Assembly: GCA_944323955.1 (NCBI GenBank)
Contig: CALUUK010000006.1
Coordinates: forward strand, 1 to 64,000
Direction: 5' to 3'
Length of the DNA stretch: 64,000 bases
Source: Candidatus Gastranaerophilales bacterium
GTDB lineage: Bacteria > Cyanobacteriota > Vampirovibrionia > Gastranaerophilales > Gastranaerophilaceae
The notes beneath the pieces were generated by a model, which made no database searches, was not told where the DNA came from, and was given only the letters and a program-made list of their open reading frames with translations. The translations under genes and the position numbers were made by a program. The number at the start of each line of letters is the position of its first letter. The first letter of the stretch is position 1. Shown one piece after another: positions 1 to 64,000 of the stretch.

Positions 1-645
1 CTCTTCTTCCATACTCGGATACATCAAGTTTGCTATTTCTTCATAATTTCTATCTTGTTTTCTGTTTTTTGCCACAGGCTGTATCTTTTCTAACGGACGG
101 TTTCCCATCATTCCGCCTTTGAACAAAGTTTTTTCAACATCTGATATCGATAGTACTTCTTCTTTTAATGTTTTTGCATCTCCTAAAAGTATCGGCTCTT
201 TCTTCTTCACCTGTATCTGGCTTTTCTCCTCCATTGTTGGGTACATCAAACTTGCTATCTCGTTGTAATCTTTTAGAGGAGCTTGTATCTTTTTTGTTTT
301 CGCTTTCATTACGATGTTTTCATTTACTTGAGGCACTCCGAAATCTTTTACATTCCCCACTTTATTTATATAGTCTATTCTTTGCCTTGCAGGTTTTTCC
401 GAAGTATTTCTTCTTTGCAGTCTCGCTTCTCTCGCTCTGATTTCTTGCTCTTCTCTTATATCTCTTAATCTTCCCTGCTCTACTATCCCATTTGTTCGAC
501 CAAAATTATTATTGTACACTATTGTTTCTGCCGGTATTAATTCTATTGTTTCTGTTTCCTCAGGATATCTGTACATTAAATTTGCTATGTAGATTTTTCT
601 TTCAGGAGCCTCTTTTTCATATGTCACTCCTCCTTGCAGCATCAT
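1..645 (-). CDS. Truncated-in-window paralogue of the M23 peptidase N-terminal region
   Basis: The reading frame enters from beyond the left edge, so only the first 215 codons are visible and the C-terminal domain is unknown. The protein is nearly identical to the N-terminal region of the M23 protein at 1235-2251 up to about residue 150, then diverges. A motif of the type YxEIAxLMYPxMEE occurs twice (once near 180-250, once near 1-45), and a related IANLMY stretch lies near the start. The ATG AAA that starts the sister gene is AAG AAA here, with an in-frame TAA just upstream. The first usable ATG is therefore at 645, and no good ribosome binding site precedes it. The copy may be poorly translated or a silent cassette. 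Function unknown; a phage structural or lysis-related role is inferred only from context. Confidence 0.6.
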   Translation of the reverse strand, partial: MMLQGGVTYEKEAPERKIYIANLMYRYPEETETIELIPAETIVYNNNFGRTNGIVEQGRLRDIREEQEIRAREARLQRRNTSEKPARQRIDYINKVGNVKDFGVPQVNENIVMKAKTKKIQAPLKDYNEIASLMYPTMEEKSQIQVKKKEPILLGDAKTLKEEVLSISDVEKTLFKGGMMGNRPLEKIQPVAKNRKQDRNYEEIANLMYPSMEEE

Positions 646-660
646 TCTTTGTTCTCTTTT
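193..660. repeat. Direct repeat copy 1 (468 bp)
   Basis: These bases match 1781-2248 in the same orientation at a constant offset of 1588, with no net insertion or deletion. I count about 18 mismatches by eye, close to 96% identity. The repeat covers most of the N-terminal coding region of the two paralogous minus-strand genes and ends just at the start codon region. Confidence 0.9.
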
Positions 661-722
661 CTTTCTTTACTCTTTCTTCATTTCTTAAATCATGTTATTA
701 TTTGTTCATAAGGAGCTCTATT

Positions 723-1232
723 TTGAAAATTTTTCTTTTCTTTCTTTCTTTTTTATTCTTTCCTATCCTCTCTTTCGCAACAGAGTACAAACCTATCCCC
801 ATTGAGAAAAGTAACCAATACAAAATTGAAATTGAACAAATTATTAATAAAGAAGTCCCTAAATACAAGAAAGATATAGATAATGTTGTAGTTGAAGCAA
901 AACAACTTCATGACAAATTAATAAAAGACGGATATAATTTTGAAGACTATCATAATCTATTACTTATGTCAGAAATAGTTATATTCGGATTTGTTGAAGA
1001 ATTAGATACAAAGTTAATAACATTTACACAGAAAAATTATTTCCAAAATATTTATAAACCTGAAACCATTGATGATTTTTATACATATAGAAACTATTTA
1101 TATAGAAATTTCAAAGAAAATAACATAAATACAAAAAAAATTACGGAACTGTTAAATTATCAATCTCTTAAAAATAAAACAATTGAAAAATATATAAAAC
1201 ATATTCAAAAGACTATTTTACCGGAAGAATAA
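723..1232 (+). CDS. Small secreted protein, unknown function
   Basis: 169 residues, not recognised. I chose the TTG at 723 because a clean AAGGAG (710-715) lies 7 bases upstream; the open frame runs further upstream but there it only mirrors the antisense repeat. Residues 1-20 form a very hydrophobic signal peptide ending in an LSFA-type cleavage region. The mature part is charged, probably helical, and rich in Lys, Asn and Tyr. It stands on the opposite strand to the flanking phage-like genes, between the two 468-bp repeats, and its stop lies 3 bases from the end of the M23 gene. It would be exported across the inner membrane. Nothing in it indicates an enzyme. Confidence 0.65.
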   Translation: MKIFLFFLSFLFFPILSFATEYKPIPIEKSNQYKIEIEQIINKEVPKYKKDIDNVVVEAKQLHDKLIKDGYNFEDYHNLLLMSEIVIFGFVEELDTKLITFTQKNYFQNIYKPETIDDFYTYRNYLYRNFKENNINTKKITELLNYQSLKNKTIEKYIKHIQKTILPEE

Positions 1233-1234
1233 TA

Positions 1235-2251
1235 TTAAAATTTATTTTTATCAATATATTTTGCTGGTGAAACACCAATACCTCTATAATAACCTTCTCT
1301 GATTGTAAAATGTAAATGAGGCCCGTTTGATGAACCAGTATTGCCCGAATATGCAATTATTTGCCCTTGTTTTACATGCTCTCCTTTATTGACGACCCAT
1401 TTTGATATATGCCCATATTCACTTGTTACAATTTTACCGTTTATCATACCATGATTAAGTACAACTGAATAACCATAACCTGAAGCCTTGCCTGATTTTA
1501 TTACCTCACCATTAGCAACTGCTTTAATAGGAGTTCCTACCGGAACAGCAATATCCCAACCATTATGAAATTTATCTTTTTTTTCAATAGGATGAAATCT
1601 CATTCCGTAGTCACTGCTAATTCTGCCATTTACAGGCATTATCCAATCAGTTTTTTTCTCTGCCTCCATTTCTTTATCCTTGTTTTCCTCTTTTTTATCA
1701 ACCGGTTTTACTTCATATTCCTTATCTGCAAGGGTTATCATATCCGGTTCTTTTAAAATTGAAGTCTCTCCAAGCAGCACCGGCTCTTTCTTCTTCACCT
1801 GTATTTGGCTTTTCTCCTCCATTGTTGGGTACATCAAACTTGCTATCTCATTGTAATCTTTTGAAGGAGTTTGTATCCTTTTTGTTTTCGCCTTCATTAC
1901 GATGTTTTCATTTACTTGAGGTACTCCGAAATCTTTTACATTCCCCACTTTATTTATATAGTCTATTCTCTCTCTTGCAGGTTTTTCCGAAGTATTTCTT
2001 CTTTGCAGTCTCGCTTCTCTCGCCCTGATTTCTTGCTCTTCTCTTATATCTCTTAATCTTCCCTGCTCTACTATCTCATTTGTTCGACCAAAACTATTAT
2101 TGTACACTATCGTTTCTGTCGGTATTAATTCTATTGTTTCTGTTTCCTCAGGATATCTGTACATTAAATTTGCTATGTAGATTTTTCTTTCAGGAGCCTC
2201 TTTTTCATATGTTACTCCGCCTTGCAGCATCATTCTTTGTTCTCTTTTCAT
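1235..2251 (-). CDS. LytM/M23-family peptidase with a repeat-derived N-terminal region
   Basis: 338 residues. The C-terminal part (from about residue 200) is a LytM/M23 metallopeptidase domain: the zinc-site His and Asp are in a KFHNGWDIAV segment and the HxH motif in GPHLHF, so the catalytic set looks complete. Such enzymes cut peptidoglycan cross-bridges. Residues 1 to about 150 have no recognised fold, are charged, and are shared with the truncated paralogue to the left. No signal peptide is visible. The ATG at 2251 follows AAGGAAAAAATAA. The gene lies 14 bases after terL in the same direction, so a phage tail or lysis role is plausible but is inferred from context. Confidence 0.8.
   Translation of the reverse strand: MKREQRMMLQGGVTYEKEAPERKIYIANLMYRYPEETETIELIPTETIVYNNSFGRTNEIVEQGRLRDIREEQEIRAREARLQRRNTSEKPARERIDYINKVGNVKDFGVPQVNENIVMKAKTKRIQTPSKDYNEIASLMYPTMEEKSQIQVKKKEPVLLGETSILKEPDMITLADKEYEVKPVDKKEENKDKEMEAEKKTDWIMPVNGRISSDYGMRFHPIEKKDKFHNGWDIAVPVGTPIKAVANGEVIKSGKASGYGYSVVLNHGMINGKIVTSEYGHISKWVVNKGEHVKQGQIIAYSGNTGSSNGPHLHFTIREGYYRGIGVSPAKYIDKNKF
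1781..2248. repeat. Direct repeat copy 2 (468 bp)
   Basis: Partner of 193-660. It encodes the N-terminal region of the intact M23 gene. Recombination between the two copies would delete about 1.6 kb, including the M23 domain and the secreted-protein gene, and would fuse this start region to whatever C-terminal domain lies left of the window. Confidence 0.9.
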
Positions 2252-2265
2252 TTATTTTTTCCTTT

Positions 2266-3576
2266 CTAGCCGTAAGGATCAAAATTAGAATCTAATATAA
2301 CGGTTTCTTCACGTTCATCTATTAAATATGAATAGTAATTTATCGCATAAATACCCATCATAAGACTGTCAGCAAAATCAGGACTTTCTCCTTGTTCTGC
2401 TTTCATATCTTTTTTAGACTGAATAACAATCTGCCCGTTTGGTTTATATGATTTTTTTATATATTCAAGCTGGGAAACAGTAAAATCTGAAGATATTTTC
2501 AGCCACTCATTATCAATATAATCTTTTAATGTAAGATATCCGTCAGCTCTTCTGTTCAGGGCATTAGGCCTATTGCTTGAAGCTGCACCGTTAAACTTTA
2601 TTGTATTTGCAATAACATTTTTGATACTCACATATATTGAATAACCTAAACCGTCAGCATCCAAAATTAACAATTCAGGTTTCCATAAGGAATAAAGATT
2701 AATAATTCTGCCCTTAGTAATATCAGTATCAGGTTCAGACCAGAAGTCCTGTTTTTCTAAAGACCATTGCGTGGTGCTTTTAGACTCAATAAGACTTGCC
2801 ACGCAAAGGTCTCCTCCGCTGCCTGCCAGATCAACTGACATACAACGGATTTTTCTGTAATTTTCTTCATTAATTTTTAAATTTTTTGCACGGTCTAATT
2901 TTATTGAAGAAAATAAGAAATCATTTGTTGTATCAATGGGATTGCCTTCCCATATATATTCATAATCCTGAATATTTCGTTCTTTGCAGCGCTGAGCTTC
3001 TAATATAAGTTTTTCAGGACAATACTTGTTATCGTAATAATTAATTTTAATATGCAAACAATCATCTCTGGATACAAATTCAGAATAAACAGGGTCTTTG
3101 CGAACGAGACGATTCATTGTAAAAATTACAATAGAGTTCTTTTTTCGGATAGTAGGAATAATAACATCCAATGTAGATTTTGAAATCGCCTGGGCTTCAT
3201 CTATCCACAAAATGTCAATTCCCTCCAAGCCTTTAATATTCACTCTGCCTTGTTCTTTAAAACCTTTAAATATAATGCTTGAATTAGAATAATTATGAAT
3301 AATTTTATTGGATTTTACGGTAAAATTGAGATTATAATCGGTAATAAGGTCATTAAATATTTTATGAACACTGTCAGAAATAGTTGCCTGAGTTTCTCTT
3401 CCGCAACAAACTCTCACTTTACGCTGTTCTGCAATCCAGAGAATGAGTCTTGCTATGCTTTGGGATTTGCCACCACCCCTTCCTCCTTCGATTAAAAAAT
3501 AATTATAGTTGTTAATATTAGTTATAACGGGAATAAGTTTTTCAGGTATATCAAGTATTTCAGGTAATTGTATCAT
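2266..3576 (-). CDS. Phage terminase large subunit
   Basis: Packaging motor ATPase and nuclease, about 436 residues from the ATG at 3576. A longer start at 3630 is open but lies inside the upstream gene. Visible motifs: Walker A GGRGGGKS near residues 31-38, Walker B with the catalytic acid in LWIDEAQ near residue 115, then nuclease acids in DLAGSGGD, in LDADGLG and in SPDFADSLMMG near the C-terminus. This is the PBSX/Terminase_3-like layout, and all key residues appear present. It overlaps the small subunit gene by 17 bases. No portal gene follows; an M23 peptidase does instead, which is unusual for a complete phage. Confidence 0.9.
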   Translation of the reverse strand: MIQLPEILDIPEKLIPVITNINNYNYFLIEGGRGGGKSQSIARLILWIAEQRKVRVCCGRETQATISDSVHKIFNDLITDYNLNFTVKSNKIIHNYSNSSIIFKGFKEQGRVNIKGLEGIDILWIDEAQAISKSTLDVIIPTIRKKNSIVIFTMNRLVRKDPVYSEFVSRDDCLHIKINYYDNKYCPEKLILEAQRCKERNIQDYEYIWEGNPIDTTNDFLFSSIKLDRAKNLKINEENYRKIRCMSVDLAGSGGDLCVASLIESKSTTQWSLEKQDFWSEPDTDITKGRIINLYSLWKPELLILDADGLGYSIYVSIKNVIANTIKFNGAASSNRPNALNRRADGYLTLKDYIDNEWLKISSDFTVSQLEYIKKSYKPNGQIVIQSKKDMKAEQGESPDFADSLMMGIYAINYYSYLIDEREETVILDSNFDPYG

Positions 3577-3871
3577 TGTTAAAATCCGTATCAGTATCTT
3601 CTCCGACATTAAGCCGAAGTTCTTCATCATTTATTATTACGCTGCCCATAAAATTTACGGTTGCGGAAGGTTTATCTTTTTCACTATATAATCCGCATAA
3701 TTTACCTTTAAGTTCTTCAGCTTTAAGAAAAATTGAAATATCAGGATTAATTTCATCATCTTTACCTTTTTTGTTCAAAGCCAATTTTTGGACAGTCTCA
3801 AGGTTTTCAAAAGATTCATTTTTTGAATACTTAAATTTATCACCAGAAGATAATTTCTTTTTTCCAGCCAT
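3560..3871 (-). CDS. Probable terminase small subunit
   Basis: 103 residues, basic N-terminus and acidic C-terminus. The C-terminal segment (MGSVIINDEELRLNVGED) resembles the large-subunit-binding tail of some phage TerS proteins, but no full DNA-binding domain is obvious and the protein is short. The main evidence is position: it immediately precedes and overlaps terL by 17 bases. The ATG at 3871 has a GGAG ribosome binding site. A strong hairpin (3901-3927) and a candidate structured RNA lie directly upstream on the same strand. Confidence 0.6.
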   Translation of the reverse strand: MAGKKKLSSGDKFKYSKNESFENLETVQKLALNKKGKDDEINPDISIFLKAEELKGKLCGLYSEKDKPSATVNFMGSVIINDEELRLNVGEDTDTDFNNDTIT

Positions 3872-3890
3872 ACGCCTCCGTTTAAATTTT

Positions 3891-3927
3891 TAATCACAAA
3901 ACGGCGGAACAATAAATGTTCCGCCGT
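3891..3927 (-). terminator. Strong hairpin with T-rich tail upstream of terS
   Basis: Ten-base perfect inverted repeat, 3901-3910 with 3918-3927, around a 7-base loop. On the minus strand it is followed by TTTTG, as in an intrinsic terminator. It lies only about 30 bases before the terS start, so it would end the short upstream transcript or attenuate terS. Confidence 0.7.
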
Positions 3928-4045
3928 AAATTAGTTATGGTACTCCCTCTGACTTAGCGATTCCAGTCACCGTATTCGGGGCAAGTTCTGCCTGTTACAT
4001 TCACCGAATAGTTAATCCGGCGAGTTGCCTACTGAGGTCTTAGAT
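3901..4045 (-). ncRNA. Candidate structured small RNA upstream of terS
   Basis: About 145 bases with no ORF, noticeably more GC-rich than the flanks and bounded by a promoter-like TATGAT (4049-4054) and the terminator hairpin. Visible pairings include 3973-3979 with 4004-4010 (7 bp), enclosing 3980-3983 with 3989-3992, and a GGC/GCC hairpin around 4019-4029. The sequence CGGTGA occurs twice. I do not recognise the family. Its place next to the terminase genes suggests a phage-encoded RNA, by inference. Confidence 0.5.
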
Positions 4046-4048
4046 CAA

Positions 4049-4079
4049 ATCATAATTTCAGAATAACATTTTTTACATT
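4049..4079 (-). promoter_or_regulatory. Putative promoter of the small RNA/terminase unit
   Basis: TATGAT at 4054-4049 is a good -10. No TTGACA lies at -35; a TTACATT-type site (4074-4079) occupies that position, as at activator-dependent promoters. Predicted start is near 4043. Confidence 0.4.
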
Positions 4080-4187
4080 TTTATGCAAGTATATTCGTCG
4101 TATTGTTACATTTATTTACATTTTATTATATTATATATACATTATCTGGTTTGTTTTTACATTATAAAGGCATGTATTATTTACATT
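4074..4187. repeat. Cluster of six TACATT sites
   Basis: TACATT occurs at 4074, 4107, 4117, 4138, 4158 and 4182 on the plus strand. Spacings are 33, 10, 21, 20 and 24 bases, mostly close to whole helical turns. The cluster lies immediately upstream of the candidate RNA and terminase unit. The region has no convincing ORF. Confidence 0.55.
4103..4120. repeat. 18-bp operator-like repeat, copy 1
   Basis: The sequence TTGTTACATTTATTTACA is repeated exactly at 4790-4807 in the same orientation. Each copy contains two TTACA units 10 bases apart. One copy lies upstream of each minus-strand transcription unit. Confidence 0.6.
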
Positions 4188-4240
4188 TTACTTCCTTTAT
4201 TACTTGTTATTGCCAAAGTTTCCGCGAGAATCTTATTATT

Positions 4241-4654
4241 TTATTTATCTCTATGTTTTTCATTTATATTTTCTTTTTTTCTCACATTGTTCAGCTCTTT
4301 GACAAGTTTTCTTTGTTTGTTAAAATCAACGGCATATTGACGGATTTTGCCGTTCCTGTACTCGGTATTAACGCCGTAAACAAACCCGGCACGCTCTTTT
4401 GTACCGTTTCTTATATTAATTTCATCGAACTTGCCGTTTTTTATTTTTCTGATAAATTCTTCCGTACGTTTTCTGGAAGACGGTTTATAAGTTTCATATT
4501 TTTTTGTAATAACATTAAATTGAGTCAATTCTGCAGCAAGTTTTCCGCAATTTCCGCATACATAAATTTTCAATTTTCTATCACTATACTTAAAGTTCGG
4601 AAGCAAAAATGCAGTCCGAATTGGGGCTTGATAAAACCCGCAGCAATAAATCAT
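4241..4654 (-). CDS. Phage-associated zinc-ribbon-like protein, unknown function
   Basis: 137 residues, basic. A CGNCGK pair near residue 33 and a CC near residues 4-5 could bind zinc. The rest is lysine/arginine-rich, consistent with nucleic-acid binding. The ATG at 4654 has AAGGGGA seven bases upstream on the minus strand. It is the first gene of the phage-like module after rlmH, with copy 2 of the operator-like repeat about 135 bases upstream. I do not recognise the family; a role in phage DNA handling is only a guess. Confidence 0.65.
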   Translation of the reverse strand: MIYCCGFYQAPIRTAFLLPNFKYSDRKLKIYVCGNCGKLAAELTQFNVITKKYETYKPSSRKRTEEFIRKIKNGKFDEINIRNGTKERAGFVYGVNTEYRNGKIRQYAVDFNKQRKLVKELNNVRKKENINEKHRDK

Positions 4655-4789
4655 AATAAAATCCCCTTGACTAAATGTGGTTCTCCGATTTACAAATTAC
4701 AATTAATTGATAATTTGATATTTCATTTTAAAATAAATTACATTATAATAATAGCATATTTTACATCTTTTCGCATTATTTTCATAATG

Positions 4790-4807
4790 TTGTTACATTT
4801 ATTTACA
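4790..4807. repeat. 18-bp operator-like repeat, copy 2
   Basis: Exact copy of 4103-4120, in an otherwise gene-free 230-base gap between the zinc-ribbon gene and rlmH. More TACAT-type sites lie at 4739 and 4762. A TATAAT on the minus strand (4747-4742) may be the -10 for the zinc-ribbon gene. Confidence 0.6.
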
Positions 4808-4884
4808 CATTATCATGTATAGATATATTTTTTAACAAGATATTAGACCATTAAAGACATTAAAACGTAAGTGCAAAGAAAATA

Positions 4885-5355
4885 TTATCTGTGATATGGC
4901 TCATTTGCATTAATTTTAAATGCACGGTATATTTGTTCGATCAATAACACTCTTACCATTTGATGAGTAAAAGTCATTTTTGAAAAACTCATCTTGAAAT
5001 TTGCTTTATCGCTGACCGATTTTGAAAGTCCGTTGGCTCCGCCTATTATAAAGACAACATCATTAATACCCTCATTTGATATTTCCTTTATTTTCAGTGC
5101 AAAATCTTCAGATGAAAGCATTTTACCGTTTATTTCAAGTGTAATAATGTAAGAATTAGGTTTAATTGCCTGCAAAATTCGCCTGGACTCTATTTCCTTA
5201 TATTTTTCGTTTAACGTTTCATCTATTATTTGTTCGGACTGTATTTCCGTAACAGAAAAAGAACAAAATGAAGAAAGTCTTTTTTCATATTCTTTAATGG
5301 TATCTTTTGTATATTGTTCTTTAATTCTACCGACGGCAATAATTTTTATATTCAT
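4885..5355 (-). CDS. rlmH: 23S rRNA (pseudouridine-1915-N3) methyltransferase
   Basis: 156 residues, the usual RlmH length. It methylates pseudouridine 1915 in helix 69 of 23S rRNA on assembled ribosomes. Diagnostic features: N-terminal MNIKIIAVGRIKEQY, the SAM-binding FIIGGANG segment, the SFSKMTFTHQMVRVLLIEQIYRA block, and the C-terminal NEPYHR. The open frame extends upstream to 5538, but the ATG at 5355 fits the family and has TATAAT six bases upstream, which predicts a leaderless mRNA. Its 3' end borders the phage-like module. Confidence 0.95.
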   Translation of the reverse strand: MNIKIIAVGRIKEQYTKDTIKEYEKRLSSFCSFSVTEIQSEQIIDETLNEKYKEIESRRILQAIKPNSYIITLEINGKMLSSEDFALKIKEISNEGINDVVFIIGGANGLSKSVSDKANFKMSFSKMTFTHQMVRVLLIEQIYRAFKINANEPYHR

Positions 5356-5361
5356 AGATTG

Positions 5362-5391
5362 ATTATATGAAATTAAGTTTAGTTTAGTAAA
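5362..5391 (-). promoter_or_regulatory. rlmH promoter, predicted leaderless
   Basis: TATAAT at 5367-5362, 18-base spacer, TTTACT at 5391-5386. The -10 ends six bases before the ATG, so transcription should begin at or next to the start codon; no ribosome binding site is present. Confidence 0.6.
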
Positions 5392-5476
5392 TAGTTTTTT
5401 ACGATTTGTATAAAATAGATAATGTTTAGGATAAAATCTTAATGTTGTTGAAAATAGAACATGAGCGGAGATAGAA

Positions 5477-6850
5477 ATGTATAACGTAGCTATAGTCGGC
5501 GGCGGTCCTGCAGGGATTTTTGCGGCACTTGAAATCATGAAATTAAAACCGGAATGGAAAGTAATTTTAGTCGAAAAGGGCGTCCAAATTGAAAAAAGAA
5601 AATGTCTTTTAAGAGAAGGTTATGAAAAATGTCCTTCCTGTAAAAAATGCGGACTTTTATGCGGATGGGGCGGCGCAGGAGCATTCTCAGACGGGAAATT
5701 AACTCTTACTCCTGATGTAGGAGGTCACTTGCTTGACTATATGCCGCGTAAAAATGTTGAAGACCTTGTTAAATATACAGATGATAAATATCTGGAATTC
5801 GGTGCAACGGATGAAGTATTCGGATTAGACAAAGAAGCATTTGCGGATATAGAAAGAGCTGCAGTACTCGCCGAGCTAAAACTTGTTCATTCTCCGGTAA
5901 GACATCTTGGAACGGAAAGAAGCCTTGATGTTCTCAAAAATATGCAAGACTATCTAAGCAAAAGAATTACAATCTTATATGATACGATAGCGGATCAGTT
6001 AATTGTTGAAAACGGACAGGTTAAAGGTTTTATAACAAAAGATAATCAAAAAATAGAAGCCGAGCATATAATTATTGCGCCGGGAAGAGAAGGTGCTGAT
6101 TGGTTGACGCATGAATTTGCAAAAAACAAAATAGGTATGGTAAATAATGCCGTAGATGTAGGAGTCAGAGTTGAACTTCCGGCTCCGGTTTTTGAACCGA
6201 TTACCGAAAGATTATATGAATCAAAACTAATATATCACTCACCAACATTTGGGGACGAAGTAAGAACTTTTTGTATGAATCCTTATGGTGAAGTTGTAAC
6301 GGAAAACTATTCTGGGATTTCAACCGTAAACGGACACAGTTATGCAAACTACAGAACAGCAAATACAAATTTTGCGCTATTGGTATCGGAAAAATTCACG
6401 GAACCATTTAAAGAACCCATAGCATACGGCCAACATGTTGCAAGACTTGCTAATATGCTCGCAGGCGGTGTGCTTGTTCAAAGATTCGGCGACTTACTTG
6501 ACGGACGCCGTTCTACTCCCGACAGAATCAAAAGCAGTGTAATTACCCCGACATTATCCTGTGCAACACCCGGTGATTTAAGTTTGGTTCTTCCCTACAG
6601 ACAAATGACAGCCATAATTGAAATGCTTTATGCATTGGATAAAATAGCACCCGGAACTGCCTCCAGATATACTCTTTTATACGGGGTTGAAGTTAAATTC
6701 TACTCAGGCAGAGTAAAATTAACAAACGACCTTGAGACAGAAGGCGTTAAAAATTTATATGCAATAGGCGACGGAGCGGGAGTTACAAGAGGGTTGATAC
6801 AAGCCTCCGCTTCGGGTATACATGCAGCAAGAGTAATATGTTCAAAATAA
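5477..6850 (+). CDS. FAD-dependent dehydrogenase of the COG2509 family
   Basis: 457 residues. The N-terminal dinucleotide-binding motif GGGPAG follows MYNVAIV. A cysteine-rich segment (CPSCKKCGLLCGWGGAGAFSDGKL) near residues 52-76 is characteristic of this family of uncharacterised FAD-dependent dehydrogenases. A C-terminal AIGDGAGVTRGL motif contacts FAD. Cytoplasmic, physiological substrate unknown. The ATG follows GCGGAGA. The stop at 6850 lies 11 bases before gcvT, so it is probably cotranscribed with the glycine cleavage genes. Confidence 0.88.
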   Translation: MYNVAIVGGGPAGIFAALEIMKLKPEWKVILVEKGVQIEKRKCLLREGYEKCPSCKKCGLLCGWGGAGAFSDGKLTLTPDVGGHLLDYMPRKNVEDLVKYTDDKYLEFGATDEVFGLDKEAFADIERAAVLAELKLVHSPVRHLGTERSLDVLKNMQDYLSKRITILYDTIADQLIVENGQVKGFITKDNQKIEAEHIIIAPGREGADWLTHEFAKNKIGMVNNAVDVGVRVELPAPVFEPITERLYESKLIYHSPTFGDEVRTFCMNPYGEVVTENYSGISTVNGHSYANYRTANTNFALLVSEKFTEPFKEPIAYGQHVARLANMLAGGVLVQRFGDLLDGRRSTPDRIKSSVITPTLSCATPGDLSLVLPYRQMTAIIEMLYALDKIAPGTASRYTLLYGVEVKFYSGRVKLTNDLETEGVKNLYAIGDGAGVTRGLIQASASGIHAARVICSK

Positions 6851-6861
6851 ACGGAGTTTTT

Positions 6862-7968
6862 ATGGCAAAAAGAACATTTTTATATGACGAACATATTAAG
6901 GCAAAAGCCAAAATTGTTGATTTCGCGGGATGGGAAATGCCTGTCCAATATACAAGCATAATAGACGAACATAATAATGTCCGAAAAAATGCAGGTTTAT
7001 TTGATGTTTCACATATGGGTGAAATATTTGTATCAGGAAAAGATGCTCTTGCATTTTTACAAACATTATTTCCACAGGATGTGTCAAAAATTTCGGATAC
7101 TATGGCGCTATATTGCCAGTTTACAAATGAAAACGGCGGAATTGTCGATGATTTAATAGTTTATAAATTAAAAGACAATGATTATTTGCTTGTCGTAAAT
7201 GCTTCAAGACTTGATGTTGACTATGACTGGATGATGTTAAACAAACAAAATTTTGATGTAGCAATTGAAAACAAGTCGGATGTATATTCAATGATTGCAC
7301 TTCAAGGACCAAAGTCCGCAGAAATACTTGAGCAAGCAGGATATCCGAGAGAAAAGCAGCCAAAAACATTTCATATCACAAAAGATATGTTAATAGGAGA
7401 AAACGTATATATTTCAAGAACAGGATACACCGGCGAAGACGGATTTGAAATTATAATACGAAACGAAAAAGTATCAGAACTCTGGCAATTATTATTGGAT
7501 AAAGGCCAAACCTTCGGAATTATGCCTATAGGACTGGGGGCAAGAGATACACTGAGGCTTGAAGCCGCAATGAGTTTATACGGAAACGAACTGAACGAAG
7601 AAACAACTCCCCCGGAAGCAGGTTTAAAATGGACTGTTGATAAAGACAAGAAAGAAGATTATATTGGCAAAAAAGTAATTCAACAGCAAATACAAAACGG
7701 TGTCCAAAAGAAACTAATTGCTTTTAAAATGACAGACAGAGCAATTGCCCGCCACGGATATGAAATATACCATAATAATAAGAAAATAGGAGTCGTCACC
7801 TCGGGAGGCATCTCTCCTACATTAAATATAAACATAGGATTCGGATATATTAAAACCGAGAATAATTTAAAAATAAATGATACAATTCAAATAATGATAA
7901 GAAATAAATTATATAATGCCCAAATAACGGAGAAGAATTTTATACACAAACACAATAAAGGAAATTAA
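6862..7968 (+). CDS. gcvT: Aminomethyltransferase, glycine cleavage T protein
   Basis: 368 residues. It transfers the methylene group of the lipoyl-bound aminomethyl intermediate to tetrahydrofolate and releases ammonia. Family features: FAGWEMPVQY near the N-terminus, LFDVSHMGE, GYTGEDGFEI and LGARDTLRLEA. I chose the ATG at 6862 (MAKRTFLYD) because CGGAG lies just upstream; an earlier in-frame ATG at 6838 lies inside the preceding gene. First gene of gcvT-gcvH-gcvPA. Confidence 0.95.
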   Translation: MAKRTFLYDEHIKAKAKIVDFAGWEMPVQYTSIIDEHNNVRKNAGLFDVSHMGEIFVSGKDALAFLQTLFPQDVSKISDTMALYCQFTNENGGIVDDLIVYKLKDNDYLLVVNASRLDVDYDWMMLNKQNFDVAIENKSDVYSMIALQGPKSAEILEQAGYPREKQPKTFHITKDMLIGENVYISRTGYTGEDGFEIIIRNEKVSELWQLLLDKGQTFGIMPIGLGARDTLRLEAAMSLYGNELNEETTPPEAGLKWTVDKDKKEDYIGKKVIQQQIQNGVQKKLIAFKMTDRAIARHGYEIYHNNKKIGVVTSGGISPTLNINIGFGYIKTENNLKINDTIQIMIRNKLYNAQITEKNFIHKHNKGN

Positions 7969-7979
7969 GGAGAAAACGG

Positions 7980-8360
7980 ATGACTGTAAAAGAAAATATA
8001 TTATGTTCAAAATCACATGAATATGTATATGAAGAAAACGGCAGCTGCTATATAGGTTTAACCGATTATGCAATAGAACAGTTAGGAGATATTGTTTTTG
8101 TAGAAATGCCCGAAATAGGTACACAATATTCAAAAGGCGAAATTTTCGGTACGGTTGAATCGGTAAAAGCCGCATCAGAACTTTACATGCCGGTATCAGG
8201 CAGTGTTGAAGCAATAAACGAAGAATTAATCGAAAAACCCGAATTGCTGAATGAAGTTGATTTCAATGAAATCTGGCTCATAAAAGTATCAGCGGAAGCA
8301 TTTGAACAAGATATTAAAGATTTAGTAAGTTACGACAGCTATAAAAAAGAAGTTGAATAA
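7980..8360 (+). CDS. gcvH: Glycine cleavage H protein
   Basis: 126 residues, normal length. It carries the lipoyl arm shuttling intermediates between the P, T and L proteins. The lipoylation lysine is K63 in VESVKAASEL. The ATG follows AAGGAG, 11 bases after gcvT. No lipoate-attachment gene lies nearby. Confidence 0.96.
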   Translation: MTVKENILCSKSHEYVYEENGSCYIGLTDYAIEQLGDIVFVEMPEIGTQYSKGEIFGTVESVKAASELYMPVSGSVEAINEELIEKPELLNEVDFNEIWLIKVSAEAFEQDIKDLVSYDSYKKEVE

Positions 8361-8362
8361 AT

Positions 8363-9661
8363 ATGTATAATTACAAAGCCAATTCTGAAGCTATAAAAAA
8401 TGAAATGCTAAAAACAATCGGAGAAAAAAGTTTAGATGACCTTTATTCAATGATTGATAAAAAAGCAAGAATGTCCGAGTTAACATTACCTGAAGCAATG
8501 AGCGAAATGGAAGTACAAAGAGAGATAAAGTCCATTGCTAAAGAGAATAAAACAGACTATGCTTGTTTTCTTGGAGCAGGCGCATATAGCAGATTTATAC
8601 CCGCTGCAATATCACAAATATCATCAAGATTTGAATTTAATACGGCATACACACCGTATCAGCCTGAAATTTCGCAAGGAACATTGCAGGTTATATACGA
8701 ATTTCAATCAATGATTTGTGACTTAACAGGAATGGAAGTTTGCAATGCTTCTGTCTATGATGCGGGAAATGCTTGTGCCGAAGCAATGTTAATGGCATCA
8801 CGAATAAGCGGTAAAGATAAAATTCTTGTTTCTGCTTGTATTAATCCCGAATATTTTGAAGTTGTAAAAACATATGCTCACGCAGGAAATATTGAAATTG
8901 AATTAGCAGAAACAAGAGATTTAAAAACAGATATAACAAATATCTCAGACAAATTAAAATCAGGAGAATATGCAGGGTTTATAATACAAAATCCAAACTT
9001 TTTCGGTTCCGTTGAAGACATTGATATTTTAAAAGATATTGAAAGAAATCCAAAAACAATGCTTATAGTATGCTCTGATTTAATGAGCAATGCAGTTTTA
9101 ATGAAACCGGGGGAATACGGGGCGGATATTGTTGTCGGAGACGTTCAATCTTTTGGAAACACTCTTTCGTTTGGCGGACCTTATGCCGGATTTATCGCAG
9201 CAAAAGATAAATATAAACGACAGATGCCGGGAAGAATTGTAGGCAGAACTCTTGATATCGATGGCAGGCAAGCATTTACATTAACACTTCAAGCCAGAGA
9301 GCAGCATATAAGAAGAGAAAAGGCAACAAGCAATATATGTTCCAATCAGGGACTGGCAATTTTAAATGCCGTTATATATCTTGCACTTATGGGGAAAAAG
9401 GGTATACAACAAGCGGCATATTTAAGTACAAAAAATGCAAAAATCTTATCGGATGAACTTAAGAAAAAAGGCTTTAATGTTATAAACAAAGACTATTTTA
9501 ACGAATTTGTACTTGAAGTTAAAAATGCGGATTTATTTTTAAAAACAATGAAAGATAAAGGAATTCTTGCCGGAGTAAAAATTAACGACGGACAAATTCT
9601 CGTATGTACAACAGAAATGAATACGGAAGAAGAAATAAAGCACTATATTCAGTCCGTATAA
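8363..9661 (+). CDS. gcvPA: Glycine dehydrogenase (decarboxylating) subunit 1
   Basis: 432 residues, the N-terminal half of the split PLP-dependent P protein. Typical segments: FLGAGAYSRFIPAAI, TAYTPYQPEISQGTLQ, YDAGNACAEAMLMA and REQHIRREKATSNICSNQ. The PLP lysine belongs to the partner subunit GcvPB, which is absent downstream; a membrane glycosyltransferase gene follows instead. It starts 2 bases after gcvH, implying translational coupling. Without GcvPB the P protein cannot work, so that subunit must be encoded elsewhere. Confidence 0.94.
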   Translation: MYNYKANSEAIKNEMLKTIGEKSLDDLYSMIDKKARMSELTLPEAMSEMEVQREIKSIAKENKTDYACFLGAGAYSRFIPAAISQISSRFEFNTAYTPYQPEISQGTLQVIYEFQSMICDLTGMEVCNASVYDAGNACAEAMLMASRISGKDKILVSACINPEYFEVVKTYAHAGNIEIELAETRDLKTDITNISDKLKSGEYAGFIIQNPNFFGSVEDIDILKDIERNPKTMLIVCSDLMSNAVLMKPGEYGADIVVGDVQSFGNTLSFGGPYAGFIAAKDKYKRQMPGRIVGRTLDIDGRQAFTLTLQAREQHIRREKATSNICSNQGLAILNAVIYLALMGKKGIQQAAYLSTKNAKILSDELKKKGFNVINKDYFNEFVLEVKNADLFLKTMKDKGILAGVKINDGQILVCTTEMNTEEEIKHYIQSV

Positions 9662-9682
9662 TTGAGTATAAGGACAAAGAAG

Positions 9683-11410
9683 ATGAATTATATAAAAAAT
9701 CACACAACCATTCTATATTCGATGATTTTATTATTTATTTGTTTTTGTCTTTACTGCATTAATCTCGGTGAATTTCCGCTTATTGACTACGATGAAACGA
9801 AGTATGTTTTAATTGCAAAAGACGCGATTAATTCAAGTAATTGGATTAATTTAAAATTAAACGGCGAAACATTTTTTGGAACTCCGCCGCTTTTATTTTG
9901 GATTATAAACATATCTTTTTTGATTTTTGGGAAAATAAGTACATTTGCAGCCAGAATACCCATAGCAATATATTGCATAATAGGGATATTAAGTTTATTT
10001 TTAACAGTTTCCAAAATTCTTACAAGAACATATGCATTAATTATCTCATTAATTCTCGCAACATGTTTCGGGTTCATAGTATTTTCTCATCTCGCAACAA
10101 ACGATATGTTATATACGATATCGGCAATGATGGCAATTTTATTAAGCTATTTAATACTGCTTACAAAAATGCAGAGCAGAAATAATTTATACTTATGGAT
10201 TTTAATATACTTTTTCAGCGGCATTTGCATTTTAACAGCAGGCTTATTCGGATTTTTGCCTATATTAATTATGATTATAATGCATATTTTTGCGGGGAAA
10301 CTTATTAATATATTTAAGCCGGCAAATATTATTGCAGGTATTATAATAATGACAATAATGATTGCCCCGTGGTTTATATTTACCGTAAAATCCAACGGCT
10401 TTGAATTTATAAAAGAATTTATATCTGCATATAGCATCTTCAAATATATAGGAATAAAGAAATTTTTATTGGGAATTGTATTATTTATATTGGGATTTAT
10501 GCCATGGACATGCGCTTTTTTATGGATAATCGGTTCCAGATTTAAAGATATATGTAATTCAGTTATTTCATATATAAAAGATGACTCTCAGGATAAATTG
10601 GGAGAAAAGTGGCGCAGACTTTCAAAAACCGATAAATTCTTATCTCTTAATACAATTGTCTTTTTTACATCATTGATTTTTGTAATACTATACGGTTCAA
10701 AATACATATATCTTATATTATTTCTTATGTTTCCCGCTGCCTGCATATCGGGTCATTACTGGTATGAATATATAGTAAGAAAACAAAGAGATAAAAGTAT
10801 CTTTTTTGCTACAATATTACCCAATATACTGTTTATAATTTTCTCAATTTTACTTCTCTTCGGGCATAGCTATATAAATAAATTATCAATATACGGATAT
10901 AATCATTTGATAATTCCCGTAGTGATTGTCTTTTTCTTAATCCCTTTAATTTCAATATTTTCCGTCATACTAAAAGGACGAACCTGCGCATTCATAGCAA
11001 ATCTGATTTTGATGATAAGTCTTTCATTTATAATAACTCCGAACGGATATAATTTTATAGTTACAAACAGCGGGGAAGGAGACTTAATAAAATTTGCGAG
11101 AAAAGCACATGAGGATAAAGTAAATCTTTCCGCATTTTTACCTTCAAAGAAATACAGTCTTGTATACTACTATGACGGTAACATAGATTTTCACAAAGAC
11201 AATGATTACAAATGGCTTAAAAATTTTTTGCAACAAAATCAAAATGATTATGTTATTGTAGAAATAAAAGCATTATGGGCAATAGAAGATCAAGAAATAA
11301 AATACATGCTTTTAGCTTCCGAAAAAAGGTACTGTTTGATAAAACACCTGCCAAAAGTTGTCGAACAGCAAATGGAACAAGAAGAAGAACCGGAAGTCAT
11401 TATACAGTAG
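9683..11410 (+). CDS. ArnT/PMT-like GT39 membrane glycosyltransferase
   Basis: About 575 residues with roughly a dozen membrane segments and a C-terminal soluble tail. The first loop carries [11 protein letters not shown] with the acidic residues used by GT-C enzymes of the ArnT/PMT family. These take sugars from polyprenyl-phosphate carriers and attach them to lipid A or proteins on the outer face of the inner membrane. The ATG at 9683 has AAGGA at 9670; a TTG at 9662 is an alternative. It follows gcvPA by 21 bases. The acceptor is unknown; the GT2/deacetylase pair at 35.7-37.5 kb could supply the donor (inference). Confidence 0.8.
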
Positions 11411-11420
11411 CGGAGTTTAT

Positions 11421-11630
11421 ATGATAAAAAAAGTAATACTGAAATTAATAAATTTATATCAAATAATTTCAAAACTAACACCTCCGGTATGCAGATTTTA
11501 TCCGACTTGTTCCGAATACACAAAACAGGCCATAATAAAATACGGGATAATAAAAGGCGGTTTTATGGGACTAAAAAGGATATTAAGATGCCATCCGTTT
11601 AATCCCGGCGGATATGATCCTGTCCCTTAA
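11421..11630 (+). CDS. yidD: Membrane protein insertion efficiency factor YidD
   Basis: 69 residues. The family signature [15 protein letters not shown] and the C-terminal [14 protein letters not shown] are both present. It is a small amphipathic protein at the inner membrane thought to assist YidC-dependent insertion. I took the ATG at 11421 with CGGAG upstream, since the open frame further 5' lies inside the GT39 gene. It is not next to rnpA/yidC here, which is the commoner arrangement. Confidence 0.95.
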
Positions 11631-11676
11631 ATATTAATAAAAAACAGTTAAGACAAGACTTAATGAGGATAATTCT

Positions 11677-12247
11677 TTGAGAAAAAATGAAAAAAACCTA
11701 TTTCAATAGTTTTTTTGGTATTTATAGTTGTAATGATTATAATTATAATTTTGTATGCAACCGCGCCAAAAACCGGAAATAAAGAAAATAATGAAGATAT
11801 AAATAATAATTTAATAACAACCGAAACAACACAGACACGGCAGGAAAAAGATTCCGTATATATAAAATCCGACTTGTAAAAACAGGCGGGCATAGCGAAA
11901 CAAAAAATAAAGAACAATATGATACCTGTATAAATAACAAAAATGGTGATTTAACATTATTCTGGTCACATTTTGAACAAACATATAAAGACTTTTACAC
12001 AAACAGAGCAGTAAGCCAAAGCACATTGAAATCACTTGTAAACATATTGGGAGATGCGAAAAAAGAAGTTGTAAACAGAGGAATATCAGATAAACAGGTT
12101 GCGGAAGCACTTGAATACAGAGTAAGAACTCTGCTGTCAAACATTTCTCATCCCGGCAGTCAGACAAATATAAGAAAAACAGCACTGTCCTATCTTAAAT
12201 TTATAAAAGAAAAGAAAATCCAAAAACCGAACTTGACTTTATATTAA
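11677..12247 (+). pseudogene. Frameshifted single-pass membrane protein
   Basis: A continuous protein of about 190 residues is recovered if one base is added in each of two places. TTG at 11677 (GAGGA upstream) starts LRKNEK. Adding one A in the A tract near 11690 joins it to PISIVFLVFIVVMIIIIILY, a strong membrane anchor. A second single-base shift between about 11850 and 11890 joins the linker to a soluble C-terminal domain (about 110 residues, ending 12247) containing LKSLVNILGDAKKEVVNRG. Function not recognised. It could be a decayed gene or assembly errors. Confidence 0.55.
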
Positions 12248-12252
12248 CTATT

Positions 12253-12492
12253 ATGTGTATAGATAATAATCTTACAAAACAAAAAATCGAATCTGTTAAT
12301 TTATCAAAAATAAAAGTTCCGGAGGAATTTGAAGCAATATATAATATTAATCCAAAAGACAGAGATTTTAGCTTTATATATGCAAACAGTGAATTTCAAA
12401 ATATTCAAAATAAATACGTCATTCAAAATGAAGAACTTTTAATGCAACTGTTAAATTCTCACAGAATAAACATAATAAAACAGGAAAATTAA
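12253..12492 (+). CDS. Small hypothetical protein
   Basis: 79 residues, acidic to neutral, Asn/Ile-rich, with no membrane segment and no recognised motif. It begins 6 bases after the frameshifted gene and so could be translated from the same message. No ribosome binding site is visible before the ATG, which lowers confidence. The composition is protein-like and there is no competing gene on either strand. Confidence 0.45.
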   Translation: MCIDNNLTKQKIESVNLSKIKVPEEFEAIYNINPKDRDFSFIYANSEFQNIQNKYVIQNEELLMQLLNSHRINIIKQEN

Positions 12493-12574
12493 ATTAAAAA
12501 TACATAATATATATGCTTCCAATATAGGCTGATTTATGATTTAATTTACGTATAAGGTTTCCGAGAAGTATATT

Positions 12575-13525
12575 ATGATTAAGATATTTAAAACCGAAGA
12601 TAATAAAAGCCTTAAGAGATTAAGCATCAGTGAAGCTGTATCAGGTTCTTGGTTTAGCTTAATAACGCCTACCGAAGAAGAGATAAAGCAGGTATCTCTC
12701 GTTCTCGGACTTGATGAAGACTTTTTAAGAAACTCATTAGACCTTGATGAAAGATCGCGTATAGAAATTGAAGACGGAAATACCCTTATAATTACAAATC
12801 TTCCTATAATAACGGAAGACGGAAGTTTTGATACTTTGCCTTTAGGTATCATTTACACTCCGACATCAATAATAACGGTATGTTCAAAAGATAACAATAT
12901 ACTTTCTTCCTTCAATGAGAATACAGCATATTCTTTTGATACAAGAAAAAAAACCGAATTTATGCTGAAAATGCTGTATCGTTCGGTAAAGTTTTACTTA
13001 AAATATTTAGATTTAATAAACAGAACAACTGACGCAATTGAAACGGAATTGCAAAAAGCAACAAATAATAAAGCATTATTCCAGCTTATGGAAATACAGA
13101 AGACTCTTGTATATTTTTCAACCGCGTTGAAAGATAATGACATAGTGCTGCAAAAAATTAACAGAATGACAAAATCCACAACAGGAACAAATATCAAGAT
13201 AACAGAAGAAGAAAGTGATTTGTTGGAAGATGTCATTATAGATACAAGACAGGCTATTGAAATGGTTGATATGCACAGAATGATTCTTGAAGCAATGATG
13301 GAAGGTTTTGCATCAATAATAAATAACAATTTAAACCAGATAATGAAGTTTTTAGCTGCAATAACAATTATAATGGCAATACCGACAATGATAGGCGGAT
13401 TATGGGGAATGAATGTACCGGTTCCTTACGGCTCAAACAGCTACGGTTTTCTTATTGTAGTTACATTATCAGTTATAACTTCAATTGTTGTAGTTTTATT
13501 TTTTAGAAAAAAAGGGATGTTCTAA
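12575..13525 (+). CDS. corA: CorA-family divalent cation channel
   Basis: 316 residues. An N-terminal cytoplasmic alpha/beta domain and a long helical stalk are followed by two C-terminal membrane helices. The family hallmark GMN sits in LWGMNVPVP at the end of the first helix, and the protein ends in a short basic tail. It forms a pentameric Mg2+ (or Co2+/Ni2+) uptake channel in the inner membrane. The ATG follows a GAGAAG stretch. The gene may be the first of a unit continuing into the next two genes, which start 19 and 5 bases after their predecessors. Confidence 0.93.
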   Translation: MIKIFKTEDNKSLKRLSISEAVSGSWFSLITPTEEEIKQVSLVLGLDEDFLRNSLDLDERSRIEIEDGNTLIITNLPIITEDGSFDTLPLGIIYTPTSIITVCSKDNNILSSFNENTAYSFDTRKKTEFMLKMLYRSVKFYLKYLDLINRTTDAIETELQKATNNKALFQLMEIQKTLVYFSTALKDNDIVLQKINRMTKSTTGTNIKITEEESDLLEDVIIDTRQAIEMVDMHRMILEAMMEGFASIINNNLNQIMKFLAAITIIMAIPTMIGGLWGMNVPVPYGSNSYGFLIVVTLSVITSIVVVLFFRKKGMF

Positions 13526-13544
13526 GGAACTCCAGAGGTAAATT

Positions 13545-14813
13545 TTGAAAAATAATTCTATATTGATAATATCTAATTCATATGAAAAAGGACAATATAT
13601 TTCTGAAAAGCTGAAATTGTTAAGGAATTGTGACACCATTAAAATTGTATCTTATATAGAATCCATTTCAGTTTTGAATACGACACAGCCAAACATAATC
13701 ATTTTATATTGCGCTCAGAATGATTCTTTAGGTGTTATAAAAGAAATAAGGCAAATACGCTCTCTGGACAAAGTGCCGATATTATTCACTGCTGACACAT
13801 TTGATGAAGAAAAACTATTGTATGCCTTTGATAACGGAATAGATGACTTTTTCTTTTTAGACAATTCAGATTCCGTAATACTTATGAGAATGTTATTAAC
13901 TCTTCAAAAATCAGTTCTTTATAAGCAGATTGATATGAATAACAAAATATTAATTGCAGCAAATATTCTGGATAAACAAAGCGGTATATATCTAAAAGAT
14001 ATGGCTGCTATTGCGCTAAAGAACTTCTTTACTCAAAGCATAGAAGAAAATCTTGAAAATACTGTTTTTATGTATATAAGACCGGTAAATAACGGGGATA
14101 AAAGACTTAATACATATAAAATCGCCAACACGGTTAAAAAGACTTTAAGAGGAAATGATATTGTTGCTCACGGAAAATCTTTAGGTTTTTATATTATATT
14201 GTATAATGCCGGAAAAAGCGGAGCAAAATCAGTCTTTGAAAGAATTTGTACCGAATTAAAAAACGATTGTAAAATTTATGCCTGTGCTGCAGAAATAACA
14301 ACGGCATTTGAAGAAATGGAACCCGTATTATATACAGCGGTAAAAGAACAAATTAAAACAGATACCGACTTTAACTACTTATACAATACAAATTTTCAAG
14401 AAACAGCTAAAGTTATTGATATCAAAGATGAAACAGGCAAAAGATTAAAAGATTTCAAAAAAGAATTTCTTCAAAATTTTGAAAAAATAACAGCACCCGT
14501 ATTTTACAGAATACAAACGGCATATACGGATAAAATAGAAAATGCGGAAATTAATTATTCCTTAAATGAAAATGAGAGTAAATTTTCAGTAACCGGAAAC
14601 GAAAACAGTTCGGAACTTGTAATAACATATCCGACATATATGAAAGTAATTGTTGATATAAGACATTTTATAGCAAATCATCCTCCGACCGTAAAAAGAC
14701 TTACATACGATTTCGAAGATTTTTCCGAAGAAAAAATTTCCATACTTCTGGAAGATATGATAAAAGATTATTTAAATAATTCAATTTTAGATAAATTATA
14801 TACATCGGAATAA
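13545..14813 (+). CDS. Degenerate receiver plus GGDEF-like protein
   Basis: 422 residues from a TTG with AGAGGT upstream. Residues 1 to about 125 resemble a CheY-type receiver, but the phosphorylated Asp position reads IIILYCAQND, so it probably cannot be phosphorylated normally. Residues of about 165-290 resemble a GGDEF fold without a GGDEF motif. The C-terminal 130 residues are not recognised. It is a likely signalling adaptor with lost catalysis, though this rests on fold-like pattern reading. It lies between corA and a TIM-barrel gene, probably in one operon. Confidence 0.55.
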   Translation: MKNNSILIISNSYEKGQYISEKLKLLRNCDTIKIVSYIESISVLNTTQPNIIILYCAQNDSLGVIKEIRQIRSLDKVPILFTADTFDEEKLLYAFDNGIDDFFFLDNSDSVILMRMLLTLQKSVLYKQIDMNNKILIAANILDKQSGIYLKDMAAIALKNFFTQSIEENLENTVFMYIRPVNNGDKRLNTYKIANTVKKTLRGNDIVAHGKSLGFYIILYNAGKSGAKSVFERICTELKNDCKIYACAAEITTAFEEMEPVLYTAVKEQIKTDTDFNYLYNTNFQETAKVIDIKDETGKRLKDFKKEFLQNFEKITAPVFYRIQTAYTDKIENAEINYSLNENESKFSVTGNENSSELVITYPTYMKVIVDIRHFIANHPPTVKRLTYDFEDFSEEKISILLEDMIKDYLNNSILDKLYTSE

Positions 14814-14818
14814 TAAAA

Positions 14819-15625
14819 ATGACACAGTCCAACATAATAAAATTATTAATATCCTCATCAGCAAAAAATACAATTTCGGAATCTGCCAAACTTGCAGCCG
14901 AACTAAATACCGGACTTGAGATAAGCAGACTGCCTTTATATAAAGATAAAAATGCAACTGTTGAAAGTACGGTAAATAAAATAAAACATGATATTGGTGA
15001 TTTTAAAAATCGAATTACGGTACATGCAATGTTTTCTGATGTAAATGTAGCCGGAAGTGATTGTATATTAAGAGAAATCAGCCAAATGCGATGTATACAA
15101 TCTTTTGAGACAGCAAAAGCAATAGGAGCTGATACTGTTTTATTTCATACAGGGAATAAGGGGACAAAACATTACGGCTCACAGGAACAATTTAGAAAAA
15201 AATATATACTTTTTTGGAAAGACTTTATAAAACAATTTGAACAATCAGGAATAACGGCAGTTATTGAGAATGTTTTTGAAAAAACGCCTGAATACTGCAT
15301 AGAACTTTTTGAAGGCGTTAACTCTCCAAACCTTAAACTTGCACTTGATACCGGACATGTAAATTTATATGCAAAAGAAACAAAAGTAACAGACTGGATA
15401 AAAGCATACGGAAAAAATTTATATCATATGCACATTCATAATAATTTTGGCAGAAACGATGACCATTCAAATCTGGAAAACGGAACATTGAACTTTAGAG
15501 AAATTTTTGACTGTATACAAGAAACGAATATAACACCTTCAATAGTTCTTGAGATGTATAGTGAAGATGATATAAGAAAAAGTATCGGATTTTTAGAAAA
15601 GATAAATGTTAATTTTCAAGTTTAA
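14819..15625 (+). CDS. Xylose-isomerase-like TIM-barrel / AP endonuclease family 2 protein
   Basis: 268 residues. Candidate metal ligands sit where the family has them: Glu in VIENVF, Asp/His in ALDTGHVNL, and His residues in HMHIHNN, with a final Glu in VLEMY. The family includes endonuclease IV and sugar isomerases/epimerases; the short length and HMHIHNN style do not separate these. It starts 5 bases after the preceding gene. Its 3' end overlaps the convergent gene by 17 bases. Confidence 0.75.
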   Translation: MTQSNIIKLLISSSAKNTISESAKLAAELNTGLEISRLPLYKDKNATVESTVNKIKHDIGDFKNRITVHAMFSDVNVAGSDCILREISQMRCIQSFETAKAIGADTVLFHTGNKGTKHYGSQEQFRKKYILFWKDFIKQFEQSGITAVIENVFEKTPEYCIELFEGVNSPNLKLALDTGHVNLYAKETKVTDWIKAYGKNLYHMHIHNNFGRNDDHSNLENGTLNFREIFDCIQETNITPSIVLEMYSEDDIRKSIGFLEKINVNFQV

Positions 15626-16673
15626 TTTCTTTCAGCCCAAATCCGTTCAAATCTATTTGCGCATCGGTGGAATCTATTGAAACCAATTGGGATTTTTCTT
15701 CATTATAATCAATACTCCATGTTCCCAAAAATTTAGGGCCGGAATCAGAGAAAGCATATGCATAAACAATCAATCTTTCAGGATTATTCTTATCCCACCC
15801 TACCGGGAAAATATCCCACATATAATCTTTTAGTTCAATTTGTTTATTCTGCCGCCACCAGTATATAATTGCCTCACGAACAGCATTAAGTCTCTTCCAT
15901 GATTTTGTTTTAAAATCATAAATAATAACATTTGTCTGCCAGGTTTGGTCAAGATTAGAACCTATTTTTTCCTTAAAAGCAATTTTAGTGCTGTCTTTAG
16001 ACCAATCTATGGGGAACAAAGTAACAAAGCGGTATTTAAGAATATCATCCATTCCAACACTGACAATAGGAGTCATATCCTGATTTATAACATTTGTCAT
16101 AAACAAAGCATCATAAGCATCCGATGTTTCCGTCACGGGGATATAATAAGCTGATGAAGCGGTTTGAGCGAATTTAGGATAAAAAGAACATTTTGTATAA
16201 ACCATTTTTGTCTTATCAGGAGATAAAATTCCCGGAGACACTGCCGTTTTCTCGGATATAATTCTCGAAATATCAATATTTCTTTGTCCGGGAGGAGTAT
16301 TATAACTTATTACTCTATATTTCGGGTCAGGCATAATATACTGAGCGCTTGCGCTAAAATCAGGTTCAGGTATTTTAAATTCCGAACGTTTAATATCTTT
16401 GGAAATTTCATAATAATCATCCATTGTTATCGGCTGTTTAGACCTGTCAATATTATGATAATATACCTTTTTTGAAGGCGGCAGATGGAATTTTTCCCTA
16501 AACTTTTCATTAAGTGTTTTATAATCTTCAATACTTTCATCATTCTCCTCGGCCGGAACATATTCTTGCACAGGAGAAGACAAATACAAAGGATCGGGTA
16601 TTTCTTCTTTTTTCGCAAAGGCAAAACAAGGCAAAAGAGCAGACGCAAACAAAAGAATGAAAAATTTTTTCAT
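15609..16673 (-). CDS. Secreted protein of unknown function, coupled to a response regulator
   Basis: 354 residues with a clear Sec signal peptide (hydrophobic residues 5-20, AFAKK cleavage region). The mature protein is rich in Tyr, Pro and Asp and may form a beta-propeller-like fold: segments such as GILSPDKTKMVYT and PIDWSKDSTKIAFKE resemble WD40/TolB-type repeats. Its ATG shares the A of the upstream regulator's TAA stop (TAATG), so translation is coupled. The tight link to a two-component system suggests a periplasmic sensing or output role (inference). Confidence 0.8.
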   Translation of the reverse strand: MKKFFILLFASALLPCFAFAKKEEIPDPLYLSSPVQEYVPAEENDESIEDYKTLNEKFREKFHLPPSKKVYYHNIDRSKQPITMDDYYEISKDIKRSEFKIPEPDFSASAQYIMPDPKYRVISYNTPPGQRNIDISRIISEKTAVSPGILSPDKTKMVYTKCSFYPKFAQTASSAYYIPVTETSDAYDALFMTNVINQDMTPIVSVGMDDILKYRFVTLFPIDWSKDSTKIAFKEKIGSNLDQTWQTNVIIYDFKTKSWKRLNAVREAIIYWWRQNKQIELKDYMWDIFPVGWDKNNPERLIVYAYAFSDSGPKFLGTWSIDYNEEKSQLVSIDSTDAQIDLNGFGLKEIKLEN

Positions 16674-17353
16674 TATACCAAACCTTCTTTTACAGCCTGA
16701 ATTGTTGCCTGTGTTCTGTTAGAAACATATAATTTTTGTAAAATGCTATGAACATGAGCTTTTGCCGTTGATAATGTAATAAATAATTTTTTGGAAATTT
16801 CCTGATTGTTCATTCCTTCAACTATCAAAGCAAGGACTTCAAGCTCTCTTTCGGTAAGCCCGTATACATTTTTTGACGCAGGTTTATTAATACTCTCCGC
16901 AGATTGATTAAAAGAAGGAGCACCCGAATGTTTTTTTACATTTGATAAAACAAGTCTTGCAATAGCGGGGTCAAGCCAAGCGGTACCTTCCGCAACAGCT
17001 TTTATTGCATTAATCATCTGCTCTTCATTTGCACCTTTCATGATATACCCGTCAGCACCTGCAGCCAAAGAATCAAAAACATCATCATCAGACTCTCTTG
17101 AAGTAAATATTAAAACCTTAATATCGGGATTAGCTTTTTTTATTACGGAAGTTGCCTGAATTCCGTCCATCTCGGGCAGCCCGATATCCATAAGCACAAC
17201 ATCGGGCTTAAGTTCAATAGCCATTTTCGCTCCGGATTTACCGTCTTGTGCTTCTCCGATAAGGTTAATATCTTCACAATGTTCAAAAACAAGTGAAAGT
17301 CCCAGCCTTACCATTTTATGATCTTCTATCAGTAAAACATTTAAGCCGTCCAT
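16673..17353 (-). CDS. NarL/FixJ-type response regulator
   Basis: 226 residues. N-terminal receiver with acidic pair ED near residue 10 and the phospho-acceptor Asp in VVLMDIGLPEMDG; C-terminal LuxR-type helix-turn-helix with LTERELEVLALIVEGMNNQEISKK. A serine/asparagine linker near residue 150 joins them. It is a DNA-binding transcription regulator. It overlaps the kinase gene by 13 bases and the secreted-protein gene by one base, so the three are translated from one message. Confidence 0.95.
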   Translation of the reverse strand: MDGLNVLLIEDHKMVRLGLSLVFEHCEDINLIGEAQDGKSGAKMAIELKPDVVLMDIGLPEMDGIQATSVIKKANPDIKVLIFTSRESDDDVFDSLAAGADGYIMKGANEEQMINAIKAVAEGTAWLDPAIARLVLSNVKKHSGAPSFNQSAESINKPASKNVYGLTERELEVLALIVEGMNNQEISKKLFITLSTAKAHVHSILQKLYVSNRTQATIQAVKEGLV

Positions 17354-18888
17354 AACTTATCCTTTTCATCCGATTTAACCGCATCCAGAAGCAGAAAGAA
17401 AAATTCGCTTCCTTTACCTTTATCACTTTCAAGCCAAATTTTACCGCCGTGCGCATCTATAATCTGTTTAGACAAATACAGTCCCAAACCTGTGCTAATA
17501 GAGCGTTTTTCATGTGTTCCCTGAGAAAAGCGTTTAAATAACTTGGGAATATCCTGCTTGTATATACCTTCACCGTTATCTTTCACCGAAAAATGTAAAT
17601 CATTTCCTTCAACTTCGGCTTTTACGGTAATTAAACCTTCATCTTGAGTATATTTTATTGCATTGCCTATTAAGTTTATGATAACACGTCTGATTTCGTT
17701 TCTGTCTGCATATACATTATTATGATTAAAATTCAAATATATTTTTTCAATTGTTTGCTTTTTATTTTCAAGAATAGGTTTTACTTGTGCAATACACTCT
17801 TCTATGAGATTTTGAAAATCAAAAGAAGTTTTAACAAGCTGCAAGCGCCCCGATTCGTACTTATAAACTTCTAAGAGTGTATTTATAAGACCGAGCATAT
17901 CCTCTTGGCTCTTTTTCATTGTGGCAAGCAACATATTTTGTTTATCATTTAATTTTCCCAAAGCACCGTTAAGAAAATACTCCAATGTCTGAATTGAAGC
18001 CAAAGAAGGCGTCCTTAAATCATGAGTCAATGTGGCAATAAAATCTTCTCTGAGTCTTTCCATATCTTTTTGAAGATTTACATCACGGATAACAAACACG
18101 AATGTCCCTTTTTCTCCGGACTCTTTTGGAGGAATAAAAGCACAGCTTATTTCTACGGGAATAATATTTCCGTTCACTGCATTTTTGACGGATATTTCAC
18201 GCAAAAACTGTTGATTTTGATTAAAGAAAACCTCCTCCCAGGATATGTCCTTAGCCGCAAATAATTCTTCAATTGATTTTGTTTCTATGATATCTTTGGT
18301 CATTCCGAACATAGTTTCAGCAGCCGGATTAATATCAATAATTTTTTTATCATAAGAAAAAATAACAATTCCGTCCGCACAATTATTTATAACAGCAGAC
18401 AATTTCTCATTTATCTCAATAATACCTGCCGTTTTTTGTTTCACCATATCTTCTAAATGTTTGGAATAATTTTCCAATTCGCGGTTTTTTTCCTCAAGAG
18501 CATCAACCAAATGAGCTCTTTCATATGCGTTTTTTATATTAAGCACAAACTCATCATTATCCCAGGGTTTTTCAATATATTTATATAGACCGACTTCATT
18601 GATTGCTCTTATCGCATTTTCTTTATCCGCATATCCCGTTAAAAGTATCCTGCTTGAATTGGGACATAATTCCTTTGCTTTTGACAGAAATTCAAGTCCG
18701 TTCATTTCGGGCATAATAAAATCGGAAATTATTACATCCATTTTGTTATTTTGAAGATAAGAAACCGCCTCGGCAGGCGAGTTAAAAAACACGGCATTTG
18801 AAAATCCCTCGATAGTCAATAATGATTTCAGCGAGGATGTAACAAGTGTATCATCATCTAATACCAATATATTGTATGAAAACGACAT
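17341..18888 (-). CDS. Hybrid sensor kinase: receiver-PAS-HisKA-HATPase
   Basis: About 515 residues from the ATG at 18888 (MSFSYN); an upstream ATG at 18906 is open. The order is a receiver with Asp in VIISDFIMPEMNG and Lys in YIEKPWDN, a coiled coil, a PAS domain (about 165-280), an H-box FIATLTHDLRTP, and a full ATPase domain with NAIKYT, DNGEG and GLGLYLSKQ motifs. No membrane helices, so it is a cytoplasmic kinase. It probably phosphorylates the NarL-type partner encoded next. Confidence 0.93.
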   Translation of the reverse strand: MSFSYNILVLDDDTLVTSSLKSLLTIEGFSNAVFFNSPAEAVSYLQNNKMDVIISDFIMPEMNGLEFLSKAKELCPNSSRILLTGYADKENAIRAINEVGLYKYIEKPWDNDEFVLNIKNAYERAHLVDALEEKNRELENYSKHLEDMVKQKTAGIIEINEKLSAVINNCADGIVIFSYDKKIIDINPAAETMFGMTKDIIETKSIEELFAAKDISWEEVFFNQNQQFLREISVKNAVNGNIIPVEISCAFIPPKESGEKGTFVFVIRDVNLQKDMERLREDFIATLTHDLRTPSLASIQTLEYFLNGALGKLNDKQNMLLATMKKSQEDMLGLINTLLEVYKYESGRLQLVKTSFDFQNLIEECIAQVKPILENKKQTIEKIYLNFNHNNVYADRNEIRRVIINLIGNAIKYTQDEGLITVKAEVEGNDLHFSVKDNGEGIYKQDIPKLFKRFSQGTHEKRSISTGLGLYLSKQIIDAHGGKIWLESDKGKGSEFFFLLLDAVKSDEKDKLWTA

Positions 18889-18953
18889 TTTATGACACTC
18901 CACCACTAAAATAATAGTTTAGATTAAACATTAAGACAAATACATTACAATTA

Positions 18954-20870
18954 TTAAGATTTAGGGAAATTCGTCTGAATTTCAACTAATTTTGATTCCA
19001 GATCCGAAACGGTTTCACGCAAAAGTAATATTTCTGCAGAAATAGAATCAATTACTTTAGGAAGCCTTATATACTGTTCTTTTTCGTTAGTTATTCTTAT
19101 TCTTTCTGATAAATCAGCGGATTTTCTAATAGCTTCTTCCTGAGACATAGTTGATACAGTATGTTCAAGTTTTGACTTTGTCGATTTGAGTTCCGATATA
19201 ACAGTTTGTAAATTATTTATACTTTTCTCAACTGAAGATTTTTCATTTTCAAGCCGCGACTGTTCTTTCTGCTTTTTATGCTGTATAACAAGAGGATTAG
19301 CTTCTGATGCTTCCATTTCTTGTTCTATACTTGCTTTTGCATATTGTTTAATAAGCGTATTTACACCGCCGCCGTTTGGATGTTCAATAATGTATTCAAG
19401 CGTATTTTCCATTTCCAAATATTTTTTATATTCATCTTGAATATCACCGGAGAAATCCTCTGCTTTTGCATATCCTTGCGGGAACTCTTTCAGCAATGCT
19501 TCCAATTCATTCTTTTTAGCCTGTTGTGAAGTTAACTCTGCCTGCTTATCGGAAAGATCGCGAAGCACTTTTGCTAATTGCTGATAAGCATTTATAACAG
19601 AATCTGTTTGTCGTTTCTGCTGTTGCATTTCACCGGCAGGAGGAAACATCTGATTAAGTTCTTTTATTTTAGATTCAAGCTCTTCTTTGTCTATTTCATG
19701 CTCAAGAATCTGATTTTCAATATGACGCATCTGGGCTTTCAAAGATTCTATTTTTTCTTGTTTCTCAGCGGGTGATAATTCTTGTCTCGCTTGTTCACGT
19801 GAAAATCTTGGATTTTTTTTCTTCTTTGGAGGATGCCTCAGTTCGTTTATTTGATTGCTTATATGCTGTATATTTCCTTTCAGCTGAGCTATAACACTTT
19901 CCTTTATTTCAATATTTCCGGCATAAGCAATTCTGTCCAATATAGCCTGAAACTCTTTATCTTTCTTTAATTCGTCAAGCTGAGCTTCTTTTTGTCTTAA
20001 TTCTGTTTCTTTTTCCTCAATTTGCTGCCTTGCACTTTCTATTGCACTATTAATACCTGATATACTGGTTTGTATCCTGAAATCAATAGAATCAAGATAC
20101 GTTTTAGCTTCGGCCCTTTGTATAAACAAACGACGGATTGTCTTTAACATATTGGTCGCTGACAATCTCTGCAATACCCCGTCAGATTGAGAATCCAAAA
20201 GGGAAGATGCAGCATATTGAAATTTTTCAGGCGGCATATTGTTCTTTATTGAAGGATACATTGTATAAAATTCTATAAACGAAGCACCTTTTTTTAAATC
20301 ATGATTACAACAGCGGCATGCTTCAACAAGATTAATATCGGAATGTTGATTATCCTTACCTTCATTTTGAGGAGAAATATGGTCGATTGTTTTCAACAAA
20401 GGATTTAAATTAGCAACAAGAATTTTCATTGCCTCGTCGGTATTTACCTGATACACTTGCTGGAAAAGTGCATCTCCTTTTAAAAACGGTTTTTTTGAAG
20501 CCGCATCCAGCAAATTTTTGAAAAATTGTATTTGATCTTTATTTTCAAGGCGCTTTGCGAGTGCAAGTTCTTCAGAATATTTTGCACCTTCAAGTTTTTC
20601 AAGAACACTTTTTATTTTTCCCTGAAGTCTGTCATATTTCGATAATAAAATTTCTTTTGCAATACTGTCTATTTGAGATTCGGAATATACTTTGCAGCCG
20701 CAGTAACCACAGTGGTTTGTAGGATTTACAATACTTTCATCGTCATATTTTTTAGCAGTAAAACTGACTACATCACATGGTATACCAATCTGCCGGGGAA
20801 ATGTTTTTTTTGTTTCGGTTGATGTGTATGTTTTACTTGAATATAAGGCGGTTATGTTTGATATTTTCAA
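18954..20870 (-). CDS. HNH-nuclease-like protein with long coiled coils
   Basis: 638 residues from a TTG. Residues 1-40 are a low-complexity leader ending in VSFTAKKYDD. A zinc-binding pair CGYCGC (about 54-59), DHISPQNEG (about 165-173) and NLVEACRCCNHD (about 181-192) form an HNH-type core with four cysteines. From about residue 260 onward almost the whole protein is Gln/Glu/Lys-rich coiled coil. No signal peptide. It stands alone, without an obvious partner, between a two-component operon and tuf. The HNH core suggests DNA cleavage or a structural zinc fold; the role is unknown. Confidence 0.75.
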   Translation of the reverse strand: MKISNITALYSSKTYTSTETKKTFPRQIGIPCDVVSFTAKKYDDESIVNPTNHCGYCGCKVYSESQIDSIAKEILLSKYDRLQGKIKSVLEKLEGAKYSEELALAKRLENKDQIQFFKNLLDAASKKPFLKGDALFQQVYQVNTDEAMKILVANLNPLLKTIDHISPQNEGKDNQHSDINLVEACRCCNHDLKKGASFIEFYTMYPSIKNNMPPEKFQYAASSLLDSQSDGVLQRLSATNMLKTIRRLFIQRAEAKTYLDSIDFRIQTSISGINSAIESARQQIEEKETELRQKEAQLDELKKDKEFQAILDRIAYAGNIEIKESVIAQLKGNIQHISNQINELRHPPKKKKNPRFSREQARQELSPAEKQEKIESLKAQMRHIENQILEHEIDKEELESKIKELNQMFPPAGEMQQQKRQTDSVINAYQQLAKVLRDLSDKQAELTSQQAKKNELEALLKEFPQGYAKAEDFSGDIQDEYKKYLEMENTLEYIIEHPNGGGVNTLIKQYAKASIEQEMEASEANPLVIQHKKQKEQSRLENEKSSVEKSINNLQTVISELKSTKSKLEHTVSTMSQEEAIRKSADLSERIRITNEKEQYIRLPKVIDSISAEILLLRETVSDLESKLVEIQTNFPKS

Positions 20871-20950
20871 ATTAAAACTCTCTAATAATCTTTTTTATTG
20901 TAAAATCCGGGAAAAAAATTTTTGTCAGTTTATTAAAAAAGTTTTACAAA

Positions 20951-20992
20951 AAAACAGCAAAAAAGAAGCTGAAGATAACATCCAGCTTCTTT
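20951..20992 (-). terminator. Intrinsic terminator of the tRNA-tuf operon
   Basis: Ten-base inverted repeat 20962-20971 with 20983-20992, followed on the minus strand by TTTTTGCTGTTTT. It lies 20 bases after the tuf stop codon. Confidence 0.85.
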
Positions 20993-21012
20993 AAATATTC
21001 AGTAAAAATTAA

Positions 21013-22221
21013 TTATTGAATAATTTTATCAACAACACCTGCACCAACAGTACGTCCGCCTTCTCTGATAGCGAATCTCATACCTTGTTCAATAGCAACA
21101 GGAGCTATTAATTCTACGTCCATAACAACGTTATCACCGGGCATTACCATTTCGCCGTCAAATTTAATTGAACCTGTAACGTCAGTTGTTCTGATATAGA
21201 ACTGAGGTCTGTAACCGGGGAAGAAAGGAGTATGACGTCCGCCTTCATCTTTGGTTAAAACGTAAACGTTAGCAGTAAATTTTGTATGCGGTTTAATAGA
21301 ACCGGGAGCAGCTAAAACTTGACCTCTTTGGATGTCAGTTTTATCAATACCTCTTAATAATGCACCGATATTATCACCTGCGATACCTTCATCAAGAAGT
21401 TTACGGAACATTTCAACACCGGTAACGGTTGTTTTCTTTGTTTCGCCGAAACCAACAATTTCAACTTCCTGACCTACTTTAACTTTACCACGTTCAACTC
21501 TGCCTGTAGCAACAGTACCGCGACCGGTAATAGAGAATACGTCTTCAACAGGCATTAAGAACGGTTGGTCAACATCACGTTCGGGAGTAGGAATCCAAGT
21601 ATCAACTGCATCCATAAGTTCCCAAATTTTATCAACCCATTTATCTTGTCCTCTGCCGATTGTAGGATTAGCCTGAACAGCTTCCAATGCTTTTAAAGCA
21701 GAACCTTTGATGAACGGAGTATTGTCACCGTCAAATTCATATTTAGATAACAATTCTCTTGCTTCCATTTCAACAAGTTCAAGTAATTCTTCATCTTCAA
21801 CCATATCGCATTTGTTCATGAAAACAACTAATTTAGGAACACCAACTTGTCTTGCAAGTAAGATGTGTTCTCTTGTCTGAGGCATTGCACCGTCAGTAGC
21901 TGCAATAACGAGGATAGCACCGTCCATTTGAGCAGCACCGGTAATCATGTTTTTAACGTAGTCAGCGTGTCCGGGGCAGTCAACGTGTGCATAGTGTCTA
22001 GCATCTGTTTCATATTCTACGTGAGCTGTAGAGATTGTAATACCTCTTGCTTTTTCTTCGGGAGCTGCGTCGATTTCATCAAACTTTTTAGCTTGAGCTT
22101 TACCAACAGCTGCCATACAAGATGTGATTGCTGCAGTTAATGTTGTTTTACCGTGGTCAACGTGTCCAACGGTACCAATATTAACGTGCGGTTTTGTTCT
22201 TTCAAACTTTTCGCGTGCCAT
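21013..22221 (-). CDS. tuf: Elongation factor Tu
   Basis: 402 residues. GTPase that delivers aminoacyl-tRNA to the ribosome. All G motifs are present: [10 protein letters not shown], the switch I/II region with [12 protein letters not shown], and NKCDMVED. Start [17 protein letters not shown] is canonical. The gene sits downstream of tRNA-Thr(GGU), -Tyr and -Thr(UGU), the same arrangement as E. coli thrU-tyrU-glyT-thrT-tufB. The rest of the str operon (rpsL, rpsG, fusA) is not here, so this locus corresponds to the tufB-type position. Confidence 0.98.
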
Positions 22222-22286
22222 GAGTTTAAACTCCTTTTTTTGTTTATTCTACTTATATCCTATATTTCTATATTAGGTATTTTAAT

Positions 22287-22358
22287 AGCCCTTGACGGGA
22301 CTTGAACCCGTGGCCTCTCCCTTACCAAGGGAGTGCGCTACCACTGCGCCACAAGGGC
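22287..22358 (-). tRNA. tRNA-Thr (anticodon GGU)
   Basis: 72 bases forming a full cloverleaf. Acceptor GCCCTTG pairs with CAAGGGC, the anticodon stem CTCCC/GGGAG holds loop TTGGTAA (anticodon GGT), and the T-loop is GGTTCAAGTCC. CCA is not encoded. It lies directly before tuf. Confidence 0.95.
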
Positions 22359-22360
22359 AT

Positions 22361-22448
22361 GTACTTGGATAACCTTGCCGCTTCTCCCTGCGGGAGTGCT
22401 GCCATACTAAAATCGTTTTCGTCGGCAGAGTCACTGCGCCACAAGTGC
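22361..22448 (-). pseudogene. Degenerate tRNA-like element in the glyT position
   Basis: 88 bases between tRNA-Tyr and tRNA-Thr(GGU). The minus strand begins GCACTTGTGGCGCAGTG, sharing 14 consecutive bases with the 5' half of the neighbouring tRNA-Thr, and contains the same CTCCC/GGGAG stem. Its ends pair 6 of 7 (GCACTTG with CAAGTAC). About 30 extra bases sit where the D-arm should close, the anticodon loop is reduced to 3 bases, and no T-arm is left. It cannot be an ordinary tRNA. Confidence 0.6.
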
Positions 22449-22460
22449 TCATTTAAAAAT

Positions 22461-22542
22461 GGGCAGGGGTGGATTCGAACCACCGTACACTCTCGTGAAC
22501 AGATTTACAGTCTGTCGCCTTTAGCCACTCGGCCACCTACCC
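22461..22542 (-). tRNA. tRNA-Tyr (anticodon GUA)
   Basis: 82 bases with a long variable arm, as expected for bacterial tRNA-Tyr. Acceptor GGGTAGG pairs with CCTGCCC (one G-T), the anticodon loop CTGTAAA gives GTA, and the T-loop is GGTTCGAATCC. CCA is not encoded. Confidence 0.95.
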
Positions 22543-22571
22543 GTTTAATTTTGAATGTACAATCTATAATC

Positions 22572-22643
22572 AGCCGGTGATAGGAATCGAACCTACAACC
22601 TACGGTTTACAAAACCGTTGCTCTACCGTTGAGCTACACCGGC
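22572..22643 (-). tRNA. tRNA-Thr (anticodon UGU)
   Basis: 72 bases. Acceptor GCCGGTG pairs with CACCGGC, anticodon stem ACGGT/ACCGT with loop TTTGTAA (TGT), T-loop GGTTCGATTCC, discriminator T. First gene of the tRNA-tuf operon. CCA is not encoded. Confidence 0.95.
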
Positions 22644-22663
22644 ATATCGATTATGCTTCTTGT

Positions 22664-22692
22664 ATAATATAAACAATATAATTCAATGTCAA
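22664..22692 (-). promoter_or_regulatory. Consensus promoter of the tRNA-tuf operon
   Basis: TTGACA (22692-22687), 17-base spacer, TATTAT (22669-22664). Predicted start is about 15 bases before tRNA-Thr(UGU). The gap from here to trxA at 22893 is AT-rich and shows no other gene. Confidence 0.85.
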
Positions 22693-22892
22693 GAAAAATA
22701 TTTAATCCTATGTCCCGATACAACTCTTTTGCACGCTTAACAATATTTCAGCCGCCGCTCAAAAATTGTATTCCGTAAACAGCTTGTTTTTCTTGTTAAA
22801 AATAAATCATTCAAAAATTTATTTAATTTGCTTATTTACCGATTTACTTTTTTTTGAAATCATTTACTATATAAAAAAGGGGGGTATTTGTC

Positions 22893-23216
22893 ATGGCAAA
22901 TGTAATTGAAATAACAGACGAAAATTTTGAACAGGAAGTCTTATCATCCAATCAGGTTACTTTGGTAGATTTCTGGGCAACATGGTGCGGACCTTGCAGA
23001 AAAATGGCGCCGATAATTGATGAATTGGCCCAAGAATTTGAAGGCAAAGTAAAGTTTGTAAAAATAAAAGCGGACGAAAATCTAAGTACGGCTCAAAAAT
23101 ACTCTATAAGCGGAGTACCGAGCTTTTTGATATTCAAAAACGGAGAACTAGTGGAAAGAATAGTTAATATGGTTCCGAAATCAATCATTGTTAATAATTT
23201 AAACAAACACCTATAA
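22893..23216 (+). CDS. trxA: Thioredoxin
   Basis: 107 residues, usual length. Active site WCGPC at 31-35 after LVDFWAT, and the cis-proline loop in SGVPSFLIFKNG. It is a cytoplasmic disulfide reductase supplying electrons to ribonucleotide reductase, peroxiredoxins and others. The start has a strong GGGGGGT ribosome binding site. It is followed within 10 bases by a DUF805-like membrane protein, so the two may be cotranscribed. Confidence 0.97.
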   Translation: MANVIEITDENFEQEVLSSNQVTLVDFWATWCGPCRKMAPIIDELAQEFEGKVKFVKIKADENLSTAQKYSISGVPSFLIFKNGELVERIVNMVPKSIIVNNLNKHL

Positions 23217-23224
23217 AGGAATTT

Positions 23225-23680
23225 ATGTCATACAAAGATTATAATAATAATTTATTCGGATATTACGGCTATATAAACAGAAAAAATTACATAATTAATA
23301 TATTAATATTAACTTTAATCTTTTTTGGATTATCTTTTATAAGATTTGAAATTTTTCAGCCGTATATAACTTATAAATTTCTTTATAATACATTAATTTA
23401 TATAATAGACTTCATCAAGTTTGTAGCTGTAATATCCGTCTTATCGGTAGTATATAGAAGAATAGCGGATTTTTCGGAAGGAAAATCCAACAAATTCAAA
23501 CAAAATATGAAAAGAATATTCGGAATATTTTTCCTGTTCCCGTTTTTTTACATATTTTGCAGATATTTTATTGATATAATACCAATAGTTACAAATATCT
23601 TAGATACAATTACAATATTTGTGCTTATTCCTTCAGGAATAATACTTGCAGTTATTTTTAGTTTTATAAAAGGAAGTTAA
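23225..23680 (+). CDS. DUF805-like inner-membrane protein
   Basis: 151 residues with four hydrophobic segments. The N-terminal FGYYGYINRKNY matches the family pattern of a GxxxRxxY motif before the first helix. VVYRRIADFSEG, after the second or third helix, corresponds to the RRLHD-like loop of DUF805. Function unknown in this family. The ATG follows AAAGGAATTT. It lies between trxA and panE with 8-base gaps on both sides, consistent with one transcript. Confidence 0.7.
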   Translation: MSYKDYNNNLFGYYGYINRKNYIINILILTLIFFGLSFIRFEIFQPYITYKFLYNTLIYIIDFIKFVAVISVLSVVYRRIADFSEGKSNKFKQNMKRIFGIFFLFPFFYIFCRYFIDIIPIVTNILDTITIFVLIPSGIILAVIFSFIKGS

Positions 23681-23688
23681 TTTCCTAT

Positions 23689-24621
23689 ATGCAGAAAATA
23701 TATGAAATAAAAAATGTTTTGTTGTGCGGACTGGGCGGTTTAGGTTGTATATGCGCCGCCGCAATAAAAAATTCATCTGCCGCAAATCTTAAAATACTGG
23801 TAGATAAAGAAAGATATGAAAGATACACAAAAACATATACGTGTTTTAATTCAAAGCCCTATATTTTTGAATATATAACTCCTGAAGACGACAGCTATAA
23901 AGCAGACCTTGTTATTATTGCCACAAAAAATGACGGATTAGATTTTGCCATCAACAACGTTGAAAAATTTGTACATAAAGATACTATATATATATCTTTG
24001 CTGAACGGCATTCACAGTGAAAAAAAATTATCAGATAAATACGGAAACAGAAATATTGTAACCGCATTTTATCTCGGTCATTCCTGTATAAGAAACGGAA
24101 GAAACATTTTTCAAGACGGAATATACCAAATTGTTACAGGTATCGAAAACAGTATTCAGGAACCTGCACTTGACGCAATTTGCACTTTTTTTTCAAAAGC
24201 CGGTATTAAATACAAAGTTTCCGAAAATATATTAGAAGAATATTGGAAAAAGTTTATGATTAATGTAGGGATTAATCAACTTTGCGCCGTAACAAATAAA
24301 ACTTTAAAAGAAATCAAAGAAAAACCATCATTAGTGCAGAAGCTAAAGGATATAATAGAAGAAGTTGAAATTATTGCGGAAAAAGAGGGTATAGAAAATC
24401 ATAAGCAGATTACACAAGCAGCTTTAAATTTTTTACTGGAAGAAATCGAAGATGCCCAGCCGTCAATGCTTCAGGATATAAGAGCTGGAAGGAAAACAGA
24501 AGTCGATATATTTGCCGGTGAAATTATCCGTCTTGCTGAGAAATATAATGTAAATGTTCCTTTTAACATTGAAATTTACAAGAAAATAAGAGAATTAGAA
24601 AATAAGAGAATATATATTTAA
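23689..24621 (+). CDS. Ketopantoate reductase family protein
   Basis: 310 residues. N-terminal NAD(P)-binding motif GLGGLGCICAA, a Rossmann domain with VIIATKNDG, and a C-terminal helical domain with KFMINVGINQLCAVTNKT and PSMLQDIRAGRKTEVDIFAGEI, both typical of ApbA/PanE. PanE reduces 2-dehydropantoate to pantoate for coenzyme A synthesis. No other pantothenate genes are nearby, and family members can act on other 2-oxo acids, so the substrate is probable rather than certain. Confidence 0.85.
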   Translation: MQKIYEIKNVLLCGLGGLGCICAAAIKNSSAANLKILVDKERYERYTKTYTCFNSKPYIFEYITPEDDSYKADLVIIATKNDGLDFAINNVEKFVHKDTIYISLLNGIHSEKKLSDKYGNRNIVTAFYLGHSCIRNGRNIFQDGIYQIVTGIENSIQEPALDAICTFFSKAGIKYKVSENILEEYWKKFMINVGINQLCAVTNKTLKEIKEKPSLVQKLKDIIEEVEIIAEKEGIENHKQITQAALNFLLEEIEDAQPSMLQDIRAGRKTEVDIFAGEIIRLAEKYNVNVPFNIEIYKKIRELENKRIYI

Positions 24622-24638
24622 TAAAGATATAAGAAGTA

Positions 24639-24647
24639 TGGTATAAT
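24639..24647 (+). promoter_or_regulatory. Extended -10 promoter of the citrate-pathway operon
   Basis: TGGTATAAT: a consensus TATAAT with the upstream TG of an extended -10. The -35 is weak. It lies 26 bases before the ATG at 24673, which also has an AAGGGGA ribosome binding site. Confidence 0.5.
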
Positions 24648-24672
24648 AATCTCTATATAAAAGGGGAAACAT

Positions 24673-25986
24673 ATGCCGAACAAAAAATACATTTATTTTG
24701 TTGATGTAACAAACCGTGACGGAGTACAGACTTCAAGACTGGGACTTGCTAAATTACAAAAAACAATAATTAACCTCATGCTTGATAATATAGGAATTAC
24801 GCAATCAGAATTCGGATTTCCGACAACAAGACATGAAATTAATTACCTAAACGGGAATTTAGAACTTGTTGACAGAGGAGTAATAACAAAAACAAGATTA
24901 TCAGGATGGATGAGAGGTATTGAACAGGATGTTCTGCTGTCTTTTCAGAATGTTCCCAGACTCAAATATATAAATCTTTCCGTCTCAACCTCTGATCAAA
25001 TGATAAAAGGAAAATACGGCGGGAAAAAGACCCGTGATGACATTATAAAATCAACGACAAGAGCACTTGATACGGCGATAGCCTGCGGAGCACAATCAAT
25101 CGGAGTAAATGCCGAAGACGCATCAAGAACTGATTTGGACTATTTAATAACATTTGCACTTGAAGCAAAAAAACATGGAGCAGAAAAATTCAGATATTGC
25201 GATACTTTAGGCTATGATGATCCTATAAGTGCATATGAAAGAATATCTAAAATAGCCCAAGCGACACAAATGGATATTGAACTTCATTTTCACAACGACC
25301 TTGGTATGGCGGCAGGAAACTCGGTAATGGGAGCAAAAGCAGCCATTGATGCAGGTGTAAATGCATATATTAACACGGCGATTAACGGTATGGGAGAACG
25401 CGCAGGCAATGCGGATTTAATTTCATGTTTGCTCGGTGTATTAAAATCAAGCGGAATGCACGGCAAATATGAAATAGACCCGAACATTGACCTTTCAAAA
25501 ACCTGGAAACTTGCAAAATATACGGCATATGCGTTTAACGTACCGATTCCGATAAACCAGCCCGCTACGGGAGATAATGCTTTCGCTCATGAATCCGGAA
25601 TTCATGCAGATGGCACTTTAAAAGACAGATTAAATTATGAATTATATGATTATGAAGAACTTGGCAGAGGAGAACCCGAAATTGTTGAAACGGGTCGTAT
25701 GATTACAACCGGAGAATACGGCGGAATTAAAGGTTTTAGGAATGTATATGAAAAGATGGAAATAGAATTTACAGATGAAGATGAAGCAAGAAACATTCTT
25801 GAACTCGCGCGCTATGCCAATGTACATACACAAAAACCTTTAACACAAAGTGAACTCAAATTTATATATTACTACCCGGATATTGCGGCAAAAATCATGA
25901 CCGTAACTCCGTATTACATTCCTACAGGTAACCTGAAAAAGAGAGTTGACGATCAGAATATTACACAACCGCATTTATTTGTATAG
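24673..25986 (+). CDS. Homocitrate-synthase-like Claisen condensing enzyme, probable Re-citrate synthase
   Basis: 437 residues of the DRE-TIM metallolyase family. Catalytic Arg and Asp are in DVTNRDGVQT (R15, D16), metal-binding His residues in HFHNDLGMA, and further family signatures are NTAINGMGERAGN and FAHESGIHADG. It lacks a LeuA-type regulatory C-terminal domain. Candidate products are citrate, homocitrate or citramalate. The next genes encode a tricarboxylate-type dehydratase and an isocitrate-type dehydrogenase, so Re-citrate synthase (acetyl-CoA plus oxaloacetate) is favoured by inference. First gene of a four-gene operon. Confidence 0.8.
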   Translation: MPNKKYIYFVDVTNRDGVQTSRLGLAKLQKTIINLMLDNIGITQSEFGFPTTRHEINYLNGNLELVDRGVITKTRLSGWMRGIEQDVLLSFQNVPRLKYINLSVSTSDQMIKGKYGGKKTRDDIIKSTTRALDTAIACGAQSIGVNAEDASRTDLDYLITFALEAKKHGAEKFRYCDTLGYDDPISAYERISKIAQATQMDIELHFHNDLGMAAGNSVMGAKAAIDAGVNAYINTAINGMGERAGNADLISCLLGVLKSSGMHGKYEIDPNIDLSKTWKLAKYTAYAFNVPIPINQPATGDNAFAHESGIHADGTLKDRLNYELYDYEELGRGEPEIVETGRMITTGEYGGIKGFRNVYEKMEIEFTDEDEARNILELARYANVHTQKPLTQSELKFIYYYPDIAAKIMTVTPYYIPTGNLKKRVDDQNITQPHLFV

Positions 25987-25995
25987 GGAGAAATT

Positions 25996-27249
25996 ATGGG
26001 ACAAACAATTGCAGAAAAAATATTATCGGCTCATGCAGGCAAAACAGTAACGCCGGGAGAGCTTGTAATATCCAATATAGATGTAGTTATGGTTCAGGAC
26101 GGAACGGGTCCTCTTGCCGTAAATGAATTCAAAAAACTAAATAAAGATAAACTATTTAACCCGAAAAGAACAATATTATTTATAGACCATGCAGCTCCGA
26201 GTCCGAGAAAAGAACTGTCAAATTCTCATACCGTACTCAGAAATTTTGCAAAAGAGTATGGAGCGGTACTTTCTGAAGTCGGCGAAGGAGTTTGCCACCA
26301 AAGGCTTATTGAAAGTTATGTTAATCCGGGAGAAGTTCTTTTGGGCGCCGACTCTCACACTTGTACTTCAGGCGCATTGGGTGCATTTGCAACCGGTGTG
26401 GGTTCAACAGATATTGCAGTTGTTATGGCGCTTGGGAAAACCTGGTTAAAAGTTCCGGCAACATATAAAGTTGTACTCGAAGGTGAATTTTCTAAAGGCG
26501 TATATGCAAAAGATTTAATCCTGCATTTAATAGGCTTAATCGGAGCCGACGGTGCAACATATAAAGCACTGGAGTTTACCGGTTCGGGTGCAAAAAATAT
26601 GTCAATGTCAGATCGTTTTACTGTTTCAAATATGGCTGTTGAAGCAGGTGCAAAAGTCGGATTATTTGAAACGGACGAAAAAACAAAAGCATATTTAAAA
26701 GAACATGGCCGGGAAACGGAATACAAAGAAATTAAAGCTGATTCTGATGCCGTATATGAGCGTGTAATTAATATAAATCTAAATGATTTAAAACCGACAA
26801 TATCATGCCCGCATACGGTTGATAACACAAAAGCAATTGATGAAATGGACAGAGTAAAAGTCAATCAGGTTTATATAGGAACCTGCACAAACGGACGTAT
26901 GGAAGATTTAAGAATTGCGGCAAATATTTTAAAAGGGAAAAAAGTCCACGAGGATGTAAGGCTTTTAATTACTCCCGCATCAAGAAAAGTATTTCTGGAA
27001 GCATTGAATGAAGGTTTAATTTCAACATTCGTTGAAGCCGGAGCAGCAATAGTAACGTCGGGATGCGGAGCCTGTGTAGGTGTTCATGCCGGAATTTTAG
27101 GTGACGGAGAAGTTTGTCTTGCAACACAGAACAGAAACTTTCAGGGGAGGATGGGAAATACCGAAGGATATATATATCTTTCTTCGCCCGCTACTGCGGC
27201 ATACAGTGCAATAAAAGGTTATATAGCTGATGTTAGGGAGATTTTATAA
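25996..27249 (+). CDS. Aconitase/3-isopropylmalate dehydratase family, large subunit
   Basis: 417 residues. A [4Fe-4S] hydro-lyase of the LeuC/homoaconitase type. Cluster cysteines are in GTCTNGR and in VTSGCGACVG; ADSHTCTSGALGAFATGVGSTD and NRNFQGRMGN are family hallmarks. Context suggests it converts citrate to isocitrate, or homocitrate to homoisocitrate, rather than isopropylmalate. It starts 9 bases after the synthase and shares its final base with the start of the small subunit gene. Substrate is inferred. Confidence 0.85.
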   Translation: MGQTIAEKILSAHAGKTVTPGELVISNIDVVMVQDGTGPLAVNEFKKLNKDKLFNPKRTILFIDHAAPSPRKELSNSHTVLRNFAKEYGAVLSEVGEGVCHQRLIESYVNPGEVLLGADSHTCTSGALGAFATGVGSTDIAVVMALGKTWLKVPATYKVVLEGEFSKGVYAKDLILHLIGLIGADGATYKALEFTGSGAKNMSMSDRFTVSNMAVEAGAKVGLFETDEKTKAYLKEHGRETEYKEIKADSDAVYERVININLNDLKPTISCPHTVDNTKAIDEMDRVKVNQVYIGTCTNGRMEDLRIAANILKGKKVHEDVRLLITPASRKVFLEALNEGLISTFVEAGAAIVTSGCGACVGVHAGILGDGEVCLATQNRNFQGRMGNTEGYIYLSSPATAAYSAIKGYIADVREIL

Positions 27250-27749
27250 TGGAATTAAGAGGAAAAGCATTTAAATTCGGTGACAATATATCAACAGACC
27301 ATATCGCCCCCGGGAGATTGTTCCATTTGCGTTCAAATCTTCCCGAATTAGCAAAACATGTACTTGAAGATGCAGACCCTGATTTTGCTTCCAAAATGAA
27401 TAAAGGTGATTTTGTTGTTGCCGGAAATAATTTCGGTTTGGGTTCGTCAAGAGAACATGCCCCCCAAATAATTAAAATTGCCGGTGTAGGTGCAGTACTG
27501 GCAAAGAGTTTCGCCAGAATTTTCTATCGTAATGCAATTAACATAGGTTTACTTTTAATTGAGTGTGATACTGATAAAATTGATGTTAACGATGAACTTG
27601 AAATTGACGTAAAACAAGGTTTTGTATATAACAAAACAAAAAATATAAAACTGCCGTTTGCACCATTGCCTGATGTTATGATAAAACTTTTGAACGAAGG
27701 CGGATTGATTGAACATTTAAAACTGCACGGTGATTTTGACTTAGTATAA
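27249..27749 (+). CDS. Aconitase/3-isopropylmalate dehydratase family, small subunit
   Basis: 166 residues, the swivelling LeuD-like domain. NFGLGSSREHAPQ is the family motif. The substrate loop reads FHLRS at residues 25-29. In characterised small subunits an Arg in this loop (YLRT type) goes with tricarboxylate substrates, while isopropylmalate enzymes have hydrophobic residues (YLVY type). That supports aconitate or homoaconitate chemistry. It is translationally coupled to the large subunit. Confidence 0.85.
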   Translation: MELRGKAFKFGDNISTDHIAPGRLFHLRSNLPELAKHVLEDADPDFASKMNKGDFVVAGNNFGLGSSREHAPQIIKIAGVGAVLAKSFARIFYRNAINIGLLLIECDTDKIDVNDELEIDVKQGFVYNKTKNIKLPFAPLPDVMIKLLNEGGLIEHLKLHGDFDLV

Positions 27750-27760
27750 ATGGAGAGAAT

Positions 27761-28756
27761 ATGCAAACAGTAACACTAATTCCCGGAGACGGCATCGGTC
27801 CTGAAATATCTGATGCGGTTACAGATATATTAAAAAAAGCAGGGGCACAAATTGAATGGGATATACAAACAGCCGGTGCGGATGTACTTGAAAAAGAAGG
27901 AAATCCTCTCCCCGAAAGAGTTATAAATTCCATAAAGAAGAACAAAGTAGCTTTAAAAGCTCCCGTAACTACCCCTATAGGGACAGGTTTCAGAAGTGTA
28001 AATGTTGCACTCAGAAAGACTCTTGATTTATACGCAAACCTTCGTCCATGTAAAAATATAGACGGTATAAAAACACATTTTAATAATGTTGATATTGTAA
28101 TCGTCAGAGAAAATACCGAAGATTTATATGCGGGAATTGAAAAGCAAATTGATAATGATACCGTTGAAGGTATTAAACTAATTACACGAAAAGCATCAAC
28201 CAGAATAGTAAAATTTGCATTTGATTATGCGGTAAAAAACGGAAGAAAAACAGTTACTGCCGTATCAAAAGCAAATATTTGCAAACTTTCGGACGGGCTT
28301 TTCCTTGAATGTGCAAGAGAGGTTGCAAAAAATTATCCAAAAATTGAATATAAAGAAATTCTTGTTGATAACCTGTGCATGCAGCTTGTACAAAATCCTG
28401 AAAAATTTGATGTTCTTGTGCTGCCAAATTTATACGGAGATATTGTTTCAGACCTATGTGCGGGATTAATAGGCGGCTTAGGTATCGCTCAGGGAGCAAA
28501 TATCGGAACAGATACAGCGGTATTTGAGCCTGTTCACGGAAGCGCACCGGATATAAAAGGACAGAATAAAGCAAATCCAACTGCACTGCTGCTTTCGGCA
28601 ATAGAAATGCTTAAATATATTGACCAATATGAAGTTGCACTAAAAATTGAAAAAGCCTTAAACAAAACAATAAGTGAAGGAACTGTTTTAACTGCCGACC
28701 TTGGCGGAAGTGCTTCTACAAAACAATACACGGAAGAAATTATAAAAAATTTGTAA
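27761..28756 (+). CDS. NAD-dependent isocitrate dehydrogenase
   Basis: 331 residues, beta-decarboxylating dehydrogenase family. The substrate site reads [21 protein letters not shown]79, N81, R85 and R95 are the residues that bind the isocitrate carboxylates, unlike the Leu-rich helix of isopropylmalate dehydrogenase. [14 protein letters not shown], metal-binding Asp residues in [12 protein letters not shown] and [10 protein letters not shown] are present. The product is expected to be 2-oxoglutarate. Last gene of the four-gene operon, 11 bases after the small dehydratase subunit. Confidence 0.85.
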
Positions 28757-28778
28757 ATTTTTGTAAAAAATATATAAA

Positions 28779-28848
28779 TTTCCCTTAGCAAAAAGATCTA
28801 AAATGCCGACAAATACAAATATAGGTAAAGGTCTTTGTAGAAAGGGAA
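28779..28848 (+). promoter_or_regulatory. Leader hairpin that sequesters the ribosome binding site of the CHAP gene
   Basis: Two nested 8-bp stems: 28779-28786 (TTTCCCTT) with 28841-28848 (AAAGGGAA), and 28792-28799 (AAAGATCT) with 28829-28836 (AGGTCTTT, one G-U). The outer 3' strand contains the AAGGGA Shine-Dalgarno sequence of the gene starting at 28852. A 19-codon ORF starting ATG at 28803 in the loop runs through the stem and past the main start. Confidence 0.5.
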
Positions 28849-28851
28849 GCT

Positions 28852-30942
28852 ATGGGCATTGATTTTTCAAAATTACAGGCTGATTTTAAAGAATATTTGC
28901 TCCAAAATGGTGATATTACTCAAGAAGAATTTGATGAAAGAATAGGCAGTGTAAGCATTTTCAGTTATATGAACGAATTTAAGGATTACCTTAAATCGGA
29001 ATATGATTGCAGTGATGTCTCAATTTTTTCTATGAGCGTTAGTGATATCCTTAAAATGGATGTTCAAAACGGCAAATTAATTGATCCGAATGCAAAAAGT
29101 GATGACAGTAATGATTTTGACAATGGAAAATCATCCGAATCAATTGATGAACAGGGAATAGCAGAAGGAAACATTGAATCAACACAAAATCCCCCGGGTG
29201 AAATCGGAACCGAACAGACAGAAGGATCCGGGAATATGGAAGTGCAAGAAATTCCTGTAAGTGAAGAGGGCACAGAAGATGCTGCAAATGCTGCAAATCT
29301 CGAAAATACTAATTTAATTACCAATATTTTAAATGATTTGATGAAAGATGATACTTTTAAATCCGCAATAGATATTAATACAGATGGTGATATTTCAGAA
29401 GATGAACTGGGAAACTTCCTGGATATAATCAAAGATTACGATAATGATGCTTCAAATATATCTTTAGAAGACCTTATGGCAGCAATAAAAGACATACAGG
29501 AAGGCAAATTTAATCCTGTAGAAGAAACAGAAGAAGAGCCGGAAGAAGAACAGGAAATTGAAGAAGTTGAACAAACAAAAAATACACCGCGGACATCCAA
29601 TGCAAATAATGCAGCACGTTCATCAGGAGGTTCTTCGGGCACAGGTTCAGCCTCAGGTGCATCATCAATGCCTAAAACCGTTGAAAAAACACTTGATAAT
29701 ATGAATAAAGAAGAGTTAAACGAAGAACTTAACACTGCTCAAACAGACCTGTCCGAAAAAAAAGATGCTTTATCCGCCATTCTTGACGGCAGCGACCCTG
29801 AAATTTCAGGATTGAAAGAAACAATGGATGATGCATTTGAAACATACCAAAAAGAACTTGAAAAAGTCGATAAAAATATGGCTGATGATCTTCAGGAATT
29901 AAAAGACAAAATAGATGCCAAACAAAAGGAAATTGACGAAAAAGAACAGGAAATTTCTGATCAGGAATGTGCTGTATCTGAAGCTGAAACAGCTTATGAC
30001 AACGCTGTGTCTTCAAGAGATAATCTCAAAGAAATTGTTTCAAATCTTGAAAATACAGATACATCAGAAATGAATTCCGAACAAGCATCAAATATAAACA
30101 CAAAACTTCAAGATGCAAGATCAAGACTTGAAACGGCAGAAGCCGCCGTAACTGAAGCAGAAGAAGCACGTGATGACGCAAAAGAAAAATTAGAAGAACT
30201 TAAAGAAGAAAAAGAAGCACTTATTTCAGGTGAAGGCGAAGACACTTCAAATGCTTTAAATGAGAAAATGCAGGAAATGGAAACACAAATCCTTGATAAG
30301 TATCCTGAAATCAAAGATTCTATGGACGCATATAAAGAAGCAAAAGATAATTATGACTCGACAAAAACGGCAAGAACAGAAGATGCAAAATCTTCAATAG
30401 AGAAATCACAGGCATATGTTAACGATGTTCAGACTGCCATAACAAACTATGATAATAAACAAACGGCAAGAGAATTATCTCCGGGAAGTGATATGCAAGC
30501 CGCAATAGACTGGGCACGCCAATTTGACGATTTAAGCGAGTCTGAAATAAAATCTGTATTTGCGGAACTTGGCTATCAATTTGACCCGGGACAATGGTGT
30601 GCCGATTTCGTCAGAATGGTACTTGGTGAAGCTATAGGTGACGAAAATCTTCCGGAATGGTACAGAAACGTTGACAATAAAGCATACTGTCCCACAATTC
30701 AAGCACACGGAGAAGGTCATCAAATAAGCGCCGAAGAGGCACAAGCCGGTGATATTGTCCTGTATGACTGGGACGGCGACGGATCTGCCGACCACGTGGG
30801 ACTGTTTGTTGATAACGGCGACGGTTCATCAACCATAACCGCTATTGAAGGAAACACTTCAGGTGCCGGCGGCAGCAGCTGCGTTGAAGAAAAAGCAAGA
30901 GAAAGAAATACCATTTTGGGAATATACTCTATGCATGAATAA
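28852..30942 (+). CDS. Large CHAP-domain (amidase/endopeptidase) protein with EF-hand and coiled coil
   Basis: 696 residues, very acidic, no signal peptide. Residues 1-80 form a compact unrecognised domain. An EF-hand loop starts at D174 (D174, N176, D178, D180, E185). A Glu/Ser/Gly linker (about 220-280) leads to coiled coil (about 290-540). The C-terminal CHAP domain has catalytic Cys583 (QWCADF) and His648 (ADHVG) with a DWDGDGS calcium-like loop just before it. CHAP enzymes cut peptidoglycan. Export would need a non-Sec route or lysis. The start has AAGGGA but lies within a leader hairpin. Confidence 0.8.
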   Translation: MGIDFSKLQADFKEYLLQNGDITQEEFDERIGSVSIFSYMNEFKDYLKSEYDCSDVSIFSMSVSDILKMDVQNGKLIDPNAKSDDSNDFDNGKSSESIDEQGIAEGNIESTQNPPGEIGTEQTEGSGNMEVQEIPVSEEGTEDAANAANLENTNLITNILNDLMKDDTFKSAIDINTDGDISEDELGNFLDIIKDYDNDASNISLEDLMAAIKDIQEGKFNPVEETEEEPEEEQEIEEVEQTKNTPRTSNANNAARSSGGSSGTGSASGASSMPKTVEKTLDNMNKEELNEELNTAQTDLSEKKDALSAILDGSDPEISGLKETMDDAFETYQKELEKVDKNMADDLQELKDKIDAKQKEIDEKEQEISDQECAVSEAETAYDNAVSSRDNLKEIVSNLENTDTSEMNSEQASNINTKLQDARSRLETAEAAVTEAEEARDDAKEKLEELKEEKEALISGEGEDTSNALNEKMQEMETQILDKYPEIKDSMDAYKEAKDNYDSTKTARTEDAKSSIEKSQAYVNDVQTAITNYDNKQTARELSPGSDMQAAIDWARQFDDLSESEIKSVFAELGYQFDPGQWCADFVRMVLGEAIGDENLPEWYRNVDNKAYCPTIQAHGEGHQISAEEAQAGDIVLYDWDGDGSADHVGLFVDNGDGSSTITAIEGNTSGAGGSSCVEEKARERNTILGIYSMHE

Positions 30943-30950
30943 ATAAACAA

Positions 30951-30985
30951 CAAAAAAAGTCCTGTAAAATGACAGGACTTTTTTA
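30951..30985. terminator. Bidirectional terminator between the CHAP gene and oadB
   Basis: Perfect 8-bp stem AGTCCTGT/ACAGGACT (30958-30965 with 30972-30979) with an A run on the left and a T run on the right, so it can work on both strands for the two convergent genes. Confidence 0.9.
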
Positions 30986-30997
30986 TTCAATAGAAAA

Positions 30998-32185
30998 TTA
31001 GTGCGCAATTAATGCTAAAAGAACACCTGCTGCAACAGCAGATCCTATAACACCTGCGACATTCGGTCCCATAGCGTGCATAAGAAGGAAGTTTTGCGGA
31101 TTTTCTTCAAGTCCGAGTTTGTTAGAAACACGGGCCGCCATAGGTACCGCAGAAACACCTGCAGAGCCTATCAAAGGATTGATTTTTTCTTTCAAGAACA
31201 AATTCATTATCTTTGCCATAATTACACCGCCTGCAGTAGCCAGAGCAAAAGCAGTTACCCCGAGAAGCAAAATTTTCAAAGTTTCAACCGTTAAGAAATG
31301 GTCTGCCTGCAATTTTGAACCGACTGTCAATCCTAAGAAAATGGTAACAATATTGATTAATGCATTTTGCATAGTATCAGATAGTCTGTCTACGACACCG
31401 CATTCTTTACATAAGTTACCGAATGTCAATGCACCTATCAGAGGACAAGCAGAAGGCAAGAATATTAAACAAAGAATAAGTACCAAAATCGGGAAAACAA
31501 TTTTTTCACGTTTTGAAACTTCTCTTAACTGAGTCATTTGAATCATACGTTCTTTTTTTGTAGTTAATAATTTCATAATCGGAGGCTGAATAACAGGAAC
31601 AAGTGCCATATATGAATATGCAGCAACTGCAATTGAACCCAATAATTCGGGTTTAAGTTTTGTTGTTACATATATTGAAGTAGGCCCGTCAGCACCGCCG
31701 ATAATGCCTATAGAACCTGCGGCTTGAGCATCAAAGCCAAGAGCAAGAGCCAGCAGCAATGCCCCAAATATACCAAATTGAGCCGCACCTCCCAGCAATA
31801 AAGTTTTAGGATTTGCAATTAAAGGACCAAAGTCTGTCATTGCACCTACTCCCATGAAGATAATCAACGGGAATAAACCTTTATCGATACCTGCAGCAAA
31901 TATTATACCCAAAAATCCGTTTGGACCGGCTATTTCTTCACCCAAAGGCATCGGTATATTAGAAAGCAAACCGCCGAATGCAATAGGAACAAGCAATAAC
32001 GGTTCAAACTGTTTCTTAATACCAAGCCACAGTAAGAAACAACAAATAACAATCATTATAGGCTGTCCGAAATGAGTCAGAAATTGTTCAACACATGTTC
32101 CTGAAACATTATCTTGTGCGGTTTGTATAAAATTATAAATACCCGTTGAGTACCATAATTCTTTTAATCCGTCAGCTATTTGCAT
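30998..32185 (-). CDS. oadB: Na+-pumping oxaloacetate decarboxylase beta subunit
   Basis: 395 residues, about ten membrane segments. It decarboxylates carboxybiotin and couples this to Na+ export. Family segments are [31 protein letters not shown] and [17 protein letters not shown], and the C-terminal [15 protein letters not shown]. The gene is last in birA-oadG-oadA-oadB, 11 bases after oadA. The pump provides a sodium gradient in an organism with no visible respiratory chain. Homologues also serve methylmalonyl-CoA or malonate decarboxylases, so the substrate is set by the alpha subunit. Confidence 0.92.
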
Positions 32186-32196
32186 ATTGTACCTCC

Positions 32197-34002
32197 TTAA
32201 TCAACTGTAGCCATTACTTGACCGGTAGCTATTTTATCGCCTTGAGATACGGTTAATGAAGTAATTCTGCCTGCTCTGGGAGATTTAATCGGAGTTTCCA
32301 TTTTCATAGCTTCAATTACAAGAATTTCTTCATTTTCTTCCACTGTATCACCGACACTTTTTTCAACTCTTAAGATGGCACCCGGCATAGGAGCTTTAAC
32401 CTCAACACCTTCACCTGCAGCAGCAGAAGAAGAAGTTTCTTCAATACCGTCTTTAACAGCAACGGTATATTCTTTACCGTTAACAACCGCTTTACCGTTT
32501 TGAAGTTTAACGGCATATTTTTTACCGTTAACAGTAACTGTGCAGCCGTCTGAAGACACACAAGATTCAGCTTGAGCCTGTTTAGCTGCATTTTTATTAA
32601 CGGAAACAACACCTTTTCCGAGTAAGAAGTCAATACCTTTGTCAACATTGCCGTCTTTGCAAGCAGCAGCAATAAATAAGTTTTCATCAGTTACGGGAAG
32701 ACCTGCTGCTTTTAATCTTGCTTCGGCAGCTTTTAAGCCTTTTTCAGGGTCTTTTTCATTCAAATCAACAACTTTTTCGGTAGTAGGCTGCATATTCAAT
32801 TTTTCTTCCGCCCATTTTACTAATTCCGGATCAGGTTCACAAGGAGTCTTTCCGAAATAACCCAGAAGCATTTTTGCATAACCGGGGTTAGCTTGTACCC
32901 ATGGACCTTGAACCGCATTTAAAAATGCCTGTTGAGCATAGAACTGTGAAACAGGCGTTACGGAAGTAGCGAAACCGCCTCTTTCAACACATTCTTTCAT
33001 TGCTGCAATAACAGCAGGGAACTTATCAAGCATTCCCATATCTTTTAACTGGTTAACAGTTGTAGCCGTAGCACCGCCCGGAAGAGGAGCCTGAATTAAT
33101 ATAGGATTGACAGCCAAAGAAATAGGATCAAGCGGATAATCTTTCATGCATTCTTTAAAGATTTCTTCCGTTTCCATAACTTTCTTAATATCCAGACCCA
33201 AGTCGTAATCAGTACCTTTTAAAGCATGCCACATAGAAATAATATCAGGTTGACCCGTACCTCCGGAAACAGGTTTCATTGCAAGGTCAATACCGTCAGC
33301 ACCGCCGTCAAGGGCAGCCAGATATGCAGCTAAACCCGTACCTGCAGTTTCGTGGGAGTGGAATCTTATATGAGCATCCTTACCTAAGATTTCACGTGCC
33401 ATTTTAACCGTTTCATATACTTTTCTCGGGTTAGATGTACCTGAAGCATCTTTAAATGCAAGACTGTCAAAAGGAATACCCGCATCAAGAATATTTCTTA
33501 AAACTTTTTCATAGAATGCTACATCATGAGCACCTTCACAACCGAAAGGAAGTTCCATCATTGTGATTGTAACTTCATGTTGAAGCCCGTGTTTTTTAAT
33601 ACTGTTTGCAGAATCAATTAAGTTGTTAACATCATTTAATGCGTCAAAGTTTCTGATAACATTAACGCCGTGTTTTGCAAACATTTTAGCGTGCAGGTCA
33701 ATAACGTCTCTGGGTTGTGAGTTCAAACCTACAACGTTAACACCTCTTGAAAGAGATTGTAATTTTACATCAGGACCGACAGCGGCTCTGATTTTGTCCA
33801 TGGTTTCAAATGCATTTTCATTGCAAAAGAAGATAGGTGCCTGAAATCTTGCACCGCCTGCCGTTTCAAAATGATTAATACCGGCAGCAACAGCAGCTTG
33901 AAGTGCAGGAATAAAATCGTCTACAAGTACTTTTGCTCCGTAGATTGATTGGAAACCGTCTCTGAATGACGTATCCATAACCTTAATTTGTTTTTTCGTC
34001 AT
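32197..34002 (-). CDS. oadA: Oxaloacetate decarboxylase alpha subunit (biotin-carrying carboxyltransferase)
   Basis: 601 residues. An N-terminal HMGL-like TIM barrel ([10 protein letters not shown], metal His in HSHETAGTG) is followed by a conserved carboxylase domain and a C-terminal biotinyl domain with lysine in [10 protein letters not shown]. It transfers CO2 from oxaloacetate to biotin, giving pyruvate. An Ala/Glu/Ser-rich linker of the usual kind precedes the biotin domain. Cytoplasmic, attached to the membrane through OadG. Encoded between oadG and oadB. Confidence 0.9.
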
Positions 34003-34032
34003 TGTCTTTCCCTCTTTTTATACTAATAAACA

Positions 34033-34251
34033 TTATCTTTTCATTTTTGCTGCCGCTACAGCTATAGCAACTTCAATATCAGAACTTACTTTCGTGACTG
34101 TTTTTTGAACAGCGGCAATCTGCTCCGGAAATATTTCATTCAATTTTTTAACAATACATCCCATAATCGAAACAGAAAATAAAAGTACTACAAGAAATGA
34201 GAAAACCGTTCCCATTCCCATTAGCATAAGTCTGATTCCTTCGTTTAGCAT
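34033..34251 (-). CDS. oadG: Oxaloacetate decarboxylase gamma subunit
   Basis: 72 residues. One N-terminal membrane helix (about 8-32, GMGTVFSFLVVLLFSVSIMG) and a short cytoplasmic tail, the usual OadG layout. It links the alpha and beta subunits. The gene overlaps birA by 7 bases and is followed by oadA. OadG proteins are poorly conserved, so the call leans on position and topology. Confidence 0.8.
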   Translation of the reverse strand: MLNEGIRLMLMGMGTVFSFLVVLLFSVSIMGCIVKKLNEIFPEQIAAVQKTVTKVSSDIEVAIAVAAAKMKR

Positions 34252-34991
34252 AATACATCTCCTGTTATTATCTTACATTCATTATTAAATTCGTCATTAA
34301 CAATCAAAAGCCCTTCATCATCTATTGCTTTGGCAAAATAATTTTTTTTGATTTCATCTTCTCTTATTGTTATATTTTTTCCCAAAAAACCGCATCTTTC
34401 AATATAATCTTCTTTTATGAAAGCAAAGCCTTTTCCGGCAAATTCGTCATAAGATTCAAAAAAGATATCGCAAATACCTCTTAATATCTTCTCGCAATCG
34501 AAATTCTGACCTTTTAAAACAGAAAGAGAAGTTGCTCTTTGGTCAATTTTTTCTATTGTATGCCGCTGCAAATTAACATTAAGTCCGAGTCCTAAAATAA
34601 CAGCTTTTATTTGATTGTTTTGCATACAAGATTCAGCCAGAATCCCCGATATTTTAGCTCCGTTTACCAGTATATCATTCGGCCATTTAATTTCTGGTGT
34701 CAAATCAAAATTTTTTTCTAAAAACTTACAAAGCACCACTGATAAATACTGTGTTAAATTAGCATATGGAAAAGAATTTTTATCAGGTTTAAGAACAATT
34801 GACATATATAGATTCTCGGTTTCATCGAATATCCATTTTCTTTTATATCTTCCTCTTCCTGCTGTTTGATGCGGCGCATAAATAATTGTTCCGTCATCAA
34901 AAAAAGATACATTTTCAATGGCATAACCGTTTGTAGAAGGCACTTCTTCCAATGTTATTATTGAATATTTCGACATGTCCAAATTAACCAT
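34245..34991 (-). CDS. birA: Biotin-protein ligase
   Basis: About 248 residues. Makes biotinyl-AMP and attaches biotin to the OadA lysine. Motifs: STNGYA, the biotin-AMP loop TAGRGRYKRKW, KWPNDILVNGAKISGIL and GLGLNVN. There is no N-terminal helix-turn-helix, so this is a ligase only, not a repressor. Start is uncertain: TTG 34997, ATG 34991 and ATG 34976 are in frame and none has a good ribosome binding site. Leading the oad operon pairs modification with its target. Confidence 0.92.
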   Translation of the reverse strand: MVNLDMSKYSIITLEEVPSTNGYAIENVSFFDDGTIIYAPHQTAGRGRYKRKWIFDETENLYMSIVLKPDKNSFPYANLTQYLSVVLCKFLEKNFDLTPEIKWPNDILVNGAKISGILAESCMQNNQIKAVILGLGLNVNLQRHTIEKIDQRATSLSVLKGQNFDCEKILRGICDIFFESYDEFAGKGFAFIKEDYIERCGFLGKNITIREDEIKKNYFAKAIDDEGLLIVNDEFNNECKIITGDVLC

Positions 34992-35031
34992 AATCAAATT
35001 TATGTTAACACAAACATAATTAAATATAAAT

Positions 35032-35451
35032 TTAATTCAATTCAATTTCGCTTAAAAAAGGCATTAACTTTTCAAACATAAATTTCAACAAAAGTTCATT
35101 TCTAACCAGCATATTTTTTGAAATACACTCGACATTGTGTTTTTTTGCAACAGTCTCAATATTATACATAGCCGAAATAATAATTATTTTTGAAGTTGAA
35201 TATTCTTTCAGTTCCTGTATTCTTTCAATAAGCCATTCGCCGGCAGGCAGAGGTTCAAAATCATTTTCCATCTGTAAATCGGTTATGATAATACCAAAAG
35301 GATTTGCAGCATTTCTTTTAACAATATTCAATGCTTCTTTAGCACAACCTGCGGTAGTAATTTCAAAATAATTACCAAATATATTCCTTATTGTTGCCTC
35401 ATGAAAAACGAGCCAAGATTTTGTATCATCCGCAATTAATATTTTGTTCAT
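35032..35451 (-). CDS. Stand-alone receiver-domain protein
   Basis: 139 residues from the ATG at 35451. CheY-like: DD near residues 7-8, phospho-acceptor Asp in IIITDLQMEND, Ser in IIISAM, and a Lys in CISKNML. No output domain. The loop after the acceptor is longer than usual. The ATG is preceded by TATAAT exactly six bases upstream, predicting a leaderless mRNA. No kinase is adjacent; function unknown. Confidence 0.85.
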   Translation of the reverse strand: MNKILIADDTKSWLVFHEATIRNIFGNYFEITTAGCAKEALNIVKRNAANPFGIIITDLQMENDFEPLPAGEWLIERIQELKEYSTSKIIIISAMYNIETVAKKHNVECISKNMLVRNELLLKFMFEKLMPFLSEIELN

Positions 35452-35457
35452 AGAAGA

Positions 35458-35487
35458 ATTATACATAAGATTAATTAAAAGTAGCAA
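35458..35487 (-). promoter_or_regulatory. Promoter of the receiver gene, predicted leaderless
   Basis: TTGCTA (35487-35482), 18-base spacer, TATAAT (35463-35458), then six bases to ATG. Same geometry as rlmH and the umuD-like gene. Confidence 0.6.
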
Positions 35488-35564
35488 TTTATTAACAGAA
35501 AGTATCTGTTTTTTTAACTGAAGAATTTTTATAATAAAAATGGAATATAACGTTGGAAATTGTT

Positions 35565-35720
35565 ATGAATATAAGAATATATTTTTCACAAATAATAAAA
35601 AAAATACAAAAAATAAACTTATTTGTATCAAATCCCGAAAATTATAAAGACTTAAACAACCCGTTTATACATGTTCTGCCGCAGACATATGTATGGTTTG
35701 AAAAAGATGATACTAAATAA
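35565..35720 (+). CDS. Possible 51-residue protein
   Basis: ATG at 35565 to TAA at 35720. The product begins MNIRIYFSQIIKKIQKINL and ends VWFEKDDTK, with an amphipathic, basic N-terminal helix. It fills an otherwise empty gap and overlaps the 3' end of the convergent glycosyltransferase by 8 bases. The composition looks protein-like, but the ribosome binding site is weak (TTGGAAA). No recognised family. Confidence 0.35.
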   Translation: MNIRIYFSQIIKKIQKINLFVSNPENYKDLNNPFIHVLPQTYVWFEKDDTK

Positions 35721-36666
35721 CCGTATTTTCAATAATATATCTCGGACGATTTTTTACTTCCTGAAACAATTGTCCCAGATATTCACCTATAACACCGATA
35801 CAAAGTATCTGGATACCTCCGATAAAACCTATTGTAACAACAATTGTAGCCCATCCCGAAACAGCCTTTGAAAGAAATACTTTATCAATAAATGCACTCA
35901 GTCCGATGCAAAAACTTATCAAAGCAACAAAAAAGCCGACAAAAGTAACCATTCTGAGAGGAATTATACTGAATGAAGTTATTCCGTTAAGAGCAAGAGC
36001 CGCCATTTTAAAGAATGTAAATTTCGAGACACCTTGTTCTCTGGGTTTTACATCAAAGTATACATAATCTTTTTTAAAACCTATCTCACTAAAAATTCCT
36101 CTCAGAAACATATTTCGTTCTTTAAAATTTTCGAGAGTCTGCACCACTTCTTTACTCAAAAGCCTGTATTCCGAATGATTCGGTTTTATATTTACACCGA
36201 AAATATTCATTAGTTTATAAAAGATAAAGGCCCCGGTTTTCTTCATTAATCCGTCGGTTTTACGGTTGTTTCTTATCCCGCAGACAATTTTATTTCCTTC
36301 TTTATATTTTTGAATAAATTCTTTTATTTTTTCTTCTTCCTGCTGTAAATCTGCATCTATAGTAATAAAACAATCGGCATCAAGTTTATCGGATTCAAAC
36401 AAACCGGCTAAAATAGCCATTTGATTACCGTAATTTCTTGTAAATTTAGCACCTTTTACTTTTGAATTTTTTTCATGTTCCGCTTTAATAAGTTCCCAAG
36501 TTTCATCGCTGCTTCCGTCATCAACAAAAAAGAGAAAACTTTTTGAAGATATTTCATTATCCTCTTCAAGTTTTTTCAAGATTTCCGTCAGCTTGTTAAC
36601 GGCGGAATTTATACACTCTTTTTCATTAAAACACGGTACAATAATTGATAAAACCGGCAGACTCAT
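35713..36666 (-). CDS. GT2 polyprenyl-phosphate glycosyltransferase (ArnC/GtrB/DPM1-like)
   Basis: 317 residues from the ATG at 36666, with AAAGG upstream. N-terminal GT-A domain with SIIVPCFNEKE, FVDDGSSDET and the metal site TIDADLQQ, then KFTRNYGNQMAILAGL; the C-terminus has two membrane helices. Such enzymes place a sugar from a nucleotide donor onto undecaprenyl phosphate for later transfer outside the cell. It diverges from a ChbG/YdjC deacetylase gene, suggesting a shared sugar-lipid pathway. Confidence 0.9.
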   Translation of the reverse strand: MSLPVLSIIVPCFNEKECINSAVNKLTEILKKLEEDNEISSKSFLFFVDDGSSDETWELIKAEHEKNSKVKGAKFTRNYGNQMAILAGLFESDKLDADCFITIDADLQQEEEKIKEFIQKYKEGNKIVCGIRNNRKTDGLMKKTGAFIFYKLMNIFGVNIKPNHSEYRLLSKEVVQTLENFKERNMFLRGIFSEIGFKKDYVYFDVKPREQGVSKFTFFKMAALALNGITSFSIIPLRMVTFVGFFVALISFCIGLSAFIDKVFLSKAVSGWATIVVTIGFIGGIQILCIGVIGEYLGQLFQEVKNRPRYIIENTVI

Positions 36667-36723
36667 ATTAAACAACCTTTGTGCTAACATTATAATAATA
36701 AAATATGATACCGGAATATGCAA

Positions 36724-37533
36724 ATGAAAAAAGTTATTATAAATGCCGATGATTTCGGACATTCAAAAAATGTCAATGAAGCCATAATGATTTCCCATAA
36801 AGAAGGAATTTTAAGTTCGACAAGTCTTATGGCAAACATGGACGGATTTAACAACGCCGTTTATGAGATTTATCCTCAGATAAAAACAATAGACATCGGT
36901 TTTCATTTTAACTTAACTGAAGGTAAAAGTTTATCAAAAAATAAATTATTATGTGACACCAACGGTTATTTTAATAACGGATTTTTAAGCATACTTTTAA
37001 AATCGGGGGATAAAAAATTCTTAAATGCTGTTGAAGAAGAATTCAGAATTCAAATCGAAAAAACTTTAAACGAAGTAAATATCTCTCATATTGACTCTCA
37101 CAGACATATTCACGCAATTCCGGCAATTTTTCAAATAACAAAAAAACTGGCGGAAGAATACAACATAAAATATATAAGAACACAAAGAGAAATACCTTAT
37201 ATAATACCTTCTAAAATTTTAGACATTAAATTTCCCGCAAATATAATAAAAAGTATAATATTAAACGGATTCAGCACAATTAACAATCATAGTTATACAA
37301 ATAAATTTTTCATCGGTATTTTGTATACGGGATATATGGATGAAAAGAGCATAATAAACGGATTAAAAAGCATAAAAGAAGAAGAAAGTATAACCGAAAT
37401 TATAATTCATCCGACAATTGACAATTCAATAAAAAATAATTATGAAGAATTTCTTGCGGTAAAAAACCGAAATCTTAAACAACAAATTCAAGATTCCGGT
37501 TTTGAGATAATTCAATATTCACAATTATACTAA
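36724..37533 (+). CDS. ChbG/HpnK (YdjC) family carbohydrate deacetylase
   Basis: 269 residues. Metal-binding motifs NADDFGHS (N-terminal), HFNLTEG, and SHIDSHRHIHAIP are characteristic of YdjC-type deacetylases, which remove N-acetyl groups from sugars. I prefer the ATG at 36724 because GGA lies 8 bases upstream; ATG 36718 is possible. It is divergent from the GT2 gene and may deacetylate the lipid-linked sugar, as ArnD does after ArnC (analogy only; ArnD is a different fold). It converges on the next gene with a 4-base overlap. Confidence 0.88.
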   Translation: MKKVIINADDFGHSKNVNEAIMISHKEGILSSTSLMANMDGFNNAVYEIYPQIKTIDIGFHFNLTEGKSLSKNKLLCDTNGYFNNGFLSILLKSGDKKFLNAVEEEFRIQIEKTLNEVNISHIDSHRHIHAIPAIFQITKKLAEEYNIKYIRTQREIPYIIPSKILDIKFPANIIKSIILNGFSTINNHSYTNKFFIGILYTGYMDEKSIINGLKSIKEEESITEIIIHPTIDNSIKNNYEEFLAVKNRNLKQQIQDSGFEIIQYSQLY

Positions 37534-39164
37534 GTTTCCTGACTCATATAATTTAAAATTGTTTGTGCTTTTTTATTATCAACATTACCATTTTTAAAAC
37601 ATCCGTCCAACAGCCAGCTGATTTCCGAAACATCTTCATTCTTCCAGAGAGAATGCCATATTATTTTTGCTAATGTATTATCTATTTTGCCCTGCTCATT
37701 CAGGCTTTTATGCAGTAATTTTTCAATATCGGCAACGGGCATTGAACGCCTGCAAGCCTCAAAAATAACAGCTACGGCATCTTCGTTAACACGCGGCGAA
37801 GAGTTAAAATCTTTTGCGACACCCAGCATATGTTCGGAAAGTCCGATAAATTTTTGAGGTTCAATCTGACCGTTTTCATCAAATATTGAAGAATTATTTA
37901 ATAATGAATTTACAACATCCATTGCATCTTCATCTGGAACACCTTTGGTATCACATACCATTTCAACCAGTTGCATAACTTGTTTACTGTCAAGCATGCC
38001 TGCAAATCGGGATATATATTCCGCAGCTTCTTCACCGCTGCCCATTGCGGGTAAAAGAGCCGCAACATCTTTTGCTTTCATAACGGATTTTGTAAGAGTT
38101 ATCGCATTTCCCAAGTCATTCTGATTGATAATCCCGGTTTTATCATCCGTTAAATATTTCAATAAAGGTTCAATATCAGCACTCATCGCCCCTGCTTCTT
38201 TAAGACGGACAATACCGTCCATAACATTTTTATTTATACTGCCGTCAGAATTAACACATTTATCCGTTAAATTAAGAATTTGATTTCTTATTATTCCTGC
38301 TTGTCTGAGCTGATGCAGTGTTCTTATATAATTTCTGTTAATTTCTCCGTTTTTATCAAGGTAAGAAGAAGCAAAATCATATAAAAGTGCATCTTCTTCT
38401 TCCGACACGGCTTTATCATATTCTTCCTGCATACATTGTATACTTTTTTCTTCAACAGGAGAAATATACGAAACTTTTCCGTCTTTAAAAATTATTGTAT
38501 TTCTTCCGACAGATAGTTTTTCCATACCTATGTTATTAATAGGACTGTTATATTCTTCTCTTTCTTTTTCTCTGGTAGTTAACAGTATTCTCTTCATGTC
38601 AAGAAGTTTCTTATATGTATCTCTGTTAATGGTATATAAACCGGTTTGTGAATCAAATTTTTTAATAACATTAAAAATTTTAACGGCAGAATTTACATCA
38701 ACACCCATATCACACATTGTCTGAAGTTCTGACTTAACTGCATTTTCATCTGCAAACCCCTGAGAGAAAAAATTAACAAATCTTTCCTGCGAGAAATCAA
38801 GCTGATTCTCCGGAGTTTTTCTCATACCCAAAGCCGAAACCCCGCTAAATGAAATAGGTTTATAATAATTTACCGCGGGAATATTCGAAGCAGTATTTGC
38901 CAATTTCTTATATAAAGTTTGTTCCCTCTCTTCCCAAAGCGCACTTTCTTCTTTCAATCCCTGTTTAAGGGCGGCTGCTTTGAGTTTTGCAATAAAAGTA
39001 AGTTCTTTTTCAATTGCAACGGGAGAATTTGCAAAATCGGAGCGATCTAATTTTGATTTAATACGATCATATTCTTTTTTCAACTTCAAGTAATCATTCG
39101 CCTTTGCGTTATCAGAAGTTTTATTACTTTGAACACCTGTTTGATTAATAGAAAAATTCGTCAT
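37530..39164 (-). CDS. Helical repeat protein, unknown function
   Basis: 544 residues from the ATG at 39164 (AAAGGTAAT upstream). No signal peptide or membrane segment. Residues of about 20-90 are coiled coil. A short ISFSGVSAL motif follows near residue 105. The remainder contains repeated helical units of about 35-40 residues with patterns such as NKNVMDGIVRLKEAGAM and NQNDLGNAITLTKSVM, each with an acidic, EF-hand-like turn (DKNGEIN, DSKTGL type). It is perhaps a lineage-specific scaffold; the function is unknown. Confidence 0.7.
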   Translation of the reverse strand: MTNFSINQTGVQSNKTSDNAKANDYLKLKKEYDRIKSKLDRSDFANSPVAIEKELTFIAKLKAAALKQGLKEESALWEEREQTLYKKLANTASNIPAVNYYKPISFSGVSALGMRKTPENQLDFSQERFVNFFSQGFADENAVKSELQTMCDMGVDVNSAVKIFNVIKKFDSQTGLYTINRDTYKKLLDMKRILLTTREKEREEYNSPINNIGMEKLSVGRNTIIFKDGKVSYISPVEEKSIQCMQEEYDKAVSEEEDALLYDFASSYLDKNGEINRNYIRTLHQLRQAGIIRNQILNLTDKCVNSDGSINKNVMDGIVRLKEAGAMSADIEPLLKYLTDDKTGIINQNDLGNAITLTKSVMKAKDVAALLPAMGSGEEAAEYISRFAGMLDSKQVMQLVEMVCDTKGVPDEDAMDVVNSLLNNSSIFDENGQIEPQKFIGLSEHMLGVAKDFNSSPRVNEDAVAVIFEACRRSMPVADIEKLLHKSLNEQGKIDNTLAKIIWHSLWKNEDVSEISWLLDGCFKNGNVDNKKAQTILNYMSQET

Positions 39165-39457
39165 AATATTACCTTTTCTCTGTGCAAAAAACACTATTCT
39201 TTTACATTCGTATAAAAACTCAAATTTTATATCGGCAAAAATAAGAAAAGACTTTAGCTAAAAATAACATACAAAAGTACTTTTTTAATCAATGCAAATC
39301 CCTGAAATAACACAAACAGCCAAAAGAAAGTCATTAATAGCTGAAATTAAGAAATGTAACAGATTATCAAAGAAAAGTAAATTTTAAATATTCAGACTCC
39401 TTTGTTTCAGAGGAACCACTGACATGACAAACAATAAAGTTAAAAGGAAAGGTATGT

Positions 39458-39793
39458 ATGTTTAATTCGGGGAAAAAAGTAACAATTGAGTTGGTAAACA
39501 GCAGCGAAGAAAACCGAAATTCCGCCGAAAAAACAATGTCAAATCCGCTCACAAGCAAACATACCGATACAGATAAACTTGCTTTAATGGTAAAAACTAT
39601 TTTAACGAAAGAAATTCCCAGACTGGAAAATAATTCTTTATTGTATGATCTGGTCTTGTACACGCTGATTGAGAAGATTAACACTGTACAAAACGTGGAA
39701 AATGTTTTATCATATATAAAGGATAATAATATAAAAGAAGTGCAGGATGTATCCTTCAGAAAAGGAGAAGTACATATAAAATGTTCGGTTTAA
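39458..39793 (+). CDS. Small hypothetical protein A of a paralogous pair
   Basis: 111 residues. The ATG follows AAAGGAAAGGT. No membrane segment. The central part (LALMVKTILTKEIPRLENNSLL) resembles the middle of the next protein, with a shared pattern of MV, KE and EN residues at similar spacing, so the two are probably ancient duplicates. It overlaps the next gene by 13 bases. Function unknown. The 260-base gap upstream shows only a 31-codon ORF without a ribosome binding site. Confidence 0.65.
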   Translation: MFNSGKKVTIELVNSSEENRNSAEKTMSNPLTSKHTDTDKLALMVKTILTKEIPRLENNSLLYDLVLYTLIEKINTVQNVENVLSYIKDNNIKEVQDVSFRKGEVHIKCSV

Positions 39794-40092
39794 AGAACGT
39801 AAAACTTGTAAAAGAATTATCAAAGATAAAGCCACAATTACAGTGGCTTAAATTTTCACTCTCGGCAAACTTAAAAAAATCCCGAAATGATTTTCTGAAA
39901 GAGATAGCATCAGATAATGCTTTTGTAAGAGAAGATTTAAAAATCAGAGCAATGGTTGAAGAAATGCTTATAAAAGAATTCTCTCCCGCAATAAAAGAAA
40001 ACAAATCTTATGAATTTCTTGTAGATTCGGTAGTAAACAGATTAAAAAATAAACAGTTAAAAAACATTCCGTTCATAGAAGAAAAACAATAG
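39781..40092 (+). CDS. Small hypothetical protein B of a paralogous pair
   Basis: 103 residues, basic. An AAAAGGAG ribosome binding site lies inside the end of the preceding gene. Its middle (IRAMVEEMLIKEFSPAIKENKS) parallels that of the upstream neighbour. No signal peptide, no recognised domain; helical by composition. The tight overlap suggests the two products act together. Confidence 0.65.
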   Translation: MFGLKNVKLVKELSKIKPQLQWLKFSLSANLKKSRNDFLKEIASDNAFVREDLKIRAMVEEMLIKEFSPAIKENKSYEFLVDSVVNRLKNKQLKNIPFIEEKQ

Positions 40093-40158
40093 TTATATAT
40101 TCTTTTGGTTAGTCAATAAGGCAATGCATTAGAAATTGTTTTAATGCAAACTTAGACT

Positions 40159-40398
40159 ATGACAATAATTATCGGAATAAAATTAAACGACAAAGGCAAT
40201 AACGCCATTGAACTGCAGCGGATATTGACGGATTTTGGCTGTGATATAAAACTGCGCATCGGAATAAACAATGCATCATTTTTATGTTCTGATACCGGTA
40301 TTATACTATTGCAGGTCGAAAACAGAGAAAGTGCAATACGTTTGGAAAATTCGCTTATAAATATAAGCGGAATCGAACTGGAGAGAATGATTTTTTAA
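40159..40398 (+). CDS. Small ACT-like regulator resembling TM1266/iron-only hydrogenase system regulator
   Basis: 79 residues. The pattern of a beta strand with IIIGIKL, a helix ELQRILTDFGCDIKLRIGI, a strand GIILLQVENRE and a closing SGIELERMIF matches the small ferredoxin-like ACT fold of TM1266-type proteins, which are often linked to [FeFe]-hydrogenase maturation genes. No hydrogenase genes are in this window. Placed 11 bases before a flavoprotein gene. The family assignment is tentative. Confidence 0.5.
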   Translation: MTIIIGIKLNDKGNNAIELQRILTDFGCDIKLRIGINNASFLCSDTGIILLQVENRESAIRLENSLINISGIELERMIF

Positions 40399-40409
40399 AA
40401 GGAGATATA

Positions 40410-41774
40410 ATGCGGAATAAGGTTGTAATTATAGGCGGCGGCGCAGCAGGACCAAAAACTGCCGCAAAGTTAAGAAGAGAAAATCCTAATATCAAAATAG
40501 AATTATATACACAGGAAGAAATTATATCATACTCTGCGTGCGGACTTCCGTATTTTATCGGCAATGTTATAAAAGACGTCAACAATCTTATTGTAAGAAC
40601 ACCTGAAGATTTCAGAAAACAAAATATAGAAATATACACAAAAAGTCGTTGTTTGAATGTTAATACGGAAAAACAAACTTTACTTATAGAAGACTTATCC
40701 TCAGGAAACAAATATGAAGTAGGTTATGACATTCTTGTTCTTGCGACGGGTGCAATACCGGTTATTCCCGATATAAAAAATACAGAATTAAAAAACATAT
40801 TTACATTAAGAACCGTGCAGGACAGCATTAATATAAAAAACAAAATAAAAGAATCCTCAAGAGCAGTTCTTTTAGGCGGCGGCTATATATCGGTCGAAAT
40901 GCTTGAAGCACTTGTAAACAATAACATGAAAGTTACGTTAATAGAGAAAAATCCATACATTTTAAAGATGTTTGATGAAGATTTTTCTCAAATGATAACT
41001 GACTATATAATAAACAGAAATCCGGGACAGATAACGATTATGACAAATGAAAATGTCACGGAATTCAAAGGTAACGACAAAGGTGAAGTCACGCAAGTTA
41101 TTACGGAATCGGGAAAAGTAATAGATACTGATATTGTAATACTCGGGACCGGAGTAAGACCGAATACCGATTTTTTAAAAGACAGCGGCATAGAATTCGG
41201 AATAAATAACAGTATTCATGTAAGTCAAACAATGCAGACATCAAAGTTCAACATATACGCCGCAGGTGACTGCACAGATAATTTTAATCTTGTAACAAAC
41301 AGGTATTTCTGGTCTCCAATGGGATCGACGGCAAATAAAGAGGGCAGATGCGCCGCAATTAATATTGCCGGAGGGCATTGCTACTTTGACGGAGTAATGA
41401 ATTCAACGACCACAAAATTTTTTAATTACACAATATCAATGATAGGTATAAGCTATAAAGATGCAATAAAATACGGATTTCAGCCCGAATATGCAACAGT
41501 AACCAAAAGGGATAAAGCAGGTTATATGCCAAATCCGGGAATGGTAACATTAAAACTTATTGCGGACAGAAACACTCATTTTATTCTGGGGATACAAGGT
41601 ATAGGAGAAGGGAACGTAAACCAGCGCATTAATGCGGTAATTCCCGCAATACTCGGGAAAACAAAGCTGAAGACGTTCATGAATTTGGATTTACCATATT
41701 CTCCCGAACATTCTCCAGCTATTGATCCTGTGTTAAATGCCGCACAAATAATATGCAACAAAATTAATAATTAG
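40410..41774 (+). CDS. CoA-disulfide reductase/NADH oxidase-like flavoprotein
   Basis: 454 residues. N-terminal FAD motif GGGAAGPKTA, then a single redox cysteine in SYSACGLPYFIG, the position used by CoA-disulfide reductases, NADH oxidases and NADH peroxidases. The NAD motif is GGGYISVEMLEAL, a second FAD motif is YAAGDCTDN, and a C-terminal dimerisation domain is present. It would reduce CoA-disulfide, O2, peroxide or polysulfide; the sequence does not decide which. The ATG has AAAAGGAG upstream. Confidence 0.85.
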   Translation: MRNKVVIIGGGAAGPKTAAKLRRENPNIKIELYTQEEIISYSACGLPYFIGNVIKDVNNLIVRTPEDFRKQNIEIYTKSRCLNVNTEKQTLLIEDLSSGNKYEVGYDILVLATGAIPVIPDIKNTELKNIFTLRTVQDSINIKNKIKESSRAVLLGGGYISVEMLEALVNNNMKVTLIEKNPYILKMFDEDFSQMITDYIINRNPGQITIMTNENVTEFKGNDKGEVTQVITESGKVIDTDIVILGTGVRPNTDFLKDSGIEFGINNSIHVSQTMQTSKFNIYAAGDCTDNFNLVTNRYFWSPMGSTANKEGRCAAINIAGGHCYFDGVMNSTTTKFFNYTISMIGISYKDAIKYGFQPEYATVTKRDKAGYMPNPGMVTLKLIADRNTHFILGIQGIGEGNVNQRINAVIPAILGKTKLKTFMNLDLPYSPEHSPAIDPVLNAAQIICNKINN

Positions 41775-42993
41775 ATGAAGTTTTTTCGTTTTCAATCATC
41801 TGTAGAAGCACAGCCTGTGCCTTTTTCAGTTGAACATCATCGTTATTTTTAACATTTTCTTCGGTTATTTTAATTTCAATATCGGGCGCAATTCCTTTTT
41901 TGTTGATATCCGTACCGTTAGGAGTTAAATATTTTTGTATTGTTATATTAAGTCCGGAACCGAAAGGAATTAACGGTTTAACTTCCTGAACAAGCCCTTT
42001 GCCGAAAGTATTTTCCCCGATAAGTATAGCTCTCTGGTTATCTTTTAAAGCACCTGACAAAATTTCACTTGCAGAAGCGCTTCCTTTATTTATCAAAACA
42101 ACCATAGGTTGAGCAGATATAATGTTATTTCTTGACCTTGCGGTTTCTTTATATCCGTCACGATCGACAGTACTGACAATACAACTGTTATTCAAGAACA
42201 TATCCGCTATTTGAATTGCATTTGATAATAAACCTCCGGAATTTGCCCTAAGGTCAATTATTATTCCTTCTTTATCTTTAAGATTTAAAAGTTCTCTTTC
42301 AAAATCATTTCCGGAATTTTTACCCATAAATGAACTTAATCTTATATAACCGATTTTATCGTCAAGTTTAAAGTTCTCGGGCAATTTAACCGAAACCGAC
42401 TTAATTGTAATTTCCTCTCTGGTAATGCTGTATGTTTTATCCGGCACACCTTTTCTTCTGATTAACAGCTTAACACTAGTGCCCTTTTCCCCTCTGATTT
42501 TGTCGGCAGCTTTATCGACCGTCATATCTTTTGTAGATACACCGTCAATTGCAAGGATTTCATCTTCGGGTTTAAGACCGGCTTTTTCCCCCGGGGTATC
42601 TTCAATAGGAGAAATTACAAGGATTTTCCCGTCTCTTAACCCTATTTGAACGCCTATTCCAAAAAGTGAACCTTTAATCATATTTTGTTCTTCCGTAAAT
42701 TCTTTAGGAGGAACAAATCTGGTATAACGGTCATTAAGGCTTGCAATCATGGTATCTATTGCGACATAAGCGTCTTCAGGTGTCTTTATTTTATCATCAT
42801 ATTTATGACGCCATCTGTACCAGTTTTGCCCGTTATTTGTCTGATCAAGGTATTTTGAATTTACAATTTTCCACACCATATCATATTGCGCCGCATCAGC
42901 TTCAGCCATTGCTGTATTACTGGCTGGAAAAGAAACACATACGAATAAAAGTGTTAATGTCAATAACGCAGTTTTTTTAAGAATTTTTCTCAC
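41764..42993 (-). CDS. ctpA: Carboxy-terminal processing protease (S41), CtpA-like
   Basis: 409 residues from a GTG at 42993 with AAGGAG 6 bases upstream; the open frame begins earlier at 43026. Signal peptide at the N-terminus (LTLTLLFVCVSFPASNTAMA). A PDZ domain (about 100-185, GIGVQIGLRDG) is followed by the S41 core with the catalytic Ser in GSASASEILSGAL and Lys in FGKGLVQ. Periplasmic Ser-Lys protease that trims C-termini of exported proteins. It overlaps the convergent flavoprotein gene by 11 bases. Confidence 0.93.
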   Translation of the reverse strand: MRKILKKTALLTLTLLFVCVSFPASNTAMAEADAAQYDMVWKIVNSKYLDQTNNGQNWYRWRHKYDDKIKTPEDAYVAIDTMIASLNDRYTRFVPPKEFTEEQNMIKGSLFGIGVQIGLRDGKILVISPIEDTPGEKAGLKPEDEILAIDGVSTKDMTVDKAADKIRGEKGTSVKLLIRRKGVPDKTYSITREEITIKSVSVKLPENFKLDDKIGYIRLSSFMGKNSGNDFERELLNLKDKEGIIIDLRANSGGLLSNAIQIADMFLNNSCIVSTVDRDGYKETARSRNNIISAQPMVVLINKGSASASEILSGALKDNQRAILIGENTFGKGLVQEVKPLIPFGSGLNITIQKYLTPNGTDINKKGIAPDIEIKITEENVKNNDDVQLKKAQAVLLQMIENEKTSSNY

Positions 42994-43113
42994 AACTCGC
43001 TCCTTACCATACTCATTATAATACAAAATTTTGTATTTGCTTAAGAATACATGACTATATTCTAAGGATAAAGTTTCATTATGTTATTTTAAGCAATATA
43101 ACCTTTGCGTTAC

Positions 43114-43141
43114 TTGACTCATTAACACTATCGGGTAATAT
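43114..43141 (+). promoter_or_regulatory. Promoter of the aldo/keto reductase-tat operon
   Basis: TTGACT (43114-43119), 16-base spacer, TAATAT (43136-43141), about 30 bases before the ATG with a GGAGGGG ribosome binding site. Confidence 0.6.
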
Positions 43142-43171
43142 TATTTATGGATTTCAATACCGGAGGGGAAC

Positions 43172-44401
43172 ATGAAAAGAAGAGAATTTATCGTAAACAG
43201 CGCATTAACTCTCGGTTCTGCGGCATTAATGACAGCCGGGTGCGGCAAAAAAGAAGTAATTATAAAAGAAGGTGAAATAGCTAAAAGAAAATTCAGAGAT
43301 ATAGAAGTTCCGCTTCTTGGTTTTGGCTGTATGAGACTTCCGATGCAAGGTGATGAAATAGACACTGATGAACTTGATAAAATGGTTGACTACTGTATGG
43401 AGCACGGTGCAAATTACTTTGATACCGCATATATGTATGTAAACAGCCAATCTGAAACCGCTATGGGAAAAACCTTAAGCAGATATAAAAGAGAAGATTT
43501 TATTCTGGCGGATAAAAGTCCGATATATAAAATGAAATCAAGAGAAGATGTAAGAAAAATTTTTGAAGAACAATGCAAAAAATGCAAAACCGAATATTTT
43601 GATTTTTATATGTGTCACAATATAAATCAAAATACGGTTGATACATACAGAAATGTACATATGTATGAAGAACTTCTTAAATTAAAAGAAGAAGGAAGAA
43701 TAAAATATTTAGGATTTTCTTTCCACGGCACACCTCAAATTTTAAGAGAAGTCGTAAAAGAACATAAATGGGATTTTGCCCAGCTTCAAATAAATTATCT
43801 TGATTGGGATGTTGTAAAAGCAAAAGAGCAATATGAAATTGTACAAAAAGAAAATATTCCCGTAATTGTTATGGAACCGTTAAGAGGCGGAGGACTTGTT
43901 AACCTCAGTGATGCGGTAATGAAAAAATTAAAAGAAAACCATCCCGATGCAGCTCCTGCAGGGTTTGGTTTAAGGTGGGCAGCATCAAGAGAAAATGTCA
44001 TAACGGTTTTATCGGGAATGAGCAACCTTGAACAAATAAAACAGAATATAGAAACGTTTATGAACTATAAACCAATGAGCGAAGAAGAAGAAAAAACCGC
44101 GGATGAAATGGCAAAAATAATACAATCTCAAGGAGAAATCAATTGCACCGCATGCAAATACTGCACCGAAGTTTGCCCCGTAGGAATAAATATTCCCGCT
44201 GCTTTTTCTTTATATAATCAATATAAAGTTATGAAAAACAAAATGATGTTCACAATATACTATGAAACGCTTGAGGAAGATGAAAGACCCGAAAAATGTA
44301 CAAAATGCAGCCTTTGCAACAAAAATTGCCCTCAAAGTTTAGATATTCCCAAACTTCTTGCAAAAATTGCAGCAGAATATAAAACTATAAAAGAGGGATA
44401 A
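43172..44401 (+). CDS. Tat-exported aldo/keto reductase with two [4Fe-4S] clusters
   Basis: 409 residues. The N-terminus MKRREFIVNSALTLGSAALM has a twin-arginine pair (R3-R4) and is followed by a lipobox-like MTAGC, so it is probably a Tat-exported lipoprotein. An aldo/keto reductase barrel follows (GFGCMRLPM, FDTAYMY, GFSFHG, VMEPLRGGGL). The C-terminal ferredoxin region has CTACKYCTEVCP and CTKCSLCNKNCP. The clusters suggest electron transfer with the polyferredoxin encoded next. Substrate unknown. Confidence 0.87.
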   Translation: MKRREFIVNSALTLGSAALMTAGCGKKEVIIKEGEIAKRKFRDIEVPLLGFGCMRLPMQGDEIDTDELDKMVDYCMEHGANYFDTAYMYVNSQSETAMGKTLSRYKREDFILADKSPIYKMKSREDVRKIFEEQCKKCKTEYFDFYMCHNINQNTVDTYRNVHMYEELLKLKEEGRIKYLGFSFHGTPQILREVVKEHKWDFAQLQINYLDWDVVKAKEQYEIVQKENIPVIVMEPLRGGGLVNLSDAVMKKLKENHPDAAPAGFGLRWAASRENVITVLSGMSNLEQIKQNIETFMNYKPMSEEEEKTADEMAKIIQSQGEINCTACKYCTEVCPVGINIPAAFSLYNQYKVMKNKMMFTIYYETLEEDERPEKCTKCSLCNKNCPQSLDIPKLLAKIAAEYKTIKEG

Positions 44402-44404
44402 AAA

Positions 44405-45682
44405 GTGAAGAAAAAAATACCATATACGATAAGACTTTTTATTGCCGGTTTTATATTTATATTCTCAATTCTTGCTTTTACCGGAATTTTTTATCCGTTA
44501 AATTTTCTTGACATAGAATTTAGTGCGCTCAGTCAAAGATTATTATGTAATATCTCAGCAGCCGCCATTATATTATTCTCGGTATTAATAATAATTACAT
44601 TGATTTTCGGTCGGATTTATTGTTCTTTATTCTGTCCGCTCGGTATTTTGCAGGAACTTGCAGCACTTATAATATACAGAAAAAAAAATGAAGCCGGGAA
44701 AAATCACATATTTAAATATATATTATCAGGATTGATATTCGGGGTATTAATAGCAGGCAGCGTACTTTTCATAAGATATACGGACCCTTATACAATTTTT
44801 GGTTCTGCAATAAGCGGAACCGTTTTTGGCATTACTGCAGTTTTTATTATCCTGACAATTGTATTTTTTAAAAACAGGTTTTTCTGTACCAATATTTGTC
44901 CTGTCGGCACAATATTAGGGCTTATATCAAAATTCTCCGTTAATAAAATACATATGTCAAAAGAGTGCATATCATGCGGTATGTGTGAGAGAAATTGTCC
45001 GGCAGCCTGTATTGATGCCGGTGACAATAAAATAGACAATGAAAGATGTATAAAATGTTTTAAATGCATAAGCGTATGTCCTAAAGATGCAATAAAATAC
45101 TCAAGAAAGCCGAAAGAAGAAGTAAAATTCAGTATAAAAAGACGGGAAGTCATTACAGGCATTGCATTTCTGACGACACTCGGAGCAGGTTTTGCAATGG
45201 GAATCAATTTTGCGAAAAACACGGCAAAAAAAGTAAAAAATATTATTCTGCCGGCAGGAAGTGAAAATACCGAAAGAATGCAGAACACTTGTCTAAACTG
45301 TAATTTATGTATAGAAAATTGTCCCAACAAAATACTGACAAAAGCCGATGATAAATTCGGTGCGGTTCATATTGATTACAGAAAAGGTGAAAAGTACTGT
45401 AAATACGACTGTCACAAATGTTCGCAGGTATGTCCGTCAGGTGCTATCAAGAAGATTTCTTTGGAAGAAAAACAAAAAACAAGAATTGCGATGGCAATGA
45501 TAAATGAAAATTGTGATAAATGCAAAAACTGTGTAAGAGAATGTCCGACCGGAGCAATTGTCTATGAACAAGACAGCTACAGGGTTGACGGTTCAAAATG
45601 TATCGGATGCGGAAAATGTAAAACATATTGTCCTAATAACGCCATAGAAATTTTTGCAGTCAAAGAGCAATCTGTTATATAA
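44405..45682 (+). CDS. NapH-like membrane ferredoxin fused to a Tat-type polyferredoxin
   Basis: 425 residues. Residues 1 to about 175 have about five membrane helices and two CxxxCP motifs ([16 protein letters not shown]), as in NapH/MauN. Two ferredoxin motifs ([24 protein letters not shown]) follow. Then comes an internal [19 protein letters not shown] segment (near residue 245), which looks like a Tat signal anchor. Four more CP-type ferredoxin motifs complete the C-terminus. This resembles NapH joined to NapG. It probably takes electrons from quinol to the exported reductase (inference). Confidence 0.8.
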
Positions 45683-45702
45683 TAGAAAAAAAGGAGCAGA
45701 TT

Positions 45703-45927
45703 ATGTCAATAGGAATACAGGAAATAGTATTAATATTAATTGTAGTTGTACTTTTATTCGGAGGGAAAAAGATTCCCGAACTGGCAAGAGCATTAGGAAA
45801 AGCCTCTTATGAATTTAAGAAAGCCAAACAGACAATTCAAAAAGAAGCTGAAGAATTAGCAGAAGCGGTAAAAGAAGAACCGTCAGAATATAAAATAAAA
45901 GATGATGTCAAAAATCCGGAAGTATAA
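45703..45927 (+). CDS. tatA: Sec-independent translocase TatA/E-like subunit
   Basis: 74 residues. One N-terminal membrane helix, then [16 protein letters not shown], the conserved FG hinge and amphipathic helix of TatA, and an acidic tail. It oligomerises to form the passage for folded proteins. The ribosome binding site is AAAAGGAG. Placed directly after two genes that carry twin-arginine motifs and 3 bases before tatC. No separate tatB is visible; a TatAC-type minimal system is likely. Confidence 0.93.
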
Positions 45928-45930
45928 TAA

Positions 45931-46665
45931 ATGCCCGAAGATAAAGATGAAAGCCTTATATATCATCTTGAAGAATTAAGAAATGTCTTAATTAAATGTT
46001 TTTGCGCCATTGGTATTGTATTGCCTTTTGCTTTTTATATATCACCAAAAGCACTTAATTTTCTGACAAAAACACTCATCGGAGATAATAATATAACATT
46101 TAATTACTTTGCTCCGATGGAAGTATTTATTTTACAGATTAAATTGGCGCTTTTAATTGATATAATAATATGTTTTCCGTACATTTCAAAAAAAATATGG
46201 GATTTTATTCTGCCCGCACTTTACGAAAAAGAAAAAAAATTTATTAAATCGATAGTTTTAACATCAAGTACTTTATTTGCGGCAGGAGTTATATTCTGCA
46301 TATTTATGATTCTGCCGTTAATAATTAATTTTGGAATGAGTTTCGCCGGAAACAATGTACAGGCACTTTTCGGTATTTCAAACGTAGTCAGCCTTGCGCT
46401 CTGGCTTGGTTTTGTTTTCGGATTAATGTTTCAGGTTCCTTTAGTTGTAAATCTTTTAATAAAATGGGATATTATATCTTATGAAGCGGTAAGTTCAAAG
46501 CGGTCATATATAATCGTTCTATTACTTATAGCCGCAGCCATTTTAACACCGCCCGACATAGTCAGCCAGATACTGCTTTTCACTCCCACATATTTGCTTT
46601 TTGAACTCGGACTTCTTTTTTCAAAGCGTAAAACAGCCGTAAAAACTGAGCAGGAAGATGAATAA
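45931..46665 (+). CDS. tatC: Sec-independent translocase TatC
   Basis: 244 residues with six membrane helices. The N-terminal HLEELRNVLIK recognises the twin-arginine signal, and FNYFAPMEVFILQIKLA and LTPPDIVSQILLFTPTYLLFE are family signatures. It is the substrate receptor of the Tat system in the inner membrane. The stop overlaps the possible first codon of larB, so expression may continue into the lar genes. Confidence 0.95.
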   Translation: MPEDKDESLIYHLEELRNVLIKCFCAIGIVLPFAFYISPKALNFLTKTLIGDNNITFNYFAPMEVFILQIKLALLIDIIICFPYISKKIWDFILPALYEKEKKFIKSIVLTSSTLFAAGVIFCIFMILPLIINFGMSFAGNNVQALFGISNVVSLALWLGFVFGLMFQVPLVVNLLIKWDIISYEAVSSKRSYIIVLLLIAAAILTPPDIVSQILLFTPTYLLFELGLLFSKRKTAVKTEQEDE

Positions 46666-46666
46666 T

Positions 46667-47347
46667 ATGAATACGGAAGATTTTAAAGATATCGGTTTTG
46701 CAAAATTGGATACGGGGAGAAAATTGCGCAGAGGATTTTCTGAAGCCGTTTTTTGTGAGTGTAAAACAAAAGATCAGCTTATTCAAATTTTTCGGACATT
46801 TAAAGACTCCGGTCAAAATGTTTTAGGCACGCGTGCGAATAAAGAACAAGCGGATGCAGTGCAAAAAGAGATAGAAGAAGTAAAATACAATGAAATATCA
46901 CGCACGCTTACATTAATTCAAAAACCGATAAAAAAAGAAGGTGAAATTGCAATTTGTACAGGCGGTACCGGAGACATACCGGTAGCTGAAGAAGCGGCTG
47001 TAACTGCTGAATTTTACGGAAGCAGAGTAAAAAAATATTATGATATCGGAATTGCAGGCATACACAGACTTTTTGCGAAAATGGAGGATATAAAAAAAGC
47101 AAATGTAATAATAGCAGTTGCGGGGATGGAAGGTGCTTTAGGAGGCGTTATAGCAGGAATGACGGATATTCCCGTCATTGCCGTTCCCACTTCAATAGGA
47201 TACGGAACATCATTTAAAGGACTTTCAGCACTTTTAACAATGCTTAATTCCTGTGCGGAAGGTATGACGGTTGTCAATATTGATAACGGATTTAATGCAG
47301 GTTACAGTGCTAACTTAATAAACAGAAAAATATCGGGAGTAAACTAA
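46667..47347 (+). CDS. larB: Pyridinium-3,5-biscarboxylic acid mononucleotide synthase LarB
   Basis: 226 residues. Carboxylates nicotinic acid adenine dinucleotide in the first step of nickel-pincer nucleotide synthesis. The C-terminal PurE-like domain has ICTGGTGDIPVAEEA, YDIGIAGIHR, AGMEGALGGVIAG and VPTSIGYG. I chose the ATG at 46667 because AGGAAG (46652-46657) is 9 bases away; ATG 46658 has no room. The stop and the larC start share TAATG. Confidence 0.93.
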   Translation: MNTEDFKDIGFAKLDTGRKLRRGFSEAVFCECKTKDQLIQIFRTFKDSGQNVLGTRANKEQADAVQKEIEEVKYNEISRTLTLIQKPIKKEGEIAICTGGTGDIPVAEEAAVTAEFYGSRVKKYYDIGIAGIHRLFAKMEDIKKANVIIAVAGMEGALGGVIAGMTDIPVIAVPTSIGYGTSFKGLSALLTMLNSCAEGMTVVNIDNGFNAGYSANLINRKISGVN

Positions 47348-48122
47348 TGACTAATTTATATTTTGAGTGTACAAACGGAATTTCGGGAGATATGGCAGTT
47401 GCGGCACTTATAAGTTTGGGCGCAGACAAAAAAAACTGATAAAAGCACTTAATTCAATGAATTTACATAATGAATTTACTTATGAAATAAAAGAAGTGAA
47501 AATAAATTCAATAAAAGCGGCAGATTTCAACGTAATTTATGATGAAACGCTTGAACATCATCATAATGAAAACAGTCATGAACACCATCATCACCACCAT
47601 AGAAATTTAAATAACGTAATTAAAATTATAGATAATGCCGAAATAACACATAGCACGAAAGAACTGGCAAAGAAGATTTTTACCATTGTTGCTGAAGCAG
47701 AAGCCTCCGTTCACGGAAAGAATATAGAAAATGTCCATTTTCATGAAGTCGGTGCAGTAGATTCAATAGCAGACATTGTTTCTTTCGCGGTTCTTTTAGA
47801 TGATTTAGAACCTGAAAAAGTATATTTCGGAACACTGACGGAAGGCATGGGAAGTGTAAAATGCGCACACGGAATTATGTCAGTACCTGTTCCTGCCGTA
47901 TGTGAAATTGTATCAAAATATAAATTGCCAATAAGAATATGCAATATTGAAGGAGAAATGATAACTCCGACAGGAGCGGCAATTGCGGCAGCATTATATA
48001 CGGGAGAAAAACTTCCTGAAAAATTTATAATACAAAGAACCGGCAACGGTGCCGGAAAAAGACCTTATCCAAATCCTGTTTTAAGAGTCATGGCAATCGA
48101 AACTGTCTTTGATAACCAATAA
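47347..48122 (+). pseudogene. larC: LarC, frameshifted near the start and lacking the C-terminal domain
   Basis: LarC is the CTP-dependent nickel cyclometallase of the lar pathway. The start MTNLYFECTNGISGDMAVAAL is canonical, but the frame stops after codon 30 (TGA at 47437). One extra A in the A8 tract at 47428-47435 would rejoin it to KLIKALNSMNLHNEF and give about 258 residues. A His-rich loop (EHHHHHH, near 47580) is typical of nickel handling. The protein ends near VLRVMAIETVF, where the N-terminal (LarC1) domain ends; the usual C-terminal domain of about 140 residues is absent. Confidence 0.8.
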
Positions 48123-48628
48123 TGTTGCAATTATCATAATTAAAAGAGCCGCATAAAATTGTATTTGGGGTCTTTCGTTCAATATTAAAATACTGAAAAA
48201 TACTCCTAAAAAAGGAGCAATAGCGTAAAGGGCACCTGTTTTTGCGGCACCGAGATATCTTTGAGCATATATATAAAGACATACACTTATACCGTAAGAT
48301 AAAAAGCCCAGAATAAGAGAAATAAGAATCCATTTTATTTCGGGGAAAGCCTCACCTGCAAATAATGCAAGAATCAAACTGCCAAGTCCGGAAAAACAAC
48401 CTTTAATGATGGTAATTTGCCTTGTATCTTTGCTGCTTATTTTTTCACTGTAAAAGAAGTCATAAGAAGTCCAAAGCCCGCGCCCAAATACAAAAAAGCA
48501 CCCAGCATTGTACTTGGCACATGAAAACCTATAATCTTTGCACACGGAATACACACTGCATACAATCCGGCAGCTAAAAGAGCACTCAAAACAGCTATTT
48601 GAGAATTATTTATTTTAAAGAATTTCAT
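48081..48628 (-). pseudogene. Decayed EamA/DMT-family transporter
   Basis: Two frames on the minus strand make one EamA protein. From ATG 48628 the frame ends after SFTVKK at a TAA near 48437. Adding one A to the A6 tract (48440-48445) continues into ISSKDTRQITIIKG and runs to 48081. The rejoined protein has about 180 residues and six or so helices, against about 290 residues and ten helices for the family. The middle is missing, so there is an internal deletion as well as the frameshift. It overlaps larE by 14 bases and larC by 42 bases at the 3' end. Confidence 0.75.
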
Positions 48629-49412
48629 TCATGCTTCCCGTTCGATATCCTGATAAATCCATTGTCACGTATTTAAATCCGATTTTTTTTAACTCGGATA
48701 CAACAGCCTCCCTGTTATTTAAAAGTTTGTCCAATTGTTCTTCAGGAACCTCAATTCTGGCAATGTCCCTGTGCACTCTGACTCTTAGTTGAGAAAAAGA
48801 TAACCCTGATAAAAATAATTCCGCACTTTCTATCATATGAAGTTTCTCTCGGGTAATTTCTTCACCATATGCAATACGTGAAGCGAGACAGGCAAAGGAT
48901 GGTTTATTCCATGATTTTATATTCATTTTTTCAGCCATAAACCTGATTTCTTCTTTATTTAATCCCGCATATTTAAGCGGACTTTTTATTGCAAGTTCCG
49001 TCAATGCTTTTAAACCGGGCCTGTAATCATTATCATCATCAGCATTAGAACCGTCCAATACATTTTCAATATTATTTGCCGCTGCTAATTCTTTTATTTG
49101 CTTAAAAAGTTCTTTTTTGCACAAATAACATCTGTTAATCGGATTAACTTTAAAACCGTGAGTCCCGAAACAGTCAAAATCAAAAATAATATGTTTTATT
49201 TTTTCTTGTTTACAAAAATCAATTGCATCATTAAGCTCTTTTTCAGGCAAAAGAGAAGAAGCAGCCGTAATTGCAATTACTTTTAAACCCGGAATATTTT
49301 TAGCAATTTTTAAAAGAAAAGAAGAATCAACACCGGCAGAAAAAGCAACTGCTGCATTATTTAAATTTTTTAAATATGTTTGAAGTTTCTCGATTTTATT
49401 TTCTGACAACAT
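48615..49412 (-). CDS. larE: ATP-dependent sacrificial sulfur transferase LarE
   Basis: 265 residues. PP-loop SAGVDSSFLL near the N-terminus activates the carboxylate of the nickel-pincer precursor with ATP. Several cysteines are present (CYLCKKELF, FACLASRIAYG); the enzyme donates sulfur from a cysteine or from an iron-sulfur cluster in different subclasses. I took ATG 49412 (MLSENKIEK) with GGAAGAG upstream. It points towards larBC on the other strand. LarA itself is not in the window. Confidence 0.92.
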   Translation of the reverse strand: MLSENKIEKLQTYLKNLNNAAVAFSAGVDSSFLLKIAKNIPGLKVIAITAASSLLPEKELNDAIDFCKQEKIKHIIFDFDCFGTHGFKVNPINRCYLCKKELFKQIKELAAANNIENVLDGSNADDDNDYRPGLKALTELAIKSPLKYAGLNKEEIRFMAEKMNIKSWNKPSFACLASRIAYGEEITREKLHMIESAELFLSGLSFSQLRVRVHRDIARIEVPEEQLDKLLNNREAVVSELKKIGFKYVTMDLSGYRTGSMNEIL

Positions 49413-49513
49413 ACAAACTCTTCCCGTTATCAATGATAACATAAAAGATTTGAACAATTTTTCTAAAAATGCTATGCTGATATCATCTTTTTAATCATCT
49501 TTAAAATGAAATA

Positions 49514-50254
49514 ATGAGCAATAAATATTCTGAAACAATAACAATAAAATATTCGGAAACCGATCAAAATCTTGCAATGAAACCTTTCGCTTTGTTAAAT
49601 TTTCTGCAGGATATAGCCGGTAAAAATGCAGAAGATCTGGGGTTTGGATATTCTTTTATGCATCCACAAAATTATGCATGGTTCTTAATAAAATACCGGA
49701 TGGAATTTGAAGAATACCCTTTTGATATTCAAAATCTAACTCTTGTAACAGAGCCAAGAGGTTATAACAAAATATTTGCGTATCGTAATTTTGCAATAAT
49801 GAAAAATGAAAAAACAATTGCAAAAATATCAAGTATGTGGTCAATCATTGATACGGTAAAACACTCAATGATTCCCGTTAAAGAAGTCATTAACAGCCCG
49901 TACATGCCCGCATTTGAGAAAAATGCCGAAGATTTAAATTTTGCCAAAATATCACCTCTTACCAAAATTGACACATTAATGGAATTTGAAGTAAGATATA
50001 ACGACCTTGACGTAAACGGTCATGCAAATAACGTTAACTATATTGTGTGGGCATTTGAACCGTTAACATTTGATTTTAAAAATACCCGCAGAATTAAAAC
50101 TTTAGACATAGTTTACAAAAAAGAAGCAAAATACGGCGAAACAATAGTTTCGCAAATTGAATTTAAAAACAATACAACAATTCATTGTTTAAAAAATAGA
50201 GCAGGCGAAGATTTGTGCCTTATTGAATGTGAGTGGGAAGAAATACAAAAATAG
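49514..50254 (+). CDS. Acyl-ACP thioesterase
   Basis: 246 residues, two hotdog domains in FatA/FatB fashion. N-terminal hotdog has KYSETDQN and NFLQDIAGKNAEDLGFG; C-terminal hotdog has VRYNDLDVNGHANNVNYIVWA, with the catalytic Asp, Asn and His residues in this segment. It releases free fatty acids from acyl carrier protein. An acyl-CoA synthetase gene follows after about 70 bases, so the fatty acid released could be re-activated to the CoA form. Confidence 0.88.
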   Translation: MSNKYSETITIKYSETDQNLAMKPFALLNFLQDIAGKNAEDLGFGYSFMHPQNYAWFLIKYRMEFEEYPFDIQNLTLVTEPRGYNKIFAYRNFAIMKNEKTIAKISSMWSIIDTVKHSMIPVKEVINSPYMPAFEKNAEDLNFAKISPLTKIDTLMEFEVRYNDLDVNGHANNVNYIVWAFEPLTFDFKNTRRIKTLDIVYKKEAKYGETIVSQIEFKNNTTIHCLKNRAGEDLCLIECEWEEIQK

Positions 50255-50326
50255 TTAAAAAATTGTATTTTTTAGAAAAAAAGCCTAAAATTCTATTATA
50301 GGGGAATATGTGTAAAAAGGGTAAAT

Positions 50327-52003
50327 ATGGAATTAAGAAACAGCGGAATATTATCTCTTCTGGAGAGCAAAACGGCGGATTATCAAGGAAGAGTGGCTCT
50401 CGGAATAAAAGGGCAATACGGATGGAGAGAATTTACATATAAAGGTATCGGTCTTCTTTCAAGAAAAATAGCCAGATATTTAATTGAAGATTTAAATATA
50501 AAAAAGGGAGAAAAACTTGCAATATTGTCAGAGTCAAAACCCGAATACGGCGCCTGTGTGTTCTCTTCGGTACTGGCAGGATGTGTAACAATTCCGCTGG
50601 ATATAAAGTTATCTTTATATGAACTGAAATCCATTTTATCGGATTGTCTTCCGTCTGTTATTCTTGTGTCCAAAAACTATTTAACCGCAGCTCTTGAGCT
50701 TCAAAAGGAAATTCCGGAAATAAAACACATAATAGTAAATGACGAATACGGTGAAGAAGGAGATATAAAAGATATTTATTCACTGCCCGACAAATACGAT
50801 GCAAAATGGCGGCAGAGAAGCTCAAAATCAACGGCATTTATTATTTATACATCAGGAACAACAGGTGCACCAAAAGGAGTCGAAATATCATTCGGAAACG
50901 TTAACGCACAACTTGAAGACCTGACGGATGCAATAAATAAAATTCTGCCAAACGGAAACACAATAAATATGATGTCCATACTTCCGATGAATCACCTGTT
51001 TGAAATGACTGTAGGTTTTTGCACTTTTTTAAATTTCGGACATACAATTTACTATACAAACAGTTTAAAACCAAAAGATATTACTTCTGTGATGAGAGAA
51101 AAACGTATTCAATTCATGATAGTTGTTCCCGCATTTTTAAAACTGTTAAAAGCCGGTATTGAAAAAGAAATAAATAACTCGCCTGAATATATCGGAAAAA
51201 TATTTAATTTTCTATATACTTTATCAGAATATATCCCGTTTTATTGCATAAGGAAAATGCTGTTTTGGAAAATCCATAAAAGTATGGGAGGAAAATTTTT
51301 CGGTTGTATTTCAGGCGGAGCTCCATTAGATACAGAAGTAGGAAAATTTTTTGAAACAATAGGAATAAAAGTATATCAAGGCTATGGTTTATCGGAAGCA
51401 AGTCCGGTTGTATCCGTTAATACAGATAAAAGAAAAGAACTTGCATCTGTCGGCAGGCCGCTGCGCCATTTTGAAGCAAAAACCGATGAACAAACAGGCG
51501 AGCTGCTTTTAAGAGGTCCTTCCGTTATGAAAGGCTATCATAATCAACCCGATATGACAGCGGAAATAATCGATGAACAAGGATGGCTTCATACCGGAGA
51601 TATTGCAACAATAGACAAAGACGGTCATTTGTTCATAACGGGACGTATAAAAAATATGATTGTTCTTCAAGGCGGCAAAAAAGTATTCCCGGAAGAAGTT
51701 GAAGCTATTCTTGAAAAAAGTAATTACATTGCGGAAGTCTGCGTTTTGGGAATATCAAGAACATTCGGTTCAAAAGAAGATACTGAAGAAGTAACGGCAA
51801 TTGTTGTTCCGAAAATTGATTTATATAATTCATATTCAGATGACGACATTGAAAAAATGATAAAACTTGATATTAAATCCTTATCAACAAGACTTGCACA
51901 ATATAAAAGACCGACAAATATTATTATCTCAAAAAACGAACTGCCGAAAACAACAACAAGAAAAGTAAAACGGAAAGAACTAAAAGAGTTAATTAAAATT
52001 TAA
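50327..52003 (+). CDS. AMP-forming long-chain acyl-CoA synthetase-like enzyme
   Basis: 558 residues of the ANL superfamily. P-loop YTSGTTGAPKGVE, the ATP-contact YQGYGLSEASPVVS, the hinge TGRIKNMIVLQGGKKVFPEEVE and the C-terminal catalytic lysine in TTTRKVKRKEL. It adenylates a carboxylate, most likely a fatty acid given the thioesterase upstream, then transfers it to CoA or another thiol. No membrane helix stands out. The final stop lies inside the stem of the terminator that follows. Confidence 0.87.
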   Translation: MELRNSGILSLLESKTADYQGRVALGIKGQYGWREFTYKGIGLLSRKIARYLIEDLNIKKGEKLAILSESKPEYGACVFSSVLAGCVTIPLDIKLSLYELKSILSDCLPSVILVSKNYLTAALELQKEIPEIKHIIVNDEYGEEGDIKDIYSLPDKYDAKWRQRSSKSTAFIIYTSGTTGAPKGVEISFGNVNAQLEDLTDAINKILPNGNTINMMSILPMNHLFEMTVGFCTFLNFGHTIYYTNSLKPKDITSVMREKRIQFMIVVPAFLKLLKAGIEKEINNSPEYIGKIFNFLYTLSEYIPFYCIRKMLFWKIHKSMGGKFFGCISGGAPLDTEVGKFFETIGIKVYQGYGLSEASPVVSVNTDKRKELASVGRPLRHFEAKTDEQTGELLLRGPSVMKGYHNQPDMTAEIIDEQGWLHTGDIATIDKDGHLFITGRIKNMIVLQGGKKVFPEEVEAILEKSNYIAEVCVLGISRTFGSKEDTEEVTAIVVPKIDLYNSYSDDDIEKMIKLDIKSLSTRLAQYKRPTNIIISKNELPKTTTRKVKRKELKELIKI

Positions 52004-52030
52004 AAATCAGGCAATGCCTGATTTTTAAAT
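52002..52030 (+). terminator. Intrinsic terminator after the acyl-CoA synthetase gene
   Basis: Inverted repeat 52002-52012 with 52016-52026 (AAAAATCAGGC/GCCTGATTTTT) ending in a T run. The flanking A run would let it work in both directions. Confidence 0.85.
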
Positions 52031-52046
52031 TTTTTATATAAATTAC

Positions 52047-52075
52047 TTGACAATTTATAGACAGTTGTCTATAAT
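52047..52075 (+). promoter_or_regulatory. Consensus promoter with a palindromic SOS-type operator
   Basis: TTGACA (52047-52052), 17-base spacer, TATAAT (52070-52075). A perfect 9+2+9 palindrome (52055-52074; TTATAGACA, GT, TGTCTATAA) fills the spacer and overlaps the -10, an ideal place for repression. The -10 ends six bases before the ATG, so the mRNA should be leaderless. Confidence 0.85.
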
Positions 52076-52081
52076 ATAAAT

Positions 52082-52657
52082 ATGCTTACAGATAAACAAA
52101 AAAAATTCTTTGAAAAATTAAAAGAATTATACGGAAAAGAAATATTGCCAAGTTTTGATATTATTGCAAAAGACTTTGGGTTCAAGCATAAAAATTCGGT
52201 ATGGCAATACTTCAATAAGCTAAAAGAAGAAAATCTCATACTGGAAAAGAATAACAGATTTTGTATAAACAAAGATTTATTCGGAGCAGTATTATTTTCT
52301 TCCGTTGTAAAAGCAGGTTTTGCTTCCGTGGCAGACGACTATATAGAAAAAAGAATATCTTTGGATGAAAGTTTTAACATAAATGATTCCTCTACATTCT
52401 TATTTACGGTGTCTGGCGATTCAATGATAGACTTAGGAATATTTGAAGGTGATAAAGTTATTATACAAAAAACTAACACGGCAAAAGACGGAGATATTGT
52501 TATTGCGTACATAGACGGTGGATACACTCTAAAAACTTACCGCAATAAAAATTCAAAAGTATGGCTGGAGCCTGCCAATGCAAATTATCCCAATTTATAC
52601 CCGAAAGAACAATTAATAATTTTCGGCGTAGCACAAGGGATTGTAAGAAAATTTTAA
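52082..52657 (+). CDS. LexA/UmuD-type self-cleaving repressor
   Basis: 191 residues. Residues 1-65 form a LexA-like winged-helix region (KNSVWQYFNKLKEE). The cleavage site is Ala78-Gly79 and the catalytic dyad is Ser114 (SGDSM) and Lys151 (TLK), so RecA-stimulated self-cleavage is expected. It combines a DNA-binding domain with a UmuD-like protease domain and precedes umuC, so it probably represses its own operon through the palindrome at its promoter. No ribosome binding site; leaderless start predicted. Confidence 0.88.
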   Translation: MLTDKQKKFFEKLKELYGKEILPSFDIIAKDFGFKHKNSVWQYFNKLKEENLILEKNNRFCINKDLFGAVLFSSVVKAGFASVADDYIEKRISLDESFNINDSSTFLFTVSGDSMIDLGIFEGDKVIIQKTNTAKDGDIVIAYIDGGYTLKTYRNKNSKVWLEPANANYPNLYPKEQLIIFGVAQGIVRKF

Positions 52658-52686
52658 TCTTCCAACAAACATTTATAATTTTTCCT

Positions 52687-52718
52687 TGCGGGGTTATAAT
52701 TCCTTCCACAACCCCGCA
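52687..52718 (+). other. GC-rich stem-loop between the repressor gene and umuC
   Basis: Nine-base stem TGCGGGGTT/AACCCCGCA (52687-52695 with 52710-52718), about 30 bases after the repressor stop. No T run follows, so it is not a clear terminator; it may stabilise or partly attenuate the umuC part of the message. Confidence 0.6.
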
Positions 52719-52738
52719 GACTTTCTTTAAGGATTATT

Positions 52739-53971
52739 ATGGATAATAAGAAAATAATACTTGCAGACGGAAATAATTTTTTTGCTTCTTGCGAACAGGC
52801 AGTTAATCCCTCATTAAAAGGGAAACCTTTGTGTGTATTAAGTAATAATGACGGATGTATTATTGCCCGTTCAAATGAAGCAAAGCAATTGGGCATAAAA
52901 ATGGGAATGCCTTATTTTATGGCAAAAAAAGCATTTCCGAAAGCAATATATAAAAGTTCAAACTTTGCTTTGTATCATGATATGTCACAACGAATGATGC
53001 AGCGTTTATCCGGATATTCAGACTTAATTGACATTTATTCAATTGATGAAGCCTTTCTTGATATAACCGGAATGGACAGAGTTTTTAAAACCTCATATAA
53101 AAATTTAATCACCGAAATAAAAAAAGATATTGAAACCCATATAGGATTGAGTATATCAATAGGATTAGCATCATCCGTTATTTTAGCTAAAGCGGCAAAT
53201 CATAAAGCAAAAAAAAGCACGGGGATTTACATTATAGAACAAAATGAAATAATGAATGAATTAAACGAAATTCCGGTGGAAGAAATTTGGGGAATAGGAA
53301 AAAATACCGCCCGAAAACTGCGTTCTTACGGAATTTTCTACGCTGCGGATATTTTAAAAAAAGATGATAATTTTTACAGAAATATTTTAGGAAAAAAAGG
53401 GCTTGAACTAAAATATGAATTATCCGGACTCAGTGTAATTCCTGTAACCGGAATTGAAAAAAAACCGAAATCAATTCAAAGAACAAGGGCTTTCCCTGAG
53501 TTTTCAGACAATAAAGACTATATTCAAACAGAAATTATGATGCATCTTCACAATGTTTGCAAAAAACTTCGTGAAAATAACCTTGAAACCGGTGCAATAT
53601 CCGTAATGCTCAGAACAAAAGATTTTAAAGTTATTTATTTCGGTGATACAACAGTAAATCCTACAAGCAGTGAAATTGAACTTACTAAAAAGGTAAATGA
53701 ACTGTTTAATAAAATATATAAAAAAGGAATTGTTTATCGTTCGTCGGGCGTTTGGGCAGCAAATCTGCAAGATATTCAAAAACAGCAGCTTTCGCTTTTT
53801 AAAAATCCCCAAAGAGAAAAAGGTGAGAAAATCTCTTCAGTTATTGACAAAATAGAAAACAAATTCGGAAAAGGAACATTAGCCGTAGGGAAAACAGGGA
53901 TAAAAGATATCATGGAAAATCATAAATATAAAAGTCATTTAGATACTGACGGAACAGATATAAGCTGTTGA
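52739..53971 (+). CDS. umuC: DNA polymerase V catalytic subunit UmuC-like (Y family)
   Basis: 410 residues. Error-prone translesion polymerase. N-terminal catalytic Asp in LADGNNFFASCEQ, the SIDEAFLDITG block with the other acidic residues, helix-hairpin-helix IWGIGKNTARKL, and the UmuC-type C-terminus with QLSLF, a likely beta-clamp-binding site. It is preceded by AAGGA. With the upstream repressor it forms a self-regulated SOS mutagenesis cassette. The 3' end overlaps the convergent flavoprotein gene by 33 bases. Confidence 0.95.
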   Translation: MDNKKIILADGNNFFASCEQAVNPSLKGKPLCVLSNNDGCIIARSNEAKQLGIKMGMPYFMAKKAFPKAIYKSSNFALYHDMSQRMMQRLSGYSDLIDIYSIDEAFLDITGMDRVFKTSYKNLITEIKKDIETHIGLSISIGLASSVILAKAANHKAKKSTGIYIIEQNEIMNELNEIPVEEIWGIGKNTARKLRSYGIFYAADILKKDDNFYRNILGKKGLELKYELSGLSVIPVTGIEKKPKSIQRTRAFPEFSDNKDYIQTEIMMHLHNVCKKLRENNLETGAISVMLRTKDFKVIYFGDTTVNPTSSEIELTKKVNELFNKIYKKGIVYRSSGVWAANLQDIQKQQLSLFKNPQREKGEKISSVIDKIENKFGKGTLAVGKTGIKDIMENHKYKSHLDTDGTDISC

Positions 53972-55150
53972 CCAGCAGTTTTGCAAATTAAATCCTCCCG
54001 TAAATCCGTCTATATTAAGGACTTCTCCCGTAAAATATAAACCGGGTGTAATTTTTGATTCCATTGTTTTAGGATTTATTTCTTTTAAATCAACACCGCC
54101 TGCCGTAACTATTTCGGAATCTTTTATTCTCTTTACGGCATGTACTTTAAAATCAAATAAAGCATTCATTAGAATTTCTTTTTCCGATTTTTTTATTTGA
54201 GCAGCCTGCTTGTTTGCGTCTATATTCGACACTGAGAGAATAACGGAAATAAATTTTTCGGGTGCAAATTTTGAGAAAATATTTTTAATCGTTTTTTTAG
54301 AATTGTTCTTTATTTCCGATTCTACTTGTTCTGGAGGAACATTTGTCAAACGGAAGCTGATTTCAAGGGGATTTTCGGTACTATATTCATCATAAGCCGA
54401 TAATGCCGAAATTTTAAATATTAAAGGCCCCGATATTGACTTATGAGTAAAAAGCATATCCCCCTCAGCAAAGTACTTATTTTTGTTATAAATCGCTTTT
54501 GCGCTCACCGACTTAAATGTAAGCCCCGAAAGAGAATAAAAATCTTTTTCTTTAATATCAAGGGCTGTCAAAGACGGTTTTAATTCAACTATTTTGTGTC
54601 CGGATGATTTCGCCAATTCAAATCCGCCGCCTTTTCCTCCTGTTGCAATGACCACCTTATCAAAAATATATGATGAATGTTTTGTTCCAAGTTCAAAACC
54701 ATCTGTTTTTTTATAAACCGACACTACATTTTCCCGGATAATATGAATATTTTGTCCTTTTAAATGAGAGGAAAGTTTTTTTATAACATCAACCGAACTA
54801 TTCGACGAAGGAAAGACTCTATTATCTTCCTGTACATATGTTTTTATACCCAGATCGTTAAATAATCTGCGGGTTCTGTCAACACCAAAACGCGACAAAA
54901 CGGAAAGTAAAAACTTATCACCTCGGGGATAGTTTTTAACAAACTCCCGTACATCTTTTTGCTCAAAAGTAATATTACATCTTCCGCCGCCTGTAGGAAG
55001 CAAAGTAGAAAACGGCGGTTTTTCATCAAAAAGAAATACATTATTATAAGGATTTTTCCCGAGTAACAGGGTCAAAAAAGCACCCGAAGCGCCCGCACCC
55101 GCCACGGCAATATTTTTATATACCTGCTCTTGTTCCGTAAAGGTAGACAT
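53939..55150 (-). CDS. HI0933/BaiN-like NAD(P)/FAD-dependent oxidoreductase
   Basis: About 403 residues from the ATG at 55150. The frame is open to 55213, but the extra part lies in folK. FAD motif AGAGASGAFLTLLL, the family block LPTGGGRCNIT, ATGGKGGGFELAKSSGH, and the C-terminal TAGGVDLKEINPKTMESK with FTGEVLNIDGFTGGFNLQ are diagnostic. Cytoplasmic flavoprotein; BaiN reduces bile acid intermediates in clostridia, but most members have no assigned substrate. It overlaps folK by 35 bases, implying coupled translation. Confidence 0.9.
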   Translation of the reverse strand: MSTFTEQEQVYKNIAVAGAGASGAFLTLLLGKNPYNNVFLFDEKPPFSTLLPTGGGRCNITFEQKDVREFVKNYPRGDKFLLSVLSRFGVDRTRRLFNDLGIKTYVQEDNRVFPSSNSSVDVIKKLSSHLKGQNIHIIRENVVSVYKKTDGFELGTKHSSYIFDKVVIATGGKGGGFELAKSSGHKIVELKPSLTALDIKEKDFYSLSGLTFKSVSAKAIYNKNKYFAEGDMLFTHKSISGPLIFKISALSAYDEYSTENPLEISFRLTNVPPEQVESEIKNNSKKTIKNIFSKFAPEKFISVILSVSNIDANKQAAQIKKSEKEILMNALFDFKVHAVKRIKDSEIVTAGGVDLKEINPKTMESKITPGLYFTGEVLNIDGFTGGFNLQNCWSTAYICSVSI

Positions 55151-55622
55151 CATCCAATGTTTCCAATGCTTCATGCAATTCCAATAATGACTTTTTATAT
55201 TTAGGATGTTCATAATCAGGAATCAATTCAAGCAAAGGAACAATTGCAAATGCCCTTTCATGCAGGTGAGGATGAGGAACAACCAAATCAGGTTCATTAA
55301 TAACCATATCTCCGTAAAACAGAATATCTATATCAATGCATCTTGCCTCATAACCTTTTGTTTCCGATTTTTTTCTTCCCATACGAACTTCGGTATTTTT
55401 ACACAAATCAAGCAATTCTCTCGGAGAAAGTTTTGTTTTAATTTCTATAACGGCATTAACAAACCAATCCAAATCTTTATTTCCCCAGGGTTCGGTTTCA
55501 TAAAAGGCAGATGAGCGGACAACCGTCACCATTTTACTTTCTGTAAGCAATTTAACAGCCTGCTGAACATAACCGAGTTTATCCCCGATATTAGAACCCA
55601 AACACAAATATGCTATTGCCAT
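55116..55622 (-). CDS. folK: HPPK, 6-hydroxymethyl-7,8-dihydropterin pyrophosphokinase
   Basis: 168 residues. Transfers pyrophosphate from ATP to the pterin in folate synthesis. Motifs: YLCLGSNIGDK at the start, SAFYETEPWG, and the metal-binding RCIDIDILFYGD followed by VPHPHLHERAFAIVPL. The ATG at 55622 follows AAAGGAG. No other folate genes are adjacent. The 170-base gap to ribE is AT-rich and contains no FMN riboswitch. Confidence 0.95.
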   Translation of the reverse strand: MAIAYLCLGSNIGDKLGYVQQAVKLLTESKMVTVVRSSAFYETEPWGNKDLDWFVNAVIEIKTKLSPRELLDLCKNTEVRMGRKKSETKGYEARCIDIDILFYGDMVINEPDLVVPHPHLHERAFAIVPLLELIPDYEHPKYKKSLLELHEALETLDDVYLYGTRAGI

Positions 55623-55792
55623 AAGAACTCCTTTGACCGTATATTAAAATGCATTACAGATATATATAGCCTTTCAGTTATATTGTATTATTTTTTTATT
55701 GTGTTTACAACTAAATTTTGTTTTAAATTAATAATTGTAATAATAATTAAAATACACTAAAACAGTACCGCTTTTTATGTTACACTGCTTTT

Positions 55793-56434
55793 ATGTTTAC
55801 AGGGTTAATTGAAGAACAGGGAATGGTAAAAAGCATAAAAACAACTTCAGAAGGAATGGAGTTGACTGTTGAATGCTCTATTATCCCATCTGATGTCAAA
55901 GAAGGAGCAAGTATATGCATTAACGGAGCATGCCAGTCCGTAATAAGTTTTGATAAAAAACATATAACAGTACAAGCATCTAATGAAACTTTAAAAGTAA
56001 CTAATTTTAAAGAATTGAATGTCGGAGACAAAGTTAATCTTGAAAGAGCTTTAACCTTAAATACAAGAATTGACGGACATATTGTCTCGGGTCACATTGA
56101 TTGCACCGCAGAATTTTTATATGCAAAAGTTGACGGATTTTCAAAAAGATTATTTTTTAAAATGCCGAAAGAATATCTGAAATATATAATTTATAAAGGT
56201 TCAATTTCCATAAATGGTGTAAGTCTTACGGTTGCAGAAATAAACGGTGATATTTTTTCCGCAGAATTGATTCCGGACACTTTAAGAAAAGTCAATCTTG
56301 CAGATTTAAAAAAAGGTGATAAAGTTAACATTGAAACAGATTTATTTGCTAAATACACGGAAAAAATTTATAATTCAAGTAAAAGCGCAGGCAGTATAAC
56401 ATACGGTTTTTTAGCCGAGAACGGATTTGTGTAA
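55793..56434 (+). CDS. ribE: Riboflavin synthase, alpha chain
   Basis: 213 residues with the two tandem lumazine-binding barrels: MFTGLIEEQG opens the first, and ERALTLNTRIDGHIVSGHID and GSISINGVSLTVAEI mark the second. It dismutates two 6,7-dimethyl-8-ribityllumazine molecules to riboflavin. There is no ribosome binding site; a TATGTT (55776-55781) about 11 bases before the ATG could be the -10, giving a very short leader. ribBA follows immediately; ribD and ribH are not here. Confidence 0.95.
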   Translation: MFTGLIEEQGMVKSIKTTSEGMELTVECSIIPSDVKEGASICINGACQSVISFDKKHITVQASNETLKVTNFKELNVGDKVNLERALTLNTRIDGHIVSGHIDCTAEFLYAKVDGFSKRLFFKMPKEYLKYIIYKGSISINGVSLTVAEINGDIFSAELIPDTLRKVNLADLKKGDKVNIETDLFAKYTEKIYNSSKSAGSITYGFLAENGFV

Positions 56435-56435
56435 A

Positions 56436-57650
56436 ATGACAGAAATAAAATTTAATACAATAGAAGAAGCAATAGAAGATTTCAGACGCGGAATACCGGT
56501 TATAGTAGCCGATGATGAAGACAGAGAAAATGAAGGTGATGTAATAATTCCGGCGCAGTTTGCAACACCCGAAATAGTCAATTTTCTTATCTCTCATTGT
56601 AAAGGAGTATTGTGTCTCGCTCTTACCCGTGAAAAAGCGGAGAAATTAGAGTTGACAGAAATGGTAAACCATAATACTGATCCGAAAGGAACCGCATTCA
56701 CACAAAGTATTGACGCCGTTAAAAAATTCGGAGTAACAACAGGTGTAAGCGCATTTGACAGAGCCAAAACGATAGAAGTAGCAATTGCAAACGACGCATT
56801 GCCGTCAGACCTGTCACGTCCCGGGCACGTATTTCCGCTCATTGCAAGAGCCGGCGGAGTGCTTGAAAGAGTGGGCCACACGGAAGCATCCGTTGATCTT
56901 GCCAGACTTGCGGGACTTACGCCTGCTGCCGTAATTTGCGAAATAGTCAATGAAGACGGAACAATGGCAAGAAGAGACAATCTTATGGAATTTTCAAGAA
57001 AACATAATTTGAAGTTCATAACAGTTGCTCAATTAATAGAATATCGTCTGAAAAAAGAAATGTTTATGAAGAGGGAAGCTGTTGCAAACCTGCCTTCGGA
57101 TTTCGGCGATTTTAAAGTATACGGTTATATAAATCAAATTTCAGGAGTTGACCAAGTCGCAATAGTAAAAGATGACGGAACAGATAAAATCCCGCTTGTA
57201 AGAGTGCATTCCGAATGTTTAACGGGTGACATATTCCACTCAAAAAGATGTGATTGCCAAAACCAGCTGGAAACTGCATTAAGACTTATAAATGACTATG
57301 GCAAAGGCGCTCTTATATATATGAGAGGGCATGAAGGCAGAGGGATAGGGCTTGTAAACAAGATAAAAGCATATGCCCTTCAGGAAAAAGGACAGGACAC
57401 CGTTGAAGCAAATATCTCGCTGGGTTTTCTGCCTGATTTACGAAATTACGGCATTGGTGCTCAAATATTGAGAGATTTAGGTTATACAAAATTCAAACTT
57501 ATAACAAATAATCCGACAAAAATAGTAGCATTAAAAGGCTACGGGCTTGAAGTAACGGAACGTGTTGCTCTAAGAACGCCTTTAAATAAATATAATGAAA
57601 AATATATGCATACAAAAGTCGACAAAATGGAACACTTAATTGATATATAG
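56436..57650 (+). CDS. ribBA: Bifunctional DHBP synthase/GTP cyclohydrolase II
   Basis: 404 residues. The N-terminal half makes 3,4-dihydroxy-2-butanone 4-phosphate (VADDEDRENEGD, HTEASVDLARLAG). The C-terminal half is GTP cyclohydrolase II with zinc cysteines in SECLTGDIFHSKRCDC and the MRGHEGRGIGL block. Both active sites look intact. It supplies both precursors for riboflavin. The ATG at 56436 lies 1 base after the ribE stop; an in-frame ATG at 56427 overlaps ribE. Confidence 0.97.
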   Translation: MTEIKFNTIEEAIEDFRRGIPVIVADDEDRENEGDVIIPAQFATPEIVNFLISHCKGVLCLALTREKAEKLELTEMVNHNTDPKGTAFTQSIDAVKKFGVTTGVSAFDRAKTIEVAIANDALPSDLSRPGHVFPLIARAGGVLERVGHTEASVDLARLAGLTPAAVICEIVNEDGTMARRDNLMEFSRKHNLKFITVAQLIEYRLKKEMFMKREAVANLPSDFGDFKVYGYINQISGVDQVAIVKDDGTDKIPLVRVHSECLTGDIFHSKRCDCQNQLETALRLINDYGKGALIYMRGHEGRGIGLVNKIKAYALQEKGQDTVEANISLGFLPDLRNYGIGAQILRDLGYTKFKLITNNPTKIVALKGYGLEVTERVALRTPLNKYNEKYMHTKVDKMEHLIDI

Positions 57651-57659
57651 GAAAAAATT

Positions 57660-58655
57660 ATGGGAAGCATAACTATATACAAAGTTGAACCTTATAACAG
57701 CACTTATTACCGGATTTTTTCGGGAGTTTATAATGATTTCCGGCAAAATGCAGCAACGGATTATAATTTTGAACTTTCGCCTTTGGAATATGACAAATTT
57801 ATCAAAAGCATTGAACAAGGACTTATCCATTGCCTTATTCTCTTTGAAGATAATATTCCGACAGGATTTTTAGTATATACAACTTTAATCTCCGAGTCTT
57901 TGGAATTAAATATTATTCACTGCATCGGCACTGAAAATATAAATGCAAAGAGAAAACTGCTTTTGGAAAAATTTATTGAAATAAATAAACGATTAATGCG
58001 TGAAAAAGTTGTAACATATCCGATGCTGGGCAAGCAATCATCATTTGTTCAAGACATACTTGAATACGGATTTAAAACGGTAAACACTTCTGTCATGGTA
58101 TTTAATTTAACAGATATTACATCTATAAATAAAACAAAAGAAATGTACGTTCCGGAACTTTCAAAAGAATATCAAATTACCAATTGGCAGACAACATATT
58201 TCAAGGAAGCTGCAGAAGTAATACATCAGGCATTCAAAGATTCTTCAGATGCACTATTTGACAACAGATTTAAATCATACAACGGCTCTCGTGATATACT
58301 TGAGAAAATAACCGAAAATATATACGGACAATTCTTACCGGGAATAACAAAGGTTCTTTTATACAAAAGACGTCCGGTTGCATTCTGTTTTGCTAATTTA
58401 ACCAATAATGAAATAGCAAATGTACCGATTGTAGCTGTCTTAAAGAAGCACAGACATAAAGGTTTCGGCAAAATTCTTTTAAAACGTCTTGTTGATGACC
58501 TTTTCAATTCCGCAATATCAGGCGGGTGGGGATTAAAAGAACTTAACGCAAGCTGCGATTCGGATAATATTGCCGCAGTGAATATGTACACGGCAAACGG
58601 ATTTACGGAAAGTTATTCATATCCGCAGGCATACCACAAAGTAATAGGAACATAA
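57660..58655 (+). CDS. GNAT-family acetyltransferase with two GNAT-like halves
   Basis: 331 residues. The C-terminal half (about 165-331) is a clear GNAT domain: acetyl-CoA loop RHKGFGKILLKRL and the NASCDSDNIAAVNMYTANGF segment. The N-terminal half (about 1-150) looks like a degenerate GNAT fold without the CoA loop. Substrate unknown. It starts 9 bases after ribBA and may be cotranscribed, though no link to riboflavin is evident. Confidence 0.8.
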   Translation: MGSITIYKVEPYNSTYYRIFSGVYNDFRQNAATDYNFELSPLEYDKFIKSIEQGLIHCLILFEDNIPTGFLVYTTLISESLELNIIHCIGTENINAKRKLLLEKFIEINKRLMREKVVTYPMLGKQSSFVQDILEYGFKTVNTSVMVFNLTDITSINKTKEMYVPELSKEYQITNWQTTYFKEAAEVIHQAFKDSSDALFDNRFKSYNGSRDILEKITENIYGQFLPGITKVLLYKRRPVAFCFANLTNNEIANVPIVAVLKKHRHKGFGKILLKRLVDDLFNSAISGGWGLKELNASCDSDNIAAVNMYTANGFTESYSYPQAYHKVIGT

Positions 58656-58670
58656 AATAAAAAGTTCCCG

Positions 58671-58874
58671 TCAGTTATTACTGAATACAACTTTCATTGT
58701 CGCAAGATTTTTTAACGCCAGCATCCGATGCTTGTTATCCTGTTCCTGATTTATATTAAAAATTCGTATAATACGCTGAATCTCATCAACTTGTTTCCTT
58801 GATGATAACTTATATACATTGCGAATAGGTTCCGTTTGTGTCCCAAAAATTACGCAAAGTTGATCTTCGTTCAT
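58671..58874 (-). CDS. Small hypothetical protein
   Basis: 67 residues, basic, helical by composition, beginning MNEDQLCVIFGTQTEPIRN. The ATG at 58874 has an unusually strong GGGGGA ribosome binding site on the minus strand, which supports a real gene. It converges on the GNAT gene with a 15-base gap. No family recognised. Confidence 0.6.
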   Translation of the reverse strand: MNEDQLCVIFGTQTEPIRNVYKLSSRKQVDEIQRIIRIFNINQEQDNKHRMLALKNLATMKVVFSNN

Positions 58875-59040
58875 TATTTTCCCCCAAAAAGAAAGTCCAA
58901 ACCAAAATTTTTCCCCTATATTTATATAAAGTTTTTTCAGACGCGAAAATTGCCTTTTAATTTAACAATTATTAAACTTTTTGTTACAATTAATACATAT
59001 ATAAAAAATATTCAGATATCACATAAAAGGAAAATTTATT

Positions 59041-59484
59041 ATGATTATTGATACTTTAGAAAATTGTGAAAAATATATAACACTGCATAAAGATTTTAAA
59101 CTTGTTTTTGATTATATTCATTCACATAATCTTACGGAAAAAGAATGCGGCAGATATGAACTTAGAGGAAGCGAAGTTTTCTTTAATTTGCAGGAATATG
59201 AAACAAAGCCGGTTCAGAAACTTGAAGCCCACAAAAAATATATTGACATTCAAGTTGTAGTATCCGGAGAAGAATATATGGGCTACACAAACATTGAAAA
59301 AACAAGTGTTTGTGAAAATTATGATGAGGAAAAAGATGTAGTATTTCTAAACGGAAATACGGATAAAATAAAAGCAGACAATACAACTTTTTTAATTTTT
59401 TACCCTCAAGATGCCCATATGCCGGCACTTTCCGTTAATGAGCCGAAACATGTAAAAAAGGCTATTTTTAAGATTTTAAAATAA
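59041..59484 (+). CDS. YhcH/YjgK/YiaL family protein
   Basis: 147 residues, full length for the family. HKKYIDIQVVVSGEEYMGYTN and the metal-binding FFPQDAHMP-type segment (here FYPQDAHMPALSVNEPKHVKKAIFKI) match this cupin-like family, linked in enterobacteria to sialic acid, ascorbate or galactoside operons and probably acting as sugar anomerase or isomerase. No sugar-catabolic genes are adjacent. The ATG follows AAAAGGAAAATTT. Confidence 0.88.
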   Translation: MIIDTLENCEKYITLHKDFKLVFDYIHSHNLTEKECGRYELRGSEVFFNLQEYETKPVQKLEAHKKYIDIQVVVSGEEYMGYTNIEKTSVCENYDEEKDVVFLNGNTDKIKADNTTFLIFYPQDAHMPALSVNEPKHVKKAIFKILK

Positions 59485-59573
59485 ATTTTTAACAATTGTA
59501 AACAATACACTGGAAAAATTCTCATAACCGAGTTAAAATACTGAAACACACTTAAGCAAAGGGGACGGAAAAC

Positions 59574-59684
59574 ATGAATAAAATCTCATTTTCTTATATT
59601 GTACGTGAAATTATAGACCTTTTTGCAAATTGGTTCTCTTCAAACGAAAAAACTTATGCTTTATGTCCTGTAAAGTATGATTAA
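59574..59684 (+). CDS. Putative 36-residue small protein
   Basis: ATG at 59574 to TAA at 59684, preceded by a strong AAAGGGGA ribosome binding site. The peptide starts MNKISFSYIVREIIDLFANW, with an amphipathic helix, and ends in a Cys-containing PVKYD tail. It sits alone in a gap of about 270 bases between two genes. The good ribosome binding site and well-placed stop favour a real small gene, but no family is recognised. Confidence 0.5.
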   Translation: MNKISFSYIVREIIDLFANWFSSNEKTYALCPVKYD

Positions 59685-59758
59685 TTAAGGTATATTTTTA
59701 AGCATGAAATTTTGTTAATAAGTTGCCTGTTTTGACTAAATTTTGTTCAATATAGGGT

Positions 59759-60100
59759 ATGACTGATGACAAAAACAGAAATGATAAAGTAATCAATCTA
59801 TTTAAAAAATCTTTGGACAGAGATGATACTTCAAGACAAAGATTTTTTAAGGGTTTTCAATACGTAAAACTCACAAAAGATGATAACGGTAATTATTTCA
59901 AAGAAGAAAATTTAAGAGAATACGCTCAGAAATGTTATTACATAATAAGCGTAATGAAAAATAACGGGATTGGGGTTGCTCTTTATAAATATAAAGTGCC
60001 TTATTCATCATTGCTGGATTTTTTTAATGTTTTCAGAAACAACGAATTATACGGTGAAATCGTTGATATAGAAAGATATATACCGGAAGATTTGGCTTAA
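59759..60100 (+). CDS. Hypothetical protein upstream of the radical SAM fusion
   Basis: 113 residues, charged, beginning MTDDKNRNDKVINLFKK. No membrane segment or known motif. The C-terminal part (LREYAQKCYYIISVMKNNGIGVALYKYKVP) is probably a mixed alpha/beta region. Its stop lies one base before the start of the radical SAM gene, so translation is coupled and it may work with that protein. The ribosome binding site is weak. Confidence 0.65.
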   Translation: MTDDKNRNDKVINLFKKSLDRDDTSRQRFFKGFQYVKLTKDDNGNYFKEENLREYAQKCYYIISVMKNNGIGVALYKYKVPYSSLLDFFNVFRNNELYGEIVDIERYIPEDLA

Positions 60101-60101
60101 A

Positions 60102-62594
60102 ATGTATACAGTGGATACCGAATGTGATTTATTAAAAGTAAAAAAGCCATATCAGTACGTCGGCGGAGAATATCTGGCCTTTAACAAAGATTTTGATAAA
60201 GCACAGGTAAAAATTGCGTTTGCATTTCCTGATAAATACGAAATAGCAATAAGTAATCTCGGACAAAAAATACTTTACGGAATAGTAAACTCTGACAAAA
60301 GATTTATGGCAGACAGAGTTTATGCACCTGAAATTGATTATAAAGAAATACTTGAAAGAGAAAATAAAAATTTATGTACTCTTGAAAGTAAAAAAGAAGT
60401 TAAATGCTTTGATTTTGTCGGATTTTCTCTTCAATACGAGCTTGCGTATCCCACAATGCTGGGAATGTTAAAATTAGCAAATATACCGGTATTAAGAAAA
60501 GAAAGAAAAGAAGAGCATCCAATTATTTTAGCGGGAGGCCCATGCTGTTTTAATCCGAAACCTGTAGAAAATTTTATGGATTTATTTTTAATAGGAGACG
60601 GCGAAGAACTTATAATCGATGTTCTTGAAAAATATAATGAACTAAAGAAAAAAGGCTTTAAACGAAATGAAATCATTAAGGAACTTGCCGGTATAGAAGG
60701 AGTATATTCACCGGAGCTGCAGAATAAAACAAAAAAACGAATTTACAATTTTAAAGATGATGAAATAATTGCGCAAAGTCCGATACCATATTCATCAAGT
60801 GTTCATGACAGAACCGTCGTTGAAATAAGAAGAGGCTGCGGAAGAATGTGCAGGTTTTGTCAGGCAGGGCATGTAAACTTACCTGTAAGAGAAAGAAAAG
60901 CGGAAAATATAATTAAAAATGTTGAAACTTCAATAGAGCAAACGGGGTATGATGAATATTCTCTGCTTTCACTTTCATCAAATGACTATACCAATATAGA
61001 AAGCGTCATCGAAAATCTTTCGTGTATAATGAACAGAAAAAAAGTTTCGGTATCTCTTCCAAGCCAGAGAATAGACCGATACAGTCAAAAACTTGCAAAA
61101 ATGGTAAGAGGGGTAAGATCAACCACGGTAACACTGGCACCCGAAGCAGGCAGCCAGAGATTGAGAAATGTTATAAATAAAAATCTTACCGAAGAACAAA
61201 TAATTGAAACCATTCTGAATTGTTATAGAAACGGATTTACGAATGTAAAACTATATTTTATGATAGGACTTCCGACAGAAACAATTGAAGATTTACAGGA
61301 AATGGCGGAATTGTTCAGAAAAATAAGATATAAAGCAAAAGGTTTAAAAAAAGATTTAGATCTAAAAGACGGATTAAACCTGACTTGCACCGTTTCCATA
61401 TTCGTACCGAAACCATTTACACCTTTTCAATGGTTCGGACAAAATACTTTTGAACAAATAAAAGAAAAAATTCATTTTTTGCTTGAAGAAGTAAAAACAA
61501 TAAAAGGAGTAAAAATAAATTACCACAACAGTTTTGTTTCAAAACTCGAGTGCGCAATGACAAGAGGAGACAGCCGTTATAATGATTTTATTTTAAAACT
61601 TCATCAGCAAGGTGTATACCTTTCAACATGGGATGAAAATATAGACCGGCAATTATGGCTGGATACAGCTCAAAAATGCGGAATAGATATTGATAAAGAA
61701 GCGGAAAAATCGTATTCTCTTGATGAAACCTTGCCATGGGATATTATAGACATAGGAATTAATAAAGACTGGCTGCAAGAACAGTATAATAATGCACTTA
61801 ATTCAAAAAATATAATTCCGTGTGAATTTAATTGCAGCGACTGCGGTGTATGCCGAAATCTTAAAACGCACAAAGTTATTGATAAACCGTATATTTTTAC
61901 GAAAGAGCAAACGCAAGAAGAAACAAGTCAAAAAATTTCTTTTAAATACAGACTTAAAATAACAAAGGAAAATGAATTAAGATACATATCACATCTTGAC
62001 TGGCAAAACACAATCATAAAAATGTTATACCGTTCGGGACTTGATTTATGCTTTTCACAAGGGTTTAATCCGACACCTAAAATCTCACTTGGTATAGCTC
62101 TTCCGATATTTGTCGAAGGAAAATCCGAATTGATAGATATTGAAATATATAACGATATTCAAAGCAAAGAACTTATGAATACACTTAACAAGATTTTACC
62201 TAAAGATATAAAAATCATCGATGCAAACAAAATTGAAAAAAGCACTCCCTCTATTGATATAACGGCTCAATGGGCATTATATTCTTTTACTCCGTTTAGA
62301 GAGGGTATTTTAAAAAGTGAAGATTTGTTGTATATTAAAAATAAGATATCTTCAGATAATGAAATATTTATAGAGAAGATAAACAAAAAAGGTGTAAAAA
62401 AACTTATAAATATTAAACCTGCCATAAAATCAGTCACCACAGATGAAAGTACATTGTATATGGTACTGAAAACAGGACAATCTCTTGATATACCTTCGGT
62501 AAAGCCTGAAGATGTAGTAAGAAAATACCTGCCGGAAATCGATTTCAGGATTATAAGGCTTGAATTTTATGACAAAGATATGAATAAGTTATAA
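60102..62594 (+). CDS. Radical SAM protein fused to a DUF2344 domain (TIGR03960/TIGR03936 type)
   Basis: 830 residues. An N-terminal B12-binding-like region precedes a radical SAM barrel with the cluster cysteines C246, C250 and C253 (RRGCGRMCRFCQAG). A cysteine-rich segment CEFNCSDCGVCR lies near residue 577. The last 210 residues are the DUF2344 domain (YISHLDWQNTIIKMLYRSGLDLCFSQGFNPTPKISLG). This fusion is widespread and usually stands next to the RNase E/G gene, as here. A tRNA or rRNA modification role is suspected from that association. Confidence 0.93.
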   Translation: MYTVDTECDLLKVKKPYQYVGGEYLAFNKDFDKAQVKIAFAFPDKYEIAISNLGQKILYGIVNSDKRFMADRVYAPEIDYKEILERENKNLCTLESKKEVKCFDFVGFSLQYELAYPTMLGMLKLANIPVLRKERKEEHPIILAGGPCCFNPKPVENFMDLFLIGDGEELIIDVLEKYNELKKKGFKRNEIIKELAGIEGVYSPELQNKTKKRIYNFKDDEIIAQSPIPYSSSVHDRTVVEIRRGCGRMCRFCQAGHVNLPVRERKAENIIKNVETSIEQTGYDEYSLLSLSSNDYTNIESVIENLSCIMNRKKVSVSLPSQRIDRYSQKLAKMVRGVRSTTVTLAPEAGSQRLRNVINKNLTEEQIIETILNCYRNGFTNVKLYFMIGLPTETIEDLQEMAELFRKIRYKAKGLKKDLDLKDGLNLTCTVSIFVPKPFTPFQWFGQNTFEQIKEKIHFLLEEVKTIKGVKINYHNSFVSKLECAMTRGDSRYNDFILKLHQQGVYLSTWDENIDRQLWLDTAQKCGIDIDKEAEKSYSLDETLPWDIIDIGINKDWLQEQYNNALNSKNIIPCEFNCSDCGVCRNLKTHKVIDKPYIFTKEQTQEETSQKISFKYRLKITKENELRYISHLDWQNTIIKMLYRSGLDLCFSQGFNPTPKISLGIALPIFVEGKSELIDIEIYNDIQSKELMNTLNKILPKDIKIIDANKIEKSTPSIDITAQWALYSFTPFREGILKSEDLLYIKNKISSDNEIFIEKINKKGVKKLINIKPAIKSVTTDESTLYMVLKTGQSLDIPSVKPEDVVRKYLPEIDFRIIRLEFYDKDMNKL

Positions 62595-62624
62595 AGATTT
62601 ATAAATTCAGAAAAGGAAGAAACA

Positions 62625-64000
62625 ATGTCAAAAGCAATAGTTGTAGCAGAAAGAGACAATATAGCCGCCGTAATAGAAGACGGGAAAGTATGTGAGTTTT
62701 ATATTCATAAAGGAGATATGCTGTTAAATGATGTATATCTTGCAACGGTTGATAATATATTGCCGAGTATTGATGCCGCTTTTGTCAATGTCGGATATGA
62801 AAAGATGGGATTTTTACACGCCAATGATGCGATAGGGAAAGGAACATTAAAAGAAAAATTATCTCCGAAGCAAAAACTTATTGTACAGGTCGTAAAAGAA
62901 CCCGTAGGGCATAAAGGGCCGAGAGTATCAACACTAATAAGCCTTCCCGGAAGATTTCTTGTCTTAATGCCGCAGGAAACAGGTATTAACGTATCAAGAA
63001 AAATTGTTTCTCCTAAAGAAAGAGCAAGACTAAAATCAATAATCAGCCTTCTAAAGCCTGTTGGCATAGGTGTTATCGTCAGAACGGAAGCAGAAGGGCA
63101 ATCTGATGCGGACATTCAGGAAGATATGGAAATACTTCTTGAAAAATGGAATACAATAATAACGGCAGCTGAAACACGTCCTGCGCCAAGCCTTCTATAC
63201 AGAGATCAGGATTTATTATATATGGTAATGAGAGAAGCCTGCAGCGAAGACGTAGATGAAATTATTCTTGACACTTCATACGGCGTTCACAGAACCCAGC
63301 AAATCCTTCAAAATTGGAATATGAATAAAAATATATCTGTAAATGTTTATAAGGGTTCAGAAACGCTGCTGGTGGCCTCAGGAATCGTAAAAGAAATAAA
63401 AGCCGCACTTCAAACAAAAGTAAATTTGCCAAGCGGAGGATATTTGTTTATTCAAACAACGGAAGCTCTTACCGTAATAGATGTAAACAGCGGCAAGTTT
63501 GTAAGCTCTGATACTCAGGATGAAACAATTGTAAAAACCAATCTTGAAGCTGTTCATGAAATAGCAAGACAATTAAGACTCAGAAATATCGGCGGTATGG
63601 TAATTGTAGATTTTATTGATATGAACTCAAGACAAGATAAACTCGCAATCATGGAAGAACTTGAACTTGCACTTGAAAAAGACAAAGCAAAACCGCAGGT
63701 AGGTCAGCTTTCGGATCTGGGACTTGTTGAATTAACAAGACACAGACAGGGACAAAGTTTATCGGAAATTTTCGGTAAAAAATGTCCTCATTGTCAGGGT
63801 ACAGGATATATTCCCGAAGATTTAACATTCTCTGCTCCGGTTAGTGAGGGTGAGATAAAAGCAAAAGCCGCAAAATTAAAAGTACCTGTTCAACAGATAA
63901 AGAATAAAATACCAAATTATAAACAAAATAAAGTTTTCAATAATCCGAATAATAATCCCCTGAATGATAATAACGAAAATACACAGAACAATCAAAATAA
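62625..64000 (+). CDS. Ribonuclease E/G family protein (3' end outside the window)
   Basis: 458 codons visible; the frame runs off the right edge. An S1 domain (about 30-115, NILPSIDAAFVNVGYEKMGFLH) precedes the catalytic core with VIDVNSGKF and the metal-binding Asp residues near VIVDFIDM. The zinc-link CPHC is in KKCPHCQGTGY. The visible C-terminus is Asn/Lys-rich and disordered. It cleaves single-stranded RNA in mRNA decay and rRNA/tRNA maturation. The ATG has AAAAGGAAG upstream. RNase G and a short RNase E cannot be told apart from the visible part. Confidence 0.93.
   Translation, partial: MSKAIVVAERDNIAAVIEDGKVCEFYIHKGDMLLNDVYLATVDNILPSIDAAFVNVGYEKMGFLHANDAIGKGTLKEKLSPKQKLIVQVVKEPVGHKGPRVSTLISLPGRFLVLMPQETGINVSRKIVSPKERARLKSIISLLKPVGIGVIVRTEAEGQSDADIQEDMEILLEKWNTIITAAETRPAPSLLYRDQDLLYMVMREACSEDVDEIILDTSYGVHRTQQILQNWNMNKNISVNVYKGSETLLVASGIVKEIKAALQTKVNLPSGGYLFIQTTEALTVIDVNSGKFVSSDTQDETIVKTNLEAVHEIARQLRLRNIGGMVIVDFIDMNSRQDKLAIMEELELALEKDKAKPQVGQLSDLGLVELTRHRQGQSLSEIFGKKCPHCQGTGYIPEDLTFSAPVSEGEIKAKAAKLKVPVQQIKNKIPNYKQNKVFNNPNNNPLNDNNENTQNNQN

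Follow-up and report, generated by a model that had tools for sequence, protein, structure and literature searches.

Genes whose sigma-70-type promoter starts transcription at the A of the ATG very probably make up a regular minority class of leaderless mRNAs in one genus of the Gastranaerophilales, an order of uncultured gut bacteria (Melainabacteria/Vampirovibrionia) adjoining the Cyanobacteriota. In the proposed mechanism, the -10 box would end six bases 5' of the start codon, RNA polymerase would start at the A of the ATG and thereby produce an mRNA without a 5' leader, and translation would rely on direct recognition of the AUG, by the 70S ribosome or by the 30S subunit together with initiator tRNA, instead of on Shine-Dalgarno (SD) pairing. 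Members of the class, which include many housekeeping genes, would each have a promoter of their own and would represent about 3-4% of the genes in this genus. The promoter geometry, its enrichment and sharpness to one base, the lack of SD motifs, the accompanying promoter marks and the conservation described below are read directly from the DNA, while the points at which the transcripts begin and the way in which they are translated are predicted from them.

The initial annotation of the window, i.e. the whole stretch of 64,000 nucleotides analysed from a Candidatus Gastranaerophilales MAG, had pointed to a fixed geometry at three genes: rlmH, coding for the 23S rRNA pseudouridine-1915 N3-methyltransferase RlmH, a receiver gene and a LexA/UmuD-like gene. 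Re-reading of the sites bore this out in 3/3 cases: TATAAT ends 6 bases 5' of the ATG, -35-like hexamers are found at 17 bases (LexA/UmuD-like gene) or 18 bases (rlmH and receiver), and no ribosome binding site is present, GGAG, GAGG and AGGA being absent upstream of the three starts (Table 1). At the LexA/UmuD-like gene, the -35 and -10 boxes taken together match the consensus at 12/12 positions. The acyl-ACP thioesterase gene is a possible fourth member of the class in the window. In terms of counts, the window contains 6 copies of TATAAT-N6-ATG compared to 2.0 in dinucleotide shuffles, a value of 6 being reached in 1/100 shuffles, and 3/6 of these occurrences are real gene starts. Since the shuffled rate amounts to 3.7 exact matches per 1483 genes, well under one such gene start is predicted in the window.

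Table 1. Features of the predicted leaderless genes in the window and leaderless-looking RNA-modification genes of the same genome (the latter given as contig:position)
Feature	Position	Strand	Details
rlmH -35-like hexamer TTTACT	5391-5386	(-)	spacer 18, consensus match 4/6
rlmH -10 box TATAAT	5367-5362	(-)	then CAATCT, then ATG at 5355
rlmH, predicted leaderless	4885..5355	(-)	ATG at 5355 = predicted transcription start
receiver gene -35-like hexamer TTGCTA	35487-35482	(-)	spacer 18, consensus match 4/6
receiver gene -10 box TATAAT	35463-35458	(-)	then TCTTCT, then ATG at 35451
receiver gene, predicted leaderless	35032..35451	(-)	single-domain response regulator (Response_reg)
acyl-ACP thioesterase gene	49514..50254	(+)	weaker -10 (TAAAAT) 6 bases 5' of ATG
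LexA/UmuD-like gene -35 box TTGACA	52047-52052	(+)	spacer 17
palindrome TATAGACAGTTGTCTATA	52056-52073	(+)	across spacer, overlapping -10 of LexA/UmuD-like gene
LexA/UmuD-like gene -10 box TATAAT	52070-52075	(+)	then ATAAAT, then ATG at 52082
LexA/UmuD-like S24 peptidase gene, predicted leaderless	52082..52657	(+)	upstream of umuC-like polymerase gene
umuC-like polymerase gene	52739-53971		downstream of LexA/UmuD-like gene
miaB, leaderless-looking	C1:62893		this genome
mnmG, leaderless-looking	C1:233211		this genome
mnmE, leaderless-looking	C2:68756		this genome
rsmA, leaderless-looking	C2:11417		this genome
RluB/RsuA-like pseudouridine synthase, leaderless-looking	C2:199431		this genome
rlmH, leaderless-looking	C6:5355		this genome

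Beyond the window, the statistics were drawn from stretches of two genomes, covering 864 kb of the 1.96 Mb of the present one (44%; GC content of 33.5% in the sampled part) as well as 711 kb from the congener G025. Genes were called by a simple purpose-written caller based on a hexamer model, starts being picked by coding score alone, and a -10-like hexamer was defined as TAnnnT with at most one mismatch to TATAAT. The initial annotation had proposed a genome-wide count of the spacing against shuffled upstream regions as a check, and this count reveals an enrichment at gene starts that is sharp to one base. At spacings of 5, 6, 7 and 8 bases, -10-like hexamers were found at 4, 42, 14 and 6 of the 807 genes of this genome, respectively, and at 3, 35, 11 and 10 of the 677 genes of the congener. 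There is thus no excess at spacings 5 and 8 and only a small one at spacing 7. Pooled, 77/1483 genes show spacing 6, compared to a mean of 21.9 and a maximum of 36 in shuffles, so that about 22 of these 77 members are expected by chance and single weak members are unsure; exact TATAAT boxes at this spacing number 34, against 3.7 in shuffles (maximum 11). The excess over chance, about 55 genes in 1483, places the class roughly at 3-4% of genes (one in 25-30), which would extrapolate to some 65 per genome. Raw counts of TATAAT-N6-ATG, compared with the reversed pattern and with N7 and N8, were dropped as a test, as N7 is equally frequent when gene starts are ignored, probably due to codon phase inside genes; the signal turns sharp only at gene starts. 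Outside the family, a smaller peak at spacing 6 was recorded in one genome (G039, family f6; 2, 11, 6 and 0 hexamers at spacings 5 to 8 among 390 genes), and a small 400 kb sample of another (G045, family f7; 372 genes) gave 6 at spacing 6 and 9 at spacing 7.

Several promoter marks that played no part in the selection of the class accompany this geometry. Position -1 is a T in 81% of the 73 ATG-start members and a C in 4%; the corresponding share of T is 43% among SD genes and 55% among those with a TA box further upstream. In the same 73 members, T reaches 68% at both -35 and -34, and 29 members carry a -35 match with a spacer of 16-18 bases, a number that averages 8.7 and does not exceed 17 in shuffles. 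A partial extended -10 element is also visible, with T at -15 in 60% and G at -14 in 30% of the class. Besides, the start codon is ATG in 72/76 members compared to 603/831 genes with neither signal, and only 8/76 members lie 30 bp or less downstream of a same-strand gene compared to 226/561 SD genes (p = 9e-8): class members head their own transcription unit and are rare inside operons. A GGAG, GAGG or AGGA motif was found at 0/49 spacing-6 starts of this genome, an absence which partly reflects the geometry itself, the -10 box occupying the position of the SD motif. The usual 3' end of the 16S rRNA (GGATCACCTCCTTT, one mismatch allowed) was not found in this MAG, probably because the 16S gene is absent from its assembly. 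Together, the T at -1, the -35 peak, the ATG bias and the separate transcription units fit a transcription start on the A of the ATG.

The geometry is also kept across orthologues of the genus, which was represented by more than 30 genomes, the data coming from MAGs; orthologues from one genus are not independent of each other, though their flanks have diverged while the geometry is kept. Spacing 6 was observed in 30/30 umuD orthologues and, with TATAAT, in 17/17 mnmG orthologues. In the other genes, it is accompanied by a minority at spacing 7: 23/30 at spacing 6 and 5/30 at spacing 7 for rlmH, 24/30 and 4/30 for the receiver gene, and 10/19 and 7/19 for miaB, some orthologues thus standing at spacing 7 or having no box. 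The distance of exactly six bases put forward at the outset is therefore a strong mode but not an absolute rule. None of the same-genus orthologues of these five genes has an SD motif, and the base at -1 is nearly always T. Receiver orthologues differ by several codons in where the ATG stands with respect to the conserved protein, and TATAAT follows the ATG, indicating that the distance is held rather than the sequence neighbourhood. Reciprocal best hits with the congener point in the same direction: the leaderless state is common to 8 pairs, differs in 10 and is absent from 167 (p = 5e-8), and none of 13 other spacings tabulated for these pairs gives more than one shared pair. In ten orthologues from other families, no -10 box was found near the start of mnmG, which suggests a putative clear-cut change in initiation mode from one family to another, and miaB shows a -10 box at spacing 4. 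With the spacing enrichment, the unselected promoter marks and this genus-wide conservation, the earlier proposal of a regular class of leaderless mRNAs in the lineage is well supported.

The minority of orthologues at spacing 7 also bears on another reading, in which the promoters are real but transcription starts one or a few bases upstream or downstream of the A. Leaders would then be very short, and another promoter further upstream might add a leadered form. The start sites of sigma-70 promoters do vary by a base or two. Nevertheless, the context of T at -1 and A at +1 is strongest at spacing 6 and favours the A itself, and leaders of 1-4 bases would be functionally leaderless anyway; we hold this reading to be improbable. 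Smaller still is the probability that transcription of these genes begins at promoters located further upstream and yields ordinary leadered mRNAs; TATAAT would then stand next to the ATG by coincidence, as AT-rich sequence that leaves the start codon free of structure, like that of other non-SD genes. The low GC content of the genome and the AT-rich upstream regions would suit such a situation, and non-SD starts in AU-rich context are well known (PMC5397173). However, AT richness predicts neither a hexamer peak confined to a single spacing, nor the -35 peak and the T at -1 that go with the hexamer, nor the retention of TATAAT in every umuD orthologue. Finally, mis-assigned starts, with true starts downstream and normal leaders, may practically be dismissed: an in-frame TTG lies upstream of the receiver start and the N-terminal length of receiver orthologues varies, but the N-termini of RlmH (MNIKIIAVGK), the LexA-like protein (MLTEKQK) and MnmG (MFKYDVIVVGAG) are conserved. 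Leaderless transcription from the A of the ATG is the reading retained here.

Regarding gene content, the annotated members include many enzymes of RNA modification, DNA repair and cofactor synthesis, as well as small regulators. A possible enrichment in RNA-modification genes is kept as a lead: 6 of about 11 such genes found by motif in the sample of this genome belong to the class, but the congener, with 1 of about 5, did not bear this out, and the comparison is post hoc. One could imagine that the ancestor of the genus switched a fixed housekeeping set (several RNA-modification genes such as mnmG, miaB, rlmH, rsmA and mnmE, and DNA-repair genes) from the leadered to the leaderless state, and that this set has since been held by selection in a regulon-like manner rather than by drift, a scenario that we consider doubtful.

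The LexA/UmuD-like gene shows an additional feature, a palindrome at its promoter (Table 1) that is kept in nearly all of the 30 same-genus orthologues. The protein, termed umuD-like in the initial annotation, aligns with full-length LexA over residues 2-190, the N-terminal DNA-binding part included, and also with UmuD', so that a repressor of the LexA type may be involved here and not simply an UmuD. The palindrome TATAGACAnnTGTCTATA is probably the operator at which a LexA-like repressor would regulate itself and the umuDC-like pair, and autorepression at a leaderless promoter would be a natural reading of its position. A search for further regulon sites returned a single occurrence in the genome of its core, TAGACNNNNGTCTA. 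Separately, an inverted repeat ATCAGGCA-TGCCTGAT lies within A/T runs at 52004-52027, directly 3' of the stop codon of the upstream gene; this hairpin-like, terminator-like element, unscored by the terminator scan, stands between that gene and the umuD-like promoter. The lambda cI repressor is made from a leaderless mRNA off PRM. The lexA/umuD-like gene would resemble it as an autoregulatory repressor with a leaderless mRNA, cI being a phage gene in E. coli for which no homology to the present gene is claimed.

Leaderless mRNAs have usually been surveyed in Actinobacteria, Deinococcota and archaea, and a clear class restricted to one clade of uncultured gut bacteria related to cyanobacteria would add an independent case. 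The mechanism would be that of the known bacterial TA-led leaderless gene; what would be new is the lineage, our literature search having found no report joining leaderless genes with Melainabacteria or Gastranaerophilales. For these MAGs, the fixed spacing provides a precise rule for the correction of gene starts and the prediction of promoters, while orthologues that switch state, such as mnmG (17/17 in the genus, 0/10 in other families), are useful for studying the evolution of the initiation mode.

TA-led leaderless genes were identified in 207/953 bacterial genomes by Zheng et al. (2011, PMC3160421), in whose list of phyla with such genes Cyanobacteria do not appear and Melainabacteria are not named. 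As in that survey, a -10-like TANNNT/TATAAT signal situated some 10-12 bp before the start takes the place of the SD motif, the genes form a minority class beside SD-led genes, and low-GC genomes show the full TATAAT; unlike its multi-phylum set, the present class concerns one lineage of an uncultured order (PMC3160421). Closer to the host, a Pribnow-like bias in Cyanobacteria is discussed by Nakagawa et al. (PMC5397173), and 19 leaderless gTSSs were mapped in Synechococcus elongatus UTEX 2973 (PMC6091082). This member of a related phylum likewise has leaderless transcripts that are few in number, but it is photosynthetic, differs in genome composition from the Gastranaerophilales host, and is not described, in the part of that report considered here, as having a fixed -10 geometry or clade-wide conservation (PMC6091082). 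Finally, a -10 motif 6-7 bp 5' of the ORF drives leaderless genes in Deinococcus-Thermus, with experimental support (PMC12340547). There, about 30% of ORFs are concerned and TACACT is the commonest motif, whereas the class described here, known from sequence alone, covers about 3-4% of genes and carries TATAAT with a -35 signal; in both cases the motif sits 6-7 bp from the ORF, and in Deinococcus-Thermus its activity is spacing-dependent and strengthened by a -35 element (PMC12340547).
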